Of a stretch of DNA of 64,000 nucleotides, positions 1-64,000 are shown one piece after another; within the stretch, counting starts at the first letter, position 1; each line of letters opens with the position of its first letter. This DNA is from Haloarcula hispanica ATCC 33960 (lineage in GTDB: Archaea; Halobacteriota; Halobacteria; Halobacteriales; Haloarculaceae). The stretch spans positions 2,418,001-2,482,000 of the forward strand of contig NC_015948.1 in the NCBI RefSeq assembly GCF_000223905.1, in the 5' to 3' direction. Under the pieces are notes generated by a model. It was not told the DNA's origin, ran no database searches, and was given only the letters and a program-made list of their open reading frames with translations. The position numbers and the translations under genes were made by a program.

Positions 1-407
1 GATTCACCACGTCGGGGCGAACCATCACCGAGGCCGACGTGGTCAACTTCGCCGGTGTCAGCGGGGACTTCAATCACCTCCACACGAACGCAGAGCGGAT
101 GGCCGACTCGGGGTACGGTGAGCGTATCGCCCACGGCGCACTGGTGTTTTCAGTCGTCACCGGACTGCTGTGGCAGGCCCGCGACGAGGCCGAAAAGCGG
201 CACATGGTCGCGTTCTACGGGCTCGACCGCCTCCGGTTCGTCAAGCCGGTGTTTCTGGGGGATACGGTTCACGTCGAGGCCGAGATCGTCGACAAGGAGC
301 GGCGAGACCACCCGGTTGCGACGGGCGTCGTCCGGACCGAAGTCACCGCGCTGAATCAGGCCGACGAAGCCGTCTTCTCGGCCGAGTTCCTGACGCTCCG
401 GCGGTAG
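1..407 (+). CDS. MaoC-like (R)-specific enoyl-CoA hydratase domain protein, 5' end cut by the window
   Basis: Hot-dog fold hydratase of the MaoC family, expected to hydrate trans-2-enoyl-CoA or a related acyl-CoA. The frame is open from the window edge (reading F-T-T-S-G-R-T-I-T-E-A-D before the GTG at 39), so the true start lies outside. The hydratase motif is visible as GVSGDFNHLHTNAE, with the Asp and His expected in the active site, followed by RIAHGALVFSVVTGLL, the usual second conserved block. About 135 residues are seen, close to a full single-domain MaoC protein. It converges on the acyl-CoA dehydrogenase next door, which fits acyl-CoA metabolism. Substrate cannot be told from sequence. 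Confidence 0.85.
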   Translation, partial: FTTSGRTITEADVVNFAGVSGDFNHLHTNAERMADSGYGERIAHGALVFSVVTGLLWQARDEAEKRHMVAFYGLDRLRFVKPVFLGDTVHVEAEIVDKERRDHPVATGVVRTEVTALNQADEAVFSAEFLTLRR

Positions 408-437
408 ACTGTGCGGTCTCCCAGCCTCGGTGCAGTC

Positions 438-1577
438 TTACAGCACGCGGTCGGCGATGATGTTCTTCTGAATCTCGCTGGTCCCCTCGTAGATTTTGGT
501 GATTCGGGCGTCGCGGTAGTACCGCTCGACGTTGTGGTCGGTGACGTAGCCCGCACCGCCATGGACCTGAATCGCCTCGTCGGCCACGTCGACGGCGTGC
601 TCGCTGGCGAAGAGCTTCGCCATGCTGGCCCACTTCGTCGCAACGTCGAGATTGTCCTCGTCGATGGCGCTGGCAGCGCGGTAGGTGAGCGACCGCGCGG
701 CCTCGACGTTGGTCGCCATCTCAGCGATCTTGTGTTCGATGGCCTGAAACTCACTGATCGGCTGGCCGAACTGCTCGCGCTCGTTCGCGTACTGAACTGA
801 GTCGTCGATGGCGGCCTGAGCGGTGCCGACAGCCTGTGCGGCGACATTCGCTCGCCCGCTCGCGAAGAAGTCCATCAGCTGGTAGAAGCCAGCGCCCTCC
901 TCGCCGACGAGGTTCTCCTCGGGCACGCGAACGTCGTCGATGCTGATTTCGGCCAGATCTGACGCGCGGATGCCGAGCTTGTTGTCGATTTTCTCTGCCT
1001 GCAGGCCGTCGGTATCCGTCGGCACGAGGAACGCGCTGATGCCCTCGTGGCCGGCGTCGGGATCGGTCTTGGCCATCACGACCATTACGTCGGCGACGGT
1101 GCCGTTGGTAATCCACATCTTGTTGCCGTTGAGGACCCAGCCGTCAGCGTCGCGCTCGGCGTAGGTCTCGATGCCGGCCACGTTCGAGCCGTGGGCGGGT
1201 TCGCTGATAGCGCTGGCACACGCCGACTCGCCGCTGGTGATTTTCGGCAGCCACTCCTCTTTCATCCACTCGTCGCCGTACTTCTGAATCATGCTCGACC
1301 CGAAGCCACGGGAGCCGATGGCGCTCCCGATACCCGGGTCGGCCCGCCAGAGTTCCTCGGTGACGACGACGCCAGTGAGGCTGTCCATCCCCGCGCCGCC
1401 GTACTTCTCGGGGACTTCCGGCGCGATGAGGTCGTACTGTGCCGCCTGCTCCATCAGTTCCGCCGGGTAGCGCTTCTCCCTGTCGCATTCCTTTCCGAGC
1501 GGCTCGATCTCGTTTTCGCCGAATTCACGCACCGCTTCTCGGACTGCCGTCTGCTCGGCCGTCAAGCTAAACGCCAT
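438..1577 (-). CDS. Acyl-CoA dehydrogenase
   Basis: FAD-dependent acyl-CoA dehydrogenase, 379 residues, the normal length. It would oxidise acyl-CoA to trans-2-enoyl-CoA and pass electrons to ETF. The N-terminal helical domain, the middle beta domain (ISEPAHGSNVAGIETYAER and WITNGTVADVMVVMAKT) and the C-terminal helical domain are all present. The C-terminal IQVHGGAGYVTDHNVERYYRDARI and IYEGTSEIQKNI blocks are typical of short- or branched-chain enzymes, and the Glu of IYEGTSE is the likely catalytic base. It is divergent from livK and converges on the MaoC gene. Substrate specificity is not resolvable here. Confidence 0.95.
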   Translation of the reverse strand: MAFSLTAEQTAVREAVREFGENEIEPLGKECDREKRYPAELMEQAAQYDLIAPEVPEKYGGAGMDSLTGVVVTEELWRADPGIGSAIGSRGFGSSMIQKYGDEWMKEEWLPKITSGESACASAISEPAHGSNVAGIETYAERDADGWVLNGNKMWITNGTVADVMVVMAKTDPDAGHEGISAFLVPTDTDGLQAEKIDNKLGIRASDLAEISIDDVRVPEENLVGEEGAGFYQLMDFFASGRANVAAQAVGTAQAAIDDSVQYANEREQFGQPISEFQAIEHKIAEMATNVEAARSLTYRAASAIDEDNLDVATKWASMAKLFASEHAVDVADEAIQVHGGAGYVTDHNVERYYRDARITKIYEGTSEIQKNIIADRVL

Positions 1578-1678
1578 ATTCGATGTGTGACGGCCACCCA
1601 GATATAGATTTGGTCGAATCCTCCCGTATCTTTAATGTGTATGGTTTGGAACATGGTACCACCCACCGAGGGTAAACC

Positions 1679-3049
1679 ATGGCAGACCCAACGAGCACAC
1701 CCAGCGACAGCAGCACAGCATATACCAACAGCATCGGTCGGCGGTCATTCATCAGAGCGACCGGGGCGAGCACGGCGCTCGGACTGTTCGCCGGCTGCAG
1801 CGGTGATGGCGGCGGTGGTGGGGAGAACCCCGATGGAGGTGGTGGCATCTCCGAGACGGTCACCATCGGCCACCTTGCACCGCTGAACAACCCGCTCGGC
1901 GTTGGCTCGAAGCGGTCGGCGGAGATGGCGGTCGCCGAAATCAACGACGACGGTGGTATCGCCGACCAGACCGTCGAACTCGTTACGAAGGACACGCGGG
2001 CGTCGCCGTCCGAGGCGCGCACCGTCGCAGGCGAGTTGGTCCGACAGGAGGAAGTCGACGCCATCGTCGGCACGTTCTCCAGCGAGGTGACCCAGTCTAT
2101 CATGGACCTCGTGTCGGAGTTCAATACGCCGTTTCTGGTCACCGGCTCCGCCGCGCCGAGTACCGTCACGGAGTTCGTCGCGTCCGACTACGAGCGCTAC
2201 AAGAACACGTTCCGGGTCGGGCCGGTGAACTCCCACTTCCAGGCGGAGGTCATCAGCCAGTACGCCGGCCACCTCTCGGACCGCCACGGATGGAACACGT
2301 TCGCTGTCGTCGCCGACGACGCCGAGTGGACGACGGTGTTCCGGAACCGGCTGGTCGACCTGCTGAAGGAGGCGGACTTGGACGTGCCGATGGTGAATGG
2401 GCTGGCAACTGATACCACCTCATTCGGGTCGGTGCTTGACGATGTGGACGCGGCGGGTGCGGACGCGATGTTCCGCTTCTTCGCACACATCAACGGCGGG
2501 CCGATGGCGGCCCGCTGGGCACAGGGCGAGTACGAGTTCGGCATCGAGGGAGTGCACGTCGCGTCGATGCTGCCGGCGTACTACCAGCTCACCGAAGGCG
2601 CGGCGGCTTACGAGACGACGACACAGTCCGGCGCGGCGGGTGTCACCGACATCACGTCGAAGACGGTCCCGTTCACGGAGGCGTACATGGAGGCGTACGG
2701 CGACGCCGATGACCCGCCGAGCAAGCCGATGTACATGGGCTTTGTGACCTACGACGCGATACACGTCTTCAAGAACGCCGCCGAGCGCGCCGGTACCGTC
2801 GACCAGGAGAACAACCTCGATACAATTGTCGACGCGCTGCTCCAGACTGACTTCACCGGTGTGGCCGGGCAAATCCAGTTCTACGGGGCCGACGAGACGT
2901 ACGCTCACGACCTGCGAGAGGAGCGAGACGGTGACGGCGTCATCACGAACTACCCGCTTACCCAGTGGCGCGAAGACGGCTCGCTCGAATGTGTCTACCC
3001 GGAGGGCTTGCAGACAGCCGAACACGCCGCGCCGCCGTGGATGGGGTGA
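1679..3049 (+). CDS. livK: ABC transporter substrate-binding lipoprotein, branched-chain amino acid type
   Basis: Extracellular solute receptor of the Peripla_BP_6 (Leu/Ile/Val-binding) family, 456 residues. The leader has a twin-arginine motif (GRRSFIRATGA) and a lipobox ending GLFAGC, so it is probably Tat-exported and lipid-anchored at Cys39 or so, followed by a Gly-rich linker. The mature part begins with TVTIGHLAPLNNPLGVGSKR, the family's usual first strand. It heads an operon with livH, livM, livG and livF; livH starts 3 bases after its stop. A TATA-like stretch (tctttaatg) lies about 50 bases upstream. Family members also bind amides and urea, so the ligand is uncertain. Confidence 0.92.
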   Translation: MADPTSTPSDSSTAYTNSIGRRSFIRATGASTALGLFAGCSGDGGGGGENPDGGGGISETVTIGHLAPLNNPLGVGSKRSAEMAVAEINDDGGIADQTVELVTKDTRASPSEARTVAGELVRQEEVDAIVGTFSSEVTQSIMDLVSEFNTPFLVTGSAAPSTVTEFVASDYERYKNTFRVGPVNSHFQAEVISQYAGHLSDRHGWNTFAVVADDAEWTTVFRNRLVDLLKEADLDVPMVNGLATDTTSFGSVLDDVDAAGADAMFRFFAHINGGPMAARWAQGEYEFGIEGVHVASMLPAYYQLTEGAAAYETTTQSGAAGVTDITSKTVPFTEAYMEAYGDADDPPSKPMYMGFVTYDAIHVFKNAAERAGTVDQENNLDTIVDALLQTDFTGVAGQIQFYGADETYAHDLREERDGDGVITNYPLTQWREDGSLECVYPEGLQTAEHAAPPWMG

Positions 3050-3052
3050 ACG

Positions 3053-3940
3053 ATGCTGGGCGACATTGCCAGCGTCATCGTCGACGGCGCGCTCATCAGC
3101 GCCGTCTACGCCCTGATCGCTATCGGCTTCACCATGGTGTTTGGCGTCGGCGGCGTGTTGAACCTCGCCCACGGTGCGCTGATAATGGCCGGCGCGTACA
3201 CCTACCTGAGTCTCGTCTCGGACAGCATCCTCGCGAGCGTGACGCTGCCTCCGATAGTCGCGTTCCCGCTCACTATCGTCGTCGTCGGCCTCATCTCCTA
3301 CGGCCTCTACGTCGTGTTAGTTCGGACCATCGAGGAGAACGTCGTCATCACGTTCCTCGCGACCATCGTGGTCGCCATCGCCTTCACCGAACTCGTCACG
3401 CTCGTGTTCCACGCGCAACCCTACCAGTACAGCGTGGTGCCGGGCGTGCTGCAGGTCCAGGCGCTCGGGACCCGAATCCTGTACGTCGAACTCGCGGCCT
3501 TTGTCGTCTCGTGGGTCGCGATGGGGCTGCTCTGGTACTACGTCACCAAGACCGACAGCGGGCGGTCGATACGCGCCACCTCGATGAGCGAGCGCGGGGC
3601 CATGCTTACCGGCGTTGATGTGTCCGGCGTGCGTGCCCGCACGTGGCTCGTCGCGGGCGGTTTGGCCGGCATCGCCGGCGTGTTCTTAGGTGGCATCGGG
3701 GCGGCCGAACCGACGATGTGGCTGGAACCGCTCGCGCTCGCGTTCATCATCGTCGTCGTGGGCGGCATCGGCTCCATCAAGGGGTCGGTCGCCGCGGCCT
3801 ACATCGTCGGCTACCTGCAGACGGCGACCGGACAGTTCCTCGGACAGAGCGTCCGCGGCATCATGTCGCTGGTGGTCCTCGTGGTCGTCCTGCTGGTGCT
3901 GCCACAGGGCCTGTACGGCACGGAGTTCGTCCATGAGTGA
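3053..3940 (+). CDS. livH: ABC transporter permease, LivH family
   Basis: Integral membrane permease, 295 residues, about eight hydrophobic segments. It opens with GALISAVYALIAIGFTMVFGVGGVLNLAHGALIMAGAY, cited here in shortened sense: the GFTMVFGVGGVLNLAHG block is the LivH hallmark. The cytoplasmic coupling region (SIRATSMSERGAMLTGVDV) contacts the ATPases. It starts 3 bases after livK and its stop codon overlaps the livM start in an ATGAGTGA junction, so translation is probably coupled. Confidence 0.93.
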   Translation: MLGDIASVIVDGALISAVYALIAIGFTMVFGVGGVLNLAHGALIMAGAYTYLSLVSDSILASVTLPPIVAFPLTIVVVGLISYGLYVVLVRTIEENVVITFLATIVVAIAFTELVTLVFHAQPYQYSVVPGVLQVQALGTRILYVELAAFVVSWVAMGLLWYYVTKTDSGRSIRATSMSERGAMLTGVDVSGVRARTWLVAGGLAGIAGVFLGGIGAAEPTMWLEPLALAFIIVVVGGIGSIKGSVAAAYIVGYLQTATGQFLGQSVRGIMSLVVLVVVLLVLPQGLYGTEFVHE

Positions 3941-5054
3941 CCGAGAGCAGACCGGCCGAGGTATCGGCCGACTCGTTGGCCGCGTCGAATCGGTCCTGAG
4001 AGACAGCCTCCTCGCCCAGGGGGCCGGCGTCATCGGAGCGGTCGGCCAGCCAGCGGAGCGGCTGCTCTGGCCGGTCGCCGAGCGGTACAACCGGACACTC
4101 GGCAAACGCTTCGGCGAAATTACCGGCCTGCAGTTGTTGCTGTTGCTGGTAGCTTTTGGCGGTCTCGTCACCGCGCCGCTGTGGGGCCAGGACTACCTCA
4201 GGCCGCTCACGCTCGGCGCGGTGTGGGCCGTCTTCGCGATGGGGTGGGACATCCAGAGCGGCTACACCGGCTACATCAGTTTCGGCCACTCGGCGCTGTC
4301 GGGGGCGGCCGGCTACACGACCGGCTTGCTGGTGCTCCATCTGAATCCGGAGCTATCGCTGTTTGTCACAGTCCCGCTGTCGATACTCGCGACGACGGTG
4401 CTGGGGCTGGCCATCGCCGTCCCCTCGCTCCGGCTCCGTGGCCCGTATTTCTCGCTCGTCACCTTCGTCACCGTCCTGCTGTTCTACCGGCTGACGAAGG
4501 CGCTAAGTCACTGGACGAACGGCCTGCGGGGCATCCGCGTCGACGTGTTCACCTACGACCTGACGCTGCAGTACTACATGGTCGTGGTGCCGATGCTCGC
4601 GGTTGCGGCCACGCTGACCTACGTCGGGCGCTCCGACGTGGGCACTGTGCTGGTCGCGATTCGCGAGAACGAGGACGCCGTCTCCGCGGCCGGCGTAGAC
4701 CCGACGAAGTTCAAGCTCTGGTCGTTCGTGCTGAGCGCCGTCCCGATGGGTATCGGCGGCGTCTTGCTCGCCCACGTCAACGCGGGCGTGGACCCACAGA
4801 CGTTCGTCATCGTGGACAACAGCATCCAGATGATAGCGATGGCAGTCATCGGCGGCATGAGCTCGATTCTGGGACCGCTCGGCGGCGCGTTCCTGTTCGT
4901 CGGACTCCGGGACGTGTTCCTCGTCGGCCTTGGCGAGGAACTGCGCTGGCTCGCCCTCTGGCTGCTGGTCCTCCTCGTGCTGGTGTTCGCCCGCGACGGA
5001 CTGTTCCGTCTCCTCTGGCGTGCACTCGGCGCGCTGGGAGGTGACCGACGGTGA
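3933..5054 (+). CDS. livM: ABC transporter permease, LivM family
   Basis: Second membrane subunit of the Liv-type importer, 373 residues. I choose the ATG at 3933 because it overlaps the livH stop by 8 bases and gives a normal LivM; a longer open frame upstream only runs through livH. An N-terminal soluble stretch of about 65 residues precedes the first hydrophobic segment. The LivM hallmark GWDIQSGYTGYISFGHSAL is present, as is the coupling region around AIRENEDAVSAAGVDPTKFK. It ends with an Arg-rich tail whose GTGA overlaps the livG start. Confidence 0.92.
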   Translation: MSDREQTGRGIGRLVGRVESVLRDSLLAQGAGVIGAVGQPAERLLWPVAERYNRTLGKRFGEITGLQLLLLLVAFGGLVTAPLWGQDYLRPLTLGAVWAVFAMGWDIQSGYTGYISFGHSALSGAAGYTTGLLVLHLNPELSLFVTVPLSILATTVLGLAIAVPSLRLRGPYFSLVTFVTVLLFYRLTKALSHWTNGLRGIRVDVFTYDLTLQYYMVVVPMLAVAATLTYVGRSDVGTVLVAIRENEDAVSAAGVDPTKFKLWSFVLSAVPMGIGGVLLAHVNAGVDPQTFVIVDNSIQMIAMAVIGGMSSILGPLGGAFLFVGLRDVFLVGLGEELRWLALWLLVLLVLVFARDGLFRLLWRALGALGGDRR

Positions 5055-5788
5055 CGCTGCTGTCGGTCGACGGGCTGGCCAAGCAGTTCGGCGGCCTCGT
5101 CGCCGTCGACGACCTCTCCTTTGGCGTCGAGAGCGGCGAGATACTCGGCCTCATCGGCCCCAACGGCTCCGGCAAGACGACCGTGTTCAACTGCATCATG
5201 AGTATCTACGCGGTGACCAGCGGAACGGTGCGCTTCGGCGGCACAGATATTACGGACGACAAGACACACCAGATTGTCAACCGTGGACTGTCGCGCGTCT
5301 CTCAGGAGTCCAATCCAATCGGGTCGATGACCGTCCGAGAGAACATCGAGCTGTTCACCTTCCCCAACAGCGTCCGCTCGTTCGACGGCGGCGCGAGCGA
5401 CGAGGCAATCGCGAGCTACGCCGCACGGGTCGATATCGAGGACGCTCTCGACGACGACCCCGGCTCCCTGCCCCACGCCGACGTTCGCCGCCTCGAAATC
5501 GCGAAGGCACTGGCGACGGAGCCGGACCTCCTCTTGCTCGACGAGCCCTTCGCCGGCTTGAACCAGACGGAGGTCCGGCAGCTTTCAGAGCAGTTCAAGT
5601 CGTTCCGCGAGCAGGGCATCACCATGGTCGTCGTCGACCACAACATGCGCGGCCTGATGGACCTCGTCGACCGGGTCGTCGTGTTGCACAACGGCCAGAA
5701 GCTGGCAGCCGGTGACCCGGCCGACATCGTCGGTGACGAACGGGTCCAGGACGCCTACCTCGCCGGGGAGGTGAGTGCGGTCCAATGA
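5051..5788 (+). CDS. livG: ABC transporter ATP-binding protein, LivG family
   Basis: Cytoplasmic ATPase, 245 residues, GTG start overlapping the livM stop by 4 bases. Walker A is GPNGSGKTT at residues 36-44, the Q-loop is SQES, Walker B is LLLLDEP and the H-loop is VVVDHN. The ABC signature, normally LSYGQ or LSGGQ just before RRLEIAKAL, reads PHADV here, which is unusual (see findings). It ends in an ATGA overlap with livF. Despite the altered signature, gene order and the rest of the protein make the assignment firm. Confidence 0.9.
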   Translation: MTLLSVDGLAKQFGGLVAVDDLSFGVESGEILGLIGPNGSGKTTVFNCIMSIYAVTSGTVRFGGTDITDDKTHQIVNRGLSRVSQESNPIGSMTVRENIELFTFPNSVRSFDGGASDEAIASYAARVDIEDALDDDPGSLPHADVRRLEIAKALATEPDLLLLDEPFAGLNQTEVRQLSEQFKSFREQGITMVVVDHNMRGLMDLVDRVVVLHNGQKLAAGDPADIVGDERVQDAYLAGEVSAVQ

Positions 5789-6501
5789 GCGACCCACTGC
5801 TCGAAATCGCGGACCTCGACGTGTACTACAGCAAGTCTCAGGCGCTTGACGGCGTCTCACTGACCGTCGAGCGAGGGGAAATCGGTGGCATCATCGGCCC
5901 CAACGGCGCAGGAAAGACGACGCTGTTGGATGCCGTCGCCGGCTTCCTCGACTACGACGGGACGATTCGGTTCAACGGGCGAGACGTGGCCGACCTCGAC
6001 CCACAGCAGTTGGTCACCGACGGCCTCGTCTACTGTACCGAGGACCGCGACCTGTTCCCGTTTTTCTCGGTCCACGAGAACCTGCGCATGGGCGCGCAGT
6101 TCCGCGAGGACCGCGATGCCGTCCGGGCCGACCTGGACATGGTGTATGACCTGTTCCCGCGGCTCGACGACCGCCGGGACCAGGAGGCCCAGACCATGAG
6201 CGGCGGCGAACAGCAGATGCTGGCCGTCGGACGGGCGCTGATGGGCGACCCAGAGTTACTCGTTCTCGATGAACCGACGCTCGGGCTGGCTCCCGTCATC
6301 ATCGACGACATCAGCGACGCTATCGAGACGCTGAACGAGCAGGGCCAGACGCTCCTGCTCGTCGAGCAGAACGCCACGTTCGCGCTACGCCACGCCCACC
6401 GGCTCTCGCTGCTGGAATCCGGTCGGGTCGAGCTCAGTGGCTCCGCCACAGCGTTCCGGGACAACGACTACATCACGGAGGCGTACGTCGGTATCCATTG
6501 A
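5785..6501 (+). CDS. livF: ABC transporter ATP-binding protein, LivF family
   Basis: Second ATPase of the importer, 238 residues, start overlapping the livG stop (ATGA). Walker A is GPNGAGKTT, the signature is the canonical MSGGEQQM, Walker B is LLVLDEPTLGL and the H-loop LLVEQN. With LivG it should form the heterodimeric motor; LivF carries the only textbook signature of the pair. It closes the operon; no obvious poly-T terminator is seen in the first bases after the stop. Confidence 0.93.
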   Translation: MSDPLLEIADLDVYYSKSQALDGVSLTVERGEIGGIIGPNGAGKTTLLDAVAGFLDYDGTIRFNGRDVADLDPQQLVTDGLVYCTEDRDLFPFFSVHENLRMGAQFREDRDAVRADLDMVYDLFPRLDDRRDQEAQTMSGGEQQMLAVGRALMGDPELLVLDEPTLGLAPVIIDDISDAIETLNEQGQTLLLVEQNATFALRHAHRLSLLESGRVELSGSATAFRDNDYITEAYVGIH

Positions 6502-7379
6502 ACGGGCGTGGCGAACTGAATTTGGTAGCCTGTGCTGCCACCACGTGTCCGTCGCCGGCTGGCACTCGCGCAGTCGCACTTCGCTGTCGGCGGTTCGTAT
6601 TCTCGAACAGATGCCGAATACAGTGAAAGCAACGGGTGGCCAGCCATCGGACTACACCGCCCCGCGAAATGGGCGCATATATAGCTGTACGCGCTTGCCG
6701 CGGTCTCTTATGATGACGGTTCATTGCCGGCAAACGCAGAGCGCACCGGGAGCAAACACAATCGATGTGTTGCTTGTTCCGTATACTGAAACTGACAGTG
6801 TTCCACGGCACTGTGGCTCGCCGATAGCCCGGTCCAGCGGGAGAAACAGGGACTTCTCAGTACAGTGGAATAATAACCGTACTTTTGTTATCTAGTAGGA
6901 CAAGCGAGGGCAGACTGCCCGAGCGTGTGTCGCCCGTGGGAGCGGATACACCGGTCCGGCGGCAGGGTTACCAGTTGACGTGGACTAGTTGACTGCCACC
7001 GGGCCAGGCTTACGCTACGACGCAGGCGCTTTCGATATCGTTCGACCTATCCGAACGATCACAACAAGGCAGTGCGTCTTTGGTGGTGTGATATTACCGA
7101 GACCACGGTAACAGATTTGGTCAGAGGTATAGATCTAAATATTCGATATGTATTCAACTATTCCGATAACTGAGAGTTAGGTAGAGATATCGACTGCTGA
7201 ATGAACGGTTTTGGTCTTATATTAGACCAAAAAAGTGCCCCCGAACGTAGTTATAACTACACATATTGGAGAGACAATAACACCCATACAACTCGCTTTT
7301 GCAGTGAAACAGCCGGTAGATGCGTCTGTTGTAACAAATATGGAAACGTATTTCTACAAGTGTGCATATATTTGTCCCT
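6502..7379. other. Long intergenic region with three inverted repeats
   Basis: About 880 bases without a convincing gene; open frames here lack the third-position GC bias of the neighbours. The second half is clearly more AT-rich. It holds three perfect inverted repeats: arms ATCGTTCG/CGAACGAT at 7037-7059 (7-base spacer), TTACCGAGACCACGGTAA at 7094-7111, and TTTTGGTCT/AGACCAAAA at 7209-7232 (6-base AT-only spacer). Their role is unknown; see findings. Confidence 0.6.
7209..7232. repeat. Perfect 9-6-9 inverted repeat
   Basis: Arms TTTTGGTCT and AGACCAAAA flank TATATT. It lies about 150 bases upstream of the small gene at 7380. The run of A after the right arm would be a run of T on the minus strand, so it could end a minus-strand transcript; it could equally be a regulator site. 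Confidence 0.6.
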
Positions 7380-7715
7380 ATGGGAGACGAAGAAGACATC
7401 GAAGACGAGACCGTGTCAGTATCGATGGAGATATCGGGGAATTACGACGAAGTCATGTCGAAACTGGCGACAGAAGACGAGGGGTCGACGTCGCTCGTCT
7501 CGCTACTCGACGACCTCGAACAGTTGCTTGATACGGTGGTTCGGATGGACGGTGGGACACGCAGTGCAATTGCCCAGCAGCTGCCCGAGGATATGGCCGT
7601 CTCCTTCGACGCTCAGGCGGTCGTCGATACGCTTCAGGTGCTCGAACGCTACGACCTCGTTGTCCTCGAAGGCAACACCTGGAAGCCCGGTCCGAAACTC
7701 ACCACCGAAGAGTGA
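7380..7715 (+). CDS. Small acidic hypothetical protein with winged-helix-like C-terminus
   Basis: Predicted 111-residue acidic soluble protein (MGDEEDIEDETVSVSMEI onwards). I start at 7380 rather than the in-frame ATG 18 bases upstream because the MGDEED start follows a TATA-like stretch (cgtatttct) at a leaderless-type distance. The region LLDTVVRMDGGTRSAIAQQL through VDTLQVLERYDLVVLEGNTWKPG looks like the helices and wing of a winged-helix fold, so a DNA- or protein-binding role is possible. It stands alone between long non-coding stretches. I do not recognise the family with certainty. Confidence 0.7.
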   Translation: MGDEEDIEDETVSVSMEISGNYDEVMSKLATEDEGSTSLVSLLDDLEQLLDTVVRMDGGTRSAIAQQLPEDMAVSFDAQAVVDTLQVLERYDLVVLEGNTWKPGPKLTTEE

Positions 7716-8091
7716 TTCACCACAGTCCGGCCGGTAGCGGGTGGCTAGTTCGCCGGAACCGGTCATGATGATCGGAGCCAACGGCTGCAACTCCTTCCAG
7801 AGCACCAGTTTCGGTGTGCAACGGCGATAGATTTCCAGTTGACGTGACCGAAGTGCAGTAGCGTCCCCCTGTCGCCCAGTCTGTCCACTGTCACCACGTA
7901 AAGAGCTGTATAACAAACATCGGATCGCACGGAAGACTGTATGCGAGCACAGTGCGTGCTCGTACTCTCCCGACGCCCACCGTCCCATGCTCCCCTGTAC
8001 GGGACGGTTTCACGCCGGGTTTGCCCACCCGGCATCGGCCTTCGACGTCCGTTCGATCCGCATTTCTCGAACAGTTCTGTCACGCAGGCGA
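7716..8091. other. Intergenic region, nothing recognised
   Basis: About 375 bases between a small hypothetical gene and the end of the aldo/keto reductase. The open frames present look like chance frames. I see no strong inverted repeat or RNA gene. Confidence 0.5.
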
Positions 8092-9081
8092 TTACCAGCG
8101 GTGGTGGACGTCGTCGAAGACGTACGCCTCGTAGATGTCACGCACCGCACCATGGACCTGATTCGAGAGCGGGTCCATGTCGCTGACTGCTGCGTTCGCC
8201 CGGACGTGCTCCGGCGAGGTCGAGCCGGGGATGACGGTCGACACCGCGTCGTGGTCCAGAATCCAGCGCAACGCCATCTGGGCCATCGTCATCCGCTCGG
8301 GGACGTGCTCGCGGAGGTCGTCGACGGCGTCGAAGCCCGCGTCCACCGGGAGGCCGGCGAAGGTTTCGCCGCGGTCGAACGCCTCGCCCTCGATGTTGAA
8401 GTTCCGGTGGTCGTTCTCGGGGAACTCCATGTCCCGGGAGAGCTTGCCAGTCAAGAGTCCGGAGGCCAGCGGGACACGGACGATGACGCCGATGTCGCGG
8501 CGCTTGGCCTCCTCGAAGAACAGCTCCGCGGGTCGCTGGCGGAACATGTTGAAGATTATCTGGACAGTCTCGACGCCGGGATACTCGATAGCTTTCAGTG
8601 CTTCCTCGACGCGTTCGACGCTGACGCCGCAGTGCTCGACTTTCCCCTCGTCTTTCAGCCGCGCCAGGGCGTCGAACGTCTCGGGCCGGTAGTAGGCGTC
8701 TGTCGGCGGACAGTGCAGTTGCAGGAGTTCCAGCGTGTCGGTCCCGAGGTACTCCCGCGAGCGGTCGACGTGCTCGGAGAGGTTGTCGTAGTTGTAGCGC
8801 TCGGCCGTATGGGGGTCGAGTCGGCGACCGGCCTTCGTCGCGACGGTCACCTCGTCGCGGACCTCGCGTTCGTCGAGCACGTCGGCGATGCGCTGTTCGC
8901 TGAAGCCGTCACCGTACACGTCGGCGGTGTCGATGAAACGGACGCCAGCATCGAGCGCGGTCCGGATCGTTTCTCGGCCTTCCTCCGCCGAGACGTCGCC
9001 CCAGTCACCACCGATATTCCAAGTCCCAAGTCCGACAGCTGTCACGTCGTACCCTGTCGTCCCTAACTGTCGTCGGTTCAC
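8092..9081 (-). CDS. Aldo/keto reductase family oxidoreductase
   Basis: NAD(P)H-dependent TIM-barrel oxidoreductase, 329 residues. The catalytic tetrad is visible: Asp and Tyr in VRFIDTADVYGDG, Lys in TVATKAGR and His in LELLQLHCP. The cofactor-binding C-terminal block reads DAVSTVIPGSTSPEHVRANAA. It resembles the general stress protein 69/YajO-like group of haloarchaeal aldo/keto reductases. A second, distinct member lies at 50195. Single gene; substrate unknown. Confidence 0.9.
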   Translation of the reverse strand: MNRRQLGTTGYDVTAVGLGTWNIGGDWGDVSAEEGRETIRTALDAGVRFIDTADVYGDGFSEQRIADVLDEREVRDEVTVATKAGRRLDPHTAERYNYDNLSEHVDRSREYLGTDTLELLQLHCPPTDAYYRPETFDALARLKDEGKVEHCGVSVERVEEALKAIEYPGVETVQIIFNMFRQRPAELFFEEAKRRDIGVIVRVPLASGLLTGKLSRDMEFPENDHRNFNIEGEAFDRGETFAGLPVDAGFDAVDDLREHVPERMTMAQMALRWILDHDAVSTVIPGSTSPEHVRANAAVSDMDPLSNQVHGAVRDIYEAYVFDDVHHRW

Positions 9082-9199
9082 GTATAGCCGTACCGTCGGC
9101 GGTCACTTGGTGGCTGTGGTACGCGGCACCAATCTAAAAAAGGGCAGTGTAGCCCGATAGCAGGCAGTCCGGTGGACGTGCCAACGTGGACGCCGGGGG

Positions 9200-9349
9200 C
9201 TACGTGAGCCACTTCGTCCGGCGGATGTCGTACGCACCGCAGTCCGGACACGAGTGGTACTGAACGTCGAACGACGCCTGGCACACCAGACAGGTGTACC
9301 GGCGTCTCGGTTCCTCCCCAGGGGACACGGCGTTATCGAACAATCCCAT
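9200..9349 (-). CDS. Small zinc-ribbon protein
   Basis: A 49-residue protein starting MGLFDNAVSPGEEPRRRYTC. It has two CxxC knuckles (CLVC and CPDC) 14 residues apart, a single zinc ribbon, and ends RRTKWLT. Longer in-frame starts give an implausible N-terminus. Such stand-alone zinc-ribbon proteins are common in haloarchaea and usually of unknown role. A second one lies at 22628 and a zinc ribbon is also fused to the cupin at 29245. Confidence 0.75.
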   Translation of the reverse strand: MGLFDNAVSPGEEPRRRYTCLVCQASFDVQYHSCPDCGAYDIRRTKWLT

Positions 9350-9606
9350 CGACGACCACACACTCCCTTCGCAGTACGAGAGTAAAAACAGGGCAGATCG
9401 TTCATGCACATCATATCGTCGCTGTCTTGCGGTTACGATTATGGGGGAGGGTTGTGTCCGCTGGTGACTGGCAACACAAACGTGATCTTTGAGAGAGGTT
9501 TTGGAACGGGAGGTTGTCGTCCCAGCGAAGTTGTGAAGCCGACCTTGCCCTGACCAGAGAGTCGTGACCGCGGATTTTAATGCCCAGTCATCAGGTAACA
9601 CACGCT

Positions 9607-10788
<1,182 letters not shown>

Positions 10789-10922
10789 CGCTGTACTGAG
10801 CCGTCCCCGACGATTTTATTTCACGGATCTGCTGGAACAGGGTTGTCTCACGTAGCGCCGTTGTCCGAAGTCATGCGACAGACCAAGTCCTGTTCACAGT
10901 CACTCGACACCGACTGAAAACC

Positions 10923-10958
10923 AAGTCCGCCCTCCCCGATTTGAACGGGTGACAAGTC
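10923..10958. repeat. Distal attachment-site repeat (tRNA-Tyr 3' fragment)
   Basis: Identical to 14609-14635 for 27 bases, mismatched at 10950 (T against G), then identical for 8 more. It covers the discriminator base, 3' acceptor strand and T-arm of tRNA-Tyr, but no anticodon arm follows, so it is not a tRNA gene. The integrase starts 50 bases downstream. Confidence 0.9.
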
Positions 10959-11007
10959 TCTGAAATAAAGAGACAATCCTCACGCCTTCTGGTGGTTCGA
11001 GGCAATC

Positions 11008-12024
11008 ATGACGAAGGAACTCGAACCCCTCACGCCCTCGGAAGCCAAGGAGATGTTCTTGGCCGACCGGCGTGGACAAGTCTCAGAAGGAACGGTACAG
11101 GCAGACGACTATCGACTCCGGCATCTCATTCGCTGGGCCGAGGATAATGGGCTCGACAATCTGAACGAACTCGATGGTCGGACTCTCCATAAGTTCCGAC
11201 TCTGGCGTAAGGAGGATGGGGACTTGAACAAGGTCAGTCTCCGGACGCAACTGAAATCGCTCCGAGTCTTCATCAAGTGGTACGAATCCATCGATGCAGT
11301 CGAGGAGGGATTTCACGAGAAGATTCTCCTCCCGACGCCATCGAAGGAAGAGGAGCGCCGAGAGGAGACACTTCGGTCGGGGCAGGCCGAGAACGTGCTG
11401 GAATATCTCCGCCGATTTGAGTATGCCTCTCGCTCCCATACGCTGGTCGAACTTCTCTGGCATACTGGACTCCGAATCGGAGCGGTCTATTCGCTGGACA
11501 TCGAGGACTTCGATTCCGAGGAGCAACGTCTCAGTCTCACCCATCGACCGGATACCGAGACGCCTCTTAAGAACAAATCCGAGGGGGAACGGATGGTCGC
11601 TCTCAGTCAGTACCTCTGCGAAGTCCTCGAAGACTGGATTGACCACAATCGTCCCGAGGTCACTGATGAGAACGACCGAGAACCTCTCTTCGCTTCGGAG
11701 CAAGGCCGATTGACGATATCGACCATGCGCGAGAGAGTCTATACGGTCACTCGCCCCTGCTACTATGGAGACCATTGCCCGCATGACCGGCGAGAACGGG
11801 ACTGCGAGGCGACCAAATACGGATATCGTAGCAAGTGCCCTTCGAGCGTCAGCCCCCACTCAATCCGGAGAGGGGCTATCACTCACTTCCTGACCGAGGA
11901 CGTTCCCGAGAAGGTCGTCTCCGACCGGATGGATGTGGGGCAGGATGTTCTCGACAAGCACTATGACCGACGGACAGAGGAGGTTCCGGTCGGTGGCTGG
12001 GACCACGGGGGCAACGATGAGTGA
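11008..12024 (+). CDS. Tyrosine recombinase (integrase) with Cys-rich insertion
   Basis: Site-specific integrase, 338 residues. The N-terminal SAM-like core-binding domain spans about residues 8-105. The catalytic domain has Arg156 (WHTGLRIG), the HxxR box His284/Arg287 (PHSIRRGAITHFL) and nucleophile Tyr319 (VLDKHYDRR). Before the HxxR box are Cys251, Cys257, Cys266 and Cys277, a likely zinc knuckle seen in many haloarchaeal integrases. It sits beside the left att repeat, and its last 8 bases overlap the next small gene. Co-transcription of an integrase with small accessory genes is known for the SNJ2-type haloarchaeal system; whether this integrase belongs to that family needs a tree. Confidence 0.93.
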   Translation: MTKELEPLTPSEAKEMFLADRRGQVSEGTVQADDYRLRHLIRWAEDNGLDNLNELDGRTLHKFRLWRKEDGDLNKVSLRTQLKSLRVFIKWYESIDAVEEGFHEKILLPTPSKEEERREETLRSGQAENVLEYLRRFEYASRSHTLVELLWHTGLRIGAVYSLDIEDFDSEEQRLSLTHRPDTETPLKNKSEGERMVALSQYLCEVLEDWIDHNRPEVTDENDREPLFASEQGRLTISTMRERVYTVTRPCYYGDHCPHDRRERDCEATKYGYRSKCPSSVSPHSIRRGAITHFLTEDVPEKVVSDRMDVGQDVLDKHYDRRTEEVPVGGWDHGGNDE

Positions 12025-12214
12025 AGCTCAGGAAGTGACGCCCGAGGACGCAGATACAGTCGTGAAGATGGAGAAGTCCGTCACCAATCCCGCCGTCTCG
12101 ACTGAGGAAGTCGCCGAAGAACTCGGAGTCAGTACCGAAGAGGCGTTCGAGCTACTGGATGAATCCCCACGCCCCTCAGGAAAGCCAGTCGGGGATACCC
12201 ATATCTGGTGGTAG
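12017..12214 (+). CDS. Small helix-turn-helix protein, possible integration accessory factor
   Basis: 65 residues, ATG overlapping the integrase stop by 8 bases, so it is almost surely co-translated with it. The segment NPAVSTEEVAEELGVSTEEA has the spacing of a helix-turn-helix; the end is short and aromatic (THIWW). By position it may direct or help the integrase (an excisionase-like or SNJ2 Orf2-like factor). That is inference from gene order. I do not recognise a named family. Confidence 0.7.
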   Translation: MSEAQEVTPEDADTVVKMEKSVTNPAVSTEEVAEELGVSTEEAFELLDESPRPSGKPVGDTHIWW

Positions 12215-12364
12215 AGGATTCCCCATGTTTCCGATGGAGAACAGTAGGGACGATTTCATTCGTAGATTCCCCGTAGCCGTCCCCCTCCCGAATGGTGGGG
12301 AAGGGATGCTCAACGCTCTAACGCCCTCGCCCACCCCTCACATCATACATCAACTCCATAGACC

Positions 12365-13006
12365 ATGACCATCGAGCAAGAAGAGCAGTACCTCGGCAAC
12401 GAGCCTGACGAGGTTCCGAGAATCGAGCCAGACGAGCAATGCAACGGGAAGAAAGTCGAGCGCGACGACGAGAGTGAGGAGACGGTCTTCGCTGGATACT
12501 GCAACGCCACCGCCGGGAAGGGAACCGACCATCTCGGTGAAGGGCGTTGTAAGTATCATGGAGGGGCTTCGACTGGAGCGCCGAAGGGGAACCAGAACGC
12601 TCAGACTCACGCCCTGAACGCCGACCCCCATCACTACTTCCAGTCCCTCCCACGAGAGCAGAAGGAGTATGTCCGGGATGTCTCCGCTTCGATTCAGGAC
12701 CGGATTCGAGCGCGTTCGGGGGACGTCGATTATCTGGATAGGGTGATGACCCGGCGAATCGCTATCGAACTCCACATCGTCAGTAAGGCCAGCGACTACG
12801 TCGAGAACGTCTCCGGGCTGACCGAGACTATCTTCACCGAACACGGAAGCCACGAGAAGGAAGCCGCCCTCCTCGATGAGATTCGGAAACGCGACAAGAC
12901 GATATTCCGGATGCTCAAGGAAGTCGGCGTTCTGGATGACCCAGAGAGTCAGAAAGCGGATGCGCTCGAATCGTGGAGGTCCTTCGTCGAGGATGGGAGT
13001 TCCTGA
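12365..13006 (+). CDS. HGG-motif Cys/His protein, mobile-element associated
   Basis: 213 residues, acidic. The N-terminal third has Cys26, Cys46, Cys62 and His65, then CKYHGGASTGAPKGNQNA, a zinc-type CCCH arrangement followed by a Gly/Asn-rich loop. This HGG...GxPxGNxNA signature is met in proteins of phages and integrated elements, some annotated as small terminase-like or DNA-binding. The remaining 130 residues are predicted helical and charged (RRIAIELHIVSKASDYVENV; LLDEIRKRDKTIFRMLKEVG). No large terminase is nearby, so a packaging role is unproven. It starts 150 bases after the small HTH gene. Confidence 0.72.
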   Translation: MTIEQEEQYLGNEPDEVPRIEPDEQCNGKKVERDDESEETVFAGYCNATAGKGTDHLGEGRCKYHGGASTGAPKGNQNAQTHALNADPHHYFQSLPREQKEYVRDVSASIQDRIRARSGDVDYLDRVMTRRIAIELHIVSKASDYVENVSGLTETIFTEHGSHEKEAALLDEIRKRDKTIFRMLKEVGVLDDPESQKADALESWRSFVEDGSS

Positions 13007-13173
13007 GATTCACTGAGCGCGGCGAGGAAGCGATTGAATAGCGAGCAATCGTCTTCTGCTCGATAACTCTAAAATCGCCTGAGGAAAACGAATAGAGCTA
13101 ATTCATAGGTCAATGGGACCGGGCTGGTCAGGTCAAGAAAAAGACTAAGCGATTATGATTTCGAGTATACCAT
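13007..13173. promoter_or_regulatory. AT-rich promoter region of the HEPN-like gene
   Basis: Base composition drops sharply in GC compared with the flanking genes. A TATA-like stretch (gagtatacc) lies immediately before the start at 13174 and more AT-rich blocks lie upstream. This separates the integrase operon from the cargo genes, suggesting separate expression. Confidence 0.4.
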
Positions 13174-13968
13174 ATGGCTGCCCCAGTTGAAGCTATTGAG
13201 AAAGAAGTTGAACGATTAGAGGGTGATGCCGAATCTATTGAAGCATTATATACGGATTTTTTCAATCGAATTGGGACCCATTCGGCTAACGGACCTGGCG
13301 ATATGGTAGTCGTGGGAGGTAGATTTTGGGATACCCCCTCTGACGAGCTAGAAGAACTTCAACGAGAGGCATTGCAAAAATACGAGGTTTGGTACAATTC
13401 AGCCACCCCTCTCATCTCTGACTATCTCCCGAATCGCCTAGAGGACTTTGAGCAACATTACTCGGAGTTCAAAGAGAGACTTCAGTTGGACAAAGATGCT
13501 CGGTCAGATACTCAAAAGGTACTGAATGCTCAAAATGCGGATTTTGATTCTCAGCGTAGTATTCTCCAGTCAATCCCATCCAAGATTCGAGTTGAAGAAC
13601 TGAAGGTAAGACGGCAGATATCCGAAGAAGTCTCTCAAAGCGAGCTTGATACTGCAAGAGACCTCTTTGATGAGGGGGAGGTTAGAGCAAGTGGAGTGGT
13701 CGCAGGTATCGCTTTAGAGAGATACCTCTTAATGAAGTGCGAGAATGCTAACGCGGAAATCAGCTACAACTACAACGATGGAATTGCGGCTTTGGCTCAG
13801 AAATTATACGAGGCCGATGAGATTGACTCCACGCCTGAGAAGCACCTCCAACATCTTGCCGATATTCGGGCGGACTGTGCCCATGCAAATGAAGAAGACC
13901 CCGACCCCGATGACGTCGGACGGTTACTGGAGGATGTAGAGGACTATATTCGTGGCAGGAAAATATAG
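13174..13968 (+). CDS. HEPN-like protein, candidate RNase-type defence or toxin cargo
   Basis: 264 residues. The N-terminal 150 residues are largely helical and charged, likely coiled coil. The C-terminal 110 residues, from about 160, read like a HEPN domain: ARDLFDEGEVRASGVVAGIA, a long helix, then DIRADCAH with Arg232 and His237 in the Rx4H spacing of HEPN ribonucleases (the usual RN is RA here), and a final helix VGRLLEDVEDYI. Codon use is more AT-rich than the chromosome, which supports transfer. It converges on the membrane-anchored gene at 13998. HEPN proteins often act as toxins or antiviral effectors; the role here is inference. Confidence 0.7.
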   Translation: MAAPVEAIEKEVERLEGDAESIEALYTDFFNRIGTHSANGPGDMVVVGGRFWDTPSDELEELQREALQKYEVWYNSATPLISDYLPNRLEDFEQHYSEFKERLQLDKDARSDTQKVLNAQNADFDSQRSILQSIPSKIRVEELKVRRQISEEVSQSELDTARDLFDEGEVRASGVVAGIALERYLLMKCENANAEISYNYNDGIAALAQKLYEADEIDSTPEKHLQHLADIRADCAHANEEDPDPDDVGRLLEDVEDYIRGRKI

Positions 13969-13997
13969 ATGGGTTTCAAACCACCACTGAATAGGCT

Positions 13998-14381
13998 TTA
14001 GCGGTCCACTTTTACCACTTCAGTATCTCCATCGGGAGATGTGATTTCAACGACCGTCTCACCATTAGAGCCGGTAACTTCAACGAAGCTTCCATCTGCT
14101 GTCGTAACCTCGACTTTGTCAGTTTCTTCTCGGGAATCCAGATACTCCTTGACCATTATCGCAGTCCGGATTGAGCCTAATACGAGAGCACAAAGGGCAA
14201 TTGTTGTACCCGGTTCCGCTTCTTCAGCAACACCCAACGTTGTCTCAATGTCTTCGTCAAACTTCTCCTGTACTTCGGATTTTAGCCCGCTGCGTTTGCC
14301 AGGGTCAATTTCACCGTCTTCGTTCGTAATTGCTTCTCTGTTAATCTTCCAAGTGACGTGTACACCCTCATTCATGGTCAT
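13998..14381 (-). CDS. Small membrane-anchored or hydrophobic-helix protein with beta-hairpin tail
   Basis: 127 residues from MTMNEGVHVTW; an upstream in-frame ATG would add 15 residues of unlikely sequence. After an acidic N-terminal region there is one hydrophobic helix (GTTIALCALVLGSIRTAIMV), then a charged linker (KEYLDSREETDKV) and repeated short strands with turn motifs (TADGSFVEVTGSNGE, TSPDGDTEV). This order resembles EACC1-type components known from bacterial conflict systems (hydrophobic helix then V-x-V...DG-x-V hairpin), but the similarity is by eye only. Its partner may be the convergent HEPN-like gene 29 bases away. Confidence 0.6.
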   Translation of the reverse strand: MTMNEGVHVTWKINREAITNEDGEIDPGKRSGLKSEVQEKFDEDIETTLGVAEEAEPGTTIALCALVLGSIRTAIMVKEYLDSREETDKVEVTTADGSFVEVTGSNGETVVEITSPDGDTEVVKVDR

Positions 14382-14491
14382 GTATGTTGATGTTGTCTGG
14401 GTTTGGTAAGTAACCCGGTGAAGCAATTTCTGGCCTCGTCACTCGTGAATTCGTACGCTAAGGTCTAAGCGCGTTCCTCTCTTCAGCCACG

Positions 14492-14674
14492 ATGAACCAC
14501 CAGATGGCTACGACTGGACTTGATGACCAAGTGAACCCCGAGGCGTTTTCGGAGCAGTATAGCGCCGAATCGGGGCGCTATCCTGTGAATCTGGATAGCA
14601 AGGGTAGGAAGTCCGCCCTCCCCGATTTGAACGGGGGACAAGTCGATCTACAGTCGACTGCTCTACCAGTCTGA
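14492..14674 (+). CDS. Small open frame crossing the attachment site
   Basis: An open frame of 60 codons starting MNHQMATTGLDDQVNPEAF. It enters the att repeat and then reads antisense through tRNA-Tyr. If the element were circular, the frame would pass from this repeat into the left repeat's flank and stop at once, because the single T/G difference at 10950 turns GGA into TGA, giving a 48-residue product. It may be a real element gene truncated or extended by integration, or a chance frame. Confidence 0.35.
   Translation: MNHQMATTGLDDQVNPEAFSEQYSAESGRYPVNLDSKGRKSALPDLNGGQVDLQSTALPV
14609..14644. repeat. Proximal attachment-site repeat within tRNA-Tyr
   Basis: Partner of 10923-10958: 27 identical bases, one mismatch, 8 identical bases. 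From 14612 it is the 3' end of the tRNA gene on the minus strand, so insertion here leaves a complete tRNA. Confidence 0.9.
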
Positions 14675-14685
14675 GCTAAGGGCGG
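14612..14685 (-). tRNA. tRNA-Tyr (GTA anticodon)
   Basis: 74-base cloverleaf on the minus strand. Acceptor stem CCGCCCT pairs with AGGGCGG, discriminator A, no encoded CCA. D-arm GCTC/GAGC; anticodon stem GTCGA/TCGAC with loop CTGTAGA giving anticodon GTA; T-stem CCCCG/CGGGG with loop TTCAAAT. No intron. It is the chromosomal target of the integrated element to its left, and it remains intact. Confidence 0.96.
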
Positions 14686-14951
14686 TCGACACCCGAAAAT
14701 ACCCCGCCGTCCAGACTTAAGGATTGTTATTCGTAGAGGGTGCGCCGAACGGTCACACGACGCGGAGTGACACACCGGCTGGTGTCAGACACGTCTGACC
14801 CCGCTTCCGATCTTCCGATAGGCGGACCGAAACGGTCTACGAACGGTGTCCGACCGAACAGAGATGTATCGCGTCATGCCGGTAGCTGACGGGCGTCAGA
14901 CAGCGCGGGAAGATTAAAATACCAGCCTGTATAATACCCTCATCGAGCCCG

Positions 14952-15578
14952 ATGAGTAAGATAACGTTCCGTGCTGACGACGACCTCATCGACCAACTCG
15001 AGGCATTCGACGCCTCGAAGAGCGAGGTCATGCGCGAAGCACTCCGGGAGTATCTCGGAGACGCGTCACCGTCAGCGTCGGAACCACCGTCGGCGGCGTC
15101 GGAGTCCGTGACCGACGCCGAGACGATCGACGAGCTCATCGAAGACCGCGTCGACAGTATCATCGCCGACCGGCTGCAAACGCGACAACCGCGCTCGCAA
15201 CCGCAGGATGTCAACGTAAACATCTCGTTAGACGGCGTAAGCGCGGGGGCAGCGAGCGCCGAAACCGAGCAACAGCGCGCCGGCAGCCGAGGGGAAAGCA
15301 CCGAGAGCGGACGGTCCCACGACGAAAGTCAAACGTCTGATACGAGCGGGCGTAAGACAGAAGCGGAAACACGGGACAGAGCCGAGACGGAAGAACGTAA
15401 GACGTGTGCGCAATGTGGTGAAAACTTGGGTTCTGACCACGTTTACTGCCCGAACTGCGGTGAGAAAGCGTCCCGCCGGGTGTTCTGTGACTGCGGCGAC
15501 GAACTCCGGTCGGACTGGGGATTCTGCCCGGGTTGTGGGAGACGAACGCCTGCGGCGGATGTCCTCGACCAGACCTAA
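14952..15578 (+). CDS. cdrL: CdrL-type regulator: ribbon-helix-helix plus double zinc ribbon
   Basis: 208 residues. The first 36 (MSKITFRADDDLIDQLEAFD...) form a CopG-type ribbon-helix-helix DNA-binding domain. A low-complexity acidic linker of about 110 residues follows. The C-terminus has two zinc ribbons: Cys152/155 with Cys166/169, and Cys179/181 with Cys192/195. Position directly upstream of cdrS and ftsZ2 matches the haloarchaeal cdrL-cdrS-ftsZ2 locus, where these regulators control cell division genes. A TATA-like stretch (attaaaata) precedes the start. The 237-base gap to cdrS holds a candidate operator. Confidence 0.88.
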   Translation: MSKITFRADDDLIDQLEAFDASKSEVMREALREYLGDASPSASEPPSAASESVTDAETIDELIEDRVDSIIADRLQTRQPRSQPQDVNVNISLDGVSAGAASAETEQQRAGSRGESTESGRSHDESQTSDTSGRKTEAETRDRAETEERKTCAQCGENLGSDHVYCPNCGEKASRRVFCDCGDELRSDWGFCPGCGRRTPAADVLDQT

Positions 15579-15815
15579 ACCAGCGTTTGCACGCGATAGA
15601 CGCGCTCAGACGCCGTAAACGGGAAAGTGTATGACACTGCCCGTAAGTTTTAATACATCAGGGTCAGTGGTTTATTCTGCGTAAGACGGTCGTCTTACAC
15701 AGCGACGAACGCGAGGGGATGCCGCCCTCGTACTGCGGTTTCGCTGTGTAAACACTCGTGCGGGGCGTAAACAGGTCCCGTCCGGGCCGTCTTACCCAAG
15801 GGGAAACTACCAAAC
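15579..15815. promoter_or_regulatory. Promoter region of cdrS-ftsZ2 with palindromic operator candidate
   Basis: A TATA-like stretch (ttttaatac, about 15647-15656) is followed about 25 bases later by the perfect palindrome GTAAGACGGTCGTCTTAC (15681-15698), where transcription would start. A further half site, GTCTTAC, is at 15789-15795, 20 bases before the cdrS start. An 11-base GTGT-ATG-ACAC repeat lies near 15627. A ribbon-helix-helix protein such as CdrL or CdrS would be the obvious ligand. Confidence 0.6.
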
Positions 15816-15992
15816 ATGGAGCGTGTGACACTACGGATTCCGAAGCAGCAGATTGAAGAGGTCGAACAAATGGTCGAGACGGGCGAGTACCCCAATCGGA
15901 GCGAAGCGATTCGCTCGGCGGTTCGGGAGATGCTCGCCGAAGAAGGCTCCGAACAGGCCTCCGAAAAGAAGCGGTCCTGGGCCAAGGTGTAA
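15816..15992 (+). CDS. cdrS: CdrS, short ribbon-helix-helix cell-division regulator
   Basis: 58 residues. It starts [20 protein letters not shown] and continues through [16 protein letters not shown], a complete CopG-type ribbon-helix-helix with little else. A purine-rich stretch (aagggga) lies 10 bases upstream. It ends 2 bases before ftsZ2, so the two are surely one operon, as known for haloarchaea where CdrS controls ftsZ2 and division. Confidence 0.93.
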
Positions 15993-15994
15993 CG

Positions 15995-17233
15995 ATGCAG
16001 GATATCGTCAACGAGGCCCTCGAACGCGACGAGCAAGAAAAGAAGAAGATGTCCGACGAGGACGTCGACGGGTTCGGAGACCCGCGCATCGTCATCGTCG
16101 GCTGTGGTGGCGCCGGCAACAACACGGTCAACCGCCTGTACAACATCGGCGTCGAGGGCGCTGACACCGTGGCCATCAACACGGACAAACAGCACCTCAA
16201 GATGATCGAAGCCGACACGAAGATTCTGGTCGGCAAGTCCCTCACCAACGGCCTCGGGGCCGGCGGTGACCCATCGATGGGCGAGCGCGCCACGGAGATG
16301 GCACAGGGCACTATCAAGGAAGTGCTGGGCGACGCTGACCTCGTGTTCGTCACCGCCGGCATGGGTGGCGGCACGGGGACTGGCGCGGCCCCGGTCGTCT
16401 CGAAGATTGCCAAGGAACAGGGCGCAATCGTCGTCGGCATGGTGTCGACGCCGTTCAACGTCGAGCGAGCGCGGACGGTCAAGGCCGAGGAAGGCCTGGA
16501 GAAGCTCCGCAACGAGGCGGACTCCATCATCGTGCTGGACAACAACCGCCTGCTCGATTACGTCCCGAACCTGCCAATCGGCAAGGCGTTCTCCGTGATG
16601 GACCAGATCATCGCCGAGACCGTCAAGGGCATCTCCGAGACCATCACCCAGCCGAGCCTCATCAACCTCGACTACGCCGACATGACATCCATCATGAACC
16701 AGGGCGGCGTCGCGGTGATGCTGGTCGGCGAGACCCAGGACAAGAACAAGACCGAGGAGGTCGTCAAGGACGCGATGAACCATCCGCTGCTTGACGTCGA
16801 CTACCGCGGCGCAAGCGGCGGCCTGGTCCACATCACTGGCGGCCCGGACCTCACGCTGAAGGAGGCCGAGGGCATCGCACAGAACATCACCGAGCGGCTC
16901 GAGGCCGACGCCAACGTCATCTGGGGCGCGCGGATTCAGGAAGAGTACAAGGGCAAGGTGCGAGTCATGGCCATCATGACCGGCGTCCAGTCCGCCCAGG
17001 TACTCGGCCCGACGACCCAGAAGCAGGCCAACAAGTCCCGCGAAGCAATTCAGGAAGTCGGTGACGACACGTCCTTCGACGCGTCCGACAACGTCGAAAG
17101 CTTCGACAGCCCCGCCCCGAACAGCGGGAGTCAGAACAGCGGCGGTCGAACCACCGGCTACAGCGAGACCGACGGCGGGCAGGACCAGCGCGAGAAGAAC
17201 AACGGACTCGACGTCATCCGGACGAACAAGTAG
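15995..17233 (+). CDS. ftsZ2: Cell division GTPase FtsZ2
   Basis: Tubulin-family cytoskeletal GTPase, 412 residues. The N-terminus [18 protein letters not shown] is that of the FtsZ2 type, not FtsZ1. GTP-binding elements: [11 protein letters not shown] at 35-44, the tubulin signature [12 protein letters not shown] around 122-133, and the T7 loop with NLDYADM near 220. After about residue 350 comes a disordered Ser/Asn/Asp-rich linker of roughly 50 residues, then a short conserved tail ending GLDVIRTNK, the likely anchor-binding peptide. FtsZ2 polymerises at midcell and drives constriction after FtsZ1 assembly. Confidence 0.97.
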
Positions 17234-17312
17234 CGACGTCCGCGGTTCTTCTTTCGGTTTCTCGGTCGTGAGCGACGCCTTTACTCAGCGGTGTCTGACA
17301 GACGGACTTCGG

Positions 17313-18308
17313 TCAGACCGCTTCCAGCGCGTCCAGCAGATTGCACTTCCGGCAGAGGTCCCGCGCCGTCGGTGCGCCGCAGTTGTCGCACTCGCCGTAG
17401 TCGGTGTCGCTGTTCTCGCCGCCGTAGGTGTCGGCGGCTAACGCGGCGAGTTTTTCGTAGCCGGCCATAATCGAGTGGCGGGTTCCGGGGTGGTTCTCTT
17501 CGAGGCCAAGCATGAGCTCCTGTATCTCGCCGCGGTAAGCCTCCTCGGCGTGGGGACATTCGGTGATGTGCGCCGGGAGATCTTCGAACCGGGCGTACAG
17601 CGCGACTTCCTTCTCCGGGATGTCACGGAGCGGCTTGGCCCGTGGGATGTGGTGGTCTTGCGCCTCACGCGTCTGCTCCGTCGGTGCGTCGGCGGACGAG
17701 TCGAACGGTCCCAGCGACGCTTCGAAATGCTTGGCGATCTGTGAGATATCGCCTTCGAGGAAGTTCATCAGTGCCGTCTCGGCCTCGTCGTCGAGGTTGT
17801 GGCCGGTCAGCAGTTTGTCCGCGTCGAGTTCGTCCGCGTACTTCGAGAGGAGGTCACGGCGGAACACACCACAGTAGGCGCAGGCGGCCATCCCCTCGGG
17901 GTCGTCCTCGACGACGTCGTCCATCTGGACGCCGAACTCCTCGACGTAGGAGACGGTGACGTGTTCGATGCCGAGGTCGTCGGTCAGTTCCTCGCAGGCC
18001 TCCAAACTCGCGTCGCGGTATCCCTCGATGCCCTCGTGAATAGAAAGGGCGACCAGTTCGATGCGGGGGTCCTCGGCGAACGTGTCGTGCAGAATCTGCG
18101 TGAGAACGACGCTGTCTTTGCCGCCCGAAAGGCCAATTACCCATGTCTCGGGGTCTTCGACTGTGGCGTCGTCGGACACGAGCCCGTCCTCGCGGATGCG
18201 ACGGCGGACCCGTTTTGTGACCGCTCGGCAGAGATGAGACTCACAGAGGTGAAGCCCGGAATAGGCCGCATGTAACACCGCGTTCTCGCCGCATTTGTCG
18301 CACTCCAT
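17313..18308 (-). CDS. ncsA: tRNA 2-thiolation enzyme NcsA (TtuA/Ncs6 family)
   Basis: 331 residues from MECDKCGENAVLHAAYSG. It has an N-terminal zinc ribbon (CDKC...HLCESH), the PP-loop ATP motif GLSGGKDSVVL, catalytic-type Cys residues in ACAYCGVFRR and CPHAEEA, and a C-terminal zinc ribbon (CDNC...CRKC). The enzyme activates the wobble uridine of tRNA-Lys/Glu/Gln for 2-thiolation, with a SAMP ubiquitin-like protein as sulfur carrier in haloarchaea. Convergence on ftsZ2 is conserved in haloarchaea. The first in-frame start would add 8 residues; the chosen one places the zinc ribbon at the start. Confidence 0.93.
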   Translation of the reverse strand: MECDKCGENAVLHAAYSGLHLCESHLCRAVTKRVRRRIREDGLVSDDATVEDPETWVIGLSGGKDSVVLTQILHDTFAEDPRIELVALSIHEGIEGYRDASLEACEELTDDLGIEHVTVSYVEEFGVQMDDVVEDDPEGMAACAYCGVFRRDLLSKYADELDADKLLTGHNLDDEAETALMNFLEGDISQIAKHFEASLGPFDSSADAPTEQTREAQDHHIPRAKPLRDIPEKEVALYARFEDLPAHITECPHAEEAYRGEIQELMLGLEENHPGTRHSIMAGYEKLAALAADTYGGENSDTDYGECDNCGAPTARDLCRKCNLLDALEAV

Positions 18309-18395
18309 CGTGACGAGTAGTCGTGGCCGCAATGGTGAGAGGGTTTCGTCTCGGCCACGACAGGCCAGGTCGTACCGAATCGATCACAGCCACAC

Positions 18396-19094
18396 TCACA
18401 GCGTGTCGGGGCCGTGCTGTAACGCGTCGAGGACCATCTCGACGGTGTCCTCGCGGCCGCTCGACGAGAACAGTTCGTGGCCGCCGTCGTACAGCCGGAT
18501 GCGGTCGGCCGGCAGGCGCTCGCCGACGGCACGCGGGTCGACGACTGTGTCCGTGAGCGAGCAAAACGCCGCGGCGGCGTCCCGGGCCGGCGGCAGGGAC
18601 CGCTGGGCACGAAACACCGTCCGAAGGAAGGCGGGCGAAACCGACGACGGAGCCTCCGCGAGTTGCTGGGCCGTCGCCAGGTCGCCGATAGCATCGGCGT
18701 CCAAGGTATCGATAGGGATGAACGGTTTCGTGATCGGCAGGGACGCGACAGCGTCGAGTACCGACCGCGGAGCCGGCAGGTCGGTGTCCCACCATGGGCT
18801 CAGGTACACCCGATTGCCGATGCCATCGGCGTCGATGTGGGCCGCTGTCAGCCCGCCCGCGCTGTGGCCCAGCAGGTCGAACCTGCCGAGGTCGGCGGTG
18901 TACTCCTGAACCGGACCGACCCACTCCCGCCGGTAGTCGGTGATATGTGTCGGTAGTTCGACGGCGTGGACGCGGTATGCCGCCGCAAGCTGGTCGACGA
19001 GCCACTGGACGTTCTGGTGTCGGCAGCGGTTCCCCCAGCCGAGGACGAGCAGGCAGTCCTGGGTAGCCCCCTCGTCGTACACGCGAATCTGCAT
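18396..19094 (-). CDS. Alpha/beta hydrolase
   Basis: 232 residues, alpha/beta hydrolase fold. The nucleophile elbow is LLGHSAGG with Ser in GHSAG; the acid is probably the Asp in LTDTVVDPRAV and the His is in YDGGHELFSSS. The N-terminus CLLVLGWGNRCRHQNVQWLV supplies the oxyanion loop. It lies between ncsA and the DUF2332 gene on the same strand with 87- and 90-base gaps, so probably its own transcript. Substrate unknown. Confidence 0.85.
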   Translation of the reverse strand: MQIRVYDEGATQDCLLVLGWGNRCRHQNVQWLVDQLAAAYRVHAVELPTHITDYRREWVGPVQEYTADLGRFDLLGHSAGGLTAAHIDADGIGNRVYLSPWWDTDLPAPRSVLDAVASLPITKPFIPIDTLDADAIGDLATAQQLAEAPSSVSPAFLRTVFRAQRSLPPARDAAAAFCSLTDTVVDPRAVGERLPADRIRLYDGGHELFSSSGREDTVEMVLDALQHGPDTL

Positions 19095-19184
19095 ACGCGA
19101 CGTTCCCGCGGCGGAGACATAAGCCCGGGTGAACGCCTGACAGCCGCCCGTCGTGTTGCCGGCGTGGGTAGCCAGTTGGTGCGC

Positions 19185-20210
19185 TCAGGGCCGCCACGAT
19201 AGCCACGCCCCGTGTGGCTCGTAGTCGACGAGACGTGTCGTTTCGATGCCGTCATCAGTCCAGCGCCTCCAGTCCAGCCTCACCGACTCGCCGCCCGACA
19301 GGTCCCGCTGACCGGTGAGCCAGTGCAGCGGGCGCTGGGCCATCAACTCTTCGAGAAACGCCGTCAGCGCCTCGCTCAGTTCCGCCGGGACCTGATACAG
19401 CACGAGCGTGTTGACGACACAGACCGGGACGTCGGACGGAATCTCGTCGAGCAGCGCCGGCAGGTCATCGAGCATATCGCCCTCGATAAGCTCGGGCGGG
19501 TCGTCCCGCGCAACGGCCAGCGCACCGTCTAAAACGGCGCGCCGCGCCCCGTGTTCGGGCCAGACGAGCGCGCGGAGCCAGTCCCTGTCGGCCTCGTCGG
19601 TCACGTCGAGCGGATTGCGGTCGAGACCGACCCGGGAGCGGATAGCGGGCGGCGTTTCCGGAAGCGGCGGGTCGCCACGTCGGACGCTGCTCCCGATGGT
19701 GACCGGCGAGTCGCTGTTGCCGACCACACGACCGTCGTAATCGTAGCGGTAGCGGTCAAACAGCAGGTTCAGGCCGGCGCTTGGCCCGAGCTCCACCAGC
19801 GCAAGCGGCCCGTCAGCGGCGCGGGCCACCCGTGCAATAGCCGGATAGAGGACCGCGCTACGCCGCACTGCGTTCGTCTGCGTGCGCCGGGTCCGCAGGA
19901 GCGGTCGGATATCGTCGGCACGGTCGAGACAGAACTCGCGGAACGCTGGGAAGCACCCGTCATCGGGGTCGTGTGCCGTCTGGGTAATGCTCGGGTAGTA
20001 CTCGGCCAGCCGGTGGTTGGGATGCCGGTCGAGCAGGTACTGCACCGCAGCCAGCAGGAGATGCGGGGCCTGGCGACTTTCGGGAACGGTCGCTGCGATG
20101 TCGAGGATATCGCTGTCTTCAGCCGCCTCGCGGCAGAGATGGGCGTACAGCGGGGAGGAGTCCGCGGCCCACGTCGCCAGATCCCGGAACTGCGTCTGGA
20201 GGGATGACAT
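19185..20210 (-). CDS. DUF2332 family protein
   Basis: 341 residues matching the DUF2332 pattern from end to end: a start with SSPLYAHLCREAAEDSDIL, the LLLAAVQYLL block, the RRTQTNAVRRSAVLYPAI helix, then LVELGPSAGLNLLFDRYRYDY, DRNPLDVTDEADRDWLRALVWPE and a C-terminal VVNTLVLYQVPAELSEAL. The ELGPSAGLNLL block resembles an S-adenosylmethionine-type glycine loop, so a methyltransferase-like role has been suggested by fold; function is not known. It is divergent from the FAD oxidoreductase. Confidence 0.85.
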   Translation of the reverse strand: MSSLQTQFRDLATWAADSSPLYAHLCREAAEDSDILDIAATVPESRQAPHLLLAAVQYLLDRHPNHRLAEYYPSITQTAHDPDDGCFPAFREFCLDRADDIRPLLRTRRTQTNAVRRSAVLYPAIARVARAADGPLALVELGPSAGLNLLFDRYRYDYDGRVVGNSDSPVTIGSSVRRGDPPLPETPPAIRSRVGLDRNPLDVTDEADRDWLRALVWPEHGARRAVLDGALAVARDDPPELIEGDMLDDLPALLDEIPSDVPVCVVNTLVLYQVPAELSEALTAFLEELMAQRPLHWLTGQRDLSGGESVRLDWRRWTDDGIETTRLVDYEPHGAWLSWRP

Positions 20211-20380
20211 AACGGCGGAGACACCGCACTGGCAGATGAGTGTTCGGCTCCCGGTAGATACTATTTAGACCGTCACACATGTAGCTGGGCCAATGAGTCT
20301 GTGCCGGCAAAACGAACTCGGACGAGTCACAGTCCTCACCGCGACGAGTGGGTACGGGATACTCTCACAGGTGGGGCGTC

Positions 20381-21859
20381 ATGGGAACTGAATCCGCGGA
20401 CGTGGCCGTCATCGGAGGCGGTGTCGCCGGTATGAGCACGGCCGCACGATTGCAGGCAGACGGCTACTCGACGGTCGTTCTCGAACAGCACCACAGCGTC
20501 GGTGGTTGTGCGGGCTACTACGAGCGGGCGGGGTTCCGGTTCGATGTCGGCGCGACGACACTCGTGGATTTCGTCACGGGGGGTGTCGGCGGCCAGCTGT
20601 TGTCGACTGTCGGCTTCGAATCCCCACCAATGGAGAGACAGGACGCCTACGACGTCTGGCTGCCGGACCGGACAGTGACGCTGTACCGCGACCAGACTGA
20701 CTGGGACGCCGAGCGGCGTACGAAACTCGGCGACGACAAGCGACATCTCGCGTTCTACGACTTCATCGACGACCTCTCGGCGCGGCTCTGGCGGCTCACC
20801 AGAACAGACGTCAAGATGCCGATACGGAGCGTCGGCGATCTCGTTCGGAACGCCCGCGCGGTCGGCCTTCGGGACCTGCCGCTGGCCAGATATCTCCGCT
20901 GGACGATGGCCGACGCGATGCGCGCCCACGGCGTGTACGACGACCGACCGCTCCGAGCAGTCGTCTCGATGCTCGTCGAGGATACGGTCCATGCCACGCT
21001 CGACGACGCGCCGCTGTTAAACGCCGTCCTTGGAATGACGATCCGTCGGACAGGGCTGGGCCGGGCGACCGGCGGGATGTACGGCTTCTGGGAGTCCTTC
21101 GTCGACCAGTACACGGACATCGGCGGGCGAGTCGAGACCGGTCGAACCGTGACTGCGGTGACCGGCTCCAACAGCGGCTTTCGCGTGGACTCGGCGGCTG
21201 GTCCGGTCCACGCAGACCAGGTCGTCAGCACTGTCCCAGTTCCCGTTACCAGAAGCCTCGCACCGACGGTCGTCGGCGACAGACTCGACGACTACTGTTC
21301 GATGCTGCAAGCCCACGAGGGGAGCGCACTCGTGCTGTTTCTCGGTGTCCCGGCAGCCGAGGTCGACAGCCGCGAGCGGACGCACCACCAAATTCTGCAG
21401 GCCTACGACGAGCCGCTGGGCAACGGGAACAACATGTTCGTCTCCGTCTCCGCGCCGGGTGACGACGTGAGCGCACCGGCAGGGCACCGGGCAGTCATGC
21501 TATCCACCCACTGTGCAGTCGAGCCGTGGCAAGGCCTTGACGAGGCGGCCTACGGGGAACAGAAGGCGGCCGCTCGCGAGCAACTGTTGGCGGGCGGCCG
21601 GACCGTCTATCCCGACCTCGGGACCGACCCGGTCGTCTCCGAGGTGGCGACGCCGGTCACCTACGAGCAGTTCACGAAGCGACCCCGCGGGGCTGTCGGC
21701 GGGTACAAGCAGACGCGGGCAAACGCGAACCAGGGGGCTGTGCCACAGAACATCGGTATCGAGGGGTTCTACCTCGCGGGCGACACCACCTGGCCGGGGC
21801 TTGGCACCGTCGCCTGCGTCAAAGGGAGCAAAATCGCGGCCGATCACGTTCGTCGGTGA
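20381..21859 (+). CDS. FAD-dependent oxidoreductase, phytoene desaturase/carotenoid isomerase superfamily
   Basis: 492 residues from MGTESADVAVIGGGVAG. The dinucleotide fold GGGVAGMSTAARL with acceptor Glu in VVLEQHHSVGGCAG binds FAD. The C-terminus GIEGFYLAGDTTWPGLGTVACVKG is the typical second FAD motif of CrtI/CrtISO-like proteins. The middle is consistent with that family. It may act on a carotenoid or retinol-type substrate, but haloarchaea have many paralogues and no carotenoid gene is adjacent. An earlier in-frame start 33 bases upstream is less likely because the FAD motif would then be further from the terminus. Confidence 0.88.
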   Translation: MGTESADVAVIGGGVAGMSTAARLQADGYSTVVLEQHHSVGGCAGYYERAGFRFDVGATTLVDFVTGGVGGQLLSTVGFESPPMERQDAYDVWLPDRTVTLYRDQTDWDAERRTKLGDDKRHLAFYDFIDDLSARLWRLTRTDVKMPIRSVGDLVRNARAVGLRDLPLARYLRWTMADAMRAHGVYDDRPLRAVVSMLVEDTVHATLDDAPLLNAVLGMTIRRTGLGRATGGMYGFWESFVDQYTDIGGRVETGRTVTAVTGSNSGFRVDSAAGPVHADQVVSTVPVPVTRSLAPTVVGDRLDDYCSMLQAHEGSALVLFLGVPAAEVDSRERTHHQILQAYDEPLGNGNNMFVSVSAPGDDVSAPAGHRAVMLSTHCAVEPWQGLDEAAYGEQKAAAREQLLAGGRTVYPDLGTDPVVSEVATPVTYEQFTKRPRGAVGGYKQTRANANQGAVPQNIGIEGFYLAGDTTWPGLGTVACVKGSKIAADHVRR

Positions 21860-21941
21860 GCATCACAAGGTGGCATGGCGAGCCGCAACGCGACGGGCGC
21901 GGAGAGTCAGCGTTTAGGCCGCCCGACCGGTAGAGGGGACA

Positions 21942-22592
21942 ATGAGTATGGACCGTCCGGAGGCAGTCGAGCGCGTCGAGGAGATCGTCACGACGGTCGA
22001 AGCGGAGACGATGCCGGTCCCGGTCCGGGAGGTGTGGGTGTACGGCGACGTGGCGCTCGGGCTGGACCCGGTCGAGCGACTGGACGTGTACGTCACCAAG
22101 GACATCCTGTTCAAGGACGCGCCGGAGCGCGCCGAGGAGTTCCAGCGCAGTCACGGCGTCGACGGCGTCGGCAAGACCGTCCGCGCCGCGTGGGCCGACG
22201 AGCATCCCGAGTACATCCGCGCGAACGCCAACGGCCACGCTGCGCCCGAAAAGTGCCTCGCCGCCCACCTCCTGAACGACGACGAGCCGGTCCATCTGGA
22301 AGTGTGTAACGCTTCCTTCGAGGACAACGTCACCCAGCGGCTCAAGGGGGCGAAGATGCGAAACGACTACGAGCAGATTCTGGACCCGCGCGGGGCCTGC
22401 CTGTGGCTCGACGGCGAACGGTCGCCGGAGGCGTTCCAGAAGCTCCGTGACAACGAGTTCGTCTTCCCGACGCTGCCCCAGTCGCTGTCGATGCTCGGGA
22501 TGGACGAGACGGAGGCCGGCGACGCCGCCGACGCGGTCAAAGAGTACCGGGCACAGCAGGAGGGAGCGACGGTTCGGGGCGACGTGGTGTAG
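21942..22592 (+). CDS. Conserved haloarchaeal-type hypothetical protein
   Basis: 216 residues, acidic, soluble, no membrane segment. It starts MSMDRPEAVERVEEIVTTVE and contains VREVWVYGDVALGLDPVERLDVYVTKDILF, cited in part: the VYGDVALGL...LDVYVTKD pattern faintly recalls a nucleotidyltransferase core with paired acidic residues. The C-terminus has a short helical motif LSMLGMDETEAGDAADAV. I do not recognise a function. It lies 80 bases after the FAD oxidoreductase on the same strand. Confidence 0.75.
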   Translation: MSMDRPEAVERVEEIVTTVEAETMPVPVREVWVYGDVALGLDPVERLDVYVTKDILFKDAPERAEEFQRSHGVDGVGKTVRAAWADEHPEYIRANANGHAAPEKCLAAHLLNDDEPVHLEVCNASFEDNVTQRLKGAKMRNDYEQILDPRGACLWLDGERSPEAFQKLRDNEFVFPTLPQSLSMLGMDETEAGDAADAVKEYRAQQEGATVRGDVV

Positions 22593-22627
22593 GCAGTAGG
22601 CAGTCACGGCCGGCTTTGGCAGACCGA

Positions 22628-22786
22628 TTACTGCAACCACGGGGTGTCGACTGTTGAAAACTGATGTCCGCAGGCGGGGCATTCGACGAGCCGCGAGCCG
22701 CTCCCGCCGTCGGCGACCGCAGTGAACCGGCGGCTCCAGGTCACGTGACGGCACTCCGGACAGCGGCGGACGAGCGGTGGTATCAT
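22628..22786 (-). CDS. Small zinc-ribbon protein
   Basis: 52 residues from MIPPLVRRCPECRHVTWSRR. Two CxxC knuckles (CPEC and CPAC) separated by 24 residues form one zinc ribbon; the end is HQFSTVDTPWLQ. It is too short for a known enzyme. Upstream in-frame extension lacks protein-like composition. It converges with the hypothetical gene at 21942. Confidence 0.65.
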   Translation of the reverse strand: MIPPLVRRCPECRHVTWSRRFTAVADGGSGSRLVECPACGHQFSTVDTPWLQ

Positions 22787-22956
22787 GGGAAGACGCGAAT
22801 CGACACGTGTCGTTCGTAGCCGTTCGCTTTGCAAGGGTCTGTCGGCGGTCGACATCGCTCTGGGCGAGGTCACGGGCATGGACACAGTCCATGACAACTA
22901 CAACGCGAGTTTGAGCGTACAGAAAGGATACATCCGCGCCGATCGGAGCGTCTCGT

Positions 22957-23739
22957 ATGAACCGAACGAGACGCGAGACACTGGGGCTGGTCGGGGGCCT
23001 CGCGGCGACCGTCCTCGGCGGCTGTCTCGCTCCCGGGGCTGGCGGCGACGGCGGCGCGACGACGCCAACGCCGCGAAACGGCACCGACCAGGGCACACCG
23101 ACCGACACCGAGAACGAAACCCCGACCCGGACGCCAAACAGACTCCCCGCTGGCGTCAAGCGGGTCGACGCGCCGCCGTACGACACTGAGGAGCCCACGT
23201 GCTCGGGAGACGGGCAGAACGAGGACTACGACCCGCTGTACCTCTGTGCCAACATGCCGGCCGAGCCGTCGCTGGCGTTCGACCAGCGGCCGGCGCGGGG
23301 AACGGTGTTTCGCGAGGAAGGGCTACAGTTCTCTCCCGGCGACGACAGCGGCGGAAACGGCAAACAGCTCTATGCGACACTGTTGACCGGGCCCGACGAT
23401 GTCGATCGACTCGACGACGAGAGGGACGAAATTCACGCGTTCGTTTCGGAGACGGACTTCGAGCGCCGGGCCGTCCTTGTCGTCCAGACCGGCTGGGGAT
23501 CGGGGTCGATACTGCCCCATCTGAAACGCATCGAGGCGACCGACACCGGAATCCACGCCTTCGGCTGTTACACCCGGCCCTGCGTCTACACCGCCGATTA
23601 CACCGCCCGCACAACGGTGGCACGGTTCGAGCGCCCAGACGCACTTGACAGCGGCGTCGTCAGCCTGACCGTCGACCCGTCGACACGGTACAACGTGGCG
23701 ACGGGCGAGGACGTAGTGACAGTCGACCGGTCGGAGTGA
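22957..23739 (+). CDS. Tat-exported lipoprotein of unknown function
   Basis: 260 residues. The leader MNRTRRETLGLVGGLAATVL ends in the lipobox GGC at about residue 23, giving a lipid-anchored protein outside the membrane. A Thr/Pro/Gly-rich linker of about 45 residues precedes the folded part, which contains several Cys residues (PTCSGDGQNEDYDPLYLCAN and FGCYTRPCVYTAD) that may form disulfides. No catalytic motif is recognised. It is followed at 40 bases by two membrane-protein genes that could be in the same transcript. Confidence 0.8.
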   Translation: MNRTRRETLGLVGGLAATVLGGCLAPGAGGDGGATTPTPRNGTDQGTPTDTENETPTRTPNRLPAGVKRVDAPPYDTEEPTCSGDGQNEDYDPLYLCANMPAEPSLAFDQRPARGTVFREEGLQFSPGDDSGGNGKQLYATLLTGPDDVDRLDDERDEIHAFVSETDFERRAVLVVQTGWGSGSILPHLKRIEATDTGIHAFGCYTRPCVYTADYTARTTVARFERPDALDSGVVSLTVDPSTRYNVATGEDVVTVDRSE

Positions 23740-23778
23740 CCCCCTGATTCTTTGCGACCTGCCGGTGAAGCGACAGCT

Positions 23779-24210
23779 ATGGCAGCCCTCCCGATTCGAA
23801 CCCTCCACGTCCTCGCGATGGCGGTCCTCGTCGGCGGCACGACCCTCCTCTGGTACAGCTATCGGAGCGGCGCTATCGCTTCGCTCGCGCCCGCGCGACA
23901 GTTCGAGTGGCTGTTCTGGGCCGGCGTCGGCGTGCTCGTGTTCACCGGCGTCGGCAACCTCGGCACGCTCGGGCCGCCAGGACCCGGAACCGATTGGGGA
24001 CGAACCCTGCTGGCGAAACTCATCGTCGTCGTCGCCCTCGTCGTCGGGTCGGTCGTCCGGACGCTCCTCCTCGTTCAAGCCAGCGACCGCGAGGCAACAT
24101 CCGGTGACCTGTCCCCAGCCCTTCGGCGAACGCTTTCGCGGGCCTACGGCGCGACAGCGGCCGTCCTCCTGAGCATCGTCGTCCTCGCGGAGGTACTCGC
24201 GCATGGCTGA
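23779..24210 (+). CDS. CopD-like small membrane protein
   Basis: 143 residues from MAALPIRTLHVLAMAVLVGG. Four hydrophobic segments; the first, RTLHVLAMAVLVGGTTLLW, with its His, and WLFWAGVGVLVFTGVGNL resemble the CopD/YndK-type membrane domain associated with copper or haem proteins. It overlaps the next gene by 8 bases, suggesting coupling. The role is uncertain. Confidence 0.7.
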   Translation: MAALPIRTLHVLAMAVLVGGTTLLWYSYRSGAIASLAPARQFEWLFWAGVGVLVFTGVGNLGTLGPPGPGTDWGRTLLAKLIVVVALVVGSVVRTLLLVQASDREATSGDLSPALRRTLSRAYGATAAVLLSIVVLAEVLAHG

Positions 24211-24793
24211 GGACCAGCGTGAGCGGAGAGGTGAAAGCGAGATAGCGACCGGGACCGAGACCGAGCCAGCGTACACCGCGGAACGGGCCGACGCGCGACG
24301 GGTATCGCTCGTGACGTGGACGCTCGCGACCTTCGACACCGCCCTGTTCGTCCTGCTCGGCGTCCTCGCCGCCCACGCGAGCGGCGGCCTCGCCGACCTG
24401 CTTGCCGGGCTGAACACCCTCGTCGGCGTGGCCGTCTTCTGCTACCTCTGGGCGCTGTTCGTCCTGGCGGTCCGATGGGTTCACGGCCGGGTGGCGCTTG
24501 ACTCGGCAGGAGTCAGCACGCTCGTCCTCCACGGAGTTGCGGCCGGCTGTGCCACCGGCGTCGCGTTCCTGCTGGGTCTGTTCGCGGTGGCACTCGTGCC
24601 GACGCTACAGAGCGGCGGGGTCCGACTGCAGGCGGTGCTGCTTGTCTTGCTCATCGGGGCCGGTGTCGCCGCTGTCGTCGGCGGCGTCGTCGGACTGGTC
24701 GCCAGCCTGCTGGACGGCGCAGTCTACAGACTGGCGGGCTATTTCCTCCCTGAAGCCGAGAACGAGCAGGTCACTGAACCTCGCCGACGGTAA
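24203..24793 (+). CDS. Multi-spanning membrane protein of unknown function
   Basis: 196 residues with an acidic N-terminus of about 30 residues followed by roughly four hydrophobic segments (TALFVLLGVLAAHASGG; VFCYLWALFVLAVRW; GVAFLLGLFAVALVP; VLLVLLIGAGVAAVV). It starts 8 bases inside the CopD-like gene and is likely translated with it. Its last 23 bases overlap the end of the opposite-strand methyltransferase. No family recognised. Confidence 0.75.
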   Translation: MAEDQRERRGESEIATGTETEPAYTAERADARRVSLVTWTLATFDTALFVLLGVLAAHASGGLADLLAGLNTLVGVAVFCYLWALFVLAVRWVHGRVALDSAGVSTLVLHGVAAGCATGVAFLLGLFAVALVPTLQSGGVRLQAVLLVLLIGAGVAAVVGGVVGLVASLLDGAVYRLAGYFLPEAENEQVTEPRRR

Positions 24794-25562
24794 CGAAGAA
24801 CGGGACCGTCTCGCGGCGTTCGTAGGCCTCCGCTTGCATCTGCTCGATTACGTCCCGGCCCATCGACCGCCAGCGCTCGCGGAGCGCGTCGTACTCGGCG
24901 GGCGTCGCATCGCCGTTGAGAATCGTCTCGCGGTTGTGTGCCAGTCCGGTTCCAGTGGCTTTCCGCTGGGCCGCCTGCATCGCCGCGTCGTCGTAGGGCG
25001 GCTCGATGCGCTGCTCCTGGTCGTACTGCGTCGTCGAGACGACGGACAACCCCGCGTCGCGGAACACGTCGGCGGCGTCGCTCCCGAGAGTGACGTCCGT
25101 CCGCACGCCATCGAGGAACAGCCGGCGAGCGCGGCGGGCCAGTGTCGGCTCCGCGTCGACGGTCGACTCGACGGTGACGGCGGCGTTGTTCGGCTCGATG
25201 GCGGCCACCCGGTCGGTGGCGACGCGGGCGAACTCCCGAACCGCGACCTCGGGGTCAGGGAGGTTGATGAGCAGCGCCTGACACACCACCAGGTCGAAGC
25301 TGTCGCCGGCAAAGGGGAGCCGCGTCGCGTCGCCGCAGACGGTCGGGTCGCCGGCGGCGGCCAGCAGATCCGTATCAGCGTCGAGGCCGACGACCGTTCC
25401 GTCGGTCTCCTCGCGGAGGACACGGGTCAGTTCACCGGTCCCACAGCCCACGTCGAGGACGCGCTCGCACTCGCCTAACTGCAGGTCCGAGAGCGCCTCG
25501 CGGGAGTCGGCCCACATCCCCCTGCGGGTGGTTTCGAGGTAGTCGGCGGAGAACCTGCGCAC
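24771..25562 (-). CDS. Class I SAM-dependent methyltransferase
   Basis: 263 residues. Motif I is RVLDVGCGTGELTRVL, the acidic end of strand 2 is VVGLDADTDLL, motif II/III is CGDATRLPFAGDSFDLVVC and LLINLPDPEVAVREFARV follows. This is the Methyltransf_11/UbiE-like pattern. The C-terminal cap is long and helical. Convergent 23-base overlap with the membrane gene. The methyl acceptor is not known. Confidence 0.9.
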   Translation of the reverse strand: MRRFSADYLETTRRGMWADSREALSDLQLGECERVLDVGCGTGELTRVLREETDGTVVGLDADTDLLAAAGDPTVCGDATRLPFAGDSFDLVVCQALLINLPDPEVAVREFARVATDRVAAIEPNNAAVTVESTVDAEPTLARRARRLFLDGVRTDVTLGSDAADVFRDAGLSVVSTTQYDQEQRIEPPYDDAAMQAAQRKATGTGLAHNRETILNGDATPAEYDALRERWRSMGRDVIEQMQAEAYERRETVPFFVTVGEVQ

Positions 25563-25665
25563 AGTTCCTCAGAGTCGAGTCGCCCCCAAAAGTACCGCGG
25601 TCGAACGCGCTCGAACTTCCCCACAGAGTCGAGAAGCTCGGATACGCCGCGCTCGATAGCGACGT

Positions 25666-26499
25666 CTATTCGCCGCGGAGTTCCTTGACGCGCTCGATGT
25701 TCCAGGCGAAACTCTTGCCGTTCTCGGTCGGCGTCTCGAGCACCAGCGGCACGTCGCGGATGGCGTCGTGATTGACGAACGCGCGCATCCCGTCCTCGCC
25801 GATGTGGCCCTCGCCGATGTGGGCGTGTTCGTCCTTGTTCGTCCCGCACTCGTGTTTGGAGTCGTTGAGGTGAACGCAGGCGAGGTCATCGAAGCCGACA
25901 GCCTCGTCGAACTCCGCGAGCGTCTCGTCGACGGCCTCAGGCGTCGAGAGGTCGTAGCCCGCGGCGAACATGTGGGCCGTGTCGAGACAGAACTCGATGT
26001 CCTGGTCAGTTCGCTTCCGAACCGTCGCCAGATGCTCGAACTGGCCGCCGAGTTTCGTCCCGCTGCCCGCGTCGGACTCGACCAGGACGGTGACGCCCTC
26101 GGGGATGTCGAGGTCGTCCAGCACGCTCGCGGCGTTGTCTAGGCCGCCGTCGACGCCCGCGCCGGTGTGAGCGCCGAGGTGGACGTTGACGTACTCGATG
26201 CCCAGCTTCGCGGCGGCGTCGACCTCCTTTTGCATCGAATCGAGGGACTTCTCGCGGAGGTCGTCTTTGGGCGTACAGAGGTTGACCAGATACGACGAGT
26301 GGATGACCCACGGGCCGACGCCGTGGTCGGCTGCGAGGTCGCGGAACTGCTCGGCTTCGTCGTCGTCGATGTTCGGGTCCTGCCAGACCTGTGGCGAATG
26401 GGAGAATATCTGCCCGCAGTTGCCGCTGTACTCGACCTGTTCCTCGACGGCGTTGTAGACGCCGCCGGCGATAGAGGTGTGCGCCCCGACTCGTACCAT
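25666..26499 (-). CDS. nfo: Endonuclease IV (apurinic/apyrimidinic endonuclease)
   Basis: 277 residues from [20 protein letters not shown]. It cleaves DNA at abasic sites with three bound zinc ions. Metal ligands can be followed: His in GAHTSIAGG, His in VIHSSYLVN, His in [10 protein letters not shown], Glu in [10 protein letters not shown], Asp and His in [11 protein letters not shown], His in CVHLNDSK, Asp-x-His in [12 protein letters not shown] and Glu in VLETP. Length fits. A long open frame upstream of this start reads Arg/Pro-rich sequence and is rejected. Single gene in a base-excision repair role. Confidence 0.96.
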
Positions 26500-26618
26500 G
26501 CACACCGGTCGGTGATGCCCGACAAAAGAGGTTCCGGAGTGCCACGGTCGGTTATAGCTCGTGTCCGGATTTCGCCGGGGCGGGACGACAGACCGGGGAA
26601 CAGGGATACCCGACCGCC

Positions 26619-26933
26619 TCAGACCCACTCGCGAACGGGCGGGATCATGCGGAGGCTCGATAGCGCGAGGTATGCACCGAACAGGACGAGAACCACGCCG
26701 ATAGCCGCTGGAAGCGGCGTTGCTGACATTAGTAACGCTGCGCCCCAAGAGGCCAGTACGATGCCGATACCGACCAACATGAGCGTGCCGAGCGCGCCAA
26801 GCACTGCGTCCTCGGTAGCCACCCGAACAACCGCGTACAGTTCTTCCTCGGAAAGCGTTGCGGCGCTGCCGTCGGCTGCCTGAGGGTCGGCGGAGGTGTC
26901 GGCAGCGTCGTCATCAGCGGGGGACGAGACCAT
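26619..26933 (-). CDS. Small two-helix membrane protein
   Basis: 104 residues from [14 protein letters not shown]. An acidic N-terminal 45 residues include a helix ([21 protein letters not shown]), then two hydrophobic segments ([39 protein letters not shown]) and a short basic end. Typical of haloarchaeal small membrane proteins of unknown role. An in-frame start 24 bases upstream is possible. Confidence 0.7.
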
Positions 26934-27174
26934 GCCACTGCTTGGCCGGGTTGCCACAAAACGGTGACGTAGCTCTGTTGTCAGGAACGTTGGACAGTCC
27001 GCCCTCGTAGCCCGTCATTGCAGGCGTGAGGGTCACGATAAATCGACCACCGCGCCGACATCGGTGACCTCGCTGTCGAGCATATTCTTATCAATAGCCA
27101 ACTATCTAGTTTTGAGCGTCTTCAGTCGACTGGTAATCGACTTATACCGGTCTCGATAAGTTAGTAATAGCCAA

Positions 27175-27924
27175 ATGACCGAATCACAGGCCGCAGTAAA
27201 TGAAACACGCGAGTTCGAGTTCGTCTTGCAGTTCGACGCGGGAGCCGATAGCCTGATGGACGTGTTCCGGCAGCACGAAAGTCTCTCTGTGTGGTCCTCG
27301 GCCATCTTCGTCGGTGACGACCATATGTGGCGGCTGGACCACGCGAAGGGGACGCCCGAGGCCCTGAGTGCGTTCGACGAGGTCTTTCTGGACGAAGACC
27401 GCTGTAACGAGTGTTTCGACGTCGTGAGCTGTGATACGACGCGAACCTACCATATGCTGGACCGCGGGGAAACGTCGCGGACGGTGTACACGTTGCGTCG
27501 CGAAATCAGCGGCTGTCAGTCGCTGCCGAGTTTCCTGCACCGACACGTCAGTGACGGGGCTATCTTCGAATCCCGGCGGACTGGCGACGAGTACCGCTGG
27601 CGCGTCCTCTATCCGGGGTCGAACCCCATCGGCGAGGTGTACGACAGAATCGAATCGAGCCTCCGCGATGGCGTCACACTCTCGGTGTCTCACATCACCA
27701 GTGCTGGAAACTGGAAGGCCACCGAACGGGTCGCGACGAACTTCTCGCCCCAACAGTGGCGGGTGCTGAAGGCCGCCGTGACCCACGGCTACTACGAGCG
27801 GCCGCGGGAAGTCTCGGTCAAGGACCTCGCATCGATACTGGACGAGCCCCGGTCGACCGTGCAGTACCAGCTCCGGACTGCCGAGGACCGCCTTATCTCG
27901 CAGTTTGTCGAAGAAACACTCTGA
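27175..27924 (+). CDS. HTH_10 (Bat-type) transcription regulator
   Basis: 249 residues. The C-terminal HTH_10 domain reads FSPQQWRVLKAAVTHGYYER then REVSVKDLASILDEPRSTVQYQL. The N-terminal 180 residues form the haloarchaeal sensor half, with MWRLDHAKGTPEALSAFDEV, and Cys residues in CNECFDVVSC. The same C-x-E-C-x5-C pattern appears in the regulator at 54564, so the two are close paralogues. TATA-like cttatacc lies about 30 bases upstream, so the transcript may be leaderless. Targets unknown. Confidence 0.88.
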   Translation: MTESQAAVNETREFEFVLQFDAGADSLMDVFRQHESLSVWSSAIFVGDDHMWRLDHAKGTPEALSAFDEVFLDEDRCNECFDVVSCDTTRTYHMLDRGETSRTVYTLRREISGCQSLPSFLHRHVSDGAIFESRRTGDEYRWRVLYPGSNPIGEVYDRIESSLRDGVTLSVSHITSAGNWKATERVATNFSPQQWRVLKAAVTHGYYERPREVSVKDLASILDEPRSTVQYQLRTAEDRLISQFVEETL

Positions 27925-27999
27925 AGGGCGATCTTTCAGGGTAGGACGCGGCTCGTGGTGGCCCGGCACGGCCGTCATCGCCGGACCGCACCGCCAGCG

Positions 28000-28794
28000 T
28001 CAGGGCGACCGGCGAATCCACTCGTCTGCGTCGAATTTATCCCTCGCGTGCTCGCGTGCGCGTAAGAGTTCGTCATCCGTCCACGAGCCCTCGGTCGCGT
28101 CGACCCACTCGGCCAGCGTCGAGCGGAGCGTCTCGACGGCTTCGGCGCGGTCGATATCGGCGTATTCGTCTATCGCCCCGACACGTTCGGTGAACCGCTC
28201 CGAGTCGGGGTCGGCGGTGAAACAGCCGCAGTGGCGGTCGGGGCGCAGCGAGACGGACAGGGAACCGTGCTGGATGACGGCGTCCTTCTGGCGGTACTGC
28301 GCGTTCCCGCTGAGTTTGCGGCCGTCGGGGCCGACGATATCGTGGGCCGGATGGAGCTGTCGCAGGTAACAGGCCGGCTGGTGGACCGCCGACCGCTCGT
28401 CGTCGGCAAACGACGCGTCGACGCCCATGCGCTCGAACGCGTCCAAAACGGGCTCACAGAACTGCTCGTAACACGCCATCAGATCGCCCGGCACGGCGTC
28501 GGCCGGCGCGATGATGCCGTACGAGATGTCCGCCACGCTGTCGTGATAAATTGCGCCGCCACCGGTGGGTCGTCGTGTTACCCCAATATCCTCGCGCTCG
28601 CAGAACGCCCAGTCGATCGTGTCTGGGTCCTGTCCGTAGCCCAGCGACAGCGTATCGGGCCAGGTGTACACCCGCACCGTTGCCGGACCGCCAGCCGCGA
28701 CGGTTTCGGCAGCGGCCGCTTCCAGTGCCATCGTCATCGGTCCGGGTCGTGTTTCCTCGCCGATGACGCGCCACTCCAGGTCGGCCAGTGACAT
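28000..28794 (-). CDS. lplA: Lipoate--protein ligase A family
   Basis: 264 residues from MSLADLEWRVIGEETRPGPM. The biotin/lipoate ligase fold shows the RRPTGGGAIYHD lipoyl-AMP loop, the catalytic Lys in DGRKLSGNAQYRQKDAVIQHG and a C-terminal segment. It would attach lipoate (or octanoate) to the E2 or GcvH proteins. The upstream open frame is a non-coding repeat-rich stretch, so the later start is used. Confidence 0.9.
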   Translation of the reverse strand: MSLADLEWRVIGEETRPGPMTMALEAAAAETVAAGGPATVRVYTWPDTLSLGYGQDPDTIDWAFCEREDIGVTRRPTGGGAIYHDSVADISYGIIAPADAVPGDLMACYEQFCEPVLDAFERMGVDASFADDERSAVHQPACYLRQLHPAHDIVGPDGRKLSGNAQYRQKDAVIQHGSLSVSLRPDRHCGCFTADPDSERFTERVGAIDEYADIDRAEAVETLRSTLAEWVDATEGSWTDDELLRAREHARDKFDADEWIRRSP

Positions 28795-28877
28795 ACCTGG
28801 GCTTCGTGACGCGATGCGATATGAATTGCGGGCTAGCAACGGGTGGAATGACTGACGGGGTCGTTGTTTATGCAAAG

Positions 28878-29200
28878 AGCCAGAAAGCCCCGGCCGGCTG
28901 AACTCGGGGGGCTCGCTGCGCTCCTTGTCACACCCTCCGGTCGTTCCTGTGGTGCTTACATCGCCCGCCTTCGTCCAGCCGCCCACCGGGAGACCTGCGG
29001 TCTCCCGAGCAGTCGGCGCACAGCGCCGACAACGCCCCTTTCAGTCCCGCCCAGCATTCTTTGTCCAACCGGCTACGGGTGGGACTGAAAGGGGCCGCTC
29101 GCTCGACGTTCGAGGCGATGCAAGCACTGACGAGCGACGTTGAGGAGCGAGGAAGCGCGCAGCGAGTCGCAGGAGTCGAGCGAGCGGGGGCTTTCTGGCT
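28878..29200. repeat. Non-coding repeat element, copy A, with 14-base terminal inverted repeats
   Basis: 323 bases ending in perfect inverted repeats AGCCAGAAAGCCCC (28878) and GGGGCTTTCTGGCT (29187). Inside are two perfect 8-3-8 hairpins: GGGAGACC/GGTCTCCC at 28988-29006 and GTCGGCGC/GCGCCGAC at 29012-29030. There is also a long near-palindrome GCCCCTTTCAGTCCCGCCC (29034) against GGGTGGGACTGAAAGGGGC (29077). Copy B at 51847 shares the ends and one internal block. It contains no gene. A MITE-like element or a structured RNA locus are both possible. Confidence 0.85.
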
Positions 29201-29244
29201 GTACAAACACCTGTTACCAGTCACGAGAGCGACAGAAGTGGGTC

Positions 29245-29721
29245 CTAGCCCTGGACGTTCCCGCAGTCGGTACAGGTCAGTTCGAACCGACCGTCGGCGA
29301 GGGCGACGCTCTGGGTGGTTTCCGTGTCGCACTCTGGACAGTGCGCTCTCGATTCGATGGCGTCCCAGTCGTGGGTCGCGCCGGGCGCGCCAAAGGCCCA
29401 GCCGATGACGCGCTCGTCGCCGGAGTTGTACCCTTCCTGAAACTCGCCGGGCTCGAAGCGAATCAGTTCGCCGCCCGAAACATCGACTTCCTCACGGTCG
29501 AGGCCGACCTCGAAGGTGGTCTGTCCCTGTTCGATGTAGAACACCTCTTCCTGGTCGTGGTGGCGGTGGAGGCTCCCCGAGAAGGAGTCGCCGGGTTCGA
29601 GTTCGAAGTAGTTTGCCGCGAAATGCTCGGTCCCGAGTGTCCGGGAGACAGGCTTGCGGATGTCGTGTACCTGCATCGGATTCCGTTCGACCGGTACGTC
29701 GTCGATAGTTACTGTGTTCAT
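29245..29721 (-). CDS. Cupin domain protein with C-terminal zinc ribbon
   Basis: 158 residues. The cupin first motif is HRHHDQEEVFYIEQGQTTFE, with metal-binding His/Glu residues; the second is GEFQEGYNSGDERVIGWAFG. A C-terminal zinc ribbon (CPECDTETTQ... to CTDCGNVQG) is fused. The fusion suggests a metal-dependent or ligand-sensing protein. It is next to the HTH_10 gene at 29866 on the same strand, 144 bases apart. Substrate unknown. Confidence 0.87.
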   Translation of the reverse strand: MNTVTIDDVPVERNPMQVHDIRKPVSRTLGTEHFAANYFELEPGDSFSGSLHRHHDQEEVFYIEQGQTTFEVGLDREEVDVSGGELIRFEPGEFQEGYNSGDERVIGWAFGAPGATHDWDAIESRAHCPECDTETTQSVALADGRFELTCTDCGNVQG

Positions 29722-29865
29722 GGTCGGTGTTGTCCTGAGTCGGGCTACCGCTGGCCCCTGTGATGCGTTCGCAATCCAGCATTAGAAGGCACTGTTCCGG
29801 AGTTTATAGTTTTTCGGGAAGACATACGGTAGTCAGCCGCTCCGGCGGTCCCCGGGTAGAGCGGA

Positions 29866-30543
29866 CTACTCCGCTGGTACGGGACGCTGTTCGAGTACGT
29901 CAGCCATCACATGAGCCTCGGCCTTCCTGAGGTGTTCAGCGGCAGTTCCGGGGGCACAGCCCAGTTCGTCGGCGACGTCGTCGACGCTCCCCTCGCGGGG
30001 GTCAGCGTAGTACCCGCAGTCGACAGCGGCGGCGACAGCCTCGAACTGCCGGTCGGTGAGCGCCGCCCCGGTGTCGAGCCGTCGGCTGTCGTACTCCCCC
30101 ACCTCCCGAACGTCGACGGAGACGCCGTCTGGCACCGTCTCGACTGCCTGCTGGACCGTCCCGCCCGGACCGACCAGCGTGAGTCCGACCGTGCCATCGG
30201 CGTGGTAGGCGACCGGCGAGACGATGACTAGACCGGCCCGCGTGAGGGCGTCGACGAGGTCGTGACCGGTCGCCGACGGCGAATCCTGTACGTAGAGGAA
30301 GAACGTCTCGTCGGGACACGTCGAGATAGCATATTCCCGGACGGTTTCGGCCTGTTCCAGCGCCGCCCGGTAGGGCTCCGGCGGGAAGCCGTCGACATGA
30401 AACAGCAGCGTCTGGAGGTCGGAACCGATGTCGTTGCCCCGGAGGAGATAGCTCGCCTCGTAGCCGTCGTGCTCAACGACGAACTGGTGCATCGAGTGGC
30501 GGACCTCAGGGGCCATCCACAGCGAGAGCGTGACGTATTTCAT
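29866..30543 (-). CDS. HTH_10 (Bat-type) transcription regulator
   Basis: 225 residues from MKYVTLSLWMAPEVRHSMHQ. The C-terminal HTH_10 reads LTDRQFEAVAAAVDCGYYAD followed by SVDDVADELGCAPGTAAEHL, the haloarchaeal type. The N-terminal 160 residues are the usual small-ligand-like sensor half. It is divergent from nuoCD across 88 bases that contain a TATA-like tatttaaa. It may control its neighbour, but nothing directly shows this. Confidence 0.88.
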   Translation of the reverse strand: MKYVTLSLWMAPEVRHSMHQFVVEHDGYEASYLLRGNDIGSDLQTLLFHVDGFPPEPYRAALEQAETVREYAISTCPDETFFLYVQDSPSATGHDLVDALTRAGLVIVSPVAYHADGTVGLTLVGPGGTVQQAVETVPDGVSVDVREVGEYDSRRLDTGAALTDRQFEAVAAAVDCGYYADPREGSVDDVADELGCAPGTAAEHLRKAEAHVMADVLEQRPVPAE

Positions 30544-30631
30544 ACCTGGCTGTTCCGAGCAGTATTTAAAATAACCTCGGGCATGAGGGGACAGGTCGAG
30601 GGACGCAAACGCCGAACGCACGGTCACGGAG

Positions 30632-32269
30632 ATGGCCCAGACAGTCCACCGAACCGACGATGTCCATCCGCTTATCGAGCCGATCGCCGACCACGTCCTT
30701 TCCACCGAACGCCACGAGAACGCCCCGGCTGCTGTCATCCGTGCTGACGAGGTCCAGACCGTCCTCTCAACGCTGCGAACCGAGGCCGGTCTAGACCACT
30801 GCGCCTGCGTCACAGCCCAGGAGTACGCCGACCGGTTCGAGACGATCTATCACCTGCGACGCTACGCCGACCCGACACAGGAACTCTCGGTCGTCGTCCC
30901 GACGGCCAGAGAGTCGCCGACCAGCGAGTCAGCCGTGCCCGTGTATCCGACGGCAGCGTGGCACGAGCGGGAGGCGTACGATTTGGTCGGTATCGAGTAC
31001 GAAGACCACCCCGACCTCCGGCGGATTCTCCTGCCCGAGACCTGGCAGGGCCACCCACTGAGCCGGGACTACAATCAGGACCAGCCACAGATCGTCTCCT
31101 TCCGGGAGCACGAGCGCCTGCTCGAAGACCGCCGTGAGGGGCCGGAGACGATGCACCTCAACATGGGGCCACACCATCCCTCGACGCACGGCGTTCTCCA
31201 CCTGAACGTCCAGCTTGACGGCGAGCAGGTGGCGGCCGTCGACCCCGACATCGGCTACATCCACCGCTGTGAGGAGCAGATGTGCCAGCAAGGGACCTAC
31301 CGCCACCAGATCATGCCCTACCCGGACCGTTGGGACTGGGGCGGGGCCGGGCTGTTGAACGAGTGGGCCTACGCCCGCACGGCCGAAGACCTCGCCGACA
31401 TCGAGGTGCCGGCGTATGCCCAGGTCATCCGGACGATGGGCGGCGAACTCTCGCGAATTCTCTCGCACATGCTCGCGGTCGCGACCTACGCGCTGGACGT
31501 GGTCGGGGAGTTCACCGCCACCTTCCAGTGGGGGGTCCGGGACCGCGAACTCGTGCAGGACATCCTCGAGGACCTCACCGGCCAGCGGCTGATGTTCAAC
31601 TACCTGCGGCTGGGCGGCGTCGCCTGGGACCTGCCCGAGCCTCGCGAGGCGTTCTTCGAGAAGATACGCGCGTTCCTCGACGACCTGCCGCACAAGCTCA
31701 CGGAGTACCACGACATGCTCACCAGCAACGAAATCCTCCAACTGCGAACGGTTGACACGGGCCACCTCCCGGCCGAGACCGCGAAGGCCTATGGCTGTAC
31801 CGGGCCGGTCGCCCGAGCCTCCGGCGTCGACTACGACCTCCGGCGGGACGACCCCTACGGCTACTACGACGAACTCGACTGGTCGGTCGTCACCGAGCAG
31901 GGCGGCGACAACTTCTCGCGCCTGCTCGTGCGCCTGCGCGAGGTAGAGGAGTCCGCGAAGATTATCCGCCAGTGCGTCGACCTACTGGAGGATTGGCCCG
32001 AGGACGACCGCGAGATTCAGGCCAACGTCCCCCGCACGCTCCGGCCCGACCCCGACGCCGAACTCTACCGCGCCGTCGAGGCCGCGAAGGGCGAACTCGG
32101 CATCTACATCCGTTCGGACGGGACGGAGACGCCAGCCCGGTTCAAGATCCGCGGCCCCTCCTTCTCGCACGTCCAGGCACTGTCCGAGATGGCACGCGGC
32201 GAGTACATCCCCGACCTCGTGGCGACGATCGGTAGTCTGGACACTATCATGGGCGAGGTCGACCGGTAG
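30632..32269 (+). CDS. nuoCD: NADH:quinone oxidoreductase subunits C and D fused (lone copy)
   Basis: 545 residues. The N-terminal part is NuoC: AWHEREAYDLVGIEYEDHPDLR and LPETWQGHPLSRDYN. The C-terminal 370 residues are NuoD: LNMGPHHPSTHGVLHL, IGYIHRCEEQMCQ, and a C-terminal RIRGPSFSHVQALSE-like end (KIRGPSFSHVQALSEMARG). Fused NuoCD is normal in haloarchaea, but no other nuo gene is adjacent, which is odd (see findings). Could be the main gene displaced from the operon or a second copy. Confidence 0.92.
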   Translation: MAQTVHRTDDVHPLIEPIADHVLSTERHENAPAAVIRADEVQTVLSTLRTEAGLDHCACVTAQEYADRFETIYHLRRYADPTQELSVVVPTARESPTSESAVPVYPTAAWHEREAYDLVGIEYEDHPDLRRILLPETWQGHPLSRDYNQDQPQIVSFREHERLLEDRREGPETMHLNMGPHHPSTHGVLHLNVQLDGEQVAAVDPDIGYIHRCEEQMCQQGTYRHQIMPYPDRWDWGGAGLLNEWAYARTAEDLADIEVPAYAQVIRTMGGELSRILSHMLAVATYALDVVGEFTATFQWGVRDRELVQDILEDLTGQRLMFNYLRLGGVAWDLPEPREAFFEKIRAFLDDLPHKLTEYHDMLTSNEILQLRTVDTGHLPAETAKAYGCTGPVARASGVDYDLRRDDPYGYYDELDWSVVTEQGGDNFSRLLVRLREVEESAKIIRQCVDLLEDWPEDDREIQANVPRTLRPDPDAELYRAVEAAKGELGIYIRSDGTETPARFKIRGPSFSHVQALSEMARGEYIPDLVATIGSLDTIMGEVDR

Positions 32270-32333
32270 GCCGATGTCCGTCTGGGACGAACACAGCCAG
32301 TGAGTTTTGTACGCCGGGCACGTACGTCCGGTG

Positions 32334-32858
32334 ATGACTGAACAAGCGACATTCGCGGGCGGTTGCTTCTGGTGTACGGAATCGGTGTTCAAGCAGGTCG
32401 ACGGCGTGACCGATGTGGTCTCGGGCTACGCCGGCGGCCACGTCGCCGACCCCAGCTACGAGGCGGTCTGCCGCGGGGAAACGGGCCACGCCGAGTGCGT
32501 CCAGCTCACTTTCGATCCGGACGAGGTGAGCTACGAGGACCTGCTCGCGGTCCACTTCACGACGCACACCCCGACGACGAAAGACCGGGAGGGCAACGAC
32601 GTCGGCACGCAGTACCGCTCGGCCGTGTTCTACCACGACGAGGCCCAGCGCGAAACCGTCGAAGCCCTCATCGAGGAGATAGAGCCGGGCTACGACAGCG
32701 ACATCGTCACCGAAGTCGAGCCGCTGGAGACGTTCTATCCCGCGGAAAAGTACCATCAAGACTACTTCGAGAAGAATCCGGACCAGAGTTACTGTCAGTT
32801 GACCATCCCGCCGAAAATCGAGAAGCTCAAAGAGAAACACGCGGAACTGCTGGCATGA
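32334..32858 (+). CDS. msrA: Peptide methionine-(S)-S-oxide reductase
   Basis: 174 residues from MTEQATFAGGCFWCTESVFK. The GCFWCTE motif holds the catalytic Cys, and GVTDVVSGYAGG, GETGHAECV and YHQDYF are the other family blocks. It repairs oxidised methionine. It overlaps the next gene by 4 bases (ATGA). Confidence 0.96.
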   Translation: MTEQATFAGGCFWCTESVFKQVDGVTDVVSGYAGGHVADPSYEAVCRGETGHAECVQLTFDPDEVSYEDLLAVHFTTHTPTTKDREGNDVGTQYRSAVFYHDEAQRETVEALIEEIEPGYDSDIVTEVEPLETFYPAEKYHQDYFEKNPDQSYCQLTIPPKIEKLKEKHAELLA

Positions 32859-33274
32859 GCTTCGAGTACACGACGGAAGTCGAGGTCCGGTACACGGACA
32901 TCGACACGTACGGCCACGTCAACAACGCGACGTACGCGACCTACTTCGAGGAGGCTCGCATCGACTACCTGCACGACGTGGTCGACTGTGGCGAAGCGCT
33001 GCTCTCGGGCAGCGAGTCGGGCACCGGCATGGTCATCGCGAACCTCGAAATCGATTACATCCAGCCGGTCCGGATCAGTGACTCCGTCGCCGTTGCCGTC
33101 CGGGTGCCCCGTCTGGGCGGGAAGAGCTTCCCCTTCGAGTACGAGGTCCGGACCGAGGACGGTGTGGCTGCGACCGGGGAAACGACTGTCGTCACGTACG
33201 ATCGCGACACGGAATCCTCGCGTCCGATCCCCGAAGACTGGCGGGAGGCGATCACGGAGTTCGAGGGGCTGTAG
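32855..33274 (+). CDS. Hot-dog thioesterase (4HBT family)
   Basis: 139 residues. VRYTDIDTYGHVNNATYATYFEEAR carries the 4-hydroxybenzoyl-CoA thioesterase signature with the catalytic Asp in TDIDTYGHVNN (shown here in part). It starts inside msrA's stop, so the two are co-translated. It hydrolyses acyl-CoA thioesters; the specific substrate is unknown. Confidence 0.92.
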   Translation: MSFEYTTEVEVRYTDIDTYGHVNNATYATYFEEARIDYLHDVVDCGEALLSGSESGTGMVIANLEIDYIQPVRISDSVAVAVRVPRLGGKSFPFEYEVRTEDGVAATGETTVVTYDRDTESSRPIPEDWREAITEFEGL

Positions 33275-33377
33275 CCACAGCCGATAGCGTGACGCCGCCC
33301 ATTTCGTTCCGCCACGCTAGAAATCATCGAGCCGACCGGTGGTTTTATTTTTCATCGAGATGTTGTATTGAAAACAT

Positions 33378-34562
33378 ATGGAATATAGTACCGACCTCGG
33401 ACGGCGCGCCCTCTTTGCCCTCGCAGGCGTAGCACTCCTCCTCGTGGTCGGGTTCGTCCTGTCCCAGTTCCTCCCGACGCTCGTGTTTACCGTCTTCCTG
33501 TACTACGCCAGCCGACCGATCTATCGACGGCTCGGGCGGCTTCCGCTGCCCGATTCGTTCCTGAATCGAGCCGTCCCCTACCAGAAGCAGGTCCACGCGG
33601 CGGCCACGATCTTCTTCTTTCTCCTACCGTTCGTGGTTCTGGTCGGCTACACGCTCGTCCTCATTGTCCCCGAATTACAGGCGTTCTTCGGCGAGGGCGG
33701 CTTGGGCGCGGCGTACCTCGCGCAGTTCCAGGATCTCCAGGGTGGTTCACTGCCGGGGCCGCTCGCCGACCTCGGCTTCACCGATTTGCTGGCAATGGGA
33801 CCGGCTGAGGTGATCGACCTGTTGCGAAACGCGACAGTCCAGTCGTGGCTGGGGCAAATATCCGATACGCTCATCGGCTCCGTGAGCATGCTTACGGCGC
33901 TACTGCTGCGCGTGTTCATCGTGTTCGCTGGAACGTACTACCTGCTTACCGACGGACCGCGCCTCGTCGGCTGGTTCCTCGACACCTTCGACGGGTCGGG
34001 CGTCCTCAGGGAGTACGCGGCAGCAGTCGACGAGGAACTGTCCTCGATTCTCTTCGGGAACATCCTGAACGCACTGGTGACTGGTGTAATCGGGATTTTC
34101 GTGTTCTCGCTGTACAATCTGGTCGCTCCCGGCTCAGTGCAGATTCCGTTTGCACCACTCGTCGGCGCACTCACCGGCATCGGGAGCCTCGTTCCTGTCG
34201 TCGGAATGAAAATCGTCTACCTGCCCGTCGCTGCACTGCTTGCGGTCTCTGCGGTCGTCACGGGACAAACGGCGGCCCTGGCTTGGGTCGTTCTCTTCCT
34301 CGCAGTCACGCTGGTCGTCGTCGACACCATCCCGGATTTCCTGATTCGGCCGTACGTCAGCGGCGACCTGACCCACATTGGCCTGTTGATGTTCGCGTAC
34401 ATCTTCGGACCGATCGTGTTCGGATTCTACGGCATCTTCCTTGGCCCGATTCTGCTGGTCCTTGCCGCCCAGTTCTTCCGGATTCTCGTTCCCTACATCA
34501 TCACGGGCTCGGTCGAAACGACGCAAACGTCGCTCTCCGACTACGACTCCGCGGAGTCGTAA
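33378..34562 (+). CDS. AI-2E family transporter
   Basis: 394 residues, about eight hydrophobic segments with a long loop near residues 100-150. Segments FALAGVALLLVVGFVLSQF and LPTLVFTVFLYYASRPIYRR open the protein, and the C-terminal half has SLVPVVGMKIVYLPVAALL and TLVVVDTIPDFLIRPYVSG, a hallmark of this family. Members export small molecules or antiport Na+; the substrate is unknown. A TATA-like ttttattttt precedes the start, fitting a leaderless transcript. Confidence 0.92.
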   Translation: MEYSTDLGRRALFALAGVALLLVVGFVLSQFLPTLVFTVFLYYASRPIYRRLGRLPLPDSFLNRAVPYQKQVHAAATIFFFLLPFVVLVGYTLVLIVPELQAFFGEGGLGAAYLAQFQDLQGGSLPGPLADLGFTDLLAMGPAEVIDLLRNATVQSWLGQISDTLIGSVSMLTALLLRVFIVFAGTYYLLTDGPRLVGWFLDTFDGSGVLREYAAAVDEELSSILFGNILNALVTGVIGIFVFSLYNLVAPGSVQIPFAPLVGALTGIGSLVPVVGMKIVYLPVAALLAVSAVVTGQTAALAWVVLFLAVTLVVVDTIPDFLIRPYVSGDLTHIGLLMFAYIFGPIVFGFYGIFLGPILLVLAAQFFRILVPYIITGSVETTQTSLSDYDSAES

Positions 34563-34566
34563 CGGG

Positions 34567-35952
34567 CTATCCGTTCCCGAGTCGGGCTCTGGCGGTCCCG
34601 AAGTCGAGACACCGACTGTCTACCGACGAGTCGACTCGGTCGAGCCACCGCAGTTCCATCAGCGAGAGCCGGTAGTGACACGTCGATGGCTCGATCTGTT
34701 GCCAGTAGATGTATCGGACGTCGGGTACTGGTTCGGCCTCGTCATAGGCCGCTGGAAGGTCGTGGGTTTCGAGGTCCGACATCGGCACCGGTCCCGGCGT
34801 CTCGACGGGTGTGAAGACGACGCCGACGCTACCGAGGAAGGCGACGTTCACGACGAGGACCAGCGCAAGGACGACGCCGAGATTCTGCGCCTGTTGTCGG
34901 TCGCGAAGCACCGTCGCGATCATGCCGATACCGATTGCGACGAACGCGAGCCCCGGAATGAGGTCGGTGTAGCCGCCTGTTTCGAAATCGACGAACAGTA
35001 TCAGAAACGCGAACCACGCTGCGCCGACCGGAATCCACCATTCGGTGCGCCCGGCAACGCCCTCAGTGTCTGTGAAACAGCATCGAGCGGTATGAGCGAG
35101 GCCGAGCCCGCCAAGCAAGACGAACGGTGACGCCCATTTAAAGTGGACGACACCGGCGACGAACCGAGCGAGCAACGACGCGTGTTCCTCCGTTTGTAAC
35201 GGTACGAGGAGAACCTGAACGACCATCTCCGAGGCTGAATGCCAGAGGAGAAACACCGGCATCAACATGACGACGGTAAAGCCGAGACCGCCGGCGACGA
35301 CACGCTCAAGCGCCCGCGTGTCGCGCCGTTGGATCGCTAGACCGACCACGATCAGCGGGAAGATGGCCCCAGCCTGCCAGTATCCAACACTGGCTGCCGC
35401 AGCCACGCCGCTCAGTGCCGGGTAGCCACGCGTGTACAGATATATCGCCAGTAATCCACAGAGAACGAGGAGATATTTCGCTTTGAACCCATACGCCGGC
35501 CGGACGGCAAACCCCGGCAACAGGAACATCGACAGGCCAGCCAGCGGCGCAGCGATATCGTCGCCAGTGATGTCATAGACCAGTATCACGACGAGTCCGA
35601 CGATTGCACACACCGCGCCGCTCATCAGCACCACGCTGAGGAGGTGGAGTCGGTACATATCGCCACCGGACAGCAATGCCAGTATCTCTGTCGTCTCGTA
35701 GGACAGCGGGAACTTCGGTTCCCAGGCGTCGACGTACAACCGCCCTCCGCGTGTCAAATACCAGCCGAGGTGCTGGAAGATACCAGCGTCGGGTGCCATA
35801 GGCGGTCGAGTGGAATCGAGTGTGATTGTCACGAAAAAGTACAGTTGCGTGCCGACGGCAAACAGTACCGGAAACGCGAGTCGTCTATCGTGGGGATGGA
35901 GGGCAAGCGAGCGAAGCAGATCTCTGAGTTGATCTTTGTTTCGTCTGCTCAC
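34567..35952 (-). CDS. DolP-mannose mannosyltransferase-like membrane protein
   Basis: 461 residues with around ten hydrophobic segments. After the first membrane helix comes APDAGIFQHLGWYLTRGGRL, whose acidic loop is typical of GT-C glycosyltransferases, and then DAWEPKFPLSYETTEIL. The C-terminal 60 residues are soluble. In haloarchaea such proteins are annotated as dolichyl-phosphate-mannose mannosyltransferases of N-glycosylation. No other glycosylation gene is adjacent. It converges with the AI-2E gene, only 4 bases apart. Confidence 0.75.
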   Translation of the reverse strand: MSRRNKDQLRDLLRSLALHPHDRRLAFPVLFAVGTQLYFFVTITLDSTRPPMAPDAGIFQHLGWYLTRGGRLYVDAWEPKFPLSYETTEILALLSGGDMYRLHLLSVVLMSGAVCAIVGLVVILVYDITGDDIAAPLAGLSMFLLPGFAVRPAYGFKAKYLLVLCGLLAIYLYTRGYPALSGVAAAASVGYWQAGAIFPLIVVGLAIQRRDTRALERVVAGGLGFTVVMLMPVFLLWHSASEMVVQVLLVPLQTEEHASLLARFVAGVVHFKWASPFVLLGGLGLAHTARCCFTDTEGVAGRTEWWIPVGAAWFAFLILFVDFETGGYTDLIPGLAFVAIGIGMIATVLRDRQQAQNLGVVLALVLVVNVAFLGSVGVVFTPVETPGPVPMSDLETHDLPAAYDEAEPVPDVRYIYWQQIEPSTCHYRLSLMELRWLDRVDSSVDSRCLDFGTARARLGNG

Positions 35953-36460
35953 ACGGGCTGTTTGTGTTCAGGTGACCAAAAGTATAGACTAATTTAGAAT
36001 ATATTCAGTAGCCAAAGGCAGCTACTGTTCGCATTACATATACTGCTACCGAAGTTAGGATTGTATTTGTAGATTGATGTGTAGCTCGCAACCCCTTTCA
36101 GACACCGTTCATATAAAGGAAGCCTGCAACCGGTCAGAGCCAGCGTTCACGAGTCCTCAGTCGTGATTTGAGCTACAGAGACGTAATACAGCGGTGATAC
36201 CCGACCGATAATACTACTATGTGAACCTGTACTCATGTGGGTTAAAGTATTCCTACTCGGCAGGACATTGTCTCAGACGCTGTTGGGCGCGAAACACCGA
36301 AATCAGGTCCGTATCGGAGTAGCTAGATACCCATATCAGCCCGATTGCAAACCGAACAGCGACGAGGCCGAGACAGGATTTTGTATAGCGAGTACTAATT
36401 TATCAATGCCATCCGCCGAACGCGTCGGCCTTTTACCAGTTGGCCCAGTAGAGAACCCTA
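35953..36460. other. AT-rich intergenic region
   Basis: About 510 bases between divergent genes with lower GC than the surroundings. A perfect 7-8-7 inverted repeat, CAGTAGC/GCTACTG, is at 36006-36027, about 55 bases upstream of the mannosyltransferase start. No gene with acceptable codon bias is seen. The promoters of both flanking genes must lie here. Confidence 0.55.
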
Positions 36461-37369
36461 ATGGTCCAGAACGTGGCTTCAGTGATGGCGGAGCTGGAAC
36501 CCGAGGACTTCCATCTGCTCTCTGGCGTCGAACAGGGGATGCGGTTCTCGGAGTACGTCGCCCGCGAGAAGTTGACCGAATTCTCTCGGCTGACGACGGA
36601 GGACGTCGACTACCGGCTCGACCGGTGTGCGGACCGGGGGCTGGTCGAGCGCAAGACCATCCAGTACGAGGGGTTCAAACTCACGTTCGAGGGGTACGAC
36701 ACGCTTGCGCTGCACACCTTTGCCGAGCGCGACACTATCGAAGGAGTTGGGTCGCCGCTGGGCGTCGGCAAGGAAAGCGACGTGTACGAGGCCCAGTCGT
36801 ACAAACCGGTAGCGCTGAAATACCACCGCGAAGGGTACACCAATTTCCGCGAAGTGATGAAAGAGCGGGAGTACACTGCCGACCGCGACCACGTCTCCTG
36901 GCTCTACACCGCCCGGAAGGCCGCCGAACGGGAGTACGATGCCCTCGAAACGCTGTATCCGGACGTATCAGTCCCACAGCCTATCGACACGAACCGCCAT
37001 GCAATTGTCATGGAGAAGATAGACGGCGTCGAACTCTCCCGAACGAAACTCGAACCGGAACAGGTGCTGCCGATTCTGGATCTCGTGCTCGAGGAGATGC
37101 AGACGGCCTACCGTGAGGGGTACGTCCACGCGGACATGAGCGAGTACAACGTCTTCGTCACGAACGAGGGTGTCGTCGTCTTCGACTGGCCCCAGGCCGT
37201 CCCGACCGACCACGAAAACGCCAGGGAACTGCTAACCCGCGATGTGGAGAACATCGTGAGTTACTTCGAACGAAAATACCCGCAGGAAATCAGTGACGTG
37301 GACAGGGACGCAGTCGCCGAACGGCTGGCGACCGACGCGTTCGATTCTATTACCGAGTTTACCGAGTAG
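36461..37369 (+). CDS. rio2: RIO-type serine/threonine protein kinase, Rio2
   Basis: 302 residues. The first 90 form the RIO2 winged helix (MVQNVASVMAELEPEDFHLL, GLVERKTIQYEGFKLT). The kinase part has the nucleotide loop GVGKESDVYEA, the Lys in ALKYHREGYTNF, hinge VMEKIDGVEL, catalytic loop YVHADMSEYNVFV and the metal-binding VVVFDWPQAV. Rio2 acts in late maturation of the small ribosomal subunit. ATG at 36461 gives the normal N-terminus. Confidence 0.95.
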   Translation: MVQNVASVMAELEPEDFHLLSGVEQGMRFSEYVAREKLTEFSRLTTEDVDYRLDRCADRGLVERKTIQYEGFKLTFEGYDTLALHTFAERDTIEGVGSPLGVGKESDVYEAQSYKPVALKYHREGYTNFREVMKEREYTADRDHVSWLYTARKAAEREYDALETLYPDVSVPQPIDTNRHAIVMEKIDGVELSRTKLEPEQVLPILDLVLEEMQTAYREGYVHADMSEYNVFVTNEGVVVFDWPQAVPTDHENARELLTRDVENIVSYFERKYPQEISDVDRDAVAERLATDAFDSITEFTE

Positions 37370-37612
37370 CGATGTTTTAGCCGCTATGCACCGTCTGTTG
37401 GCTGTTCACGGACGAGTCGGAGCTTGACCGATCGCGGTCGAAATAAACCATATAATGCGATATCAAATCGGTCAAACCGTACTGACCGGGTCGATTCGAG
37501 ACAGCGGTGAGAGAGGCGGTGTGTTCCGGGTAGCGAAGCCGAGTGCCACGCGACGGACTCGCTGCGTCGGACAGCGGAGTCAACTGTTCCATTTACCGAC
37601 TTCGCAGATTGG

Positions 37613-37628
37613 ATTAGGCAGTCCTAAA
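37613..37628. promoter_or_regulatory. DtxR-type operator candidate 1
   Basis: Half-palindrome ATTAGG-CAGT-CCTAAA, 6-4-6 spacing. It lies 36 bases upstream of site 2. DtxR/IdeR operators have TTAGG/CCTAA-type ends, and a DtxR-family gene is at 38065. Confidence 0.65.
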
Positions 37629-37648
37629 AACCGCAGACGTTTTATATT

Positions 37649-37664
37649 ATTAGGTTGGCCTAAA
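37649..37664. promoter_or_regulatory. DtxR-type operator candidate 2, over the transcription start
   Basis: ATTAGG-TTGG-CCTAAA. The TATA-like tttatatta (37641-37649) is just upstream and the ATG at 37669 is 5 bases after the site, so the site lies between TATA and the start of an apparently leaderless transcript, a repressor position. Confidence 0.68.
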
Positions 37665-37668
37665 ACAT

Positions 37669-37926
37669 ATGGCAGACGACGGTACTGCGTGCGGGGCACA
37701 AACGGGGAGAGACCCGCGGAGGACTCGATGGCGAGCGGTGTCGTATCGTCGAGGACGACGTCGGCACCCTTCGCGGGGTAGCGGCGTGCACCGCGGGCCA
37801 TATCCCGAGGTCCCAGTGGCGAGCAGTTGCTCGACCGCCCGTGCTCTGCCGACACTATTGGGGGGCGTCTGCCTGATGAGTGGCGACAGCGGTAGCGGGA
37901 TATCGGGGGAACCGAACGATGGGTAA
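37669..37926 (+). pseudogene. Damaged or unusual small gene under DtxR-type operators
   Basis: The promoter and ATG look genuine, but the 85-codon product is odd: MADDGTACGAQTGRDPRRT, then an Arg/Ser-rich stretch, then ALPTLLGGVCLMSGDSGSG. The next frame in the middle (about 37725-37800) reads more protein-like, with LDGERCRIVEDDVGTLRG, which faintly recalls the start of a FeoA-type SH3 domain. One or two frameshifts in a small iron-related gene would explain this. It could also be a real but unknown peptide gene. Confidence 0.4.
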
Positions 37927-38068
37927 ACGCCCGCAACGGTCGCGCGCTCGACTGTGGACTTGGGCCTACGCGGTGGTCTTCGGGACCGGTGAGCAGTCGA
38001 CAGGGGAGTCGACGGCCAGTACGCCCGCAGCAAGCGGCGGGGATGGGGCGGATTCGGCGGAGCGATGA
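37919..38068 (+). CDS. Small open frame coupled to the DtxR-family gene
   Basis: 49 codons: MGKRPQRSRARLWTWAYAVV followed by a Gly/Ser/Thr-rich end. It begins in an ATGGGTAA overlap with the end of the preceding frame and ends in an ATGA-type overlap with the DtxR-family gene. The overlaps on both sides argue for a translated peptide; the basic start plus short hydrophobic stretch resembles a small membrane peptide. No family recognised. Confidence 0.45.
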   Translation: MGKRPQRSRARLWTWAYAVVFGTGEQSTGESTASTPAASGGDGADSAER

Positions 38069-38487
38069 GAACGGCACCGGAGTATTTGCTGGCGATCTAC
38101 ATCGCACAGCACCGGGATGACCCGCCAGTCGCACCGGGAGAGTTGGGGGAGATGCTCGATCGGTCTCCGGCGGCGGTGACGGAGATGTGCCAACGACTTG
38201 CCGAAGACGGTCTCGTCTCCTACGAGCCCTACGATGGGGTGACGCTAACTGAATCGGGGCGCGAGGAAGCCACAGAGTTACACGAGACGTACGTGACCGT
38301 CTCGTGGTTCTTCCGAGGCGTGCTAGATCTCGACGACCACGAGACGGAGGCGATGGAACTGGCCGGTCTGGTCAGTCCGATGGTCGCCGAGCGGTTGGCG
38401 GCTACGCTCCCCTGTGACGCCGGGGCGGAGGGTACACGGGGGGTTACCGATTCAGACTCGACGACCTCCGATGGGGACACTGCGTGA
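38065..38487 (+). CDS. DtxR-family transcription regulator with atypical metal site
   Basis: 140 residues. The N-terminal winged helix is clear: MRTAPEYLLAIYIAQHRDD, VAPGELGEMLDRSPAAVTEM, CQRLAEDGLVSYEPYDGVTL. The dimerisation/metal domain has H73 (ELHETY), H92 (DDHETEAMELAG) and SPMVAERL. The usual C-x-x-E-H ligands of DtxR/MntR-type proteins align with M97, A100 and G101, so the main metal site looks lost. The last 25 residues are Ser/Thr/Asp-rich. The six palindromes around it are its likely operators. It may be a paralogue of the haloarchaeal Idr/SirR regulators. Confidence 0.85.
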   Translation: MRTAPEYLLAIYIAQHRDDPPVAPGELGEMLDRSPAAVTEMCQRLAEDGLVSYEPYDGVTLTESGREEATELHETYVTVSWFFRGVLDLDDHETEAMELAGLVSPMVAERLAATLPCDAGAEGTRGVTDSDSTTSDGDTA

Positions 38488-38512
38488 GGGGGCTGTACTG
38501 TTCAAGACCTAT

Positions 38513-38616
38513 TTTAGGCCGTGCGAAAAGTTGATAGAATTGATATAGTAAAAATTCGGCCTGCCAAGATTCTGGGTTTTGGCGGCCTAAAAGATGATAT
38601 TTTAGGCCTCCCAAAA
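38513..38616. promoter_or_regulatory. Cluster of four DtxR-type operator candidates upstream of the NifU-domain gene
   Basis: Four 6-4-6 sites: TTTAGG-CCGT-GCGAAA (38513-38528), ATTCGG-CCTG-CCAAGA (38554-38569), TTTTGG-CGGC-CTAAAA (38577-38592) and TTTAGG-CCTC-CCAAAA (38601-38616). The last three start 23-24 bases apart, about two helical turns, as in co-operative binding arrays. The final site ends about 40 bases before the NifU-domain start. Confidence 0.62.
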
Positions 38617-38657
38617 ACACCAATTTTATGATATGTTGGTGTGTAGGTAGAGCTGTC

Positions 38658-38984
38658 ATGAGCGCAGAAGGACTCGAACGACAGACGCGTAACTACTTGA
38701 GCAACAACGTCCCGCAGATCCAGCAACACGGCGGCAACTTCGAGGTCCGCGAGGTCGACGAAAGCGCAGGCACAGCCACCGTCGCTATCGGCGGCGCGTG
38801 TTCGGGGTGTGGCATCGCTCCGATGACGATGAAGGCAATCGAACAGCGACTCCCCAAGAGCGTCGACGGGCTCGAAGACGTCGAAGTCGTCCGCTCTGGC
38901 GGACCGCGCGCCGCGGTCATGCCCTCGAAGACCGACGACATGGAGGAGATGGACGAGTACGAGGATTACAGCCCGCCGTTCTGA
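38658..38984 (+). CDS. NifU C-terminal domain protein (Fe-S scaffold)
   Basis: 108 residues from MSAEGLERQTRNYLSNNVPQ. The NifU_C/Nfu domain has GGACSGCGIAPMTMKAIEQ, with the CxxC that holds a bridging Fe-S cluster, and a C-terminal acidic tail ending YSPPF. It probably carries and delivers Fe-S clusters. The four DtxR-type sites upstream predict iron-linked control. A start 30 bases upstream is less likely. Confidence 0.9.
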   Translation: MSAEGLERQTRNYLSNNVPQIQQHGGNFEVREVDESAGTATVAIGGACSGCGIAPMTMKAIEQRLPKSVDGLEDVEVVRSGGPRAAVMPSKTDDMEEMDEYEDYSPPF

Positions 38985-39158
38985 GCGCCCGCTCGTATCC
39001 GGATCGCAACTGTCGACATTTGCCCGGTACTGACCGGGACTGGGTTTTATTCACACCGGACAGCGTTCGCCGTCGAGGAGAGATCGGTTGACCGGTCGGG
39101 CTGCCGTCAGTGTGTGGACGGAGTCAGGTAGCTATCTGTGAGGATTCCGGGGCGAGAA

Positions 39159-40841
39159 TTAGACCGGCAGCGTATTCTCGGGGACCGTGCCGTCGTCGGA
39201 CCAGCCGCGTGCGTCGTAGTACTCGTCGAGCGCTGCTTCGAACGACGGGAGTTCGTAGGGGAGCGCGTCGTCTGTCCGGTCGAAGCCGCGCTGGTTGTTG
39301 AAGTGGCGTTCGAGGGTCACGGTGCGAGCGCCAACGGCCATCAGGTCCTCGAAGTCGGCATCGAAGAGTTGTTCGTAGCGCTCGGGAGTCATGAAGTCCC
39401 GCGAGAACTTGCAGACGACGCCGCTGTCGTTCAGCGCCATCAGGTTCTCCCGCTCGACCAGCACGTCGGCTTTCCCGAGCGTCCCCTCCGGAGCCACCGC
39501 CTGTTCGTCGGGGACGAGTGGGTACTCGACGGAGTAGAACGTCGCATACATGTGGTCCGCGCCGCGGTTGGCGACGGCGTAGGAGAGTCCCTGGCCGTGA
39601 AGGACACGGCCCTCGTGAGCCGCGAAGTCCATCCCCTTGACCGTCCAGTTCTCAACACCGAGGTCGTCGTAACAGCGGTCGATGCCCTCCGCGAGGGTGT
39701 CGCCGACACCCTCTCGGTGGGCAATCTTCTCGACAGTCTCGTGAATCAGGTCGGTGTCGCCGAAGGCGTCCTCACTGGCGAGATACGCGGCGACGGTGTT
39801 GCCGGCGGAGATGGCGTCCATCCCGAGGCGGTCACAGAGTTCGTTGGACTGCATCACGTCCACGATGTCGTCGACGCCGGAGTTCGACCCGAACGCCATC
39901 GCCACCTCGAACTCGGGGCCTTCGGTCTCGACGCCGCGCTCCTTGTCTTGCGTCGGGAGCTTGCAGGCGAACGCGCACGCTGAGCAGGTCCCCTTCTTGT
40001 ACTTCTTCGATTCGACGGCGTCGCCGTTGATGCCCTCCACGCCCGCGAAGGACTGCTCGGAGAAGTAGTAGGACGGGAGCCCGTCGACCTCGTTGGCGAG
40101 GTCCATCACCGAGACGGTTCCCTGCCGTTTCATGATGTGGTCCGCTGTGGCGGCTTCCCGGTGAATGTCCGTCTGTATCAGCGGAACCTCGATGTCCGGT
40201 GGGGAATCGCCCGCGAACGTGAGTCCCTTGACGTTTTTCGCGCCCATGACCGCGCCGAGGCCGCCGCGACCGAACGCCCGCTCCCCGCTCGTCATGATGG
40301 ACGCGAACCGGACCCGGTTCTCGCCGGCCGGGCCGATAACGGCCGTCTGGTCGGCCTCGATACCGTGTTCGGCGTCGAGGTACTCCAGCGTCTCGGGAAC
40401 GGTCGCGCCGGCGAGGTCGGGGACGGCCTCGAACTCGACGCCGTCGTCCCGAACGTGGAGGATGACGAGTTCGTCGCTCTCGCCGGTGAGTTCGACAGCG
40501 CTGTACCCGGTATCGGCGAAGTTCCTGGACATGAACCCGCCGGCGTTCGAGGAGAGCAGTCCGTCAGTCAGCGGCGAGACGCCGGTGCAGTTCATCCGGC
40601 CGGTGAAGCTCATCTGGGCGGCCTGCATCGGCCCCGTCGAGAACACCAGTCGGTTCTCCGATCCGAACGGGTCAACGTCGAACGGGATCCGCTCGTGGGC
40701 GAGCCGCGTCCCGACGCCGCGACCACCGAGGTACTGTTCGAGGATGCCGTCTATCTCCTCCGTGTTTCTCTCACCCGCTGACAGGTCGACTGTCAGCAGC
40801 GGCCACGTTGAGTATATCATGATTGTTGCTTGACTATCCAT
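39159..40841 (-). CDS. aor: Aldehyde:ferredoxin oxidoreductase (tungsten enzyme), short type
   Basis: 560 residues. It oxidises aldehydes to acids with ferredoxin as acceptor, using a tungsten bis-pterin and a [4Fe-4S] cluster. Cluster ligands are CSACAFACKL (CxxCxxxC) and the distal Cys in GVVCKFSRDF. AOR blocks LGGRGVGTRLAHERI, FTGRMNCTGVSPLTDGLL and ARGGLGAVMGAKNVKG-like (GRGGLGAVMGAKNVKGLTF) are clear. The start could be the ATG at 40841 or the one 21 bases later, MIYSTWPLL. It is divergent from the dpp operon. A longer paralogue lies at 59349. Confidence 0.93.
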   Translation of the reverse strand: MDSQATIMIYSTWPLLTVDLSAGERNTEEIDGILEQYLGGRGVGTRLAHERIPFDVDPFGSENRLVFSTGPMQAAQMSFTGRMNCTGVSPLTDGLLSSNAGGFMSRNFADTGYSAVELTGESDELVILHVRDDGVEFEAVPDLAGATVPETLEYLDAEHGIEADQTAVIGPAGENRVRFASIMTSGERAFGRGGLGAVMGAKNVKGLTFAGDSPPDIEVPLIQTDIHREAATADHIMKRQGTVSVMDLANEVDGLPSYYFSEQSFAGVEGINGDAVESKKYKKGTCSACAFACKLPTQDKERGVETEGPEFEVAMAFGSNSGVDDIVDVMQSNELCDRLGMDAISAGNTVAAYLASEDAFGDTDLIHETVEKIAHREGVGDTLAEGIDRCYDDLGVENWTVKGMDFAAHEGRVLHGQGLSYAVANRGADHMYATFYSVEYPLVPDEQAVAPEGTLGKADVLVERENLMALNDSGVVCKFSRDFMTPERYEQLFDADFEDLMAVGARTVTLERHFNNQRGFDRTDDALPYELPSFEAALDEYYDARGWSDDGTVPENTLPV

Positions 40842-41030
40842 GATCTTATCGATTGTGCCATGGGCGACTGTTCAACTGAAGCCGTTCCCACCTCCATCAG
40901 GAGGCACTAATAAACCCATAATCGGTGTAATAGCGTTTTACTGTGGTTTCGGTCGCAGTTCATGATATCATGTTTACACTATAAGTATGATCAACAATAA
41001 CACATATCTTACCCTCCGAGGGATGTGTTC
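40842..41030. promoter_or_regulatory. Divergent promoter region between AOR and dppA
   Basis: About 190 AT-rich bases. TATA-like stretches (gtttttacac in the sense of gcgttttact; cacatatctt) occur for both directions, the latter about 25-30 bases before dppA. Shared control of the two transcripts is plausible but not shown. Confidence 0.4.
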
Positions 41031-42980
41031 ATGTCTCAAGATGCAGATGCCAGCGGAACGCCGACAGTATCGCGACGACGGATGCTTCAGACTACGGGTG
41101 CCGCCACACTGGCCGCACTCGCCGGCTGTAACACCGGTACCAACGACGGAGCCAGTAGCGGAGGCGGCGGTGGGGCTCCCGACCCGGTCCGTGAGCGCGT
41201 CGACGTCGATGTCGACGAGATTCAGGACGGGGGGACCCTCCGGTTCGGCCTCGGTGCCGGAATCGACTCCTTTGACCCGTCCTACAGCACCAATGCGCCG
41301 TCCGGGAACGTCCACGGCCTCGTCTACGAGAGTATCATCACACAGGACGCCGCAGGCACCGTCTATCCCTGGCTAGCGAAGTCCTGGGAACGGGTGGACG
41401 TACAGGAAGTCGAGGACGGAGCCTACGAACCGTACATGGTGTCGGCTGATACGGACGACGACGGGAACCTCGTCGCCGACGACCAGATACTCATCCGGAA
41501 TCAGGAGGCCGGTGAAGTTCTGAGTGTCAACGAGGCCCCCGACGCCGTCGAAGACGGTACCTACGGCATCAAGTACCAGGCCAAACTCCACGAGGGCGTC
41601 AAATTCCACAACGGCGAGGAGATGACCGCCGAGAACGTCGCCCGGTCCTACGAGGTCGTCGAGAACTCCTCGATTTCGGCCCAGACGTTCGACTCGTTCC
41701 TCTACGCCGAGGTTGTTGATGACTACACGGTCAACATCTACGGGCAAGAGCCCGATGCGGAAGCCGACAACCAGCTCCCGGTCGACGTGTACCCGATGGA
41801 GCACATCGAGGAATACCCAGACACGGGCGCGGACCCGCGCAACGACCACACCCCCATCGGGACGGGACCGTACCAGTTCGAATCCTACGAGACCGAGGAA
41901 CGCGCCGAGTTCAGTTCCTTCGACGACTACTGGCTCGACGACCTCGGCCTCGACGCGCTGGAGTGGTGGGACGGCCCGGACGGCTTCCCGACGAGTCCGG
42001 TCGTCGACGAAGTCGTGGTCGCCATCGTGCAGGACAACGCGACCCGTGCCGCGGCGCTCAACAACGGCGAGATCGACCTCACCTACGGGCTCAACACCGG
42101 CACGTACGGCGAGTACCGGAGTGCCGAGGACTTCCGGCTCAGCGTGACTAATGCCGGCGCGTACAACTTCCTCCAGTACCCCGTCACCCAGTCACCGTGG
42201 GACGACCCGCGCATCCGCCGGGGCGTCAATCAGCTGATTCCCCGTGCCCAGATCGCCGAGAACATCTACAACGGGTATCGGAATCCGGCCTACACGCCGC
42301 TGCCTGAAATGGCCGCCAAAGCGGGGACGGTGGACTACGAGGCACTCACCGAGGAACTGCGCCCACAGACCGAGCAGAACACCGAGGCGGCGACCGAACT
42401 GCTGCAGGAGGCCGTCGACGACCTCGGCGTCGAGACGCCAATCGAGGCCACAATCGAGACGAACGCGACGGACGACCGCCTGCGCGAGGCCGAACTCATC
42501 GCGCAGGTGCTGAGCAACACGGAGTTTTTCGACATCAGCGTCGAGGACTTCGAGTTCACAACATTCATCCAGCGCATCCTCGGCTCCGAGTACTACCAGC
42601 AGGGCAACATCGTCCTCATCGGCCTCTCGGGGACGTTCAACCCCGGCAGTTTCTACGACGCCGTCAACTCCATCGACAACTTCGGCCAGTGCTGTAACTT
42701 CAACCGGATTGACACGCCGGAACTGGACGAAATCGCGACGGAGGCACGGTTCTCCGTCGAGGCCGTCGAAGACTCACAGTTCCGGGGCGAGCAGTACGAC
42801 AAGGTGTGGCAGGGACTTATCGAGCAGGCCCCGAACAGCTACACTGTCTTCGGGACAAACGTGACGGCGCTGTCGACGGAGTACGTCGGCTACAACACGT
42901 ACACGTTCTCCAGCAGCATCCTGCCCTACGGCCTCCACGCCCCAGAAGACCAGCAGGTCGCCTATCTGAACCGGGAGTAA
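41031..42980 (+). CDS. dppA: ABC transporter substrate-binding lipoprotein, peptide type (DppA/OppA family)
   Basis: 649 residues from MSQDADASGTPTVSRRRMLQ. The Tat motif SRRRMLQTTGAA and lipobox ALAGC (Cys about 33) predict a lipid-anchored outer-face receptor. SBP_bac_5 features follow: VKFHNGEEMTAENVARSYE, PIGTGPYQFESY and RRGVNQLIPRAQI. It binds di- or oligopeptides or a related solute; heads the dppABCDF operon, dppB starting 3 bases after. Confidence 0.92.
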   Translation: MSQDADASGTPTVSRRRMLQTTGAATLAALAGCNTGTNDGASSGGGGGAPDPVRERVDVDVDEIQDGGTLRFGLGAGIDSFDPSYSTNAPSGNVHGLVYESIITQDAAGTVYPWLAKSWERVDVQEVEDGAYEPYMVSADTDDDGNLVADDQILIRNQEAGEVLSVNEAPDAVEDGTYGIKYQAKLHEGVKFHNGEEMTAENVARSYEVVENSSISAQTFDSFLYAEVVDDYTVNIYGQEPDAEADNQLPVDVYPMEHIEEYPDTGADPRNDHTPIGTGPYQFESYETEERAEFSSFDDYWLDDLGLDALEWWDGPDGFPTSPVVDEVVVAIVQDNATRAAALNNGEIDLTYGLNTGTYGEYRSAEDFRLSVTNAGAYNFLQYPVTQSPWDDPRIRRGVNQLIPRAQIAENIYNGYRNPAYTPLPEMAAKAGTVDYEALTEELRPQTEQNTEAATELLQEAVDDLGVETPIEATIETNATDDRLREAELIAQVLSNTEFFDISVEDFEFTTFIQRILGSEYYQQGNIVLIGLSGTFNPGSFYDAVNSIDNFGQCCNFNRIDTPELDEIATEARFSVEAVEDSQFRGEQYDKVWQGLIEQAPNSYTVFGTNVTALSTEYVGYNTYTFSSSILPYGLHAPEDQQVAYLNRE

Positions 42981-42983
42981 CCC

Positions 42984-43937
42984 ATGGGCCTCAGACGCTT
43001 CATCGCAGTCCGGGTGCTCACGACCATCCCGATACTGTTCGGAGTCTCGGTGTTCACCTTCGCGATGGTCCACCTGACGCCAGGGGACCCGATCGACCAG
43101 TTAGTGGCGCTAAACCCTCAGATTTCGGCCGCCGAGGAGGCGGCGATACGCGCCAGATACGGGCTCGACGGCCCGGTGTGGCAGCAGTACCTCACCTGGA
43201 TAACCAACGTCCTCCAGGGCGATTTCGGGACGGTCATCAACGTCGACCAGCCGGTCGGTCCGTACATTATGGATCGGTTACCACAGACTATCGCACTGGG
43301 CCTGTTCGGCTGGGTTATTGCCTTACTCATCGCGATTCCGACCGGCATCTACGCCGCCGTGCACAAGGACACGCTGGGCGACGACCTCTCGCGGGTGTTC
43401 GCGCTGTCGGGCATCTCGCTGCCGAACTTCTGGCTCGGCCTGATGCTCATCCTCGTGTTCGCGCTCTGGCTCGACCTCTGGCCGGTGCTGGCTCCGAACA
43501 AACCGCTGTTCTCGCCGGCAATGCTGAAGTATCTCGTCCTCCCGGGCGTCACCATCGGGACGGCGTCGTCGGCCACGCTGATGCGCGTGATGCGGTCGTC
43601 GATGGCCGAGGAGATGAACAAGGAGTACGTCACGGCGGCCCGGGCGAAGGGGCTGCCCGAGCGGACGGTCGTGTTGAAACACGTCCTGCGGAACTCGCTC
43701 ATCTCGGTGACCACCATCGCCGCGTTCCTGACGGCGAGTATCTTCGCCGGCGCTGTCGTCGTCGAATCAGTGTTCGCCTGGCCCGGTCTGGGGCGAGCCT
43801 TCGTCAAGGCGATCTCCGGCCGCGAAGTCGACCTCATCATGGCGATCACGCTGTTTACCGGTGTGACGATCATCCTGGCGAACCTGCTCGCAGACATTGT
43901 GTACGCGCTGTTAGACCCACGAATCCGCTACGACTGA
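42984..43937 (+). CDS. dppB: ABC transporter permease, DppB family
   Basis: 317 residues, six hydrophobic segments. The N-terminus LTTIPILFGVSVFTFAMVHL is typical, and the EAA coupling loop is EYVTAARAKGLPERTVVLKH. The end has VVVESVFAWPGLGRAFVKAI. Inner subunit of the peptide importer, 3 bases after dppA. Confidence 0.95.
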   Translation: MGLRRFIAVRVLTTIPILFGVSVFTFAMVHLTPGDPIDQLVALNPQISAAEEAAIRARYGLDGPVWQQYLTWITNVLQGDFGTVINVDQPVGPYIMDRLPQTIALGLFGWVIALLIAIPTGIYAAVHKDTLGDDLSRVFALSGISLPNFWLGLMLILVFALWLDLWPVLAPNKPLFSPAMLKYLVLPGVTIGTASSATLMRVMRSSMAEEMNKEYVTAARAKGLPERTVVLKHVLRNSLISVTTIAAFLTASIFAGAVVVESVFAWPGLGRAFVKAISGREVDLIMAITLFTGVTIILANLLADIVYALLDPRIRYD

Positions 43938-43940
43938 CCA

Positions 43941-44978
43941 ATGAGTACTGAACGAGGACGCATACGCATAACGGGGTTCGACGCCGACCGCGTCGAGTCC
44001 CGCGAACCGCTATCCGACTGGACAGAGGAACGAGACACCGAAACCGAGAGTCGCTGGGAGCGCGCCTGGGGCGAGTTCCGTGACAACCGAAGCGCGATGC
44101 TCGGGCTCTATATTGTTGCCCTGATGGGAATCCTGGCTGTATTCGCACGCCCAGTGACAATCGCGGGCGTGACAGTCCAGCCCTTCTCGCTGGCCCCCTA
44201 CGACCCGAGCGCGATTCTGTACGTGCAGGGTCTCGACGTGAGCGCGTACGAGGCCCCGTCGCTGGCCCATCCGTTCGGCACCGACGGCTCCGCCCGGGAC
44301 GTGTTCTCCCGCGTGCTGTACGGCGGTCGGTTCAGCCTCTCGATTGGCTTCATCGTGGTCTCGATTACCGCCGCCATCGGGCTGGTGTACGGTGCCATTG
44401 CGGGCTACTACGGCGGCCGGATCGACGAAGTGATGATGCGGCTGCTCGACCTCATCTTCGCGTTCCCCGGCCTCCTGTTGGCGTTGATTATCGTCGCCGT
44501 GCTCGGCAAGGGGTACTGGGAGCTGGTGCTCGCGTTCACCGTGTTCGGCTGGGCCGGCTACGCCCGACTGATACGCGGTGAGATACTGAAGGTCAAGGAA
44601 AACGAGTACGTCATGGCCGCGAAGGCGCTGGGCGCGCGTGACCGTCGCGTCATCTTCAGACACGTCGTCCCCAACGCTATCGCGCCGCTGGTCGTTCAGG
44701 CCTCGCTCTCCATCGGGACGGTCGTCATCGGCGTGGCGGCGCTTGGCTTCCTCGGCCTCGGCCTCCCGCCCGGGTCCGCCGAGTGGGGGACGATGCTGGA
44801 CGCAACCCGCGAGACCATCGTCCAGGGACCCGGCGGGACGATTCCCTGGTGGGTCACCGTGTTCCCCGGCGGCGCGATCTTCCTGTTCGTGATGTCGATG
44901 AACCTCATCGGTGACGGCATCAACGACGCGCTCAACGCGCAGGAAGGTACTGACGTAGCCACTGGAGGCGAGGTCTGA
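43941..44978 (+). CDS. dppC: ABC transporter permease, DppC family
   Basis: 345 residues. A soluble N-terminus of about 45 residues precedes the first helix (AMLGLYIVALMGILAVFARP). HPFGTDGSARDVFSRVLYGG is the DppC hallmark and the EAA loop is EYVMAAKALGARDRRVIFRH. It starts 3 bases after dppB and its stop overlaps the dppD start (TGATG). Confidence 0.95.
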   Translation: MSTERGRIRITGFDADRVESREPLSDWTEERDTETESRWERAWGEFRDNRSAMLGLYIVALMGILAVFARPVTIAGVTVQPFSLAPYDPSAILYVQGLDVSAYEAPSLAHPFGTDGSARDVFSRVLYGGRFSLSIGFIVVSITAAIGLVYGAIAGYYGGRIDEVMMRLLDLIFAFPGLLLALIIVAVLGKGYWELVLAFTVFGWAGYARLIRGEILKVKENEYVMAAKALGARDRRVIFRHVVPNAIAPLVVQASLSIGTVVIGVAALGFLGLGLPPGSAEWGTMLDATRETIVQGPGGTIPWWVTVFPGGAIFLFVMSMNLIGDGINDALNAQEGTDVATGGEV

Positions 44979-46156
44979 TGTCACTGCTGGAAGTCGAAGA
45001 CCTCACGGTGAACTTCTACACCGAGGAAGGCGTCGTCACCGCCGTCGACGACCTCTCCTTTCGCATCGACCGCGGCGAGAAGTTCGGCGTCGTCGGCGAG
45101 AGCGGCGCGGGCAAGAGCGTCACCGCGCTGTCAGTGATGCGCCTCATCGAGGAACCGGGCCGTATCGAGAGCGGGACGATCCGCTTTGACGGCCAGGACC
45201 TCATGGAACTGTCCGACTCAGCGGTGCGGGACGTGCGGGGCAACGACATCGCGATGATATTCCAGGACGCCCAGACCGCGCTGAACCCGGTGTACACCGT
45301 CGGTGAGCAGATTTCCGAGGCCATCCGGCACCACCTCGACTACAGCGACGCGGAGGCCCGGGACCGCACGATCCGGCTGCTCGACGACGTTGGCATCCCG
45401 GAGCCGGAAGCCAGATACGACGACTACCCCCACGAGTTCTCCGGCGGGATGCAACAGCGGGCCATCATCGCGATGGCGCTGTCCTGTGACCCCGAACTCC
45501 TCATCGCCGACGAGCCGACGACGGCGCTGGACGTGACCATCGAGGCGAAGATCCTGGACCGCCTCGACCGCCTCGCCGACGAATACGACACGGCCATTCA
45601 GCTCATCACCCACGACCTCGGCGTCATCGCGGAGATGTGCGACCGGGTGATGGTGATGTACGCCGGCCGCGCCGTCGAGAACGCCCCTGTCGAGGAGCTG
45701 TACTACGACCCGAAACACCCCTACACCGTCGGGCTGATGAGCGCCATCCCACGCATCGGCGACCGGCAGGACCGGCTCCAGACGATTCCCGGGACGATGC
45801 CGGACCTCGTTGAGGTCCCCTCTGGCTGTAGCTTCCACCCGCGCTGTCCCTTCGCCGAGGAAGCCTGTACGCGCAAACAGCCGCCGCTCGTCGACCCCGA
45901 AACCGGCGACGGTGTCGGTCTGTCCGACCGCTCGGCGGCCTGTCTGGCCTACACCGGGGACCTCGATAGCGAACTGGACTACGAAGTCGAAGTGAAAGGG
46001 GGCCGGGGGAGTCCGCCAGACGATACCCAGCCCGACCCCCGCGGCGGGCGCACGGACACGGAACCACTCCAGGCCGACTCCGACCCGGTCGGTCTCGACA
46101 CCGACCTGTTAGACCGCGATGGCCCAGACGACTCGGGAGGGCAACAGGATGGCTAA
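44978..46156 (+). CDS. dppD: ABC transporter ATP-binding protein, DppD family
   Basis: 392 residues. Walker A GESGAGKS, signature [15 protein letters not shown], Walker [13 protein letters not shown] and H-loop LITHD are present. The C-terminal oligopeptide-transporter domain has [20 protein letters not shown]. An unusually long acidic tail of about 60 residues (from [13 protein letters not shown]) follows. It overlaps dppF by 8 bases. Confidence 0.94.
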
Positions 46157-47465
46157 GACGGCCGATAGCCCGATCCTGGAGGTCGAGAACCTCACGAAAT
46201 ACTACGAGTCTGGCGGGACCATCGTTGACACCCTGCTGGGCCGGAGTCAGGAGGTGAAAGCTCTGGACGGCGTCGACCTGGAACTCTACCCCGGTGAGAC
46301 GCTAGGTATCGTCGGCGAGTCCGGCTGTGGCAAGACGACGCTCGCCCAGACGCTGCTGCGGCTCATCGAACCCACGGCCGGCTCAGTCCGCTACAAGGGC
46401 GAGGACTTGACGGGGGCTTCTGACGACCGCCTGCGGGCACTCCGGAAGGACATCCAGTACATCTTCCAAGACCCTTTCGCCAGCCTCAATCCGCGGCTGA
46501 CGGTCGGCGACATCGTCGGCGAACCGCTGGACATCCACGGGATCGCGGACGGCGAGGAGCGAACCGAGCGTGTCAAAGAGTTGCTTGAGACCGTCGGGCT
46601 GAGCCCGCGTCACACACACCGCTACCCCCACGAGTTCTCGGGCGGTCAGCGCCAGCGCATCGGTATCGCCCGCGCGCTCGCCGTCGACCCCGAGGTCATC
46701 GTCTGTGACGAACCCGTCTCGGCGCTGGACGTGAGCGTGCAGGCCCAGATTCTGAACCTGCTGGAGGACTTGCAGGACGAATTCGGCCTCTCCTACATCG
46801 TCATCGCCCACGACCTCTCTGTCGTCGAGCACATCTCCGACCGCGTGGGCGTCCTGTATCTCGGGGAGTTCGCCGAAGTCGGCCCGACCGAGGACGTGTT
46901 CCAGCCGCCGTATCACCCCTACGCCGAGGCGCTGCTGTCGGCCATTCCGGAGCCGGACCCCGGCTGGGAGGGGGACCGTATTTTCCTCTCCGGCGATGTT
47001 CCGTCGCCGCTGAACCCCCCGTCGGGCTGTCGGTTCCACACCCGCTGTCCGAAGGTCATCCAGCCCGAAGGCACCGACATGGCCCAGTCCGAGTGGCGGT
47101 CACTGATGGACCTGAAACAGCGGCTCCGCAAAGCCGACTCGCTTGAGGCCGTCACCGCCGTGCAAGAGGGCGTCGAGGACGAAGACCTGAGTCAGCTCTC
47201 GCGGTCCGCACTCGAAACCCGGGTCCGCGCCGAGTTCGGCCTCCCGGACACGGTCGGCGACCGGGAGGCCGAGGACGTGCTCGCGGCGGCGCTCGACCAC
47301 CTGCACGACGAGGCCTTCGAGGACGCGCTGGCGGCGATGAACGACGCCTTCAGCTCCCCCTGCGAGCGAACCGACCCCGCGCTGTTCGACGTCGGTGACG
47401 ACCACCGCATCGCCTGCCTGTTGCACGACGACGAGCGACCGGACACGCCGACGCGGACGGGGTAG
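46149..47465 (+). CDS. dppF: ABC transporter ATP-binding protein, DppF family, with insertion
   Basis: 438 residues from [20 protein letters not shown]; an earlier in-frame ATG at 46119 is possible but would overlap dppD further. Walker A GESGCGKTT, signature FSGGQRQRIGIARAL and Walker B IVCDEPVSALD are present. The C-terminal CRFHTRCPKVIQPEG block is interrupted by about 85 charged residues before CERTDPALFDVGDDHRIACL, where the normal domain continues (see findings). It ends the operon. Confidence 0.93.
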   Translation: MAKTADSPILEVENLTKYYESGGTIVDTLLGRSQEVKALDGVDLELYPGETLGIVGESGCGKTTLAQTLLRLIEPTAGSVRYKGEDLTGASDDRLRALRKDIQYIFQDPFASLNPRLTVGDIVGEPLDIHGIADGEERTERVKELLETVGLSPRHTHRYPHEFSGGQRQRIGIARALAVDPEVIVCDEPVSALDVSVQAQILNLLEDLQDEFGLSYIVIAHDLSVVEHISDRVGVLYLGEFAEVGPTEDVFQPPYHPYAEALLSAIPEPDPGWEGDRIFLSGDVPSPLNPPSGCRFHTRCPKVIQPEGTDMAQSEWRSLMDLKQRLRKADSLEAVTAVQEGVEDEDLSQLSRSALETRVRAEFGLPDTVGDREAEDVLAAALDHLHDEAFEDALAAMNDAFSSPCERTDPALFDVGDDHRIACLLHDDERPDTPTRTG

Positions 47466-47507
47466 CCCCGAGCAACGCTTTTGCGCACGCCAGTCCACAA
47501 TCCGACA

Positions 47508-48038
47508 ATGCGTCGCATCTACGACTCGGGGGCGCTCCACCGCGACGACGATGAGCCACAGGCACCCACTGAGCGCGGGGCACGGCCACAGGCCGCACGC
47601 AGTATCGACGGCGGGGCCTGGAGCGACCGTCTGGTGCCGACGTGGCTCCGCTACCGCGCCGTCTCGGTCGACATCGAGGTCCCACAGCGGTCGTATCCGG
47701 CGGGAACCGAGGTGCCGTTCGTCGTGACGATGCAGAACGCGCTTCCGGTGCCGATAACGCTACCGACGGACTCGCCGCGGCCGTGGACGTGGTACGTCGA
47801 TGGAGTGCCCGAGGCGTCCCACGTCGATAGCGTGCCCAGCGAGGACGGTAGCCTCCAGTTCGACCGCGGCGAACGAAAGCGGTTCAGGCGACAGTGGGAC
47901 CGGATGTTCCGGGTCAGCGACGACGAGTGGGAGCCCGCACCGGCCGGGGAGTACACCATCGGCGCAGGGCTGAGCGTGACCGACGCTGCCGAGCGTGGCC
48001 TGTACAGCGAGACGACAGTCAGCATCAGCGATCAGTAG
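47508..48038 (+). CDS. Hypothetical protein, possible beta-sandwich
   Basis: 176 residues from MRRIYDSGALHRDDDEPQAP. The central part (AVSVDIEVPQRSYPAGTEVP, VTMQNALPVPITLPTDSPRPW, GEYTIGAGLSV) has strand-turn-strand spacing like BsuPI or immunoglobulin-type domains of secreted or enzyme-inhibitor proteins, but no leader is seen. It starts 42 bases after dppF. Function unknown. Confidence 0.75.
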   Translation: MRRIYDSGALHRDDDEPQAPTERGARPQAARSIDGGAWSDRLVPTWLRYRAVSVDIEVPQRSYPAGTEVPFVVTMQNALPVPITLPTDSPRPWTWYVDGVPEASHVDSVPSEDGSLQFDRGERKRFRRQWDRMFRVSDDEWEPAPAGEYTIGAGLSVTDAAERGLYSETTVSISDQ

Positions 48039-48071
48039 AGACGCGAGCAATCGCGCACCGGGCGATGCGGA

Positions 48072-49115
48072 TCAGGATCCGGGAGGGGTCGGTGCAGGTG
48101 TGGGAGTCGGCTCTGCTGGTGTTTCAGTCGGGGTTACAGCTTCCTCGTCCGTCCCGAAGCCGCCATCGAAGGTCTCACCGGCATCCGGGTCGGGTGCTTC
48201 ACCGTCGAGCAGGAACGAAAGCAGGTTCCCGATGAACACCTCGTTGTCGGCGTCGTATATCTCGGAACTGCGTATGAACGTCGAGTCAGTGACGAACACC
48301 ATGTTGTCGTTGCGGACGACTGTCGCGTACGTGCCGGTGCGACGCGTCTCCAGCGTCCGGGTGCCATCGGCAGCGGTGAACTTCGTCTCGGCATCGCCGT
48401 TTACCACCGCGTAGCCGGCGGTGTCGAAGGTGATCGTCTCGACACCGTCGGTCAGTTCGCCGTCGTCGCTCGGCGATGCATAGATGGCCTTGAAGTTGTT
48501 GTCGTTGGCCGAATCATCGACGTTGTACAGCTGTTCGGCACCCATCCGGACGCCGTACTGCGCGGTGGCGTTGTTGGCGCCGAACGACACCGTCGTCGTC
48601 GACTGGGTGAAGCCGGTCGACAGGCGGGTCTGTGTCGGTTCGGCGAGGACGACGACACGGCCACCGTCGTCTGTGTACTCCTGTAGCGCTTCGCGTTCTT
48701 CTTGCGAGTAGCTGCCGAGCGGCTGGACGATGAGCACACCGTCGTACTGGCCCAGCGAATCGGCGAACGAAGCAGTGCCGGCGGTGCCGTACTCAACGGT
48801 GTGGCCCGCTTCGAACACGGCCTCGGTAATCGGTTCGAGTTCGGACTCGGACACCTGATTGCCGTGGCCCGTGTCGACGAGTATTCGCTTGTCACTCGCC
48901 TCGGAGTCGACCGATATCTCCCCTTCTTCGGGGTCGACAGGGGCATTGACGGCGTCGGGCTGGTACTGCGACGGAGACTGGCCGTCGATCGACTGGCCGT
49001 CCGGCGGGCCGGATGACCCCGGATTAACGACTGCGAGGAGGAACGTGCCGCCCAGTATCGCCACGAGAACGACGATAAACACGGCGAGCGGCTTGACGAT
49101 ACGGCCCTCAGTCAT
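48072..49115 (-). CDS. DUF4350 domain membrane-anchored protein
   Basis: 347 residues. One N-terminal hydrophobic helix (PLAVFIVVLVAILGGTFLLAVV) anchors an extracellular part with ILVDTGHGNQVSESELEPIT, YDGVLIVQPLGSYSQEERE and GGRVVVLAEPTQTRL, the DUF4350 pattern often found near MoxR and DUF58 genes. A Pro/Thr-rich C-terminal tail follows. It overlaps sppA by 8 bases, suggesting one transcript with it. Confidence 0.85.
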   Translation of the reverse strand: MTEGRIVKPLAVFIVVLVAILGGTFLLAVVNPGSSGPPDGQSIDGQSPSQYQPDAVNAPVDPEEGEISVDSEASDKRILVDTGHGNQVSESELEPITEAVFEAGHTVEYGTAGTASFADSLGQYDGVLIVQPLGSYSQEEREALQEYTDDGGRVVVLAEPTQTRLSTGFTQSTTTVSFGANNATAQYGVRMGAEQLYNVDDSANDNNFKAIYASPSDDGELTDGVETITFDTAGYAVVNGDAETKFTAADGTRTLETRRTGTYATVVRNDNMVFVTDSTFIRSSEIYDADNEVFIGNLLSFLLDGEAPDPDAGETFDGGFGTDEEAVTPTETPAEPTPTPAPTPPGS

Positions 49116-50067
49116 TGCGGATCACCGTTGCGTTGTTGTCCTCGGCGGGGATTCCCCAGACGGCGTAGTACTTCACCGGTTCCCGGAACATCGTCTCGCT
49201 GTCGTCGGGATGGACGAGATAGGTCACGTTGTTCGCGCCCTGCACGGTTTCAGCGCCGGCAGGGACGATGATGGCGTTGAATTGGGCACCGCCGCTTCCC
49301 AGATATGTCACGTCGTACCCGTCGCCCTCGATGTCGCCTGAGAGCGCGGCGGCCCGCTCGATGGCCAGTTCGGAGTCACCGATGCGGTCGGCGAAACCGT
49401 TCTGGGTTGCCTGTGCGCCGAGGTACGTGCCGCCGTTGGCGACTTCCTCGCGGGAGACGGTCAGTTGCTCGCCCCGGTGACGCATGACCGTCCCGACGAA
49501 GGAGCGCTGGAGCACCTCGATATCCTCTCGGAGGCCGTCCTTGCTTATCTGGGCCTTGTCCGGCCCCGAGCGGACGAACGTCTCGCCCTGCTGTTCGGCC
49601 TGCTCGATGAGGCTCAGCGGGGCCTGGACGATGACGCCGATACTCCCGACGTTCGAACTCGGCTTGACCACGATCTCGTCGGCCGGAGCGATGCCGTAAT
49701 AGCCGCCCGAGGCGGCCGTGCCCTCGACGTAGGCGACGACGGGCATCTCGCTGGCGGTCCGGTTCACGGCGAGGTAGAACTCCTCGCTTGAGTCGACCGG
49801 CCCGCCGGGGCTGTCGACCCGGAGGACGACTGCCTCGATTGAGCCGTTGTTCCGTGCTTCGCGGAGGTCCTGCTTGACGGCGTTGACGTTAGCGTCGGTT
49901 GTGCCGCCGCGAAGGGTGACGACGGCGACGCTCGGATCGTCGTCGCCACCGCTTGGCACGCCGTTCCAGATGACCGGCGCGAATATCGCGGCGACGACGA
50001 GGGCGAGCGTGACTGCGATCACGTACGACGCCGTCATCGCCGAGAACAGTTGTTCTCTCCCAAACAT
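49108..50067 (-). CDS. sppA: Signal peptide peptidase SppA (S49 family)
   Basis: 319 residues, one N-terminal hydrophobic helix (TASYVIAVTLALVVAAIFAPV). The S49 core is clear: VVLRVDSPGGPVDSSEEFYL, VAYVEGTAASGGYYGIAPAD with the nucleophile Ser in ASGG, and SSNVGSIGVIVQAPL. The catalytic Lys is probably one of those in SGPDKAQISKDG. It cleaves leftover signal peptides in the membrane. DUF4350 is encoded after it on the same transcript. Confidence 0.92.
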   Translation of the reverse strand: MFGREQLFSAMTASYVIAVTLALVVAAIFAPVIWNGVPSGGDDDPSVAVVTLRGGTTDANVNAVKQDLREARNNGSIEAVVLRVDSPGGPVDSSEEFYLAVNRTASEMPVVAYVEGTAASGGYYGIAPADEIVVKPSSNVGSIGVIVQAPLSLIEQAEQQGETFVRSGPDKAQISKDGLREDIEVLQRSFVGTVMRHRGEQLTVSREEVANGGTYLGAQATQNGFADRIGDSELAIERAAALSGDIEGDGYDVTYLGSGGAQFNAIIVPAGAETVQGANNVTYLVHPDDSETMFREPVKYYAVWGIPAEDNNATVIRND

Positions 50068-50194
50068 CTATACATCCCGTTCGGACTGCGGGAGTAATAA
50101 ACCCCGGTCGGCGTCCCCTGTTGCGGTCTGCCGCACTGGACAGGCTGAGAGAGCAGCGACCAACGGTTATTGGGCTCCGGGTCGTGCAACCGGT

Positions 50195-51079
50195 ATGGAA
50201 ACCCGAGCACTGGGCGACACTGGGCAGGAGAGCACGGTGCTGACGTTCGGCTCGATAGCACTCAACTGGCTCGAACAGGAAGGGGCGAACCAGCTGGTCG
50301 AACTCGTGCTGGACCACGGCGTCAACCACTTCGACGTCGCGCCGACCTACGGCGACGCGGAGCTGAAACTGGGGCCGAAGCTCCGCCAGCACCGCGAGGA
50401 GATTTTCCTGGGCTGCAAGACCCAGGAGCGCGAGTACGAGGGGGCCGCCCGGAAAATCGACCGGTCGCTGAACCGCCTCGGCATCGACACTATCGACCTC
50501 TACCAGATTCACGGCCTGGAGTACGAGGACGAACTGGACACCATCACCGCCGACGACGGCGCGCTGGCGGCGATACGCGAGGCAAAAGCGGACGGGAAAA
50601 TCAACCATATCGGGCTGACGAGCCACGGTAATCCCGAACTCATCCTCGACGCCATCGACCGCATCGACGACCTGGAGACGGTGATGTTCCCACTGAACCC
50701 CGTCGTCGCCGGCAAGGACGACAGCGAATACGACTACGAGGCCGTCCTGGACCGCTGCGAGGCGGAGGGCATCGGCACGCTGGGCATCAAGGCCTTCGCG
50801 AAGGGGTCGTGGCCGCCGACCGACGAACTGGCCGAGGCCGACCGCCCGTACGCGAACTGGTACGAGCCGGTCGACACGCCGGAAGTCATCCGTGAACGGT
50901 TCGACTTCGCCGCCGCCCAGGGCCTCGACACCGTCGTCAGCCCCGGTGACCCGAAGCTCGTCGCGATGGTGCTCGACGCTGCCAGTCGCTCCGAAGGAAT
51001 GGATGAGGCACGCCAGCGGGCGCTCATCGAGGAAGCGCGCCACGACGACAGCCCGGTGCCCGAGCAACTGCACCACTGA
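50195..51079 (+). CDS. Aldo/keto reductase family oxidoreductase
   Basis: 294 residues from METRALGDTGQESTVLTFGS. Tetrad residues: Asp and Tyr in VNHFDVAPTYGDAE, Lys in IFLGCKTQERE, His in DLYQIHGLE. The end, AAQGLDTVVSPGDPKLVAMV, is the cofactor end. Many haloarchaeal members of this group are annotated only as oxidoreductases. The next gene starts 2 bases after the stop. Confidence 0.9.
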   Translation: METRALGDTGQESTVLTFGSIALNWLEQEGANQLVELVLDHGVNHFDVAPTYGDAELKLGPKLRQHREEIFLGCKTQEREYEGAARKIDRSLNRLGIDTIDLYQIHGLEYEDELDTITADDGALAAIREAKADGKINHIGLTSHGNPELILDAIDRIDDLETVMFPLNPVVAGKDDSEYDYEAVLDRCEAEGIGTLGIKAFAKGSWPPTDELAEADRPYANWYEPVDTPEVIRERFDFAAAQGLDTVVSPGDPKLVAMVLDAASRSEGMDEARQRALIEEARHDDSPVPEQLHH

Positions 51080-51081
51080 GC

Positions 51082-51807
51082 GTGGACGGCGTTCCGGAGA
51101 CGGTGACGGCCGCCCTCGCCGACCGGCAGGTCGAAGGCCAGGTCTGTCTTGAGGCGGGGGCCGGCGTCGGGAACACGACGGCCGGACTGCTGGCCGCGGG
51201 CGCGAAGCGGGTGTACGCGGTGACGAACGACGCCGATCACGCCGCGACGGTCCGCGAGCGCGTCGGCGACGGGAACGCCGACCGGCTTGTCGTCGTCGAG
51301 GCCGACCTCCGGGCGACGCCACTCGTGACGGATAGCGTCGACCTCGTCACCGCCCATGGACTCTGTAACGTCCTGCCACCGACTGCACTGGACGCCGTCG
51401 CGGCCGAACTGACGCGGGTCGCAAAACCCGGTGGCCACCTCGTTGTCGACGACTACGCGGTGCCGCCCGCCGATGCGTCTGTCAACCGACTGTTCGCGCT
51501 GGAAAACGCCGCTGCCAGAGCCGTCGACGGCCGGCCGGCGCTGACGTTCTACCCGCCCGCTGTGCTGGCCGCGGTGTTCGCCGACCACGGTTGGACTGTC
51601 GAGCGAAAGAAGACCTTGCTGGAGCCTGTGCCCTGGACCGAGGCGCATTTGGACGCCCACGCGGAGGTGGTGCGTGGGTACGCTGACGACCTTCCAGACG
51701 TAGTTGGGGGACCGCTGGCCGCGATGGCCGACGACATAGCTGCTGCTATCGGCTCCGAGCGAACCGGGACGATGGACAGTCTTGGATTCCGGCTAGTAGA
51801 TGTGTAA
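51082..51807 (+). CDS. Class I SAM-dependent methyltransferase
   Basis: 241 residues, GTG start 2 bases after the aldo/keto reductase, so co-transcribed. Motif I VCLEAGAGVGNTTAGLLAAG, acidic end of strand 2 VYAVTNDADH, and ELTRVAKPGGHLVVDDYAVP are present. The substrate is not known; pairing with an oxidoreductase suggests a small metabolite. Confidence 0.88.
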   Translation: MDGVPETVTAALADRQVEGQVCLEAGAGVGNTTAGLLAAGAKRVYAVTNDADHAATVRERVGDGNADRLVVVEADLRATPLVTDSVDLVTAHGLCNVLPPTALDAVAAELTRVAKPGGHLVVDDYAVPPADASVNRLFALENAAARAVDGRPALTFYPPAVLAAVFADHGWTVERKKTLLEPVPWTEAHLDAHAEVVRGYADDLPDVVGGPLAAMADDIAAAIGSERTGTMDSLGFRLVDV

Positions 51808-51846
51808 GTCGTTCAAAGACACTGCAGCGCGAGTAGGTAGTCAAAC

Positions 51847-52000
51847 AGCCAGAAAGCCCCGGCTGGCTGCACTCCCGCGACTCGCTGCGGTCCTCACTGC
51901 GTTGCGGTCCTTGCGTCGCCGGGGTTCGTGCAGCCAGCCGCCCCTTTCAGTCCCGCCCAAAACCGGTTGGTCATTCCAGGCAGAGTGGGGCTTTCTGGCT
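51847..52000. repeat. Non-coding repeat element, copy B
   Basis: 154 bases with the same perfect 14-base ends as copy A: AGCCAGAAAGCCCC (51847) and GGGGCTTTCTGGCT (51987). It shares the GCCCCTTTCAGTCCCGCCC block (51940) but lacks the two 8-3-8 hairpins and the partner of that block, so it is a shorter version. It fills most of the gap between the methyltransferase and cupin genes. Confidence 0.85.
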
Positions 52001-52090
52001 GTTAAACAACACACGCACTCAAGAGACACAGACGAACACAACGGTTCCTAGCAACCGAACGGCTAAGGAAGCGCCGGCCCACGGACAAAT

Positions 52091-52417
52091 ATGACGCTCA
52101 ACCGCCTGTCCGAGTTCGACGCCGAACCGGAAGAGGGTGAAGTCATCGACGGGGAACTGGCAGTGACCGACGACGTGCTGGTGAAGGCGTTCGCGCTGGG
52201 GCCGGACGCGACAATCGACCCGCACGAACACGACGACGCGACAAACGTGTTCCACGTCGTCCGTGGCGAGGTGACGGTCCAGCAGGAGGATAGAGAGGAA
52301 GCCATCGCCGCGCCGGGGGTCGTGCTGAACGAGCGGGGGCAGGCCCACGGCGCGCACAATCACACCGATGGCGTCGTCGTGCTGACCGCGAGCCTCTGTC
52401 CCTTGCCGGGACAGTAA
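52091..52417 (+). CDS. Cupin domain protein
   Basis: 108 residues. IDPHEHDDATNVFHVVRGEV is cupin motif 1 with two His and a later Glu expected; GVVLNERGQAHGAHNHTDG is motif 2. A single small cupin barrel, probably metal-binding. Likely its own promoter in the repeat gap. Function unknown. Confidence 0.9.
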   Translation: MTLNRLSEFDAEPEEGEVIDGELAVTDDVLVKAFALGPDATIDPHEHDDATNVFHVVRGEVTVQQEDREEAIAAPGVVLNERGQAHGAHNHTDGVVVLTASLCPLPGQ

Positions 52418-52495
52418 GGGGCTGCCGTCGGAATAACAGAACTGACCGGCCGTTTCCGCACCACGCTTATCGGTGTTGTAGTTCACTGACAAGAC

Positions 52496-53290
52496 ATGGC
52501 CGAACCACTGCCGACGAACGGACTCCGCAAAACGGTCGATAGCGGCGGCGTCGCGCTGGGCGTCCTCGACAACACATACAGCCCGACGCTGGTCGAATTC
52601 TACGGGGACCTCGGCGTCGACTTCGTCTGGCTCGACTTCGAACACGGCGGGCCGGACCCGTGGGACGCGGCGACCGTCGAGAATCTGCTGCGGGCGGCCG
52701 ACGGCACCGGGACGGAGCTACTGGTCCGCCTGCCGGATACGGCTCCGACGCTGGTGCGGAAGGCGCTGGACCTTGGGGTCAAGAACGTCTTCCTGCCGCG
52801 GGTCGAAACCGCCGACGAAGTCAGGGAAGCCGTCAAATCAGGGCGGTTCCGGTACGACGGCGACCCGGGCGACCGGGGACTGGCCGCGCCCCGAGCGCGT
52901 CGCTGGGGCCTGGGCGAGAACTACATCGAGGCCTCGGACGAGGAGACGCTGGTCGGGACCACAATCGAGACGAAGGAGGCGGTGGAGAACATCGACGCGA
53001 TTCTGGACGTGCCCGAGCTCGGCTTCGTGTTCATCGGGCCGTTCGACCTCTCCGTGTCGCTGGGTCACCCCGGCGAAGTCGACCACCCCGAGGTACAGGA
53101 CGCGGTGGAGACGGTCCGCTCGGCGGCCGTCGAGGCGGGTGTCACCGTCGGCGGGCTCGGCTTCGGGATGGACGACGTAAACGAGAAGGCCGAATCGGGG
53201 TACCAGATACTGCACGTCGGGAGTACGACCGGCGCGGTACAGAACGCTGTGCGCGGATGGCTGGACGATTTCGAAGGGGACCGAAGCTAG
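52496..53290 (+). CDS. HpcH/HpaI aldolase family protein
   Basis: 264 residues. VALGVLDNTYSPTLVEFYGD and LGVDFVWLDFEHGGPDPWDA carry the metal/substrate Glu-His of class II pyruvate aldolases; VKNVFLPRVETADEV and ELGFVFIGPFDLSVSLGH complete the barrel. It may cleave 2-keto-3-deoxy acids or related hydroxyacids. Neighbouring 2-hydroxyacid and oxidoreductase genes do not fix the substrate. Confidence 0.92.
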   Translation: MAEPLPTNGLRKTVDSGGVALGVLDNTYSPTLVEFYGDLGVDFVWLDFEHGGPDPWDAATVENLLRAADGTGTELLVRLPDTAPTLVRKALDLGVKNVFLPRVETADEVREAVKSGRFRYDGDPGDRGLAAPRARRWGLGENYIEASDEETLVGTTIETKEAVENIDAILDVPELGFVFIGPFDLSVSLGHPGEVDHPEVQDAVETVRSAAVEAGVTVGGLGFGMDDVNEKAESGYQILHVGSTTGAVQNAVRGWLDDFEGDRS

Positions 53291-53314
53291 GAGAACAAAG
53301 GGATAGCGGCCGAA

Positions 53315-54334
53315 TCAGGCGCTCGCACCGGATTCAGCGCCGCTCGTCGCGTCGACGGCGCTGTCGTCGAGTTCCGCTTCGGCTTCCAGCAGTTCGCGGT
53401 AGCGCTCGCGGATGGTCACAGTGCTGATGTCCGTGGCCTCGCTGACGGTTTCCTGGGTCATCTCCTCGCCCAGCAGCAGGCCGGCGGCGTAGATGGCCGC
53501 GGCGGCGAGGCCGACGGGGCTCTTGCCGCTGTGGACGTTCGCTTCCTTCCCCGCCTCGATGAGGGCGCGGGCCTGGCGTTCGAGGGCGTCGTCGGCGTCG
53601 AGTTCGGAGATGAACTTGCTGAGGTAGGTCGCGGGGTCCGGCGGGCCGACCTGCAGCGAGAGTTCGCGGTTGAGATAGCGGTACGCGCGGGTGAACTCCA
53701 TCTCGTCGACGCGGCTGACGACGGCCATGTCGTCGAGCGTCTGTGGGAGGTTCGACTGTCTGATTGCGGCGTACAGGGCGGCAGTCGCCATCCCTTCGAT
53801 GGAGCGACCGGGCAACATTCCCTCGTCGAGGGCACGGCGGTAGATGACGCTGGCCGTCTCGCGGGCGCTCTCGGGGACGCCGAGAGCGCTCCCCATTCGG
53901 TCGATCTCGCCCAGCGCCTGCTTGAGGTTGCGCTCGGCGTGGTCGCGGGTGCGGAACCGCTCGTCCCAGGTCCGCAGGCGCTGCATCTTCTCGCGCTGGC
54001 GCGTCGACAGGGAGTTGCCGTAGGCGTCCTTGTTCTGCCAGCCGATGTTGGTCGAGAGGCCCTTGTCGTGTTTCATCTCCGTCGTCGGGGCACCGACGCG
54101 GCGCTTGTTGTCGCGCTCCTGGCTGTCGAAGGCGCGCCACTCCGGGCCGTGGTCGATCTCGTCCTCGTCGACGACGAGGCCGCAGGCTTCACAGACCGTC
54201 TCGCCGCGACTGTCGTCGGTGACGAGGCTTCCGCCACAGTCCGGGCAGGCGTGGCCAGTGCTCGCCTCGGACTCGGCCTGTTCGTCCGCACTTTCATCGC
54301 GTTCGTCGGGGGAATAGATGCTGCGTGTCGTCAT
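53315..54334 (-). CDS. tfb: Transcription initiation factor TFB
   Basis: 339 residues. The N-terminal zinc ribbon is CPDCGGSLVTDD...VCEACGLVV, the B-finger region follows (GAPTTEMKHDKGLSTNIGWQ), then two cyclin repeats (ALGVPESARETASVIYRRAL; SGKSPVGLAAAAIYAAGLLL). Haloarchaea carry many TFBs; this one has a 50-residue N-terminal extension with a hydrophilic acidic stretch. The putative operator at 54409 lies upstream. Confidence 0.95.
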   Translation of the reverse strand: MTTRSIYSPDERDESADEQAESEASTGHACPDCGGSLVTDDSRGETVCEACGLVVDEDEIDHGPEWRAFDSQERDNKRRVGAPTTEMKHDKGLSTNIGWQNKDAYGNSLSTRQREKMQRLRTWDERFRTRDHAERNLKQALGEIDRMGSALGVPESARETASVIYRRALDEGMLPGRSIEGMATAALYAAIRQSNLPQTLDDMAVVSRVDEMEFTRAYRYLNRELSLQVGPPDPATYLSKFISELDADDALERQARALIEAGKEANVHSGKSPVGLAAAAIYAAGLLLGEEMTQETVSEATDISTVTIRERYRELLEAEAELDDSAVDATSGAESGASA

Positions 54335-54563
54335 AGTGTGCCTCTGCGAGCGCGTGGGACGCCCGCGGTCGTACCCAATTATAGGGGTGCATCCCCCATG
54401 ACGACTCGTTTGGCATATGCCGAAATCCTGATAAGTGATAGATAGCTGTTACGTTCGCGCGCCACAGCGCACGACGCCCCTCCGCGGTCATCCTGTGCTG
54501 ACCTGCGACGCGGCAGTATTCAGGTAGTGCAGTTCGGCCCGGTTCCGGATACGATATCGCCGT
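54335..54563. promoter_or_regulatory. TFB promoter region with 17-base palindrome
   Basis: TATA-like ctataattg (read on the minus strand near 54375-54383) lies about 45 bases upstream of the TFB start. The near-palindrome TTTGGCATATGCCGAAA is at 54409-54425, about 25 bases upstream of that, an activator-type position. Its near-copy precedes the HTH_10 gene at 55392. Confidence 0.55.
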
Positions 54564-55349
54564 TTACACGCCCGAGCGGCCGATGCGGAGGCGTCCGCCC
54601 TCGGCGACATCTTCGTCGGCCTGAACTGGCCCCATCGACCGCGTGACGAACGACCGGACGATCCACGCTTCGGCCCGCTGGAGGCGGTACTGGAGCGTCG
54701 ACCGCGACACGTCGAGCGTCTCGGCGAGTTCGGTGAGCGAAGTATCCCGGGGCGTCCGGTAGTAGCCGTGTTCGACGGCGGCCTCGACGGCGGCCTGTTG
54801 CTCCGGCGGGAGCTCCGCCAGCGTCACGGCCTCGTCGACCCAGTACGAGGGCGAGCTAAGCTGCCGGAACTCGACGGTGAGCCCCTCGCGGAGCTCGGAT
54901 TCCATCTCCTCGAACAGTCCGTCGACGCCGGCGTCGCTGCACAGGAGCAGCCGCCACTCACACCGGCTCCCGCGGCGTTCGGTCTCGACGAGGACACCGC
55001 GGCCGACGTGGTCGATGGCCAGCCGCGGAATCGAGTGACAGTCACCGGCTTCCGACCGGTAGCTGTACACCGTCCGGACTCCGGGGTCCGAGCCGATGAC
55101 CTCGTACGTCCAGTCGGTCTTGCAGTTGCGGGTCCCGATGCACTCGGTACACTGGACCGGGTCGTCGTACACGTCGTCAAGCTGTTCAAGGGCGGTCTCC
55201 GGGCCGGCGACCCGTTCGAGCCGCCACATCCCGTCTCGCGTGACGTTGCACGCGATAGTCCGGGAGTGGGTTTCCGGGTAGTCGATGAACACGTCCATCA
55301 CGGGGTCGACGTTCCGTTCGTAGTCGATAGTGAAGATGAACTCTCGCAT
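54564..55349 (-). CDS. HTH_10 (Bat-type) transcription regulator
   Basis: 261 residues from MREFIFTIDYERNVDPVMDV. HTH_10 is near the C-terminus (LPPEQQAAVEAAVEHGYYRT, TSLTELAETLDVSRSTLQYR). The sensor half has CTECIGTRNC, the same C-x-E-C-x5-C as the regulator at 27175. It ends 229 bases before TFB on the same strand. The 17-base palindrome precedes both, so this protein is a good candidate for binding it. Confidence 0.9.
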   Translation of the reverse strand: MREFIFTIDYERNVDPVMDVFIDYPETHSRTIACNVTRDGMWRLERVAGPETALEQLDDVYDDPVQCTECIGTRNCKTDWTYEVIGSDPGVRTVYSYRSEAGDCHSIPRLAIDHVGRGVLVETERRGSRCEWRLLLCSDAGVDGLFEEMESELREGLTVEFRQLSSPSYWVDEAVTLAELPPEQQAAVEAAVEHGYYRTPRDTSLTELAETLDVSRSTLQYRLQRAEAWIVRSFVTRSMGPVQADEDVAEGGRLRIGRSGV

Positions 55350-55391
55350 ATACCTCCCGTTGCGTGCCAAGCCGTTTATACGCACTGTCTC

Positions 55392-55409
55392 ATTCGGCGT
55401 ATGCCAAAC
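55392..55409. promoter_or_regulatory. 17-base palindrome upstream of the HTH_10 gene
   Basis: ATTCGGCGTATGCCAAAC, matching the reverse complement of 54409-54425 at 15 of 17 positions. A TATA-like stretch (gtataaac on the minus strand near 55376-55383) lies between the site and the start at 55349, so the site sits just upstream of the core promoter. It also lies 36 bases before the divergent gene at 55445. Confidence 0.65.
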
Positions 55410-55444
55410 AAGCTGTAATTGGTACGGGAGGCCACCGATAGAGT

Positions 55445-55846
55445 ATGTCGTGTCCTGTCTCCGCATCTACTGGCGAATCGTCCGGCGGACCGGCCGCCGG
55501 CGGCACGCCGGACGAGCCCTCATCGCGTATTCGCAGATATGAACTGCCGACGCACAACTGGCGACACACCGTCATCTACGGAGTCGTGTTCTGGGCGGTC
55601 GTGGCCGCTGCGTGGCTCGCCGTCCCGGCCGGCCACCCCTTCCAGTTGGGCGTCACGCTTTCCGGACTGTTTGCGGCCCCGCTGTTGCCGGTCGCGCTCT
55701 GCTGTGATTACCGGCAGGCCAGGCGCGTCGGCACATGTGACCCCGGGCTTCGCGCGTATCTCTCGAATCTCGTCAGAGATATCAAGACGGCGGTCACGGG
55801 TCAGAGCGCCCTCGGCGACCAGCGTCGGGAGTTCATCCGCTGCTGA
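55445..55846 (+). CDS. Small membrane protein, divergent from the HTH_10 gene
   Basis: 133 residues from MSCPVSASTGESSGGPAAGG. After a disordered 40-residue start there are two hydrophobic helices (TVIYGVVFWAVVAAAWLAVP; LGVTLSGLFAAPLLPVALCC) and a soluble tail. It shares the promoter region holding the palindrome with the HTH_10 gene. Role unknown; a target of that regulator is plausible. Confidence 0.7.
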   Translation: MSCPVSASTGESSGGPAAGGTPDEPSSRIRRYELPTHNWRHTVIYGVVFWAVVAAAWLAVPAGHPFQLGVTLSGLFAAPLLPVALCCDYRQARRVGTCDPGLRAYLSNLVRDIKTAVTGQSALGDQRREFIRC

Positions 55847-55910
55847 GCGCGGTCAGACCACTCGCCGACAACCGTTTCGACGGTGTTAGCGGTCAACCCC
55901 GGCCGTATAT

Positions 55911-56885
55911 TTACAGCCAGTCCGTCTCGGGGTCGATCCGGTTCGATGGCGTCTCACCGGCCAGCGCGGCCTCGACGTTCGCGGCGACGGCGGCGTTGAG
56001 ATCGTCGCGGGCTTCCTCGGAGTACCAGGCCGCGTGAGGCGTAACGATGCAGTTGTCAAGGCCGACCAGCGGGTGGTCCGCCGTCGGCGGTTCCTCGGCC
56101 AGCACGTCGAGGCCGGCGGCCGCAATCGTCCCGTCGTCCAGCGCCGCCCGAAGCGCTCCCTCGTCGACGAGGCCGCCGCGGCCGGTGTTGACGAGGACGG
56201 CGTGGTCGCGCATTGCCGCGAGCGCGTCAGCGTCTATCATCTCCGCCGTACTCTCGGTCAACGGCGCGTGGAGAGAGACGTAGTCGGCCCGCTCGTACAG
56301 CGTCTCAAGCGTGACCTTCTCGACATCGGCTTCGGCCATCTCCTCGGCGTCGACGTACGGGTCGTAGGCGATGACGTCGATGTCGAACCCCCGCAGTTGG
56401 TCGCGCACTCGTCTCGCGATGGGGCCGAAGGAAACGAGACCGAGCGTCTGGTCGCGGACGCGGTGTACCGGTCGGGTCCGCTCCCAGCCCCACCCGCCGT
56501 CGCGAACGTCGCGGTCGTAGGCCGTGAGTGTCCGAACGCAGTCGAGCAGGAGCGTCACCGTGTGGGTCGCGACCTCATCCGTGCAGTACTCGGGGACGTT
56601 CGTGACGGCTACGCCGTTGTCCGCTGCCGCGGACACGTCGATGTTGTCGATACCGACGCCCGCTCGCGCGACGATCTGGAGGTCGTCCAGCGCGTCGAGC
56701 ACCGCGGCGGTGACCGGCGTGTTCACGTCCACAACGAGCGCCGCTGCACCGGCGGCAGCGTCCCGGACCGCGTCCTCGTCGTCTGTCTCCGCGACAACGA
56801 CATCGGCGTCGAGTGCCGCCCGCAGTCGGTCGACAGCTATCATCGGGTCATCGCTTGCGACCACACGTTCCATACGCGGAGTCAT
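55911..56885 (-). CDS. D-isomer specific 2-hydroxyacid dehydrogenase
   Basis: 324 residues if started at MTPRMERVVASDD (56885); the start at 56873 (MERVVASDDPMIAVDRLR) is nearly as likely. The NAD-binding fold has TLGLVSFGPIARRVRDQLRG (GxGxxA region), VSLHAPLTESTAEMID, and the catalytic Arg/Glu/His in NTGRGGLVDEGAL, VLAEEPPT and TPHAAWYSEE. It reduces 2-keto acids or oxidises 2-hydroxyacids; substrate unknown. Confidence 0.92.
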   Translation of the reverse strand: MTPRMERVVASDDPMIAVDRLRAALDADVVVAETDDEDAVRDAAAGAAALVVDVNTPVTAAVLDALDDLQIVARAGVGIDNIDVSAAADNGVAVTNVPEYCTDEVATHTVTLLLDCVRTLTAYDRDVRDGGWGWERTRPVHRVRDQTLGLVSFGPIARRVRDQLRGFDIDVIAYDPYVDAEEMAEADVEKVTLETLYERADYVSLHAPLTESTAEMIDADALAAMRDHAVLVNTGRGGLVDEGALRAALDDGTIAAAGLDVLAEEPPTADHPLVGLDNCIVTPHAAWYSEEARDDLNAAVAANVEAALAGETPSNRIDPETDWL

Positions 56886-57037
56886 GGACTGGGACGCTAA
56901 AACGGGTCGAAGTCGTTCCCATCGAATAGGAATTCGAGGTCCATAATCGATTGAATACAACGAATAAATCAGTTGCTCGTTCGATTCACGCGGTCCGAGC
57001 GCTGTGATTTAAGCCACTCGACCGCCAACCCAGCGGT

Positions 57038-57310
57038 ATGCAAATCGAGCTGCGGTTTTTCGCTAACTTCCGGGAAGCCGTCGGACAGAAGACGGTTCAG
57101 CGCGAGTACGAGAACGGCCTCCTGGCGGGTGACGTGCTCCGACAGCTCTCCGAGGAGTTCACCGAGATGGACCTGTTCGAGGACGGCGAACTGCGGGAGT
57201 ACCTGACGATTCTCCGGAACGGAACGGATATTGCCCATCTCGACGGGCTAGAGACCGCGCTGGAGGACGGGGACGAACTCAGCGTGTTCCCGCCAGTCGC
57301 CGGGGGGTAG
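57038..57310 (+). CDS. SAMP/MoaD ubiquitin-like protein
   Basis: 90 residues with beta-grasp pattern (MQIELRFFANFREAVGQKTV, TVLRN-type ILRNGTDIAHL), ending DELSVFPPVAGG. The C-terminal Gly-Gly is needed for adenylation by an E1-like protein and for sulfur carriage. It may serve as MoaD for molybdopterin/tungstopterin or as a SAMP for protein tagging. It converges with the second MoaD-like gene and lies about 2 kb from the AOR, whose cofactor needs MoaD. Confidence 0.9.
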   Translation: MQIELRFFANFREAVGQKTVQREYENGLLAGDVLRQLSEEFTEMDLFEDGELREYLTILRNGTDIAHLDGLETALEDGDELSVFPPVAGG

Positions 57311-57340
57311 AACGGCCCGGCGGAGCAGGCGGGACTCGAA

Positions 57341-57742
57341 TCAGCAGCAGAAGATGAACGGGAACATCAGCCCGACACGGTCGCCGGCTTCCAGTTCAGT
57401 GTCCAGTCCATCGAGGTGTTCGTTGAACTCGCCGTTGACCGCCACTCGCGCGTAGCATCTGGTCTGCTCGCCTTCGGGGTTTTTCGCCCAGTCGCCCGGC
57501 AAGTCCGCCATCTCCGGGGCCCAACCCTCGGTGGTGGCGTCGGCTTCGGTCTCCGCGATGAGCATATCGCCCACGTCGTACTCCTGAAAGAACGCGTCGA
57601 GGAAGTCACGTAGCGTGTTCCCTTCGAACGTGTATGACAGCGCCGGTTCGCCGACGACCCGGCGGACGTGGCCGGTACACCTGACCTCGACAGTGGTCAG
57701 GTCCGGTGCCGACGACTGTCGCTCTACTGTCTCACTGCTCAT
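57341..57742 (-). CDS. MoaD-like protein ending in Cys-Cys
   Basis: 133 residues from MSSETVERQSSAPDLTTVEV. MoaD/ThiS fold segments (VRCTGHVRRVVGEPALSYTF; CYARVAVNGEFNEHLDGLDT; AGDRVGLMFPFIFCC) are visible, but the C-terminus is FPFIFCC with no Gly-Gly (see findings). Its middle has a 30-residue insertion (TEADATTEGWAPEMADLPGD). Perhaps a MoaD variant that works with the AOR's tungstopterin or as a carrier in another way. Confidence 0.75.
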   Translation of the reverse strand: MSSETVERQSSAPDLTTVEVRCTGHVRRVVGEPALSYTFEGNTLRDFLDAFFQEYDVGDMLIAETEADATTEGWAPEMADLPGDWAKNPEGEQTRCYARVAVNGEFNEHLDGLDTELEAGDRVGLMFPFIFCC

Positions 57743-57833
57743 ACGTGTGTTATGACCCGCCGACACAAATCAGTAGAGACGAACATGTTCGCCCATCGCT
57801 GGGGTTTATTGGCCGCGAACTCTGTGTGGCGAT

Positions 57834-58202
57834 ATGGACGACATCGAACTGGGGATTCCGGCCGGAATCGTCGACTCGCTACCGCCGGACAGCGAGGACA
57901 CGAAACGCGACATGGAACAGGCCGTCGGTGGCTGGGAGCGGGAGCTCAACGCCGCGCTCAATACCGAAGAGCCGGCCAGCGCCGTCGTCGACCACATCGA
58001 GCAGTTCGAGAGCCGGTGGGAGGCCTACGACGAGTACGTTGTCGAACTTCGGGCATGGGGTCAGTCACCCATCTACGCGATGGCCTGGCGCGACCTCCAC
58101 GCCGCCGTCATCGCCCAGATTTACGACCACGAGGACTTAGACGAGCGAATCAATCGCGAGCGCAACGCCCGCATCGTCGACGACGGTATCCGGCCGGGAT
58201 AG
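57834..58202 (+). CDS. Hypothetical protein
   Basis: 122 residues, helical, acidic (MDDIELGIPAGIVDSLPPDS; EHIE-type IEQFESRWEAYDEYVVELRA; DERINRERNARIVDDG). A TATA-like gtttattgg lies about 30 bases upstream, so leaderless. No family recognised. Confidence 0.7.
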   Translation: MDDIELGIPAGIVDSLPPDSEDTKRDMEQAVGGWERELNAALNTEEPASAVVDHIEQFESRWEAYDEYVVELRAWGQSPIYAMAWRDLHAAVIAQIYDHEDLDERINRERNARIVDDGIRPG

Positions 58203-58329
58203 AGTGTATCCGTCCGGGGTAGGCCGTCGCCGTCCGGGAGAGGTGGAGCCATCCGGGATAGCGCGGGTGTGGCAAACGAGCGCCGGACCGCCGATAAGTT
58301 TAGACGACCGCACCCGTAACGACCACGTA

Positions 58330-58584
58330 ATGGAGCGTGAACGGAGTTTTCGCGGCATCTCGGCACGGGCTGCTATCGGCTATCTGGAGAACCTGGGCGG
58401 CGAGCAACGCGGCGACGCGACCGTCGAAGGTGACGGCTGGGCAGCAACGCTCTCCGAGGAAAAAGTCGCTATCGGGCCGAGCCTCCAGCTCAACGAGGTG
58501 ACAATCCAGTTCGACGGCGAGCCGGAGACGCTGGAGCCGCTCATCGAGAAGTTCGCACAGAAAGCGATGCGGGCGGGCGGCTGA
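58330..58584 (+). CDS. Hypothetical protein
   Basis: 84 residues from MERERSFRGISARAAIGYLE. A helix then strands (DGWAATLSEEKVAIGPSLQL; VTIQFDGEPETLEPLIEKF) suggest a small alpha-beta fold. The TATA-like cgataagtttag lies about 30 bases upstream. It may share a transcript with the next gene, 10 bases on. Function unknown. Confidence 0.68.
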   Translation: MERERSFRGISARAAIGYLENLGGEQRGDATVEGDGWAATLSEEKVAIGPSLQLNEVTIQFDGEPETLEPLIEKFAQKAMRAGG

Positions 58585-58594
58585 CCGGGGCGCG

Positions 58595-58963
58595 ATGGCC
58601 GACCCGTCGTACCCCATCGAGGGGCAGATCGTCCTGCTGGCCGGCACACAGGCCAGCGTGCCGCTCGACCAGCTCCCTGACCTGCTCGGACGGGTCCAGA
58701 CGTATCTCCGGGCGAACCGTGCGAGCTACGACAGGAAGTACGAGCGCATCAGCGGCCCCAGAGAGGCCGATTACGTCTGTGCCGAGTCGGGCCGCTGGGA
58801 CAGTATCGGTACAGAACTCGGGCTGAGCGACCGCGAGCGGGACGCGGTTCGGCGGGCTCACGCCGCCCAGTTCGAGCGCGACGGCCGGCGGCTGGACAGA
58901 AGCGAGGAGTTCGAGACGACGCTCGAAATCAGGGACGTGCTGGCGGTCAGCTCCGAACCGTAA
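58595..58963 (+). CDS. Hypothetical protein
   Basis: 122 residues from MADPSYPIEGQIVLLAGTQA. Mostly helical with a DRERDAVRRAHAAQFERDGR segment. It starts 10 bases after its upstream neighbour and its end overlaps the opposite-strand gene by 17 bases. No family recognised. Confidence 0.7.
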   Translation: MADPSYPIEGQIVLLAGTQASVPLDQLPDLLGRVQTYLRANRASYDRKYERISGPREADYVCAESGRWDSIGTELGLSDRERDAVRRAHAAQFERDGRRLDRSEEFETTLEIRDVLAVSSEP

Positions 58964-59312
58964 TCGTCTCCAGCACGCGCTGGGAGAAGTCCGTCTCCGA
59001 GAGATCGCCGTTTTCGAGGGCATCGATCCACTCGCTGTCGACTGACCATTCGCCGAGTTCGGTGTCTTCGAGGTCCGTCACCGTCGCCTCGATGTCGACC
59101 CCGGACCAGTCATCGGCGTGCAGGTCCCGGAAGACGTTGATGACGCGACCGATTTCCCGGTGGGGAATAACGGCCGCCTCGTCGGCCGAAATCGACTCGT
59201 AGGTGAGCCGGTACGTCTCGCCCTCGTCGTCGAACTCGGTGACGTACACGCCGTGGCTGGTCAGTCGGGACTCTACCTGGAATTCGAAGTCGTCGATATC
59301 TTCCTTGCGCAT
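58947..59312 (-). CDS. Hypothetical protein
   Basis: 121 residues from MRKEDIDDFEFQVESRLTSH. Alternating strand and helix segments (VYVTEFDDEGETYRLTYE; DDWSGVDIEATVTDLEDTEL) recall haloarchaeal small conserved proteins of unknown role. It lies 36 bases upstream of the AOR on the same strand and could be co-transcribed. Confidence 0.72.
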   Translation of the reverse strand: MRKEDIDDFEFQVESRLTSHGVYVTEFDDEGETYRLTYESISADEAAVIPHREIGRVINVFRDLHADDWSGVDIEATVTDLEDTELGEWSVDSEWIDALENGDLSETDFSQRVLETITVRS

Positions 59313-59348
59313 TAGAGAACTGAAGTGTGTTCGGCTGCCGGGGCTGTC

Positions 59349-61295
59349 TCAGTCGTCGCTCGGTGCCGCTGCGCCACCGGAGCTGACGCCGGTTCCGGGA
59401 CCGATGTCGATGCCAAGTTCATCGAGTTTCTCGTCGGGAACGACACCGTTCTCCCAGTCACGCACCTCGTAGTACTCGTCTTTCATCTTCGAGAGTTCCG
59501 CGAGTTCGCCCTCGGAACCGCCCTGTGCCGGCATCGCGTGCTCGTCGCCCTCCACGAACCGGTTTGGCAGGTCGTCGTCGGACCCGTCGAAGCCCGCGAG
59601 GTTGTTGTAGTACCGTTCGAGGTTGTAGACGCGCTCGCCGGCCTCCATCAGTTCCTCCTCGCTCACGTCCAGCCCAGTCATGCCGTTGTACTGCAGGACG
59701 TACTCCTCGATGCCTTCGGCGAAGGCGTTGAACTTGCAGATGTCGAAGGAGTCGCTGATAGCGTGCAGGTCCTGGAAGGTGGCACACAGCTCGCCTTTGC
59801 CCTCCCACTCTCGCGGGTCGACCTTCTCCGGGATGCCGAGAATCTCAGCCGCCGGCGTGTAGCCGCGCAGGTGACACGCGCCGCGGTTCGAGGTCGCGTA
59901 CCCGATTGCCATCCCCTTCATACAGCGCGGGTCGTAAGCCGCCATCGTCTGGCCCTTGACCGCCAGCGAGTTGGTGTGGGCATCGAACTCCTCTGCGAGG
60001 TGGTCCGGCCCCTCAGCGAGATGGTCCGCGAGTTCCGTCTCGCGGTGGGCGATCATCTCGATCATGTCGATCATCGTCTCGGCGTCGCCCCAGTCCAGGC
60101 CGTCGCCGAGCTCGTCGAGTTTGCCCTCCTCGGTCATCTCCATCGCCATCGCCATGGTGTTGCCAACGTCGATGGTGTCGACGCCGACGTCGTTACACCG
60201 GTCGAGCATCACGGCGATCTTGTCACGTTCGACGTGGCCGGAGTTCGGGCCGAGCGCCCACGCGGACTCGTACTCGTAGGACTCCGTGCGGACGTTCATC
60301 TCCTCGCCCTTGTGCATCGCCTGCACCTCGACTTCCTTCTTGCAGGCGACCGGACAGGAGTGACAGGTCGGCTCGTCGACCAGGATGTTCTCCCGGACGT
60401 TCTCGCCGGAGACGTTCTCCGAATCCATAATGCGCTCGCCGTCGCCTTCGGCGTCCGAGTACGAGCGCGTCGAAGAGTACTTCGCGTTCTTCGTCGGGAG
60501 GCCGTCCATCTCTTCGGTGAGGTTCATCAGGACGTTCGTGCCGTACATCGAGAGTCCGCCCTCGTTGGGTGCGGTCACGTCGGACTCCTGGATGACCTGC
60601 ATCGCCTGCTTGTGACCCTCCTGGAACGTCTCCTGATCCTTCGGCTTGGGCATCCGGGTGCTGGACTTGACGACGACGGCTTTGAGGTTCTTGTTGCCCA
60701 TCACGCAGCCGGTGCCGCCGCGGCCCGACGCGCGGTCGTCCTCGTTGATGATACAGGCGTACTTGACCTCGTTTTCACCGCCCTGTCCGATGGCCATCAC
60801 CGAGAGGTTCTTGCCCAGCGAGCCGCCCTCGATCTCGCCTTCGAGGTCGTCGATGGTGTCGTGGACGCCCTGCCCCCAGAGGTGCGAGGCGTCGCGCAGT
60901 TCCACTTCGCCGTCTTCAACGAGCGCATACACCGGCTCGTCGGCCTGGCCCTCGAACAGCAGTCCGTCGAAGCCCGACCATTTCAGCCGCGCTCCGGACC
61001 AGCCGCCGTGGTGGGAATCAGTGACCGTCCCCGTCAGCGGCGATTTCGTACAGATGGCGATACGGCCGCTCATCGTCACCTGTGTCCCCGTCAGCGGCCC
61101 GTTCATGAACGCCAGCAGGTTGTCCGGACCCAGCGGGTCCACGTCCGGTCCCTGATCGAAGACGTACTTCACGCCGAGCCCGCGTGCACCGATGTACTTT
61201 TTCGCGTCTTCCTCGTCGATACCTTCGTAGGCTACGTCCCCGTCCCCGAGGTCGATTCGCGCCACATGGTCCTGAAAGCCACCAAGGTCTGTCAT
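59349..61295 (-). CDS. aor: Aldehyde:ferredoxin oxidoreductase family tungsten enzyme, long type
   Basis: 648 residues from MTDLGGFQDHVARIDLGDGD. Cluster Cys residues are CHSCPVACKK (CxxCxxxC) and CKFNAF later. Tungstopterin-binding blocks RASGRGGTGCVMGNKNLKAV and MSGRIAICTKSPLTG are present. It is about 90 residues longer than the AOR at 39159 and diverges from it, so it likely has another substrate. A Gly/Ala/Ser-rich tail closes it. A start 30 bases upstream adds MFPAGEPCIT. Confidence 0.93.
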   Translation of the reverse strand: MTDLGGFQDHVARIDLGDGDVAYEGIDEEDAKKYIGARGLGVKYVFDQGPDVDPLGPDNLLAFMNGPLTGTQVTMSGRIAICTKSPLTGTVTDSHHGGWSGARLKWSGFDGLLFEGQADEPVYALVEDGEVELRDASHLWGQGVHDTIDDLEGEIEGGSLGKNLSVMAIGQGGENEVKYACIINEDDRASGRGGTGCVMGNKNLKAVVVKSSTRMPKPKDQETFQEGHKQAMQVIQESDVTAPNEGGLSMYGTNVLMNLTEEMDGLPTKNAKYSSTRSYSDAEGDGERIMDSENVSGENVRENILVDEPTCHSCPVACKKEVEVQAMHKGEEMNVRTESYEYESAWALGPNSGHVERDKIAVMLDRCNDVGVDTIDVGNTMAMAMEMTEEGKLDELGDGLDWGDAETMIDMIEMIAHRETELADHLAEGPDHLAEEFDAHTNSLAVKGQTMAAYDPRCMKGMAIGYATSNRGACHLRGYTPAAEILGIPEKVDPREWEGKGELCATFQDLHAISDSFDICKFNAFAEGIEEYVLQYNGMTGLDVSEEELMEAGERVYNLERYYNNLAGFDGSDDDLPNRFVEGDEHAMPAQGGSEGELAELSKMKDEYYEVRDWENGVVPDEKLDELGIDIGPGTGVSSGGAAAPSDD

Positions 61296-61479
61296 GGTAA
61301 TACATGGCTCTCCGGCTGGGAACAACTTAACGATTTGTGTTGCTAAACCACAGATATCCGACGTTTTCAGCGGTCGCGTCCCTGCGTGAGCGGGTCACAT
61401 CCGCGAGTCTGGTCCGAACCGTTTAAGACTCCGAACGGCAAACTCCGGGTAACTCGCTGGACGACGGGCACCAGCGGGC

Positions 61480-61544
61480 ACCTGCGTGTGCAGGTCGGGA
61501 TGTGAGTCGCGCCGAGCGCGACTTGAACCACGCAACGCCCGTGG
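61480..61544 (+). promoter_or_regulatory. Structured 5' leader of ribosomal protein L15e
   Basis: Three consecutive perfect hairpins precede rpl15e: ACCTGC-GTGT-GCAGGT (61480-61495), GTCGCG-CCGAG-CGCGAC (61506-61522) and CCACG-CAACGCC-CGTGG (61528-61544). A TATA-like gtttaaga near 61418 would start a leader of about 110 bases containing them. Ribosomal leaders of this kind can bind the protein and control its own translation. Confidence 0.55.
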
Positions 61545-61553
61545 TGAATACAT

Positions 61554-62144
61554 ATGGCACGAAGCGCATATTCGTACATTCGAGACGCCTGGAAGAACCC
61601 GGGCGACGGACAGCTCGCAGAACTACAGTGGCAGCGCCAGCAGGAGTGGCGCGACGAAGGGGCCGTCGAGCGCATCGAGCGCCCGACCCGCCTCGACAAG
61701 GCCCGCTCGCAAGGCTACAAGGCGAAACAGGGCGTCGTCGTCGCCCGCGTCTCCGTCCGCAAGGGCGGCGCACGCAAGCGCCGACACAAGGCCGGTCGCC
61801 GGTCCAAGCGCCAGGGCGTCACGCGCATCACCCGCCGGAAGGACATCCAGCGCGTCGCCGAGGAACGCGCCTCCCGCACCTTCCCGAACCTGCGCGTGCT
61901 CAACAGCTACTCCGTCGGCCAGGACGGCCGACAGAAGTGGCACGAGGTCATCCTCATCGACCCGAACCACCCGGCCATCCAGAACGACGACGACCTGTCG
62001 TGGATCTGTGCCGACGACCAGGCCGACCGCGTCTTCCGCGGCCTGACCGGTGCCGGCCGCCGCAACCGCGGCCTCAGCGGTAAGGGCAAAGGGAGCGAGA
62101 AGACCCGCCCATCGCTGCGCAGCAACCGCGGCAAGGGCAAATAG
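61554..62144 (+). CDS. rpl15e: 50S ribosomal protein L15e
   Basis: 196 residues from MARSAYSYIRDAWKNPGDGQ. Matches L15e end to end: RLDKARSQGYKAKQGVVVAR, GARKRRHKAGRRSKRQGVTR and LNSYSVGQDGRQKWHEVILI. The basic charge contrasts with the acidic proteins around it, as expected for ribosomal proteins. It is a lone gene after the structured leader. Confidence 0.98.
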   Translation: MARSAYSYIRDAWKNPGDGQLAELQWQRQQEWRDEGAVERIERPTRLDKARSQGYKAKQGVVVARVSVRKGGARKRRHKAGRRSKRQGVTRITRRKDIQRVAEERASRTFPNLRVLNSYSVGQDGRQKWHEVILIDPNHPAIQNDDDLSWICADDQADRVFRGLTGAGRRNRGLSGKGKGSEKTRPSLRSNRGKGK

Positions 62145-62312
62145 AGCCAACAACGTCTCGTTTTTTGCGGCGACGCGGTCACCGCGAAGCACCGCCAGCC
62201 AACGATTGTACTGGCAACAAACCGGAATCAAGTCTGGTATCTCAGCGATGCGACGGCCCCCCAAGTGTATACTTGATTAACATTATGTATTTACGAGAGA
62301 GACAGGACTCCG

Positions 62313-62636
62313 ATGGGCGAAATCGCCATCCGTATCCGTGGCCTGCCAACGTGGAAGAAGGTGTACTTCGGTCTGGTCGGGCTGGCAGTCGTCGGAATTG
62401 CTGCCAGATATGGCCTTTTAGGCCCGTTAGCTGCAGTGGCTTGGTTCCCGTTCGTTGGCGTGAGTACAATCTGGGTTCTGTTCGATGCGCAAGAACAGGG
62501 CTTCGAGAATCCAGCAATAGTCGCGTTGATGGTTGCCATCCTGTTGCTTGTGGTCTTTCCCGGCCTGGCGGCGTTACTGACGTACTACTATAAAACAAGA
62601 ATACAGCGAGACTCTACCGCCGGAGCCATCCTGTAG
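62313..62636 (+). CDS. Small membrane protein
   Basis: 107 residues from MGEIAIRIRGLPTWKKVYFG. Three hydrophobic segments (YFGLVGLAVVGIAARYGLLG; AAVAWFPFVGVSTIWVLF; ALMVAILLLVVFPGLAALLT) and a basic end. A TATA-like tatacttga lies about 40 bases upstream. No family recognised. Confidence 0.68.
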   Translation: MGEIAIRIRGLPTWKKVYFGLVGLAVVGIAARYGLLGPLAAVAWFPFVGVSTIWVLFDAQEQGFENPAIVALMVAILLLVVFPGLAALLTYYYKTRIQRDSTAGAIL

Positions 62637-62731
62637 TTCGGTGGGGCGGGCCTGACGTGAGCCCAGCTAAACTAAACACTGCCGTCGGAAAGGATGCGAG
62701 AAATTATACACAGTCCCATCGAATTTCTGCC

Positions 62732-63028
62732 ATGACTCCCCTGCCCTCCCTCGCAGTGACGGCCGCTGCCCTCGCGCTCTCGGTAACGATGACCTACATT
62801 GTGCTGGCGCTCTGTCTCTCACTGGTCGGAGTCGGCCTGTTACGGGTGACGGAGCGGACGACTGTGGCGTACCTAGTCATCGGGGCTGGAACTGGTATCT
62901 ATCTCGTCGAGAGCGCGCAGTTCCTGTTTGGTCCGCAGCTGCGGTTCAACGCCGACGGCAGGGTGGTGCTTTTCCTCACCGGCTGTCTCATCATTGCCGG
63001 TGCGGCCGGACTGCACCGCCGACGGTAA
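62732..63028 (+). CDS. Small membrane protein
   Basis: 98 residues from MTPLPSLAVTAAALALSVTM. Three hydrophobic segments; YLVIGAGTGIYLVESAQFLF and FLTGCLIIAGAAGLHRRR follow. An upstream in-frame start exists but would add 25 residues without hydrophobicity. It sits between L15e's neighbour and the Blh-type gene. Function unknown. Confidence 0.68.
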   Translation: MTPLPSLAVTAAALALSVTMTYIVLALCLSLVGVGLLRVTERTTVAYLVIGAGTGIYLVESAQFLFGPQLRFNADGRVVLFLTGCLIIAGAAGLHRRR

Positions 63029-63087
63029 ACGCGCGGCGTCCGGTCAGACTACGCTCAGATACCTTGTTCCCGTGCGGTCTGCCTTGA

Positions 63088-64000
63088 CTACCCCCAGACA
63101 CCCTGTTCGCGGTCCATGATACTAACGACCACGACGTGGGGGAGTGTGACGACGGCGATAAACACCAGATACAGCGCGACCCACTCCGGAACGGACCCCG
63201 GCGGGTTTGGGACGAGGAAGTACAGCCCGCCGAGCAGGGCGAGCGAAGCGGCGGTCAGCGGTGCGGCGTCGCGAGCGAACCGCGCCAGGGCAGCTGTCGG
63301 GTCGCGGTTTTCGAGCGCGGCAGTGGCGTCGTCGTCGACCAGCAGGAGGCGGGCGACGTGGCGCAGCGAGTGCCACAGACAGAAGTACACGCCGATGGCG
63401 AGCACCGGCGGGACGAGGGCGAAGTACGCGAGCAGGCCCAGTGTCTCACCTGCGTCGAGCAGCCACGGCCGGCGGGCATCGGCGCGAGCGAACCCGACGG
63501 CCAGCGTCGCCACGACGAGCGCGCCGTAGGCGAGGGCGAGCGCGGTCCGCACGTCGGTCCGGAACGCCCAGCCGATAGCGGCCACGGCGTCGGGCGCGAA
63601 CAGCGAGACGAGGTCCGTCGCGACGCGGCGGTACCACTCCGGGAACGCGAGCAGCGGGACTAGCATCGGCAGGCCGCCGCGGACGAGGACGGTTCCGATT
63701 CGTTGCGGAAGGGTTCGGAGGTGGTCGGCGTCGGCCAGCGCACGCAGCGCGTACAGGTCGCCCTGCCCCCAGTGGAACCACGTCACGGCGATGAAGAGGA
63801 CGAACGCCGCCGCGGGCGCGAGGAACCAGGCGACGGCGTAGGTTCCGCCGACGACGCCGTAGAGCGCGAACACGCGGGCGATAGCCCGCCAGTCCGGGCG
63901 CTTTCCGCGGGTGCGTGCGACCGCGAGGTGGTCGACCGCACCGTGGGGGAGGCCGAGCAGAACGGCACTGACGACCAGCGGGGCGTACTGGAGCGCGGGC
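63088..64000 (-). CDS. blh: Brp/Blh family beta-carotene 15,15'-dioxygenase, start cut by the window
   Basis: At least 304 residues; the frame is open to the window edge and continues upstream of the GTG at 63873 into VLLGLPHGAVDHLAVARTRG. That GLPHGAVDH motif, with His and Asp iron ligands, marks the Brp/Blh family of membrane enzymes that cleave beta-carotene to retinal. Other His residues sit in ITVTWFHWGQGDLY-like (VTWFHWGQGDLY) and FCLWHSLRHVARL. Retinal feeds bacteriorhodopsin-type proteins; no opsin gene is in view. Confidence 0.9.
   Translation of the reverse strand, partial: PALQYAPLVVSAVLLGLPHGAVDHLAVARTRGKRPDWRAIARVFALYGVVGGTYAVAWFLAPAAAFVLFIAVTWFHWGQGDLYALRALADADHLRTLPQRIGTVLVRGGLPMLVPLLAFPEWYRRVATDLVSLFAPDAVAAIGWAFRTDVRTALALAYGALVVATLAVGFARADARRPWLLDAGETLGLLAYFALVPPVLAIGVYFCLWHSLRHVARLLLVDDDATAALENRDPTAALARFARDAAPLTAASLALLGGLYFLVPNPPGSVPEWVALYLVFIAVVTLPHVVVVSIMDREQGVWG

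Follow-up and report, generated by a model that had tools for sequence, protein, structure and literature searches.

A gene for a 140-aa DtxR-like protein (38065..38487, + strand) lies between two clusters of palindromes in the 64,000-nt stretch of the Haloarcula hispanica ATCC 33960 genome analyzed here (NC_015948.1, positions 2,418,001 to 2,482,000; referred to in full as the window), and the second cluster precedes a NifU-domain gene. The initial annotation of this DNA viewed the regulator, a small gene, and the Fe-S carrier as a single iron-regulated unit. The locus thus raises the question of which DtxR-family protein acts at these sites and how the regulator and the NifU-domain gene are related.

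Palindromes of the window and the iron regulon

The initial annotation listed six palindromes near TTTAGG-N4-CCTAAA, two before the ORF start at 37669 and four before the NifU-domain gene. Their positions were confirmed, as were the spacing of three of them (starts 38554, 38577, and 38601 are 23 and 24 bases apart) and the location of the DtxR-like gene between both clusters, while similarity to the motif was upheld for four of the six. One mismatch each was found in the strandless sites of the regulator operon, the distal (37613..37628; ATTAGGCAGTCCTAAA, ATTAGG-CAGT-CCTAAA) and the proximal one (37649..37664; ATTAGGTTGGCCTAAA, ATTAGG-TTGG-CCTAAA), and in S4 (38601..38616, + strand; TTTAGGCCTCCCAAAA, TTTAGG-CCTC-CCAAAA). 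S1 (38513..38529, + strand) is an asymmetric element, TTTAGG-N5-CGAAAA, which read as 6-4-6 (38513-38528, TTTAGGCCGTGCGAAA) has two mismatches to TTTAGGN4CCTAAA. The strandless sites S2 (38554..38569; ATTCGGCCTGCCAAGA, 4 mismatches) and S3 (38577..38592; TTTTGGCGGCCTAAAA, 3 mismatches) are weak and doubtful; S2 is not conserved in relatives, and S3, which varies among them, is better read in a 6-3-6 format, TTTTGG-N3-CCTAAA (TTTTGG-N3-CCTAAAA). The 14-bp half-site TTAGGN4CCTAA is exact at 37613 and 37649, while 38513 and 38601 retain its left half only.

We compared the window with 150 simulated windows of the same dinucleotide make-up. At up to one mismatch the real window contains 3 matches and none of the 150 simulations has any; at up to two mismatches there are 4 matches vs. 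a simulated mean of 0.34, and all of them fall in the two intergenic stretches described above. Enrichment at up to three mismatches is weak (10 matches vs. 4.65 expected), so that single degenerate half-sites mean little by themselves.

Scanning of the whole genome (three replicons of 2995271, 488918, and 405816 bases), with the reversed sequence as a control, revealed 12 exact copies of TTTAGG-N4-CCTAAA vs. 0 in the control, and about twenty further sites with one mismatch. With two mismatches (2-3) the count sinks to background (47 vs. 62 in the control), and sites of this class were therefore rejected as regulon members genome-wide. Most motif copies stand 5′ of siderophore-synthesis and iron-uptake genes, so that the outcome named as refuting by the initial annotation, a lack of sites at known iron genes, did not occur; genes behind the sites encode IucA/IucC (two), a class-III aminotransferase (Aminotran_3), Fe-siderophore-type Peripla_BP_2 binding proteins (eight), and an SBP_bac binding protein, among further products. 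Occurrence of the same palindrome 5′ of these genes indicates that the window sites belong to the iron regulon. The motif is also identical to a published 14-bp half-site, TTAGGNNNNCCTAA, proposed as the single-dimer target of IdeR/DtxR in a redefinition of their binding site (PMC8464063), which identifies it as an operator of a known kind. We thus regard it as close to certain that the window sites are genuine iron-regulon operators of this kind. That they are products of chance, or terminator hairpins, is hardly conceivable: the background-level count at 2-3 mismatches would agree with it, yet no simulation matched the observed sites, and the sites at 38513 and 38601 recur in relatives at fixed positions. 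Conservation of positions across many genera refutes this reading for the four main sites; it would hold for the weak middle sites 38554 and 38577, which are variable, unless these prove to be bound.

The siderophore cluster at C1:277940-285114 comprises two IucA/IucC genes, an aminotransferase gene, and a binding-protein gene, and a glutamine-synthetase-like gene within it has its own palindrome. At C3:2340026-2342616, a gene for a DUF5059/plastocyanin-type copper-binding lipoprotein is flanked on either side by a palindrome pair spaced at 35 bp. An element resembling S1, TTTTGCACGGCCTAAA (C3:2839635-2839650), is located upstream of the 2Fe-2S ferredoxin gene. It is limited to a subset of Haloarcula, and we make no general claim of an Fe-S-gene element common to NifU and 2Fe-2S ferredoxin.

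The 140-aa protein and its DtxR-family relatives

The protein encoded at 38065..38487 consists of a winged helix and a shortened dimerization domain. Its N-terminal winged-helix domain is recognized by PF01325 (50.5 bits, cut-off 26), while the score for the metal-binding/dimerization domain PF02742 (17.8 bits) is below the cut-off of 27. Structure prediction yielded, with confidence (pLDDT 84), a fold of the DtxR/MntR type and a tail that is disordered. DR2539 was the best match; for the DR2539, MntR, and DtxR structures (8pw0, 6kta, 1ddn), Foldseek gave a probability of 1.0 and a TM of about 0.65. The fold is thus shared with DR2539, MntR, and DtxR; these are, however, all metal-activated, and their ligands are replaced in the 140-aa protein. 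In DtxR residue numbering, H79, E83, H98, C102, E105, and H106 correspond to Tyr76, Ser80, Glu93, Met97, Ala100, and Gly101, respectively, and the M10 column is occupied by Glu/Gln. Alignment with solved relatives and with paralogs of the protein demonstrated that the replacements hold throughout the clade with few exceptions; none of the ligands M10, H79, E83, H98, C102, E105, and H106, described also for IdeR (PMC10317159), or their MntR equivalents was found at the corresponding alignment positions.

The regulator clade is monophyletic (support 98/96) and includes a Haloarcula amylolytica ortholog (98%). Its C-terminal half is conserved (ETYVTVSWFFR-VLDLDDHE-EAMELAGLVSP) and has no clade-wide cysteine. 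In some genomes the gene is broken by stops or frameshifts, so that these genomes either can do without it or are losing it. We favor, with reservations, the view that the regulator is a metal-blind DtxR descendant placed under iron control and functionally paired with a NifU-type Fe-S carrier. Proteins of this clade could bind an unrecognized ligand.

The palindrome was present in 58 of 60 relatives. Near-complete Haloarcula genomes devoid of the 140-aa regulator still have 6-19 copies of it, and an Idr-type protein of at least 64% identity is encoded in nearly all near-complete genomes, a few distant ones having only weaker relatives. Both the 140-aa protein and this Idr-type paralog have a recognition helix of the SPA-x-x-x-EM type. 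Persistence of the motif without the 140-aa regulator, the near-ubiquity of the Idr-type protein, and the common helix together make the latter the likelier main binder and our best candidate; a SirR-like 230-aa protein encoded beside a metal ABC permease is a less likely one. The assumption of the initial annotation that the 140-aa protein is a metal-dependent binder is not supported, in view of the missing canonical DtxR/MntR ligands and the abundance of the motif in Haloarcula genomes without it.

The Idr-type protein (C3:2264551-2264982) has no equivalents of H79, C102, and H106, and contains invariant cysteines (TYC and CPDCF-x6-C), which suggests cysteine-based iron or Fe-S sensing. Alignment revealed none of these cysteines in the 140-aa protein and its orthologs. 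Yet another DtxR-like protein of this genome, a third paralog with cysteines and a length of 182 aa, is encoded behind its own palindrome at C2:270217-273067, close to a gene of the ScdA_N-hemerythrin (Fe-S repair) type; a second exact palindrome in this region stands 5′ of a 104-aa ORF.

Two promoter layouts and the NifU-domain gene

Uptake genes have their proximal site downstream of the TATA box and 5′ of the start codon; it usually stops 1-15 bases short of the ATG. Two-site promoters of this genome have the second site 5′ of the TATA box, at 34-36 bases start-to-start in 8 of 9 pairs. The regulator operon has the same layout, with the distal site at 37613, a TATA-box-like TTTTATATT (37640..37648, + strand) located between both operators and at the same place in relatives, the proximal site at 37649, and the ATG at 37669. 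The two sites are 36 bp apart and bracket the TATA box, and a spacing of 35-37 bp is kept 5′ of regulator orthologs in most relatives (Haloarcula, Halosimplex, Haladaptatus, and others). The proximal operator, in the interval between TATA box and start codon, overlies the position at which a leaderless transcript presumably begins. As judged from its position, this pair appears repression-like.

The NifU-domain gene (38658..38984, + strand) has a different promoter, with a TATA-to-ATG interval free of any site. Its TATA-box-like TTTATGATA (38625..38633, + strand) stands at −33 in most relatives. S4 adjoins the TATA box on its 5′ side, at −57 of the gene. Of 45 NifU promoters, 42, belonging to many genera, carry S4 between −54 and −59; the left half, TTTAGG, hardly varies among them, and the right half is mostly CC(A/T)AA. 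S1 is located at −145 in the window, and 24 of the 45 promoters have it between −140 and −145. Such fixed sites upstream of the TATA box suit activation. Actinobacterial IdeR boxes overlap the start region in repressed genes, and several upstream boxes are typical of activated ones (PMC10317159); by analogy, the NifU promoter would resemble an activated one. As the end of S4 is near the likely TFB site, a protein bound there could equally block transcription.

Specific binding by IdeR is lost when T3 is changed to G3 in every CCTAA repeat (PMC8464063), and this change is present in the right half of S1. When considered as a private site of the 140-aa protein, S1 was missing from all three readable NifU promoters of genomes without this protein, and also from many with it. 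Three genomes lacking the regulator have kept S4 before their NifU gene, so that the Idr-type protein may act at those promoters.

The window NifU-domain protein (108 aa) matches PF01106 with 50.4 bits (cut-off 27) and has a CxxC motif (GACSGCG), in line with Fe-S carriers of the NifU C-terminal-domain type. Among 392 genomes of the order, 45 encode an ortholog of it, 118 a member of the regulator clade, and 42 both. The regulator is thus found in 42 of the 45 NifU genomes vs. 76 of the 347 others (p=2e-21), or 20 of 21 vs. 19 of 74 when counted by genus (p=6e-9); related genomes are not independent, so that these p values overstate the co-occurrence, and the varied gene orders constitute a better argument. 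By listed coordinates, the two genes are neighbors in 28 of the 42 genomes, in tandem, convergent, and divergent orders. In Haloarcula amylolytica, sebkhae, argentinensis, and mannanilytica the NifU gene has been lost beside the regulator, leaving a 3′-end stub, and these stubs represent repeated losses within Haloarcula. A second NifU paralog (C3:319089, 44% identical), with no palindrome listed nearby, is widespread, whereas the window NifU gene has a patchy distribution linked to that of the regulator. Common descent and joint transfer may explain part of the co-occurrence. Co-occurrence, varied orders, and NifU losses argue for a functional pairing in which no operon is required. From the unit proposed in the initial annotation, the iron-regulon sites and the link between regulator and carrier were retained, the link extending to many genomes beyond the window; control of all three genes as one unit was not, since the layouts of the two promoters differ and NifU has frequently been lost or stands in another orientation.

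Proposed mechanism, competing readings and the leader region

The analysis established the site family, membership in the regulon, promoter geometry, ligand loss, and co-occurrence; from these features we infer which protein binds where, that the 140-aa protein is independent of metal, and in which direction the NifU gene is controlled. In the explanation that we prefer, to which we assign a probability of about 0.45, the operon is controlled by the Idr-type protein and its product is a metal-blind regulator with the NifU gene as the target. The window sites would be haloarchaeal iron-regulon operators, each a single-dimer box of the DtxR/IdeR type (TTAGGN4CCTAA), and the iron-loaded Idr-type protein would most likely occupy the 37613/37649 pair. 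With these sites on both sides of the TATA box and over the start site, the leader-ORF/regulator operon should be silenced when iron is plentiful, as would the siderophore and uptake genes. With falling iron the operon would be released and the 140-aa protein would accumulate. It has kept the winged helix and an Idr-like recognition helix, and since every known metal ligand is lost, its DNA binding should be independent of metal. The co-inherited NifU-domain gene is its most probable partner target; the sites there are all located upstream of the TATA box at a constant distance, where archaeal activators usually bind. As a result, scarce iron would be steered into Fe-S clusters. Activation of NifU by a starvation-induced regulator is the leading, though tentative, mechanism. 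It is rather doubtful that the two genes form a module, widespread in haloarchaea, whose metal-blind DtxR descendant, induced on iron starvation through its iron-sensing relative, activates a dedicated Fe-S carrier; in such a module the 140-aa protein would bind an operator variant upstream of the TATA box, a starvation relay inside one regulator family.

The main rival is a feedback brake, which we consider unlikely but worth serious attention. Here the starvation-induced 140-aa protein would share operators with its Idr-type relative and act as a metal-independent brake on over-production of siderophore and uptake proteins and on its own operon, with NifU left to the Idr-type protein. The recognition-helix type common to both paralogs, the operator pair on the regulator's own operon, and the persistence of S4 before NifU in genomes without the regulator are all consistent with a brake, yet it leaves unexplained why the NifU genes are nearly confined to regulator genomes and why the two genes are neighbors in every orientation. 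Strong conservation of the C-terminal half, with no cysteine common to the clade, and the tight partnership with an Fe-S carrier could instead mean that the 140-aa protein senses a non-metal ligand or a partner protein, such as the NifU carrier, and responds to Fe-S status and not to iron; as no ligand pocket was recognized, we find this improbable. Least credible of the three is the view of the initial annotation that the protein represses in the Fe/Mn-dependent manner usual for DtxR, binding all sites and autoregulating one iron unit. The above-cut-off winged helix, the DtxR/MntR fold, and the sites on either side of its gene would fit such a repressor, but ligands are missing clade-wide, PF02742 stays below the cut-off, and the motif is common in genomes without the protein.

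Our preferred explanation can be set against known systems. The DtxR/IdeR iron box (PMC8464063; PMC10317159) has the same half-sites and 4-bp spacer, the same overlap of the start region in repression-like promoters, and likewise several upstream boxes in activation-like ones (cf. mycobacterial bfrB). In contrast, the promoters here are of the archaeal TATA type, with pairs 34-36 bp apart around the TATA box instead of an interleaved 19-bp box, and the right half of the sites before NifU is fixed and asymmetric. The network of TroR, Idr, and SirR in Haloferax volcanii and of Idr1 and Idr2 in Halobacterium is named in PMC11349517. As in this network, DtxR-family proteins govern haloarchaeal iron uptake; the 140-aa clade differs in having neither metal ligands nor Idr-type cysteines. 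TroR of H. volcanii reportedly represses uptake, induces storage, and binds a conserved cis motif. The literature searched contained no such iron-economy switch or regulator-NifU pairing. If our explanation is correct, haloarchaeal iron control would combine a sensor (Idr-type) and a sensor-less descendant at a common operator, with the operator's place relative to the TATA box deciding whether a gene is shut or opened. This would be a testable case of a repressor family yielding an archaeal activator, and would give a function to a patchy NifU paralog. Annotation of such genes as a "metal-dependent regulator" would also be unsafe.

The small gene of the initial annotation corresponds to a leader ORF (37669..37926, + strand), which starts leaderless behind the proximal site. 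Its frame is open and its first codons are conserved in relatives, but past these it is doubtful as a gene, being poorly conserved and fast-evolving, with frame changes between close species. No Pfam match was obtained. A decayed feoA/feoB in 37669-38065 was rejected, as there was no Pfam hit and relatives have a variable leader ORF. More distant genera have a short ORF whose end coincides with the regulator start codon, and translational coupling appears to fit the leader ORF better than an enzyme. A second small ORF (37919..38068, + strand; MGKRPQRSRARLWTWAYAVVFG...), with no Pfam match or other known family, overlaps the leader-ORF stop and the regulator start. Its product (PxRxRARLWxWxYAxxFG) is conserved better than the leader ORF and recurs before the regulator in other genera.

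Follow-up and report, generated by a model that had tools for sequence, protein, structure and literature searches.

The DNA analysed here (the window, a stretch of 64,000 nucleotides from Haloarcula hispanica ATCC 33960) contains a minus-strand gene for a small MoaD-like protein, hereafter the target, which starts with an ATG at 57742 and whose product ends ...DRVGLMFPFIFCC-stop (Table 1). A reading of the window made from its sequence only had described a MoaD-like protein with a Cys-Cys tail in place of Gly-Gly, convergent with a SAMP-like neighbour that ends in Gly-Gly, and both descriptions are correct. The two genes are separated by 30 bp from stop to stop, and on alignment of their products the cysteine pair of the target falls in the glycine columns of the neighbour, with one extra tail residue. 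On its other side the target faces a group of small genes, the first three divergently transcribed, followed by the gene for an aldehyde ferredoxin oxidoreductase (AOR). The probable arCOG names of the genes at 57834 and 58330 are drawn from PMC2948915, for the former from its Table 1, and the name given to the target's family is a match to the description in the same source, not the result of an arCOG search.

Table 1. Genes and promoter motif around the target (positions within the window).
Feature	Position	Strand	Remarks
SAMP1/MoaD-type protein, Gly-Gly tail FPPVAGG	57038..57310	+	NCBIfam SAMP1 94.2 bits, above cut-off
Target, MoaD-like (beta-grasp) protein	57341..57742	-	133 aa, tail FPFIFCC; family fits description of arCOG00539
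Palindromic CGAA-N4-TTCG motif, CGAACATGTTCG	57780..57791	.	In the divergent promoter, flanked by the target on one side and the 57834 gene on the other
Small conserved AOR-cluster protein, shares the divergent promoter motif	57834..58202	+	Probably arCOG06307 or arCOG06309 by position
Small protein ending AMRAGG	58330..58584	+	Probably arCOG06308 (TBP-like fold, GG tail), inferred from PMC2948915
Small conserved AOR-cluster protein	58595..58963	+	
Small conserved protein, directly 3' of AOR in some genomes	58947..59312	-	
Aldehyde ferredoxin oxidoreductase (AOR), tungstopterin enzyme family	59349..61325	-	AFOR_N and AFOR_C

The target matches Pfam ThiS with 24.5 bits (cut-off 22.5), although only residues 97-126 are covered, and it stays below the NCBIfam cut-offs for moaD_arch (28.6 against 49.5 bits) and SAMP1 (25.3 against 60 bits). 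An AlphaFold2 model built from a 38-row alignment has a pLDDT of 83, and its best PDB matches in Foldseek are SAMP1 (2l52) and HVO_2177 (2m19), both with a probability of 1.00, with MoaD structures also among the best. The family match and the predicted structure point to the beta-grasp fold of ThiS, MoaD and SAMP proteins. Relative to the neighbouring SAMP1-like protein, the target carries an insertion of about 35 residues (residues ~62-96), in which W74, N88, P89 and G91 are invariant.

Relatives of the target were found by protein search in 247 of 391 Halobacteria genomes, one per species, or in 245 if two short and weak matches (G336 and G012) are set aside; beyond the order, a phylum-wide profile search gave just three weak matches of 27-30 bits, all in one family. 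Tails were read from fetched loci, which yielded 116 distinct rows, of which 111 were used. The penultimate residue is Cys in all 111 of these relatives, spread across the class Halobacteria, whereas the final position holds Cys in 89, Leu in nine, Phe in six, Val in six and Tyr in one, and thus always bulky. The C-terminal consensus, PF-[IMLVSF]-[FY]-C-[CLFVY], is strikingly hydrophobic; P128, F129 and C132 are invariant, and C132 is the sole invariant cysteine (Cys22 is present in 82/111 relatives and Cys133 in 89/111). What the family conserves is thus a Cys in the penultimate place with a bulky residue after it; the literal Cys-Cys end is not universal. On a FastTree tree from which the tail columns had been removed, the final position has changed between Cys and another residue at least 11 times and the penultimate residue not once; selection thus keeps the penultimate Cys as such, and of the position after it requires only bulk. 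Both cysteine codons (TGC in 69, TGT in 42) and all three stop codons are in use, so sequencing errors or frameshifts do not explain the tail. An origin from a Gly-Gly ancestor through point mutation or frameshift, the case that the earlier reading had named against itself, is ruled out by the absence of any Gly-Gly or terminal Gly end among the 111 relatives. Maturation by cleavage, if taken to uncover a Gly-Gly end, is rejected as well, since the target protein contains no GG anywhere.

Some copies depart from this pattern. The five rows left out comprise three genes broken by frameshift or truncation (L124, L126 and L129), one in which the open reading frame continues beyond PFVFCV without a stop after the tail (L125, which we count against our best explanation), and a tail-less paralogue, the second copy in L111. 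The latter, in genome G388, is encoded in tandem directly upstream of the target (L111:5507-5905, minus strand), is 45% identical to it, has no Cys tail and ends EPLTV. A further copy, L040 in genome G346, is broken by an in-frame TGA, and genome G222 has two equal-scoring copies on one contig (C2:6567-6968 and C2:219365-219766).

The distribution of the target follows that of AOR. A search of the 391 genomes with one query, the AOR of the window, gave matches at E <= 1e-30 in 304. AOR is present in all 245 target carriers, and none of the 87 genomes that lack AOR has a target (Fisher P about 1e-47, a value that ignores phylogeny), which bears out the link to AOR drawn earlier from proximity. 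Within the genus of the window, 19 genomes have both genes and five have neither; the losses of target and AOR are thus joint within genera. The target occurs only with AOR, as expected of an AOR accessory. The reverse does not hold: 59 of the 304 AOR-bearing genomes are without a target, and a profile search of these 59 returned no convincing copy, only one partial match of 20.9 bits. AOR therefore does not always need the target. To our knowledge, the physiological role of AOR in haloarchaea is not settled.

Other potential partners were counted in a sample of 80 genomes, part of a random draw of 105, which comprises 32 target carriers, 28 genomes with AOR only and 20 with neither; counts below are given in that order. 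MoaE is near-universal (32/32, 27/28 and 19/20; 78/80 overall) irrespective of the target, which disfavours a role in general molybdopterin synthesis. NirK is found in 22/32, 4/28 and 8/20, the TIGR04347 protein in 22/32, 7/28 and 10/20 (one match, in G320, lies below the family cut-off), and the NarG orthologue, counted by hand, in 7/32, 0/28 and 4/20. A partnership with NarG is disfavoured by its presence in only seven carriers, and NirK or the TIGR04347 protein alone is disfavoured as a partner, since each is missing from ten carriers and occurs in AOR-less genomes without a target. The NirK matches in the genome of the window (G000:C3:115757-116692) and in G211 each contain one in-frame TGA. 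The Gly-Gly-tailed protein at 58330 is found in 32/32, 27/28 and 0/20. Apart from this companion of AOR, AOR is the only group-specific partner present in every carrier. The companion itself tracks AOR almost perfectly (59/60 AOR-bearing and 0/20 AOR-less genomes in the sample) and is a candidate AOR partner with a ubiquitin-like tail on another fold.

Gene order elsewhere adds a second association. In 57 wide loci, sampled mostly at one per genus and counted by hand, the target adjoins AOR in seven (and in the window) and does not in the other 50. In 30 of the 57 it lies near at least one gene of a denitrification or radical-SAM set, one locus has both settings and 21 have neither. The set that was scored comprises NirK, a membrane protein resembling ccoN or NorB (for ccoN, the match behind the name scores far under the cut-off), the CGCGG peptide (TIGR03995), the TIGR04053 radical SAM protein, the TIGR04347 pseudo-SAM protein and the Htur_1727 peptide (TIGR04031); a greedy clustering of neighbours contained many antisense shadow ORFs and served only as a lead. 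In locus L110, for example, the pseudo-SAM, target and NorB genes follow one another on one strand, and a nirK-ahbD-norB region has been described in H. volcanii (PMC5746218). No sulfurtransferase was recognised next to the target. With 50 of 57 loci away from AOR and 30 near genes of this set, the partner of the target could lie among them. We have not adopted the reading of the target as a substrate of a neighbouring radical-SAM enzyme (TIGR04053 or TIGR04347), as those genes are accompanied by candidate peptides of their own (TIGR03995 and TIGR04031); furthermore, ahbD (HVO_2144) in the matching H. volcanii region has been assigned to heme synthesis (PMC5746218), and the TIGR04347 copy in the genome of the window (C3:1888202) is not linked to the target.

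The upstream edge of the palindrome CGAACATGTTCG lies 49 bp before the ATG of the target. CGAA-X4-TTCG has been described as an element that ahbD and the denitrification genes have in common in their promoters, and as essential for nirK expression (PMC5746218, the latter citing Hattori 2016). The site in the window is letter-identical to that of nosp and norp in Haloferax mediterranei, for which CGAACATGTTCG is reported to be the motif of the nos and nor promoters and its mutation to lower promoter activity, significantly for nos and nor (PMC10062603). The motif is found upstream of 100 of 114 distinct target copies. Counted by locus this is 51 of 58 (56/58 if one mismatch is allowed) and counted by genus 44 of 48, compared with 7% of random 350-bp windows from the same loci. 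By the same test it was absent upstream of AOR (0/32), the Gly-Gly-tailed protein at 58330 (0/27) and the SAMP1-like protein (0/28); relatives of the gene at 57834 have it in 7/19 loci. CGAA-N4-TTCG is mildly over-represented in the window as a whole (five seen against two expected), and CGAACATGTTCG itself occurs three times in the 3.89-Mb genome. One copy is the target promoter, the second lies between a DmsR-type regulator and a nar operon, and the third is at a CGCGG candidate peptide and a TIGR04053-like radical SAM gene beside a bat-type regulator (L175; own genome C3:664000-678000), where the NarG, CGCGG and TIGR04053 names come from reading translated ORFs, not from a family search. 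A palindrome at this promoter-like distance would place the target in the CGAA-N4-TTCG anaerobic (denitrification) regulon. Both the motif and the denitrification or radical-SAM neighbourhoods were missed by the sequence-only reading.

The target thus appears to be regulated like a denitrification gene, yet occurs only with AOR, and the simplest joint reading is that of a factor for AOR that is made on entering anaerobic life. AOR-type enzymes are oxygen-sensitive tungstopterin enzymes. We tentatively propose that the target is an anaerobically induced accessory of AOR, in which the tail cysteine replaces the Gly-Gly thiocarboxylate, most likely as a persulfide. The protein would be made as the cell shifts to anaerobic, denitrifying growth, and would keep the beta-grasp fold but, with Gly-Gly gone, not undergo adenylation and thiocarboxylation of the MoaD type. 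The chemistry would instead fall to the penultimate cysteine, presented on a hydrophobic tail in the place of the Gly-Gly tail, which may carry sulfur as a persulfide in the manner of DsrC and pass it to AOR or its tungsten cofactor. We suggest a persulfide because the terminal glycine that MoaD requires for adenylation is absent, there is no internal GG to expose and a penultimate tail cysteine is the design of DsrC. The fold, the conserved tail, the co-occurrence with AOR and the promoter motif are read from sequence; anaerobic induction and an action on AOR are inferred, and the chemistry itself is a guess. Among single mechanisms, delivery of persulfide sulfur to AOR or its cofactor would be the most likely on our analysis, still well short of an even chance overall. 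The more specific claim, of a ubiquitin-fold sulfur carrier that exchanges the Gly-Gly thiocarboxylate for a penultimate-Cys persulfide, needs no E1 and switches on a tungstopterin enzyme when anaerobic denitrifying growth begins, is doubtful as a whole.

The evidence from promoters and neighbours also fits a target that serves denitrification and not AOR maturation, for instance by using its tail thiol to protect AOR, or a different cofactor enzyme, from nitric oxide or to repair it, with AOR co-occurring as the enzyme in need of a guard. The denitrification motif, the nearby NirK, NorB-like, halocyanin, TIGR04053/TIGR04347 and CGCGG genes, and the enrichment of NirK with the target among AOR-bearing genomes (22/32 against 4/28) argue for this role; however, ten of the 32 sampled carriers have no NirK, and eight of the 20 AOR-less genomes have NirK but no target. 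We regard it as unlikely, and as the strongest of the alternatives.

The remaining explanations turn on the tail and the fold, and each is improbable. The hydrophobic C-terminus would suit a membrane anchor, in which the penultimate cysteine is alkylated by a prenyl-like or diphytanylglyceryl group and the beta-grasp domain is drawn to the membrane, and a C-terminal CC is the signal for prenylation of eukaryotic Rab proteins. The CC is not kept in 22/111 members, however, AOR is soluble in other archaea, and we know of no C-terminal prenyltransferase in haloarchaea; lipidation has little probability in our judgement. A regulatory decoy, which would bind MoaE or the E1 enzyme UbaA uncharged and so, under anaerobiosis, redirect molybdopterin between the enzymes that use tungsten and those that use molybdenum, is similarly hard to credit: the fold match to SAMP1 and MoaD, the presence of MoaE in every sampled carrier and the promoter motif would all agree with it, but the invariant penultimate cysteine would be needless, and AOR-less genomes that have MoaE do not carry the target. 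Delivery of a metal ion, tungstate-derived or another, to AOR by the tail cysteines would account for their invariant member and the AOR linkage, but it is also a poor prospect, since one cysteine only is invariant, the frequencies of Cys22 and Cys133 leave no fixed multi-Cys site, and replacement of the last Cys in 22/111 members weakens the earlier suggestion of metal binding by the CC pair.

What is understood of ubiquitin-like sulfur carriers and modifiers centres on the glycine at their C-terminus and its chemistry. The family described here, spread over a whole class, retains the fold, has an invariant cysteine in place of this glycine, is found only in genomes with AOR and bears a denitrification motif. 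It offers a concrete and cheap test case of whether such a fold is able to carry sulfur, or to function in some other way, without an E1 enzyme. The finding also ties haloarchaeal AOR to anaerobic respiration.

The family itself has been recorded before. Makarova and Koonin (2010; PMC2948915) listed arCOG00539 as a beta-grasp family of Halobacteria with a double-cysteine C-terminus, and also noted, near MoaD, a TBP-like protein that ends in GG (arCOG06308). The arCOG00539 entry there comes with no function or context. The target very probably belongs to this family, the difference being that the motif is described there as CC, whereas 22/111 members here end C-[LFVY]. Within the literature searched, arCOG00539 is not named in any further paper and no link of such a protein to denitrification was found. 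The CC tail was thus already in print, and the context and regulation of the family appear to be undescribed in that literature. New here are the co-occurrence with AOR, the denitrification promoter motif, and the denitrification and radical-SAM neighbourhoods.

The target resembles parts of several known systems. With the CGAA-N4-TTCG genes (nos, nor and nir of H. mediterranei, nirK and ahbD of H. volcanii, under control of the NarO type) it shares the same palindrome close upstream of its start, although the sources cited for them do not list it among denitrification genes, and AOR is without the motif. MoaD, SAMP1 and SAMP3 have the beta-grasp fold that is predicted for the target, with the tail in the same place, and an AOR-associated member of the MoaD/SAMP type is described in T. 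kodakarensis (TK1065; PMC11323500). The target differs from them in lacking Gly-Gly, in its long insertion with W74, N88-P89 and G91, and in scoring below the moaD_arch and SAMP1 cut-offs. Finally, DsrC and TusE provide the model for the tail: the penultimate Cys of DsrC is described as strictly conserved on a C-terminal tail and as its only persulfide site (PMC3397948), and the target has an equally strict cysteine in this position. In contrast, the target has no TIGR03342 match, as an NCBIfam scan to E 0.1 returned only moaD_arch and SAMP1, and its best PDB matches are beta-grasp proteins; the resemblance to DsrC is one of design only, and not of kinship.
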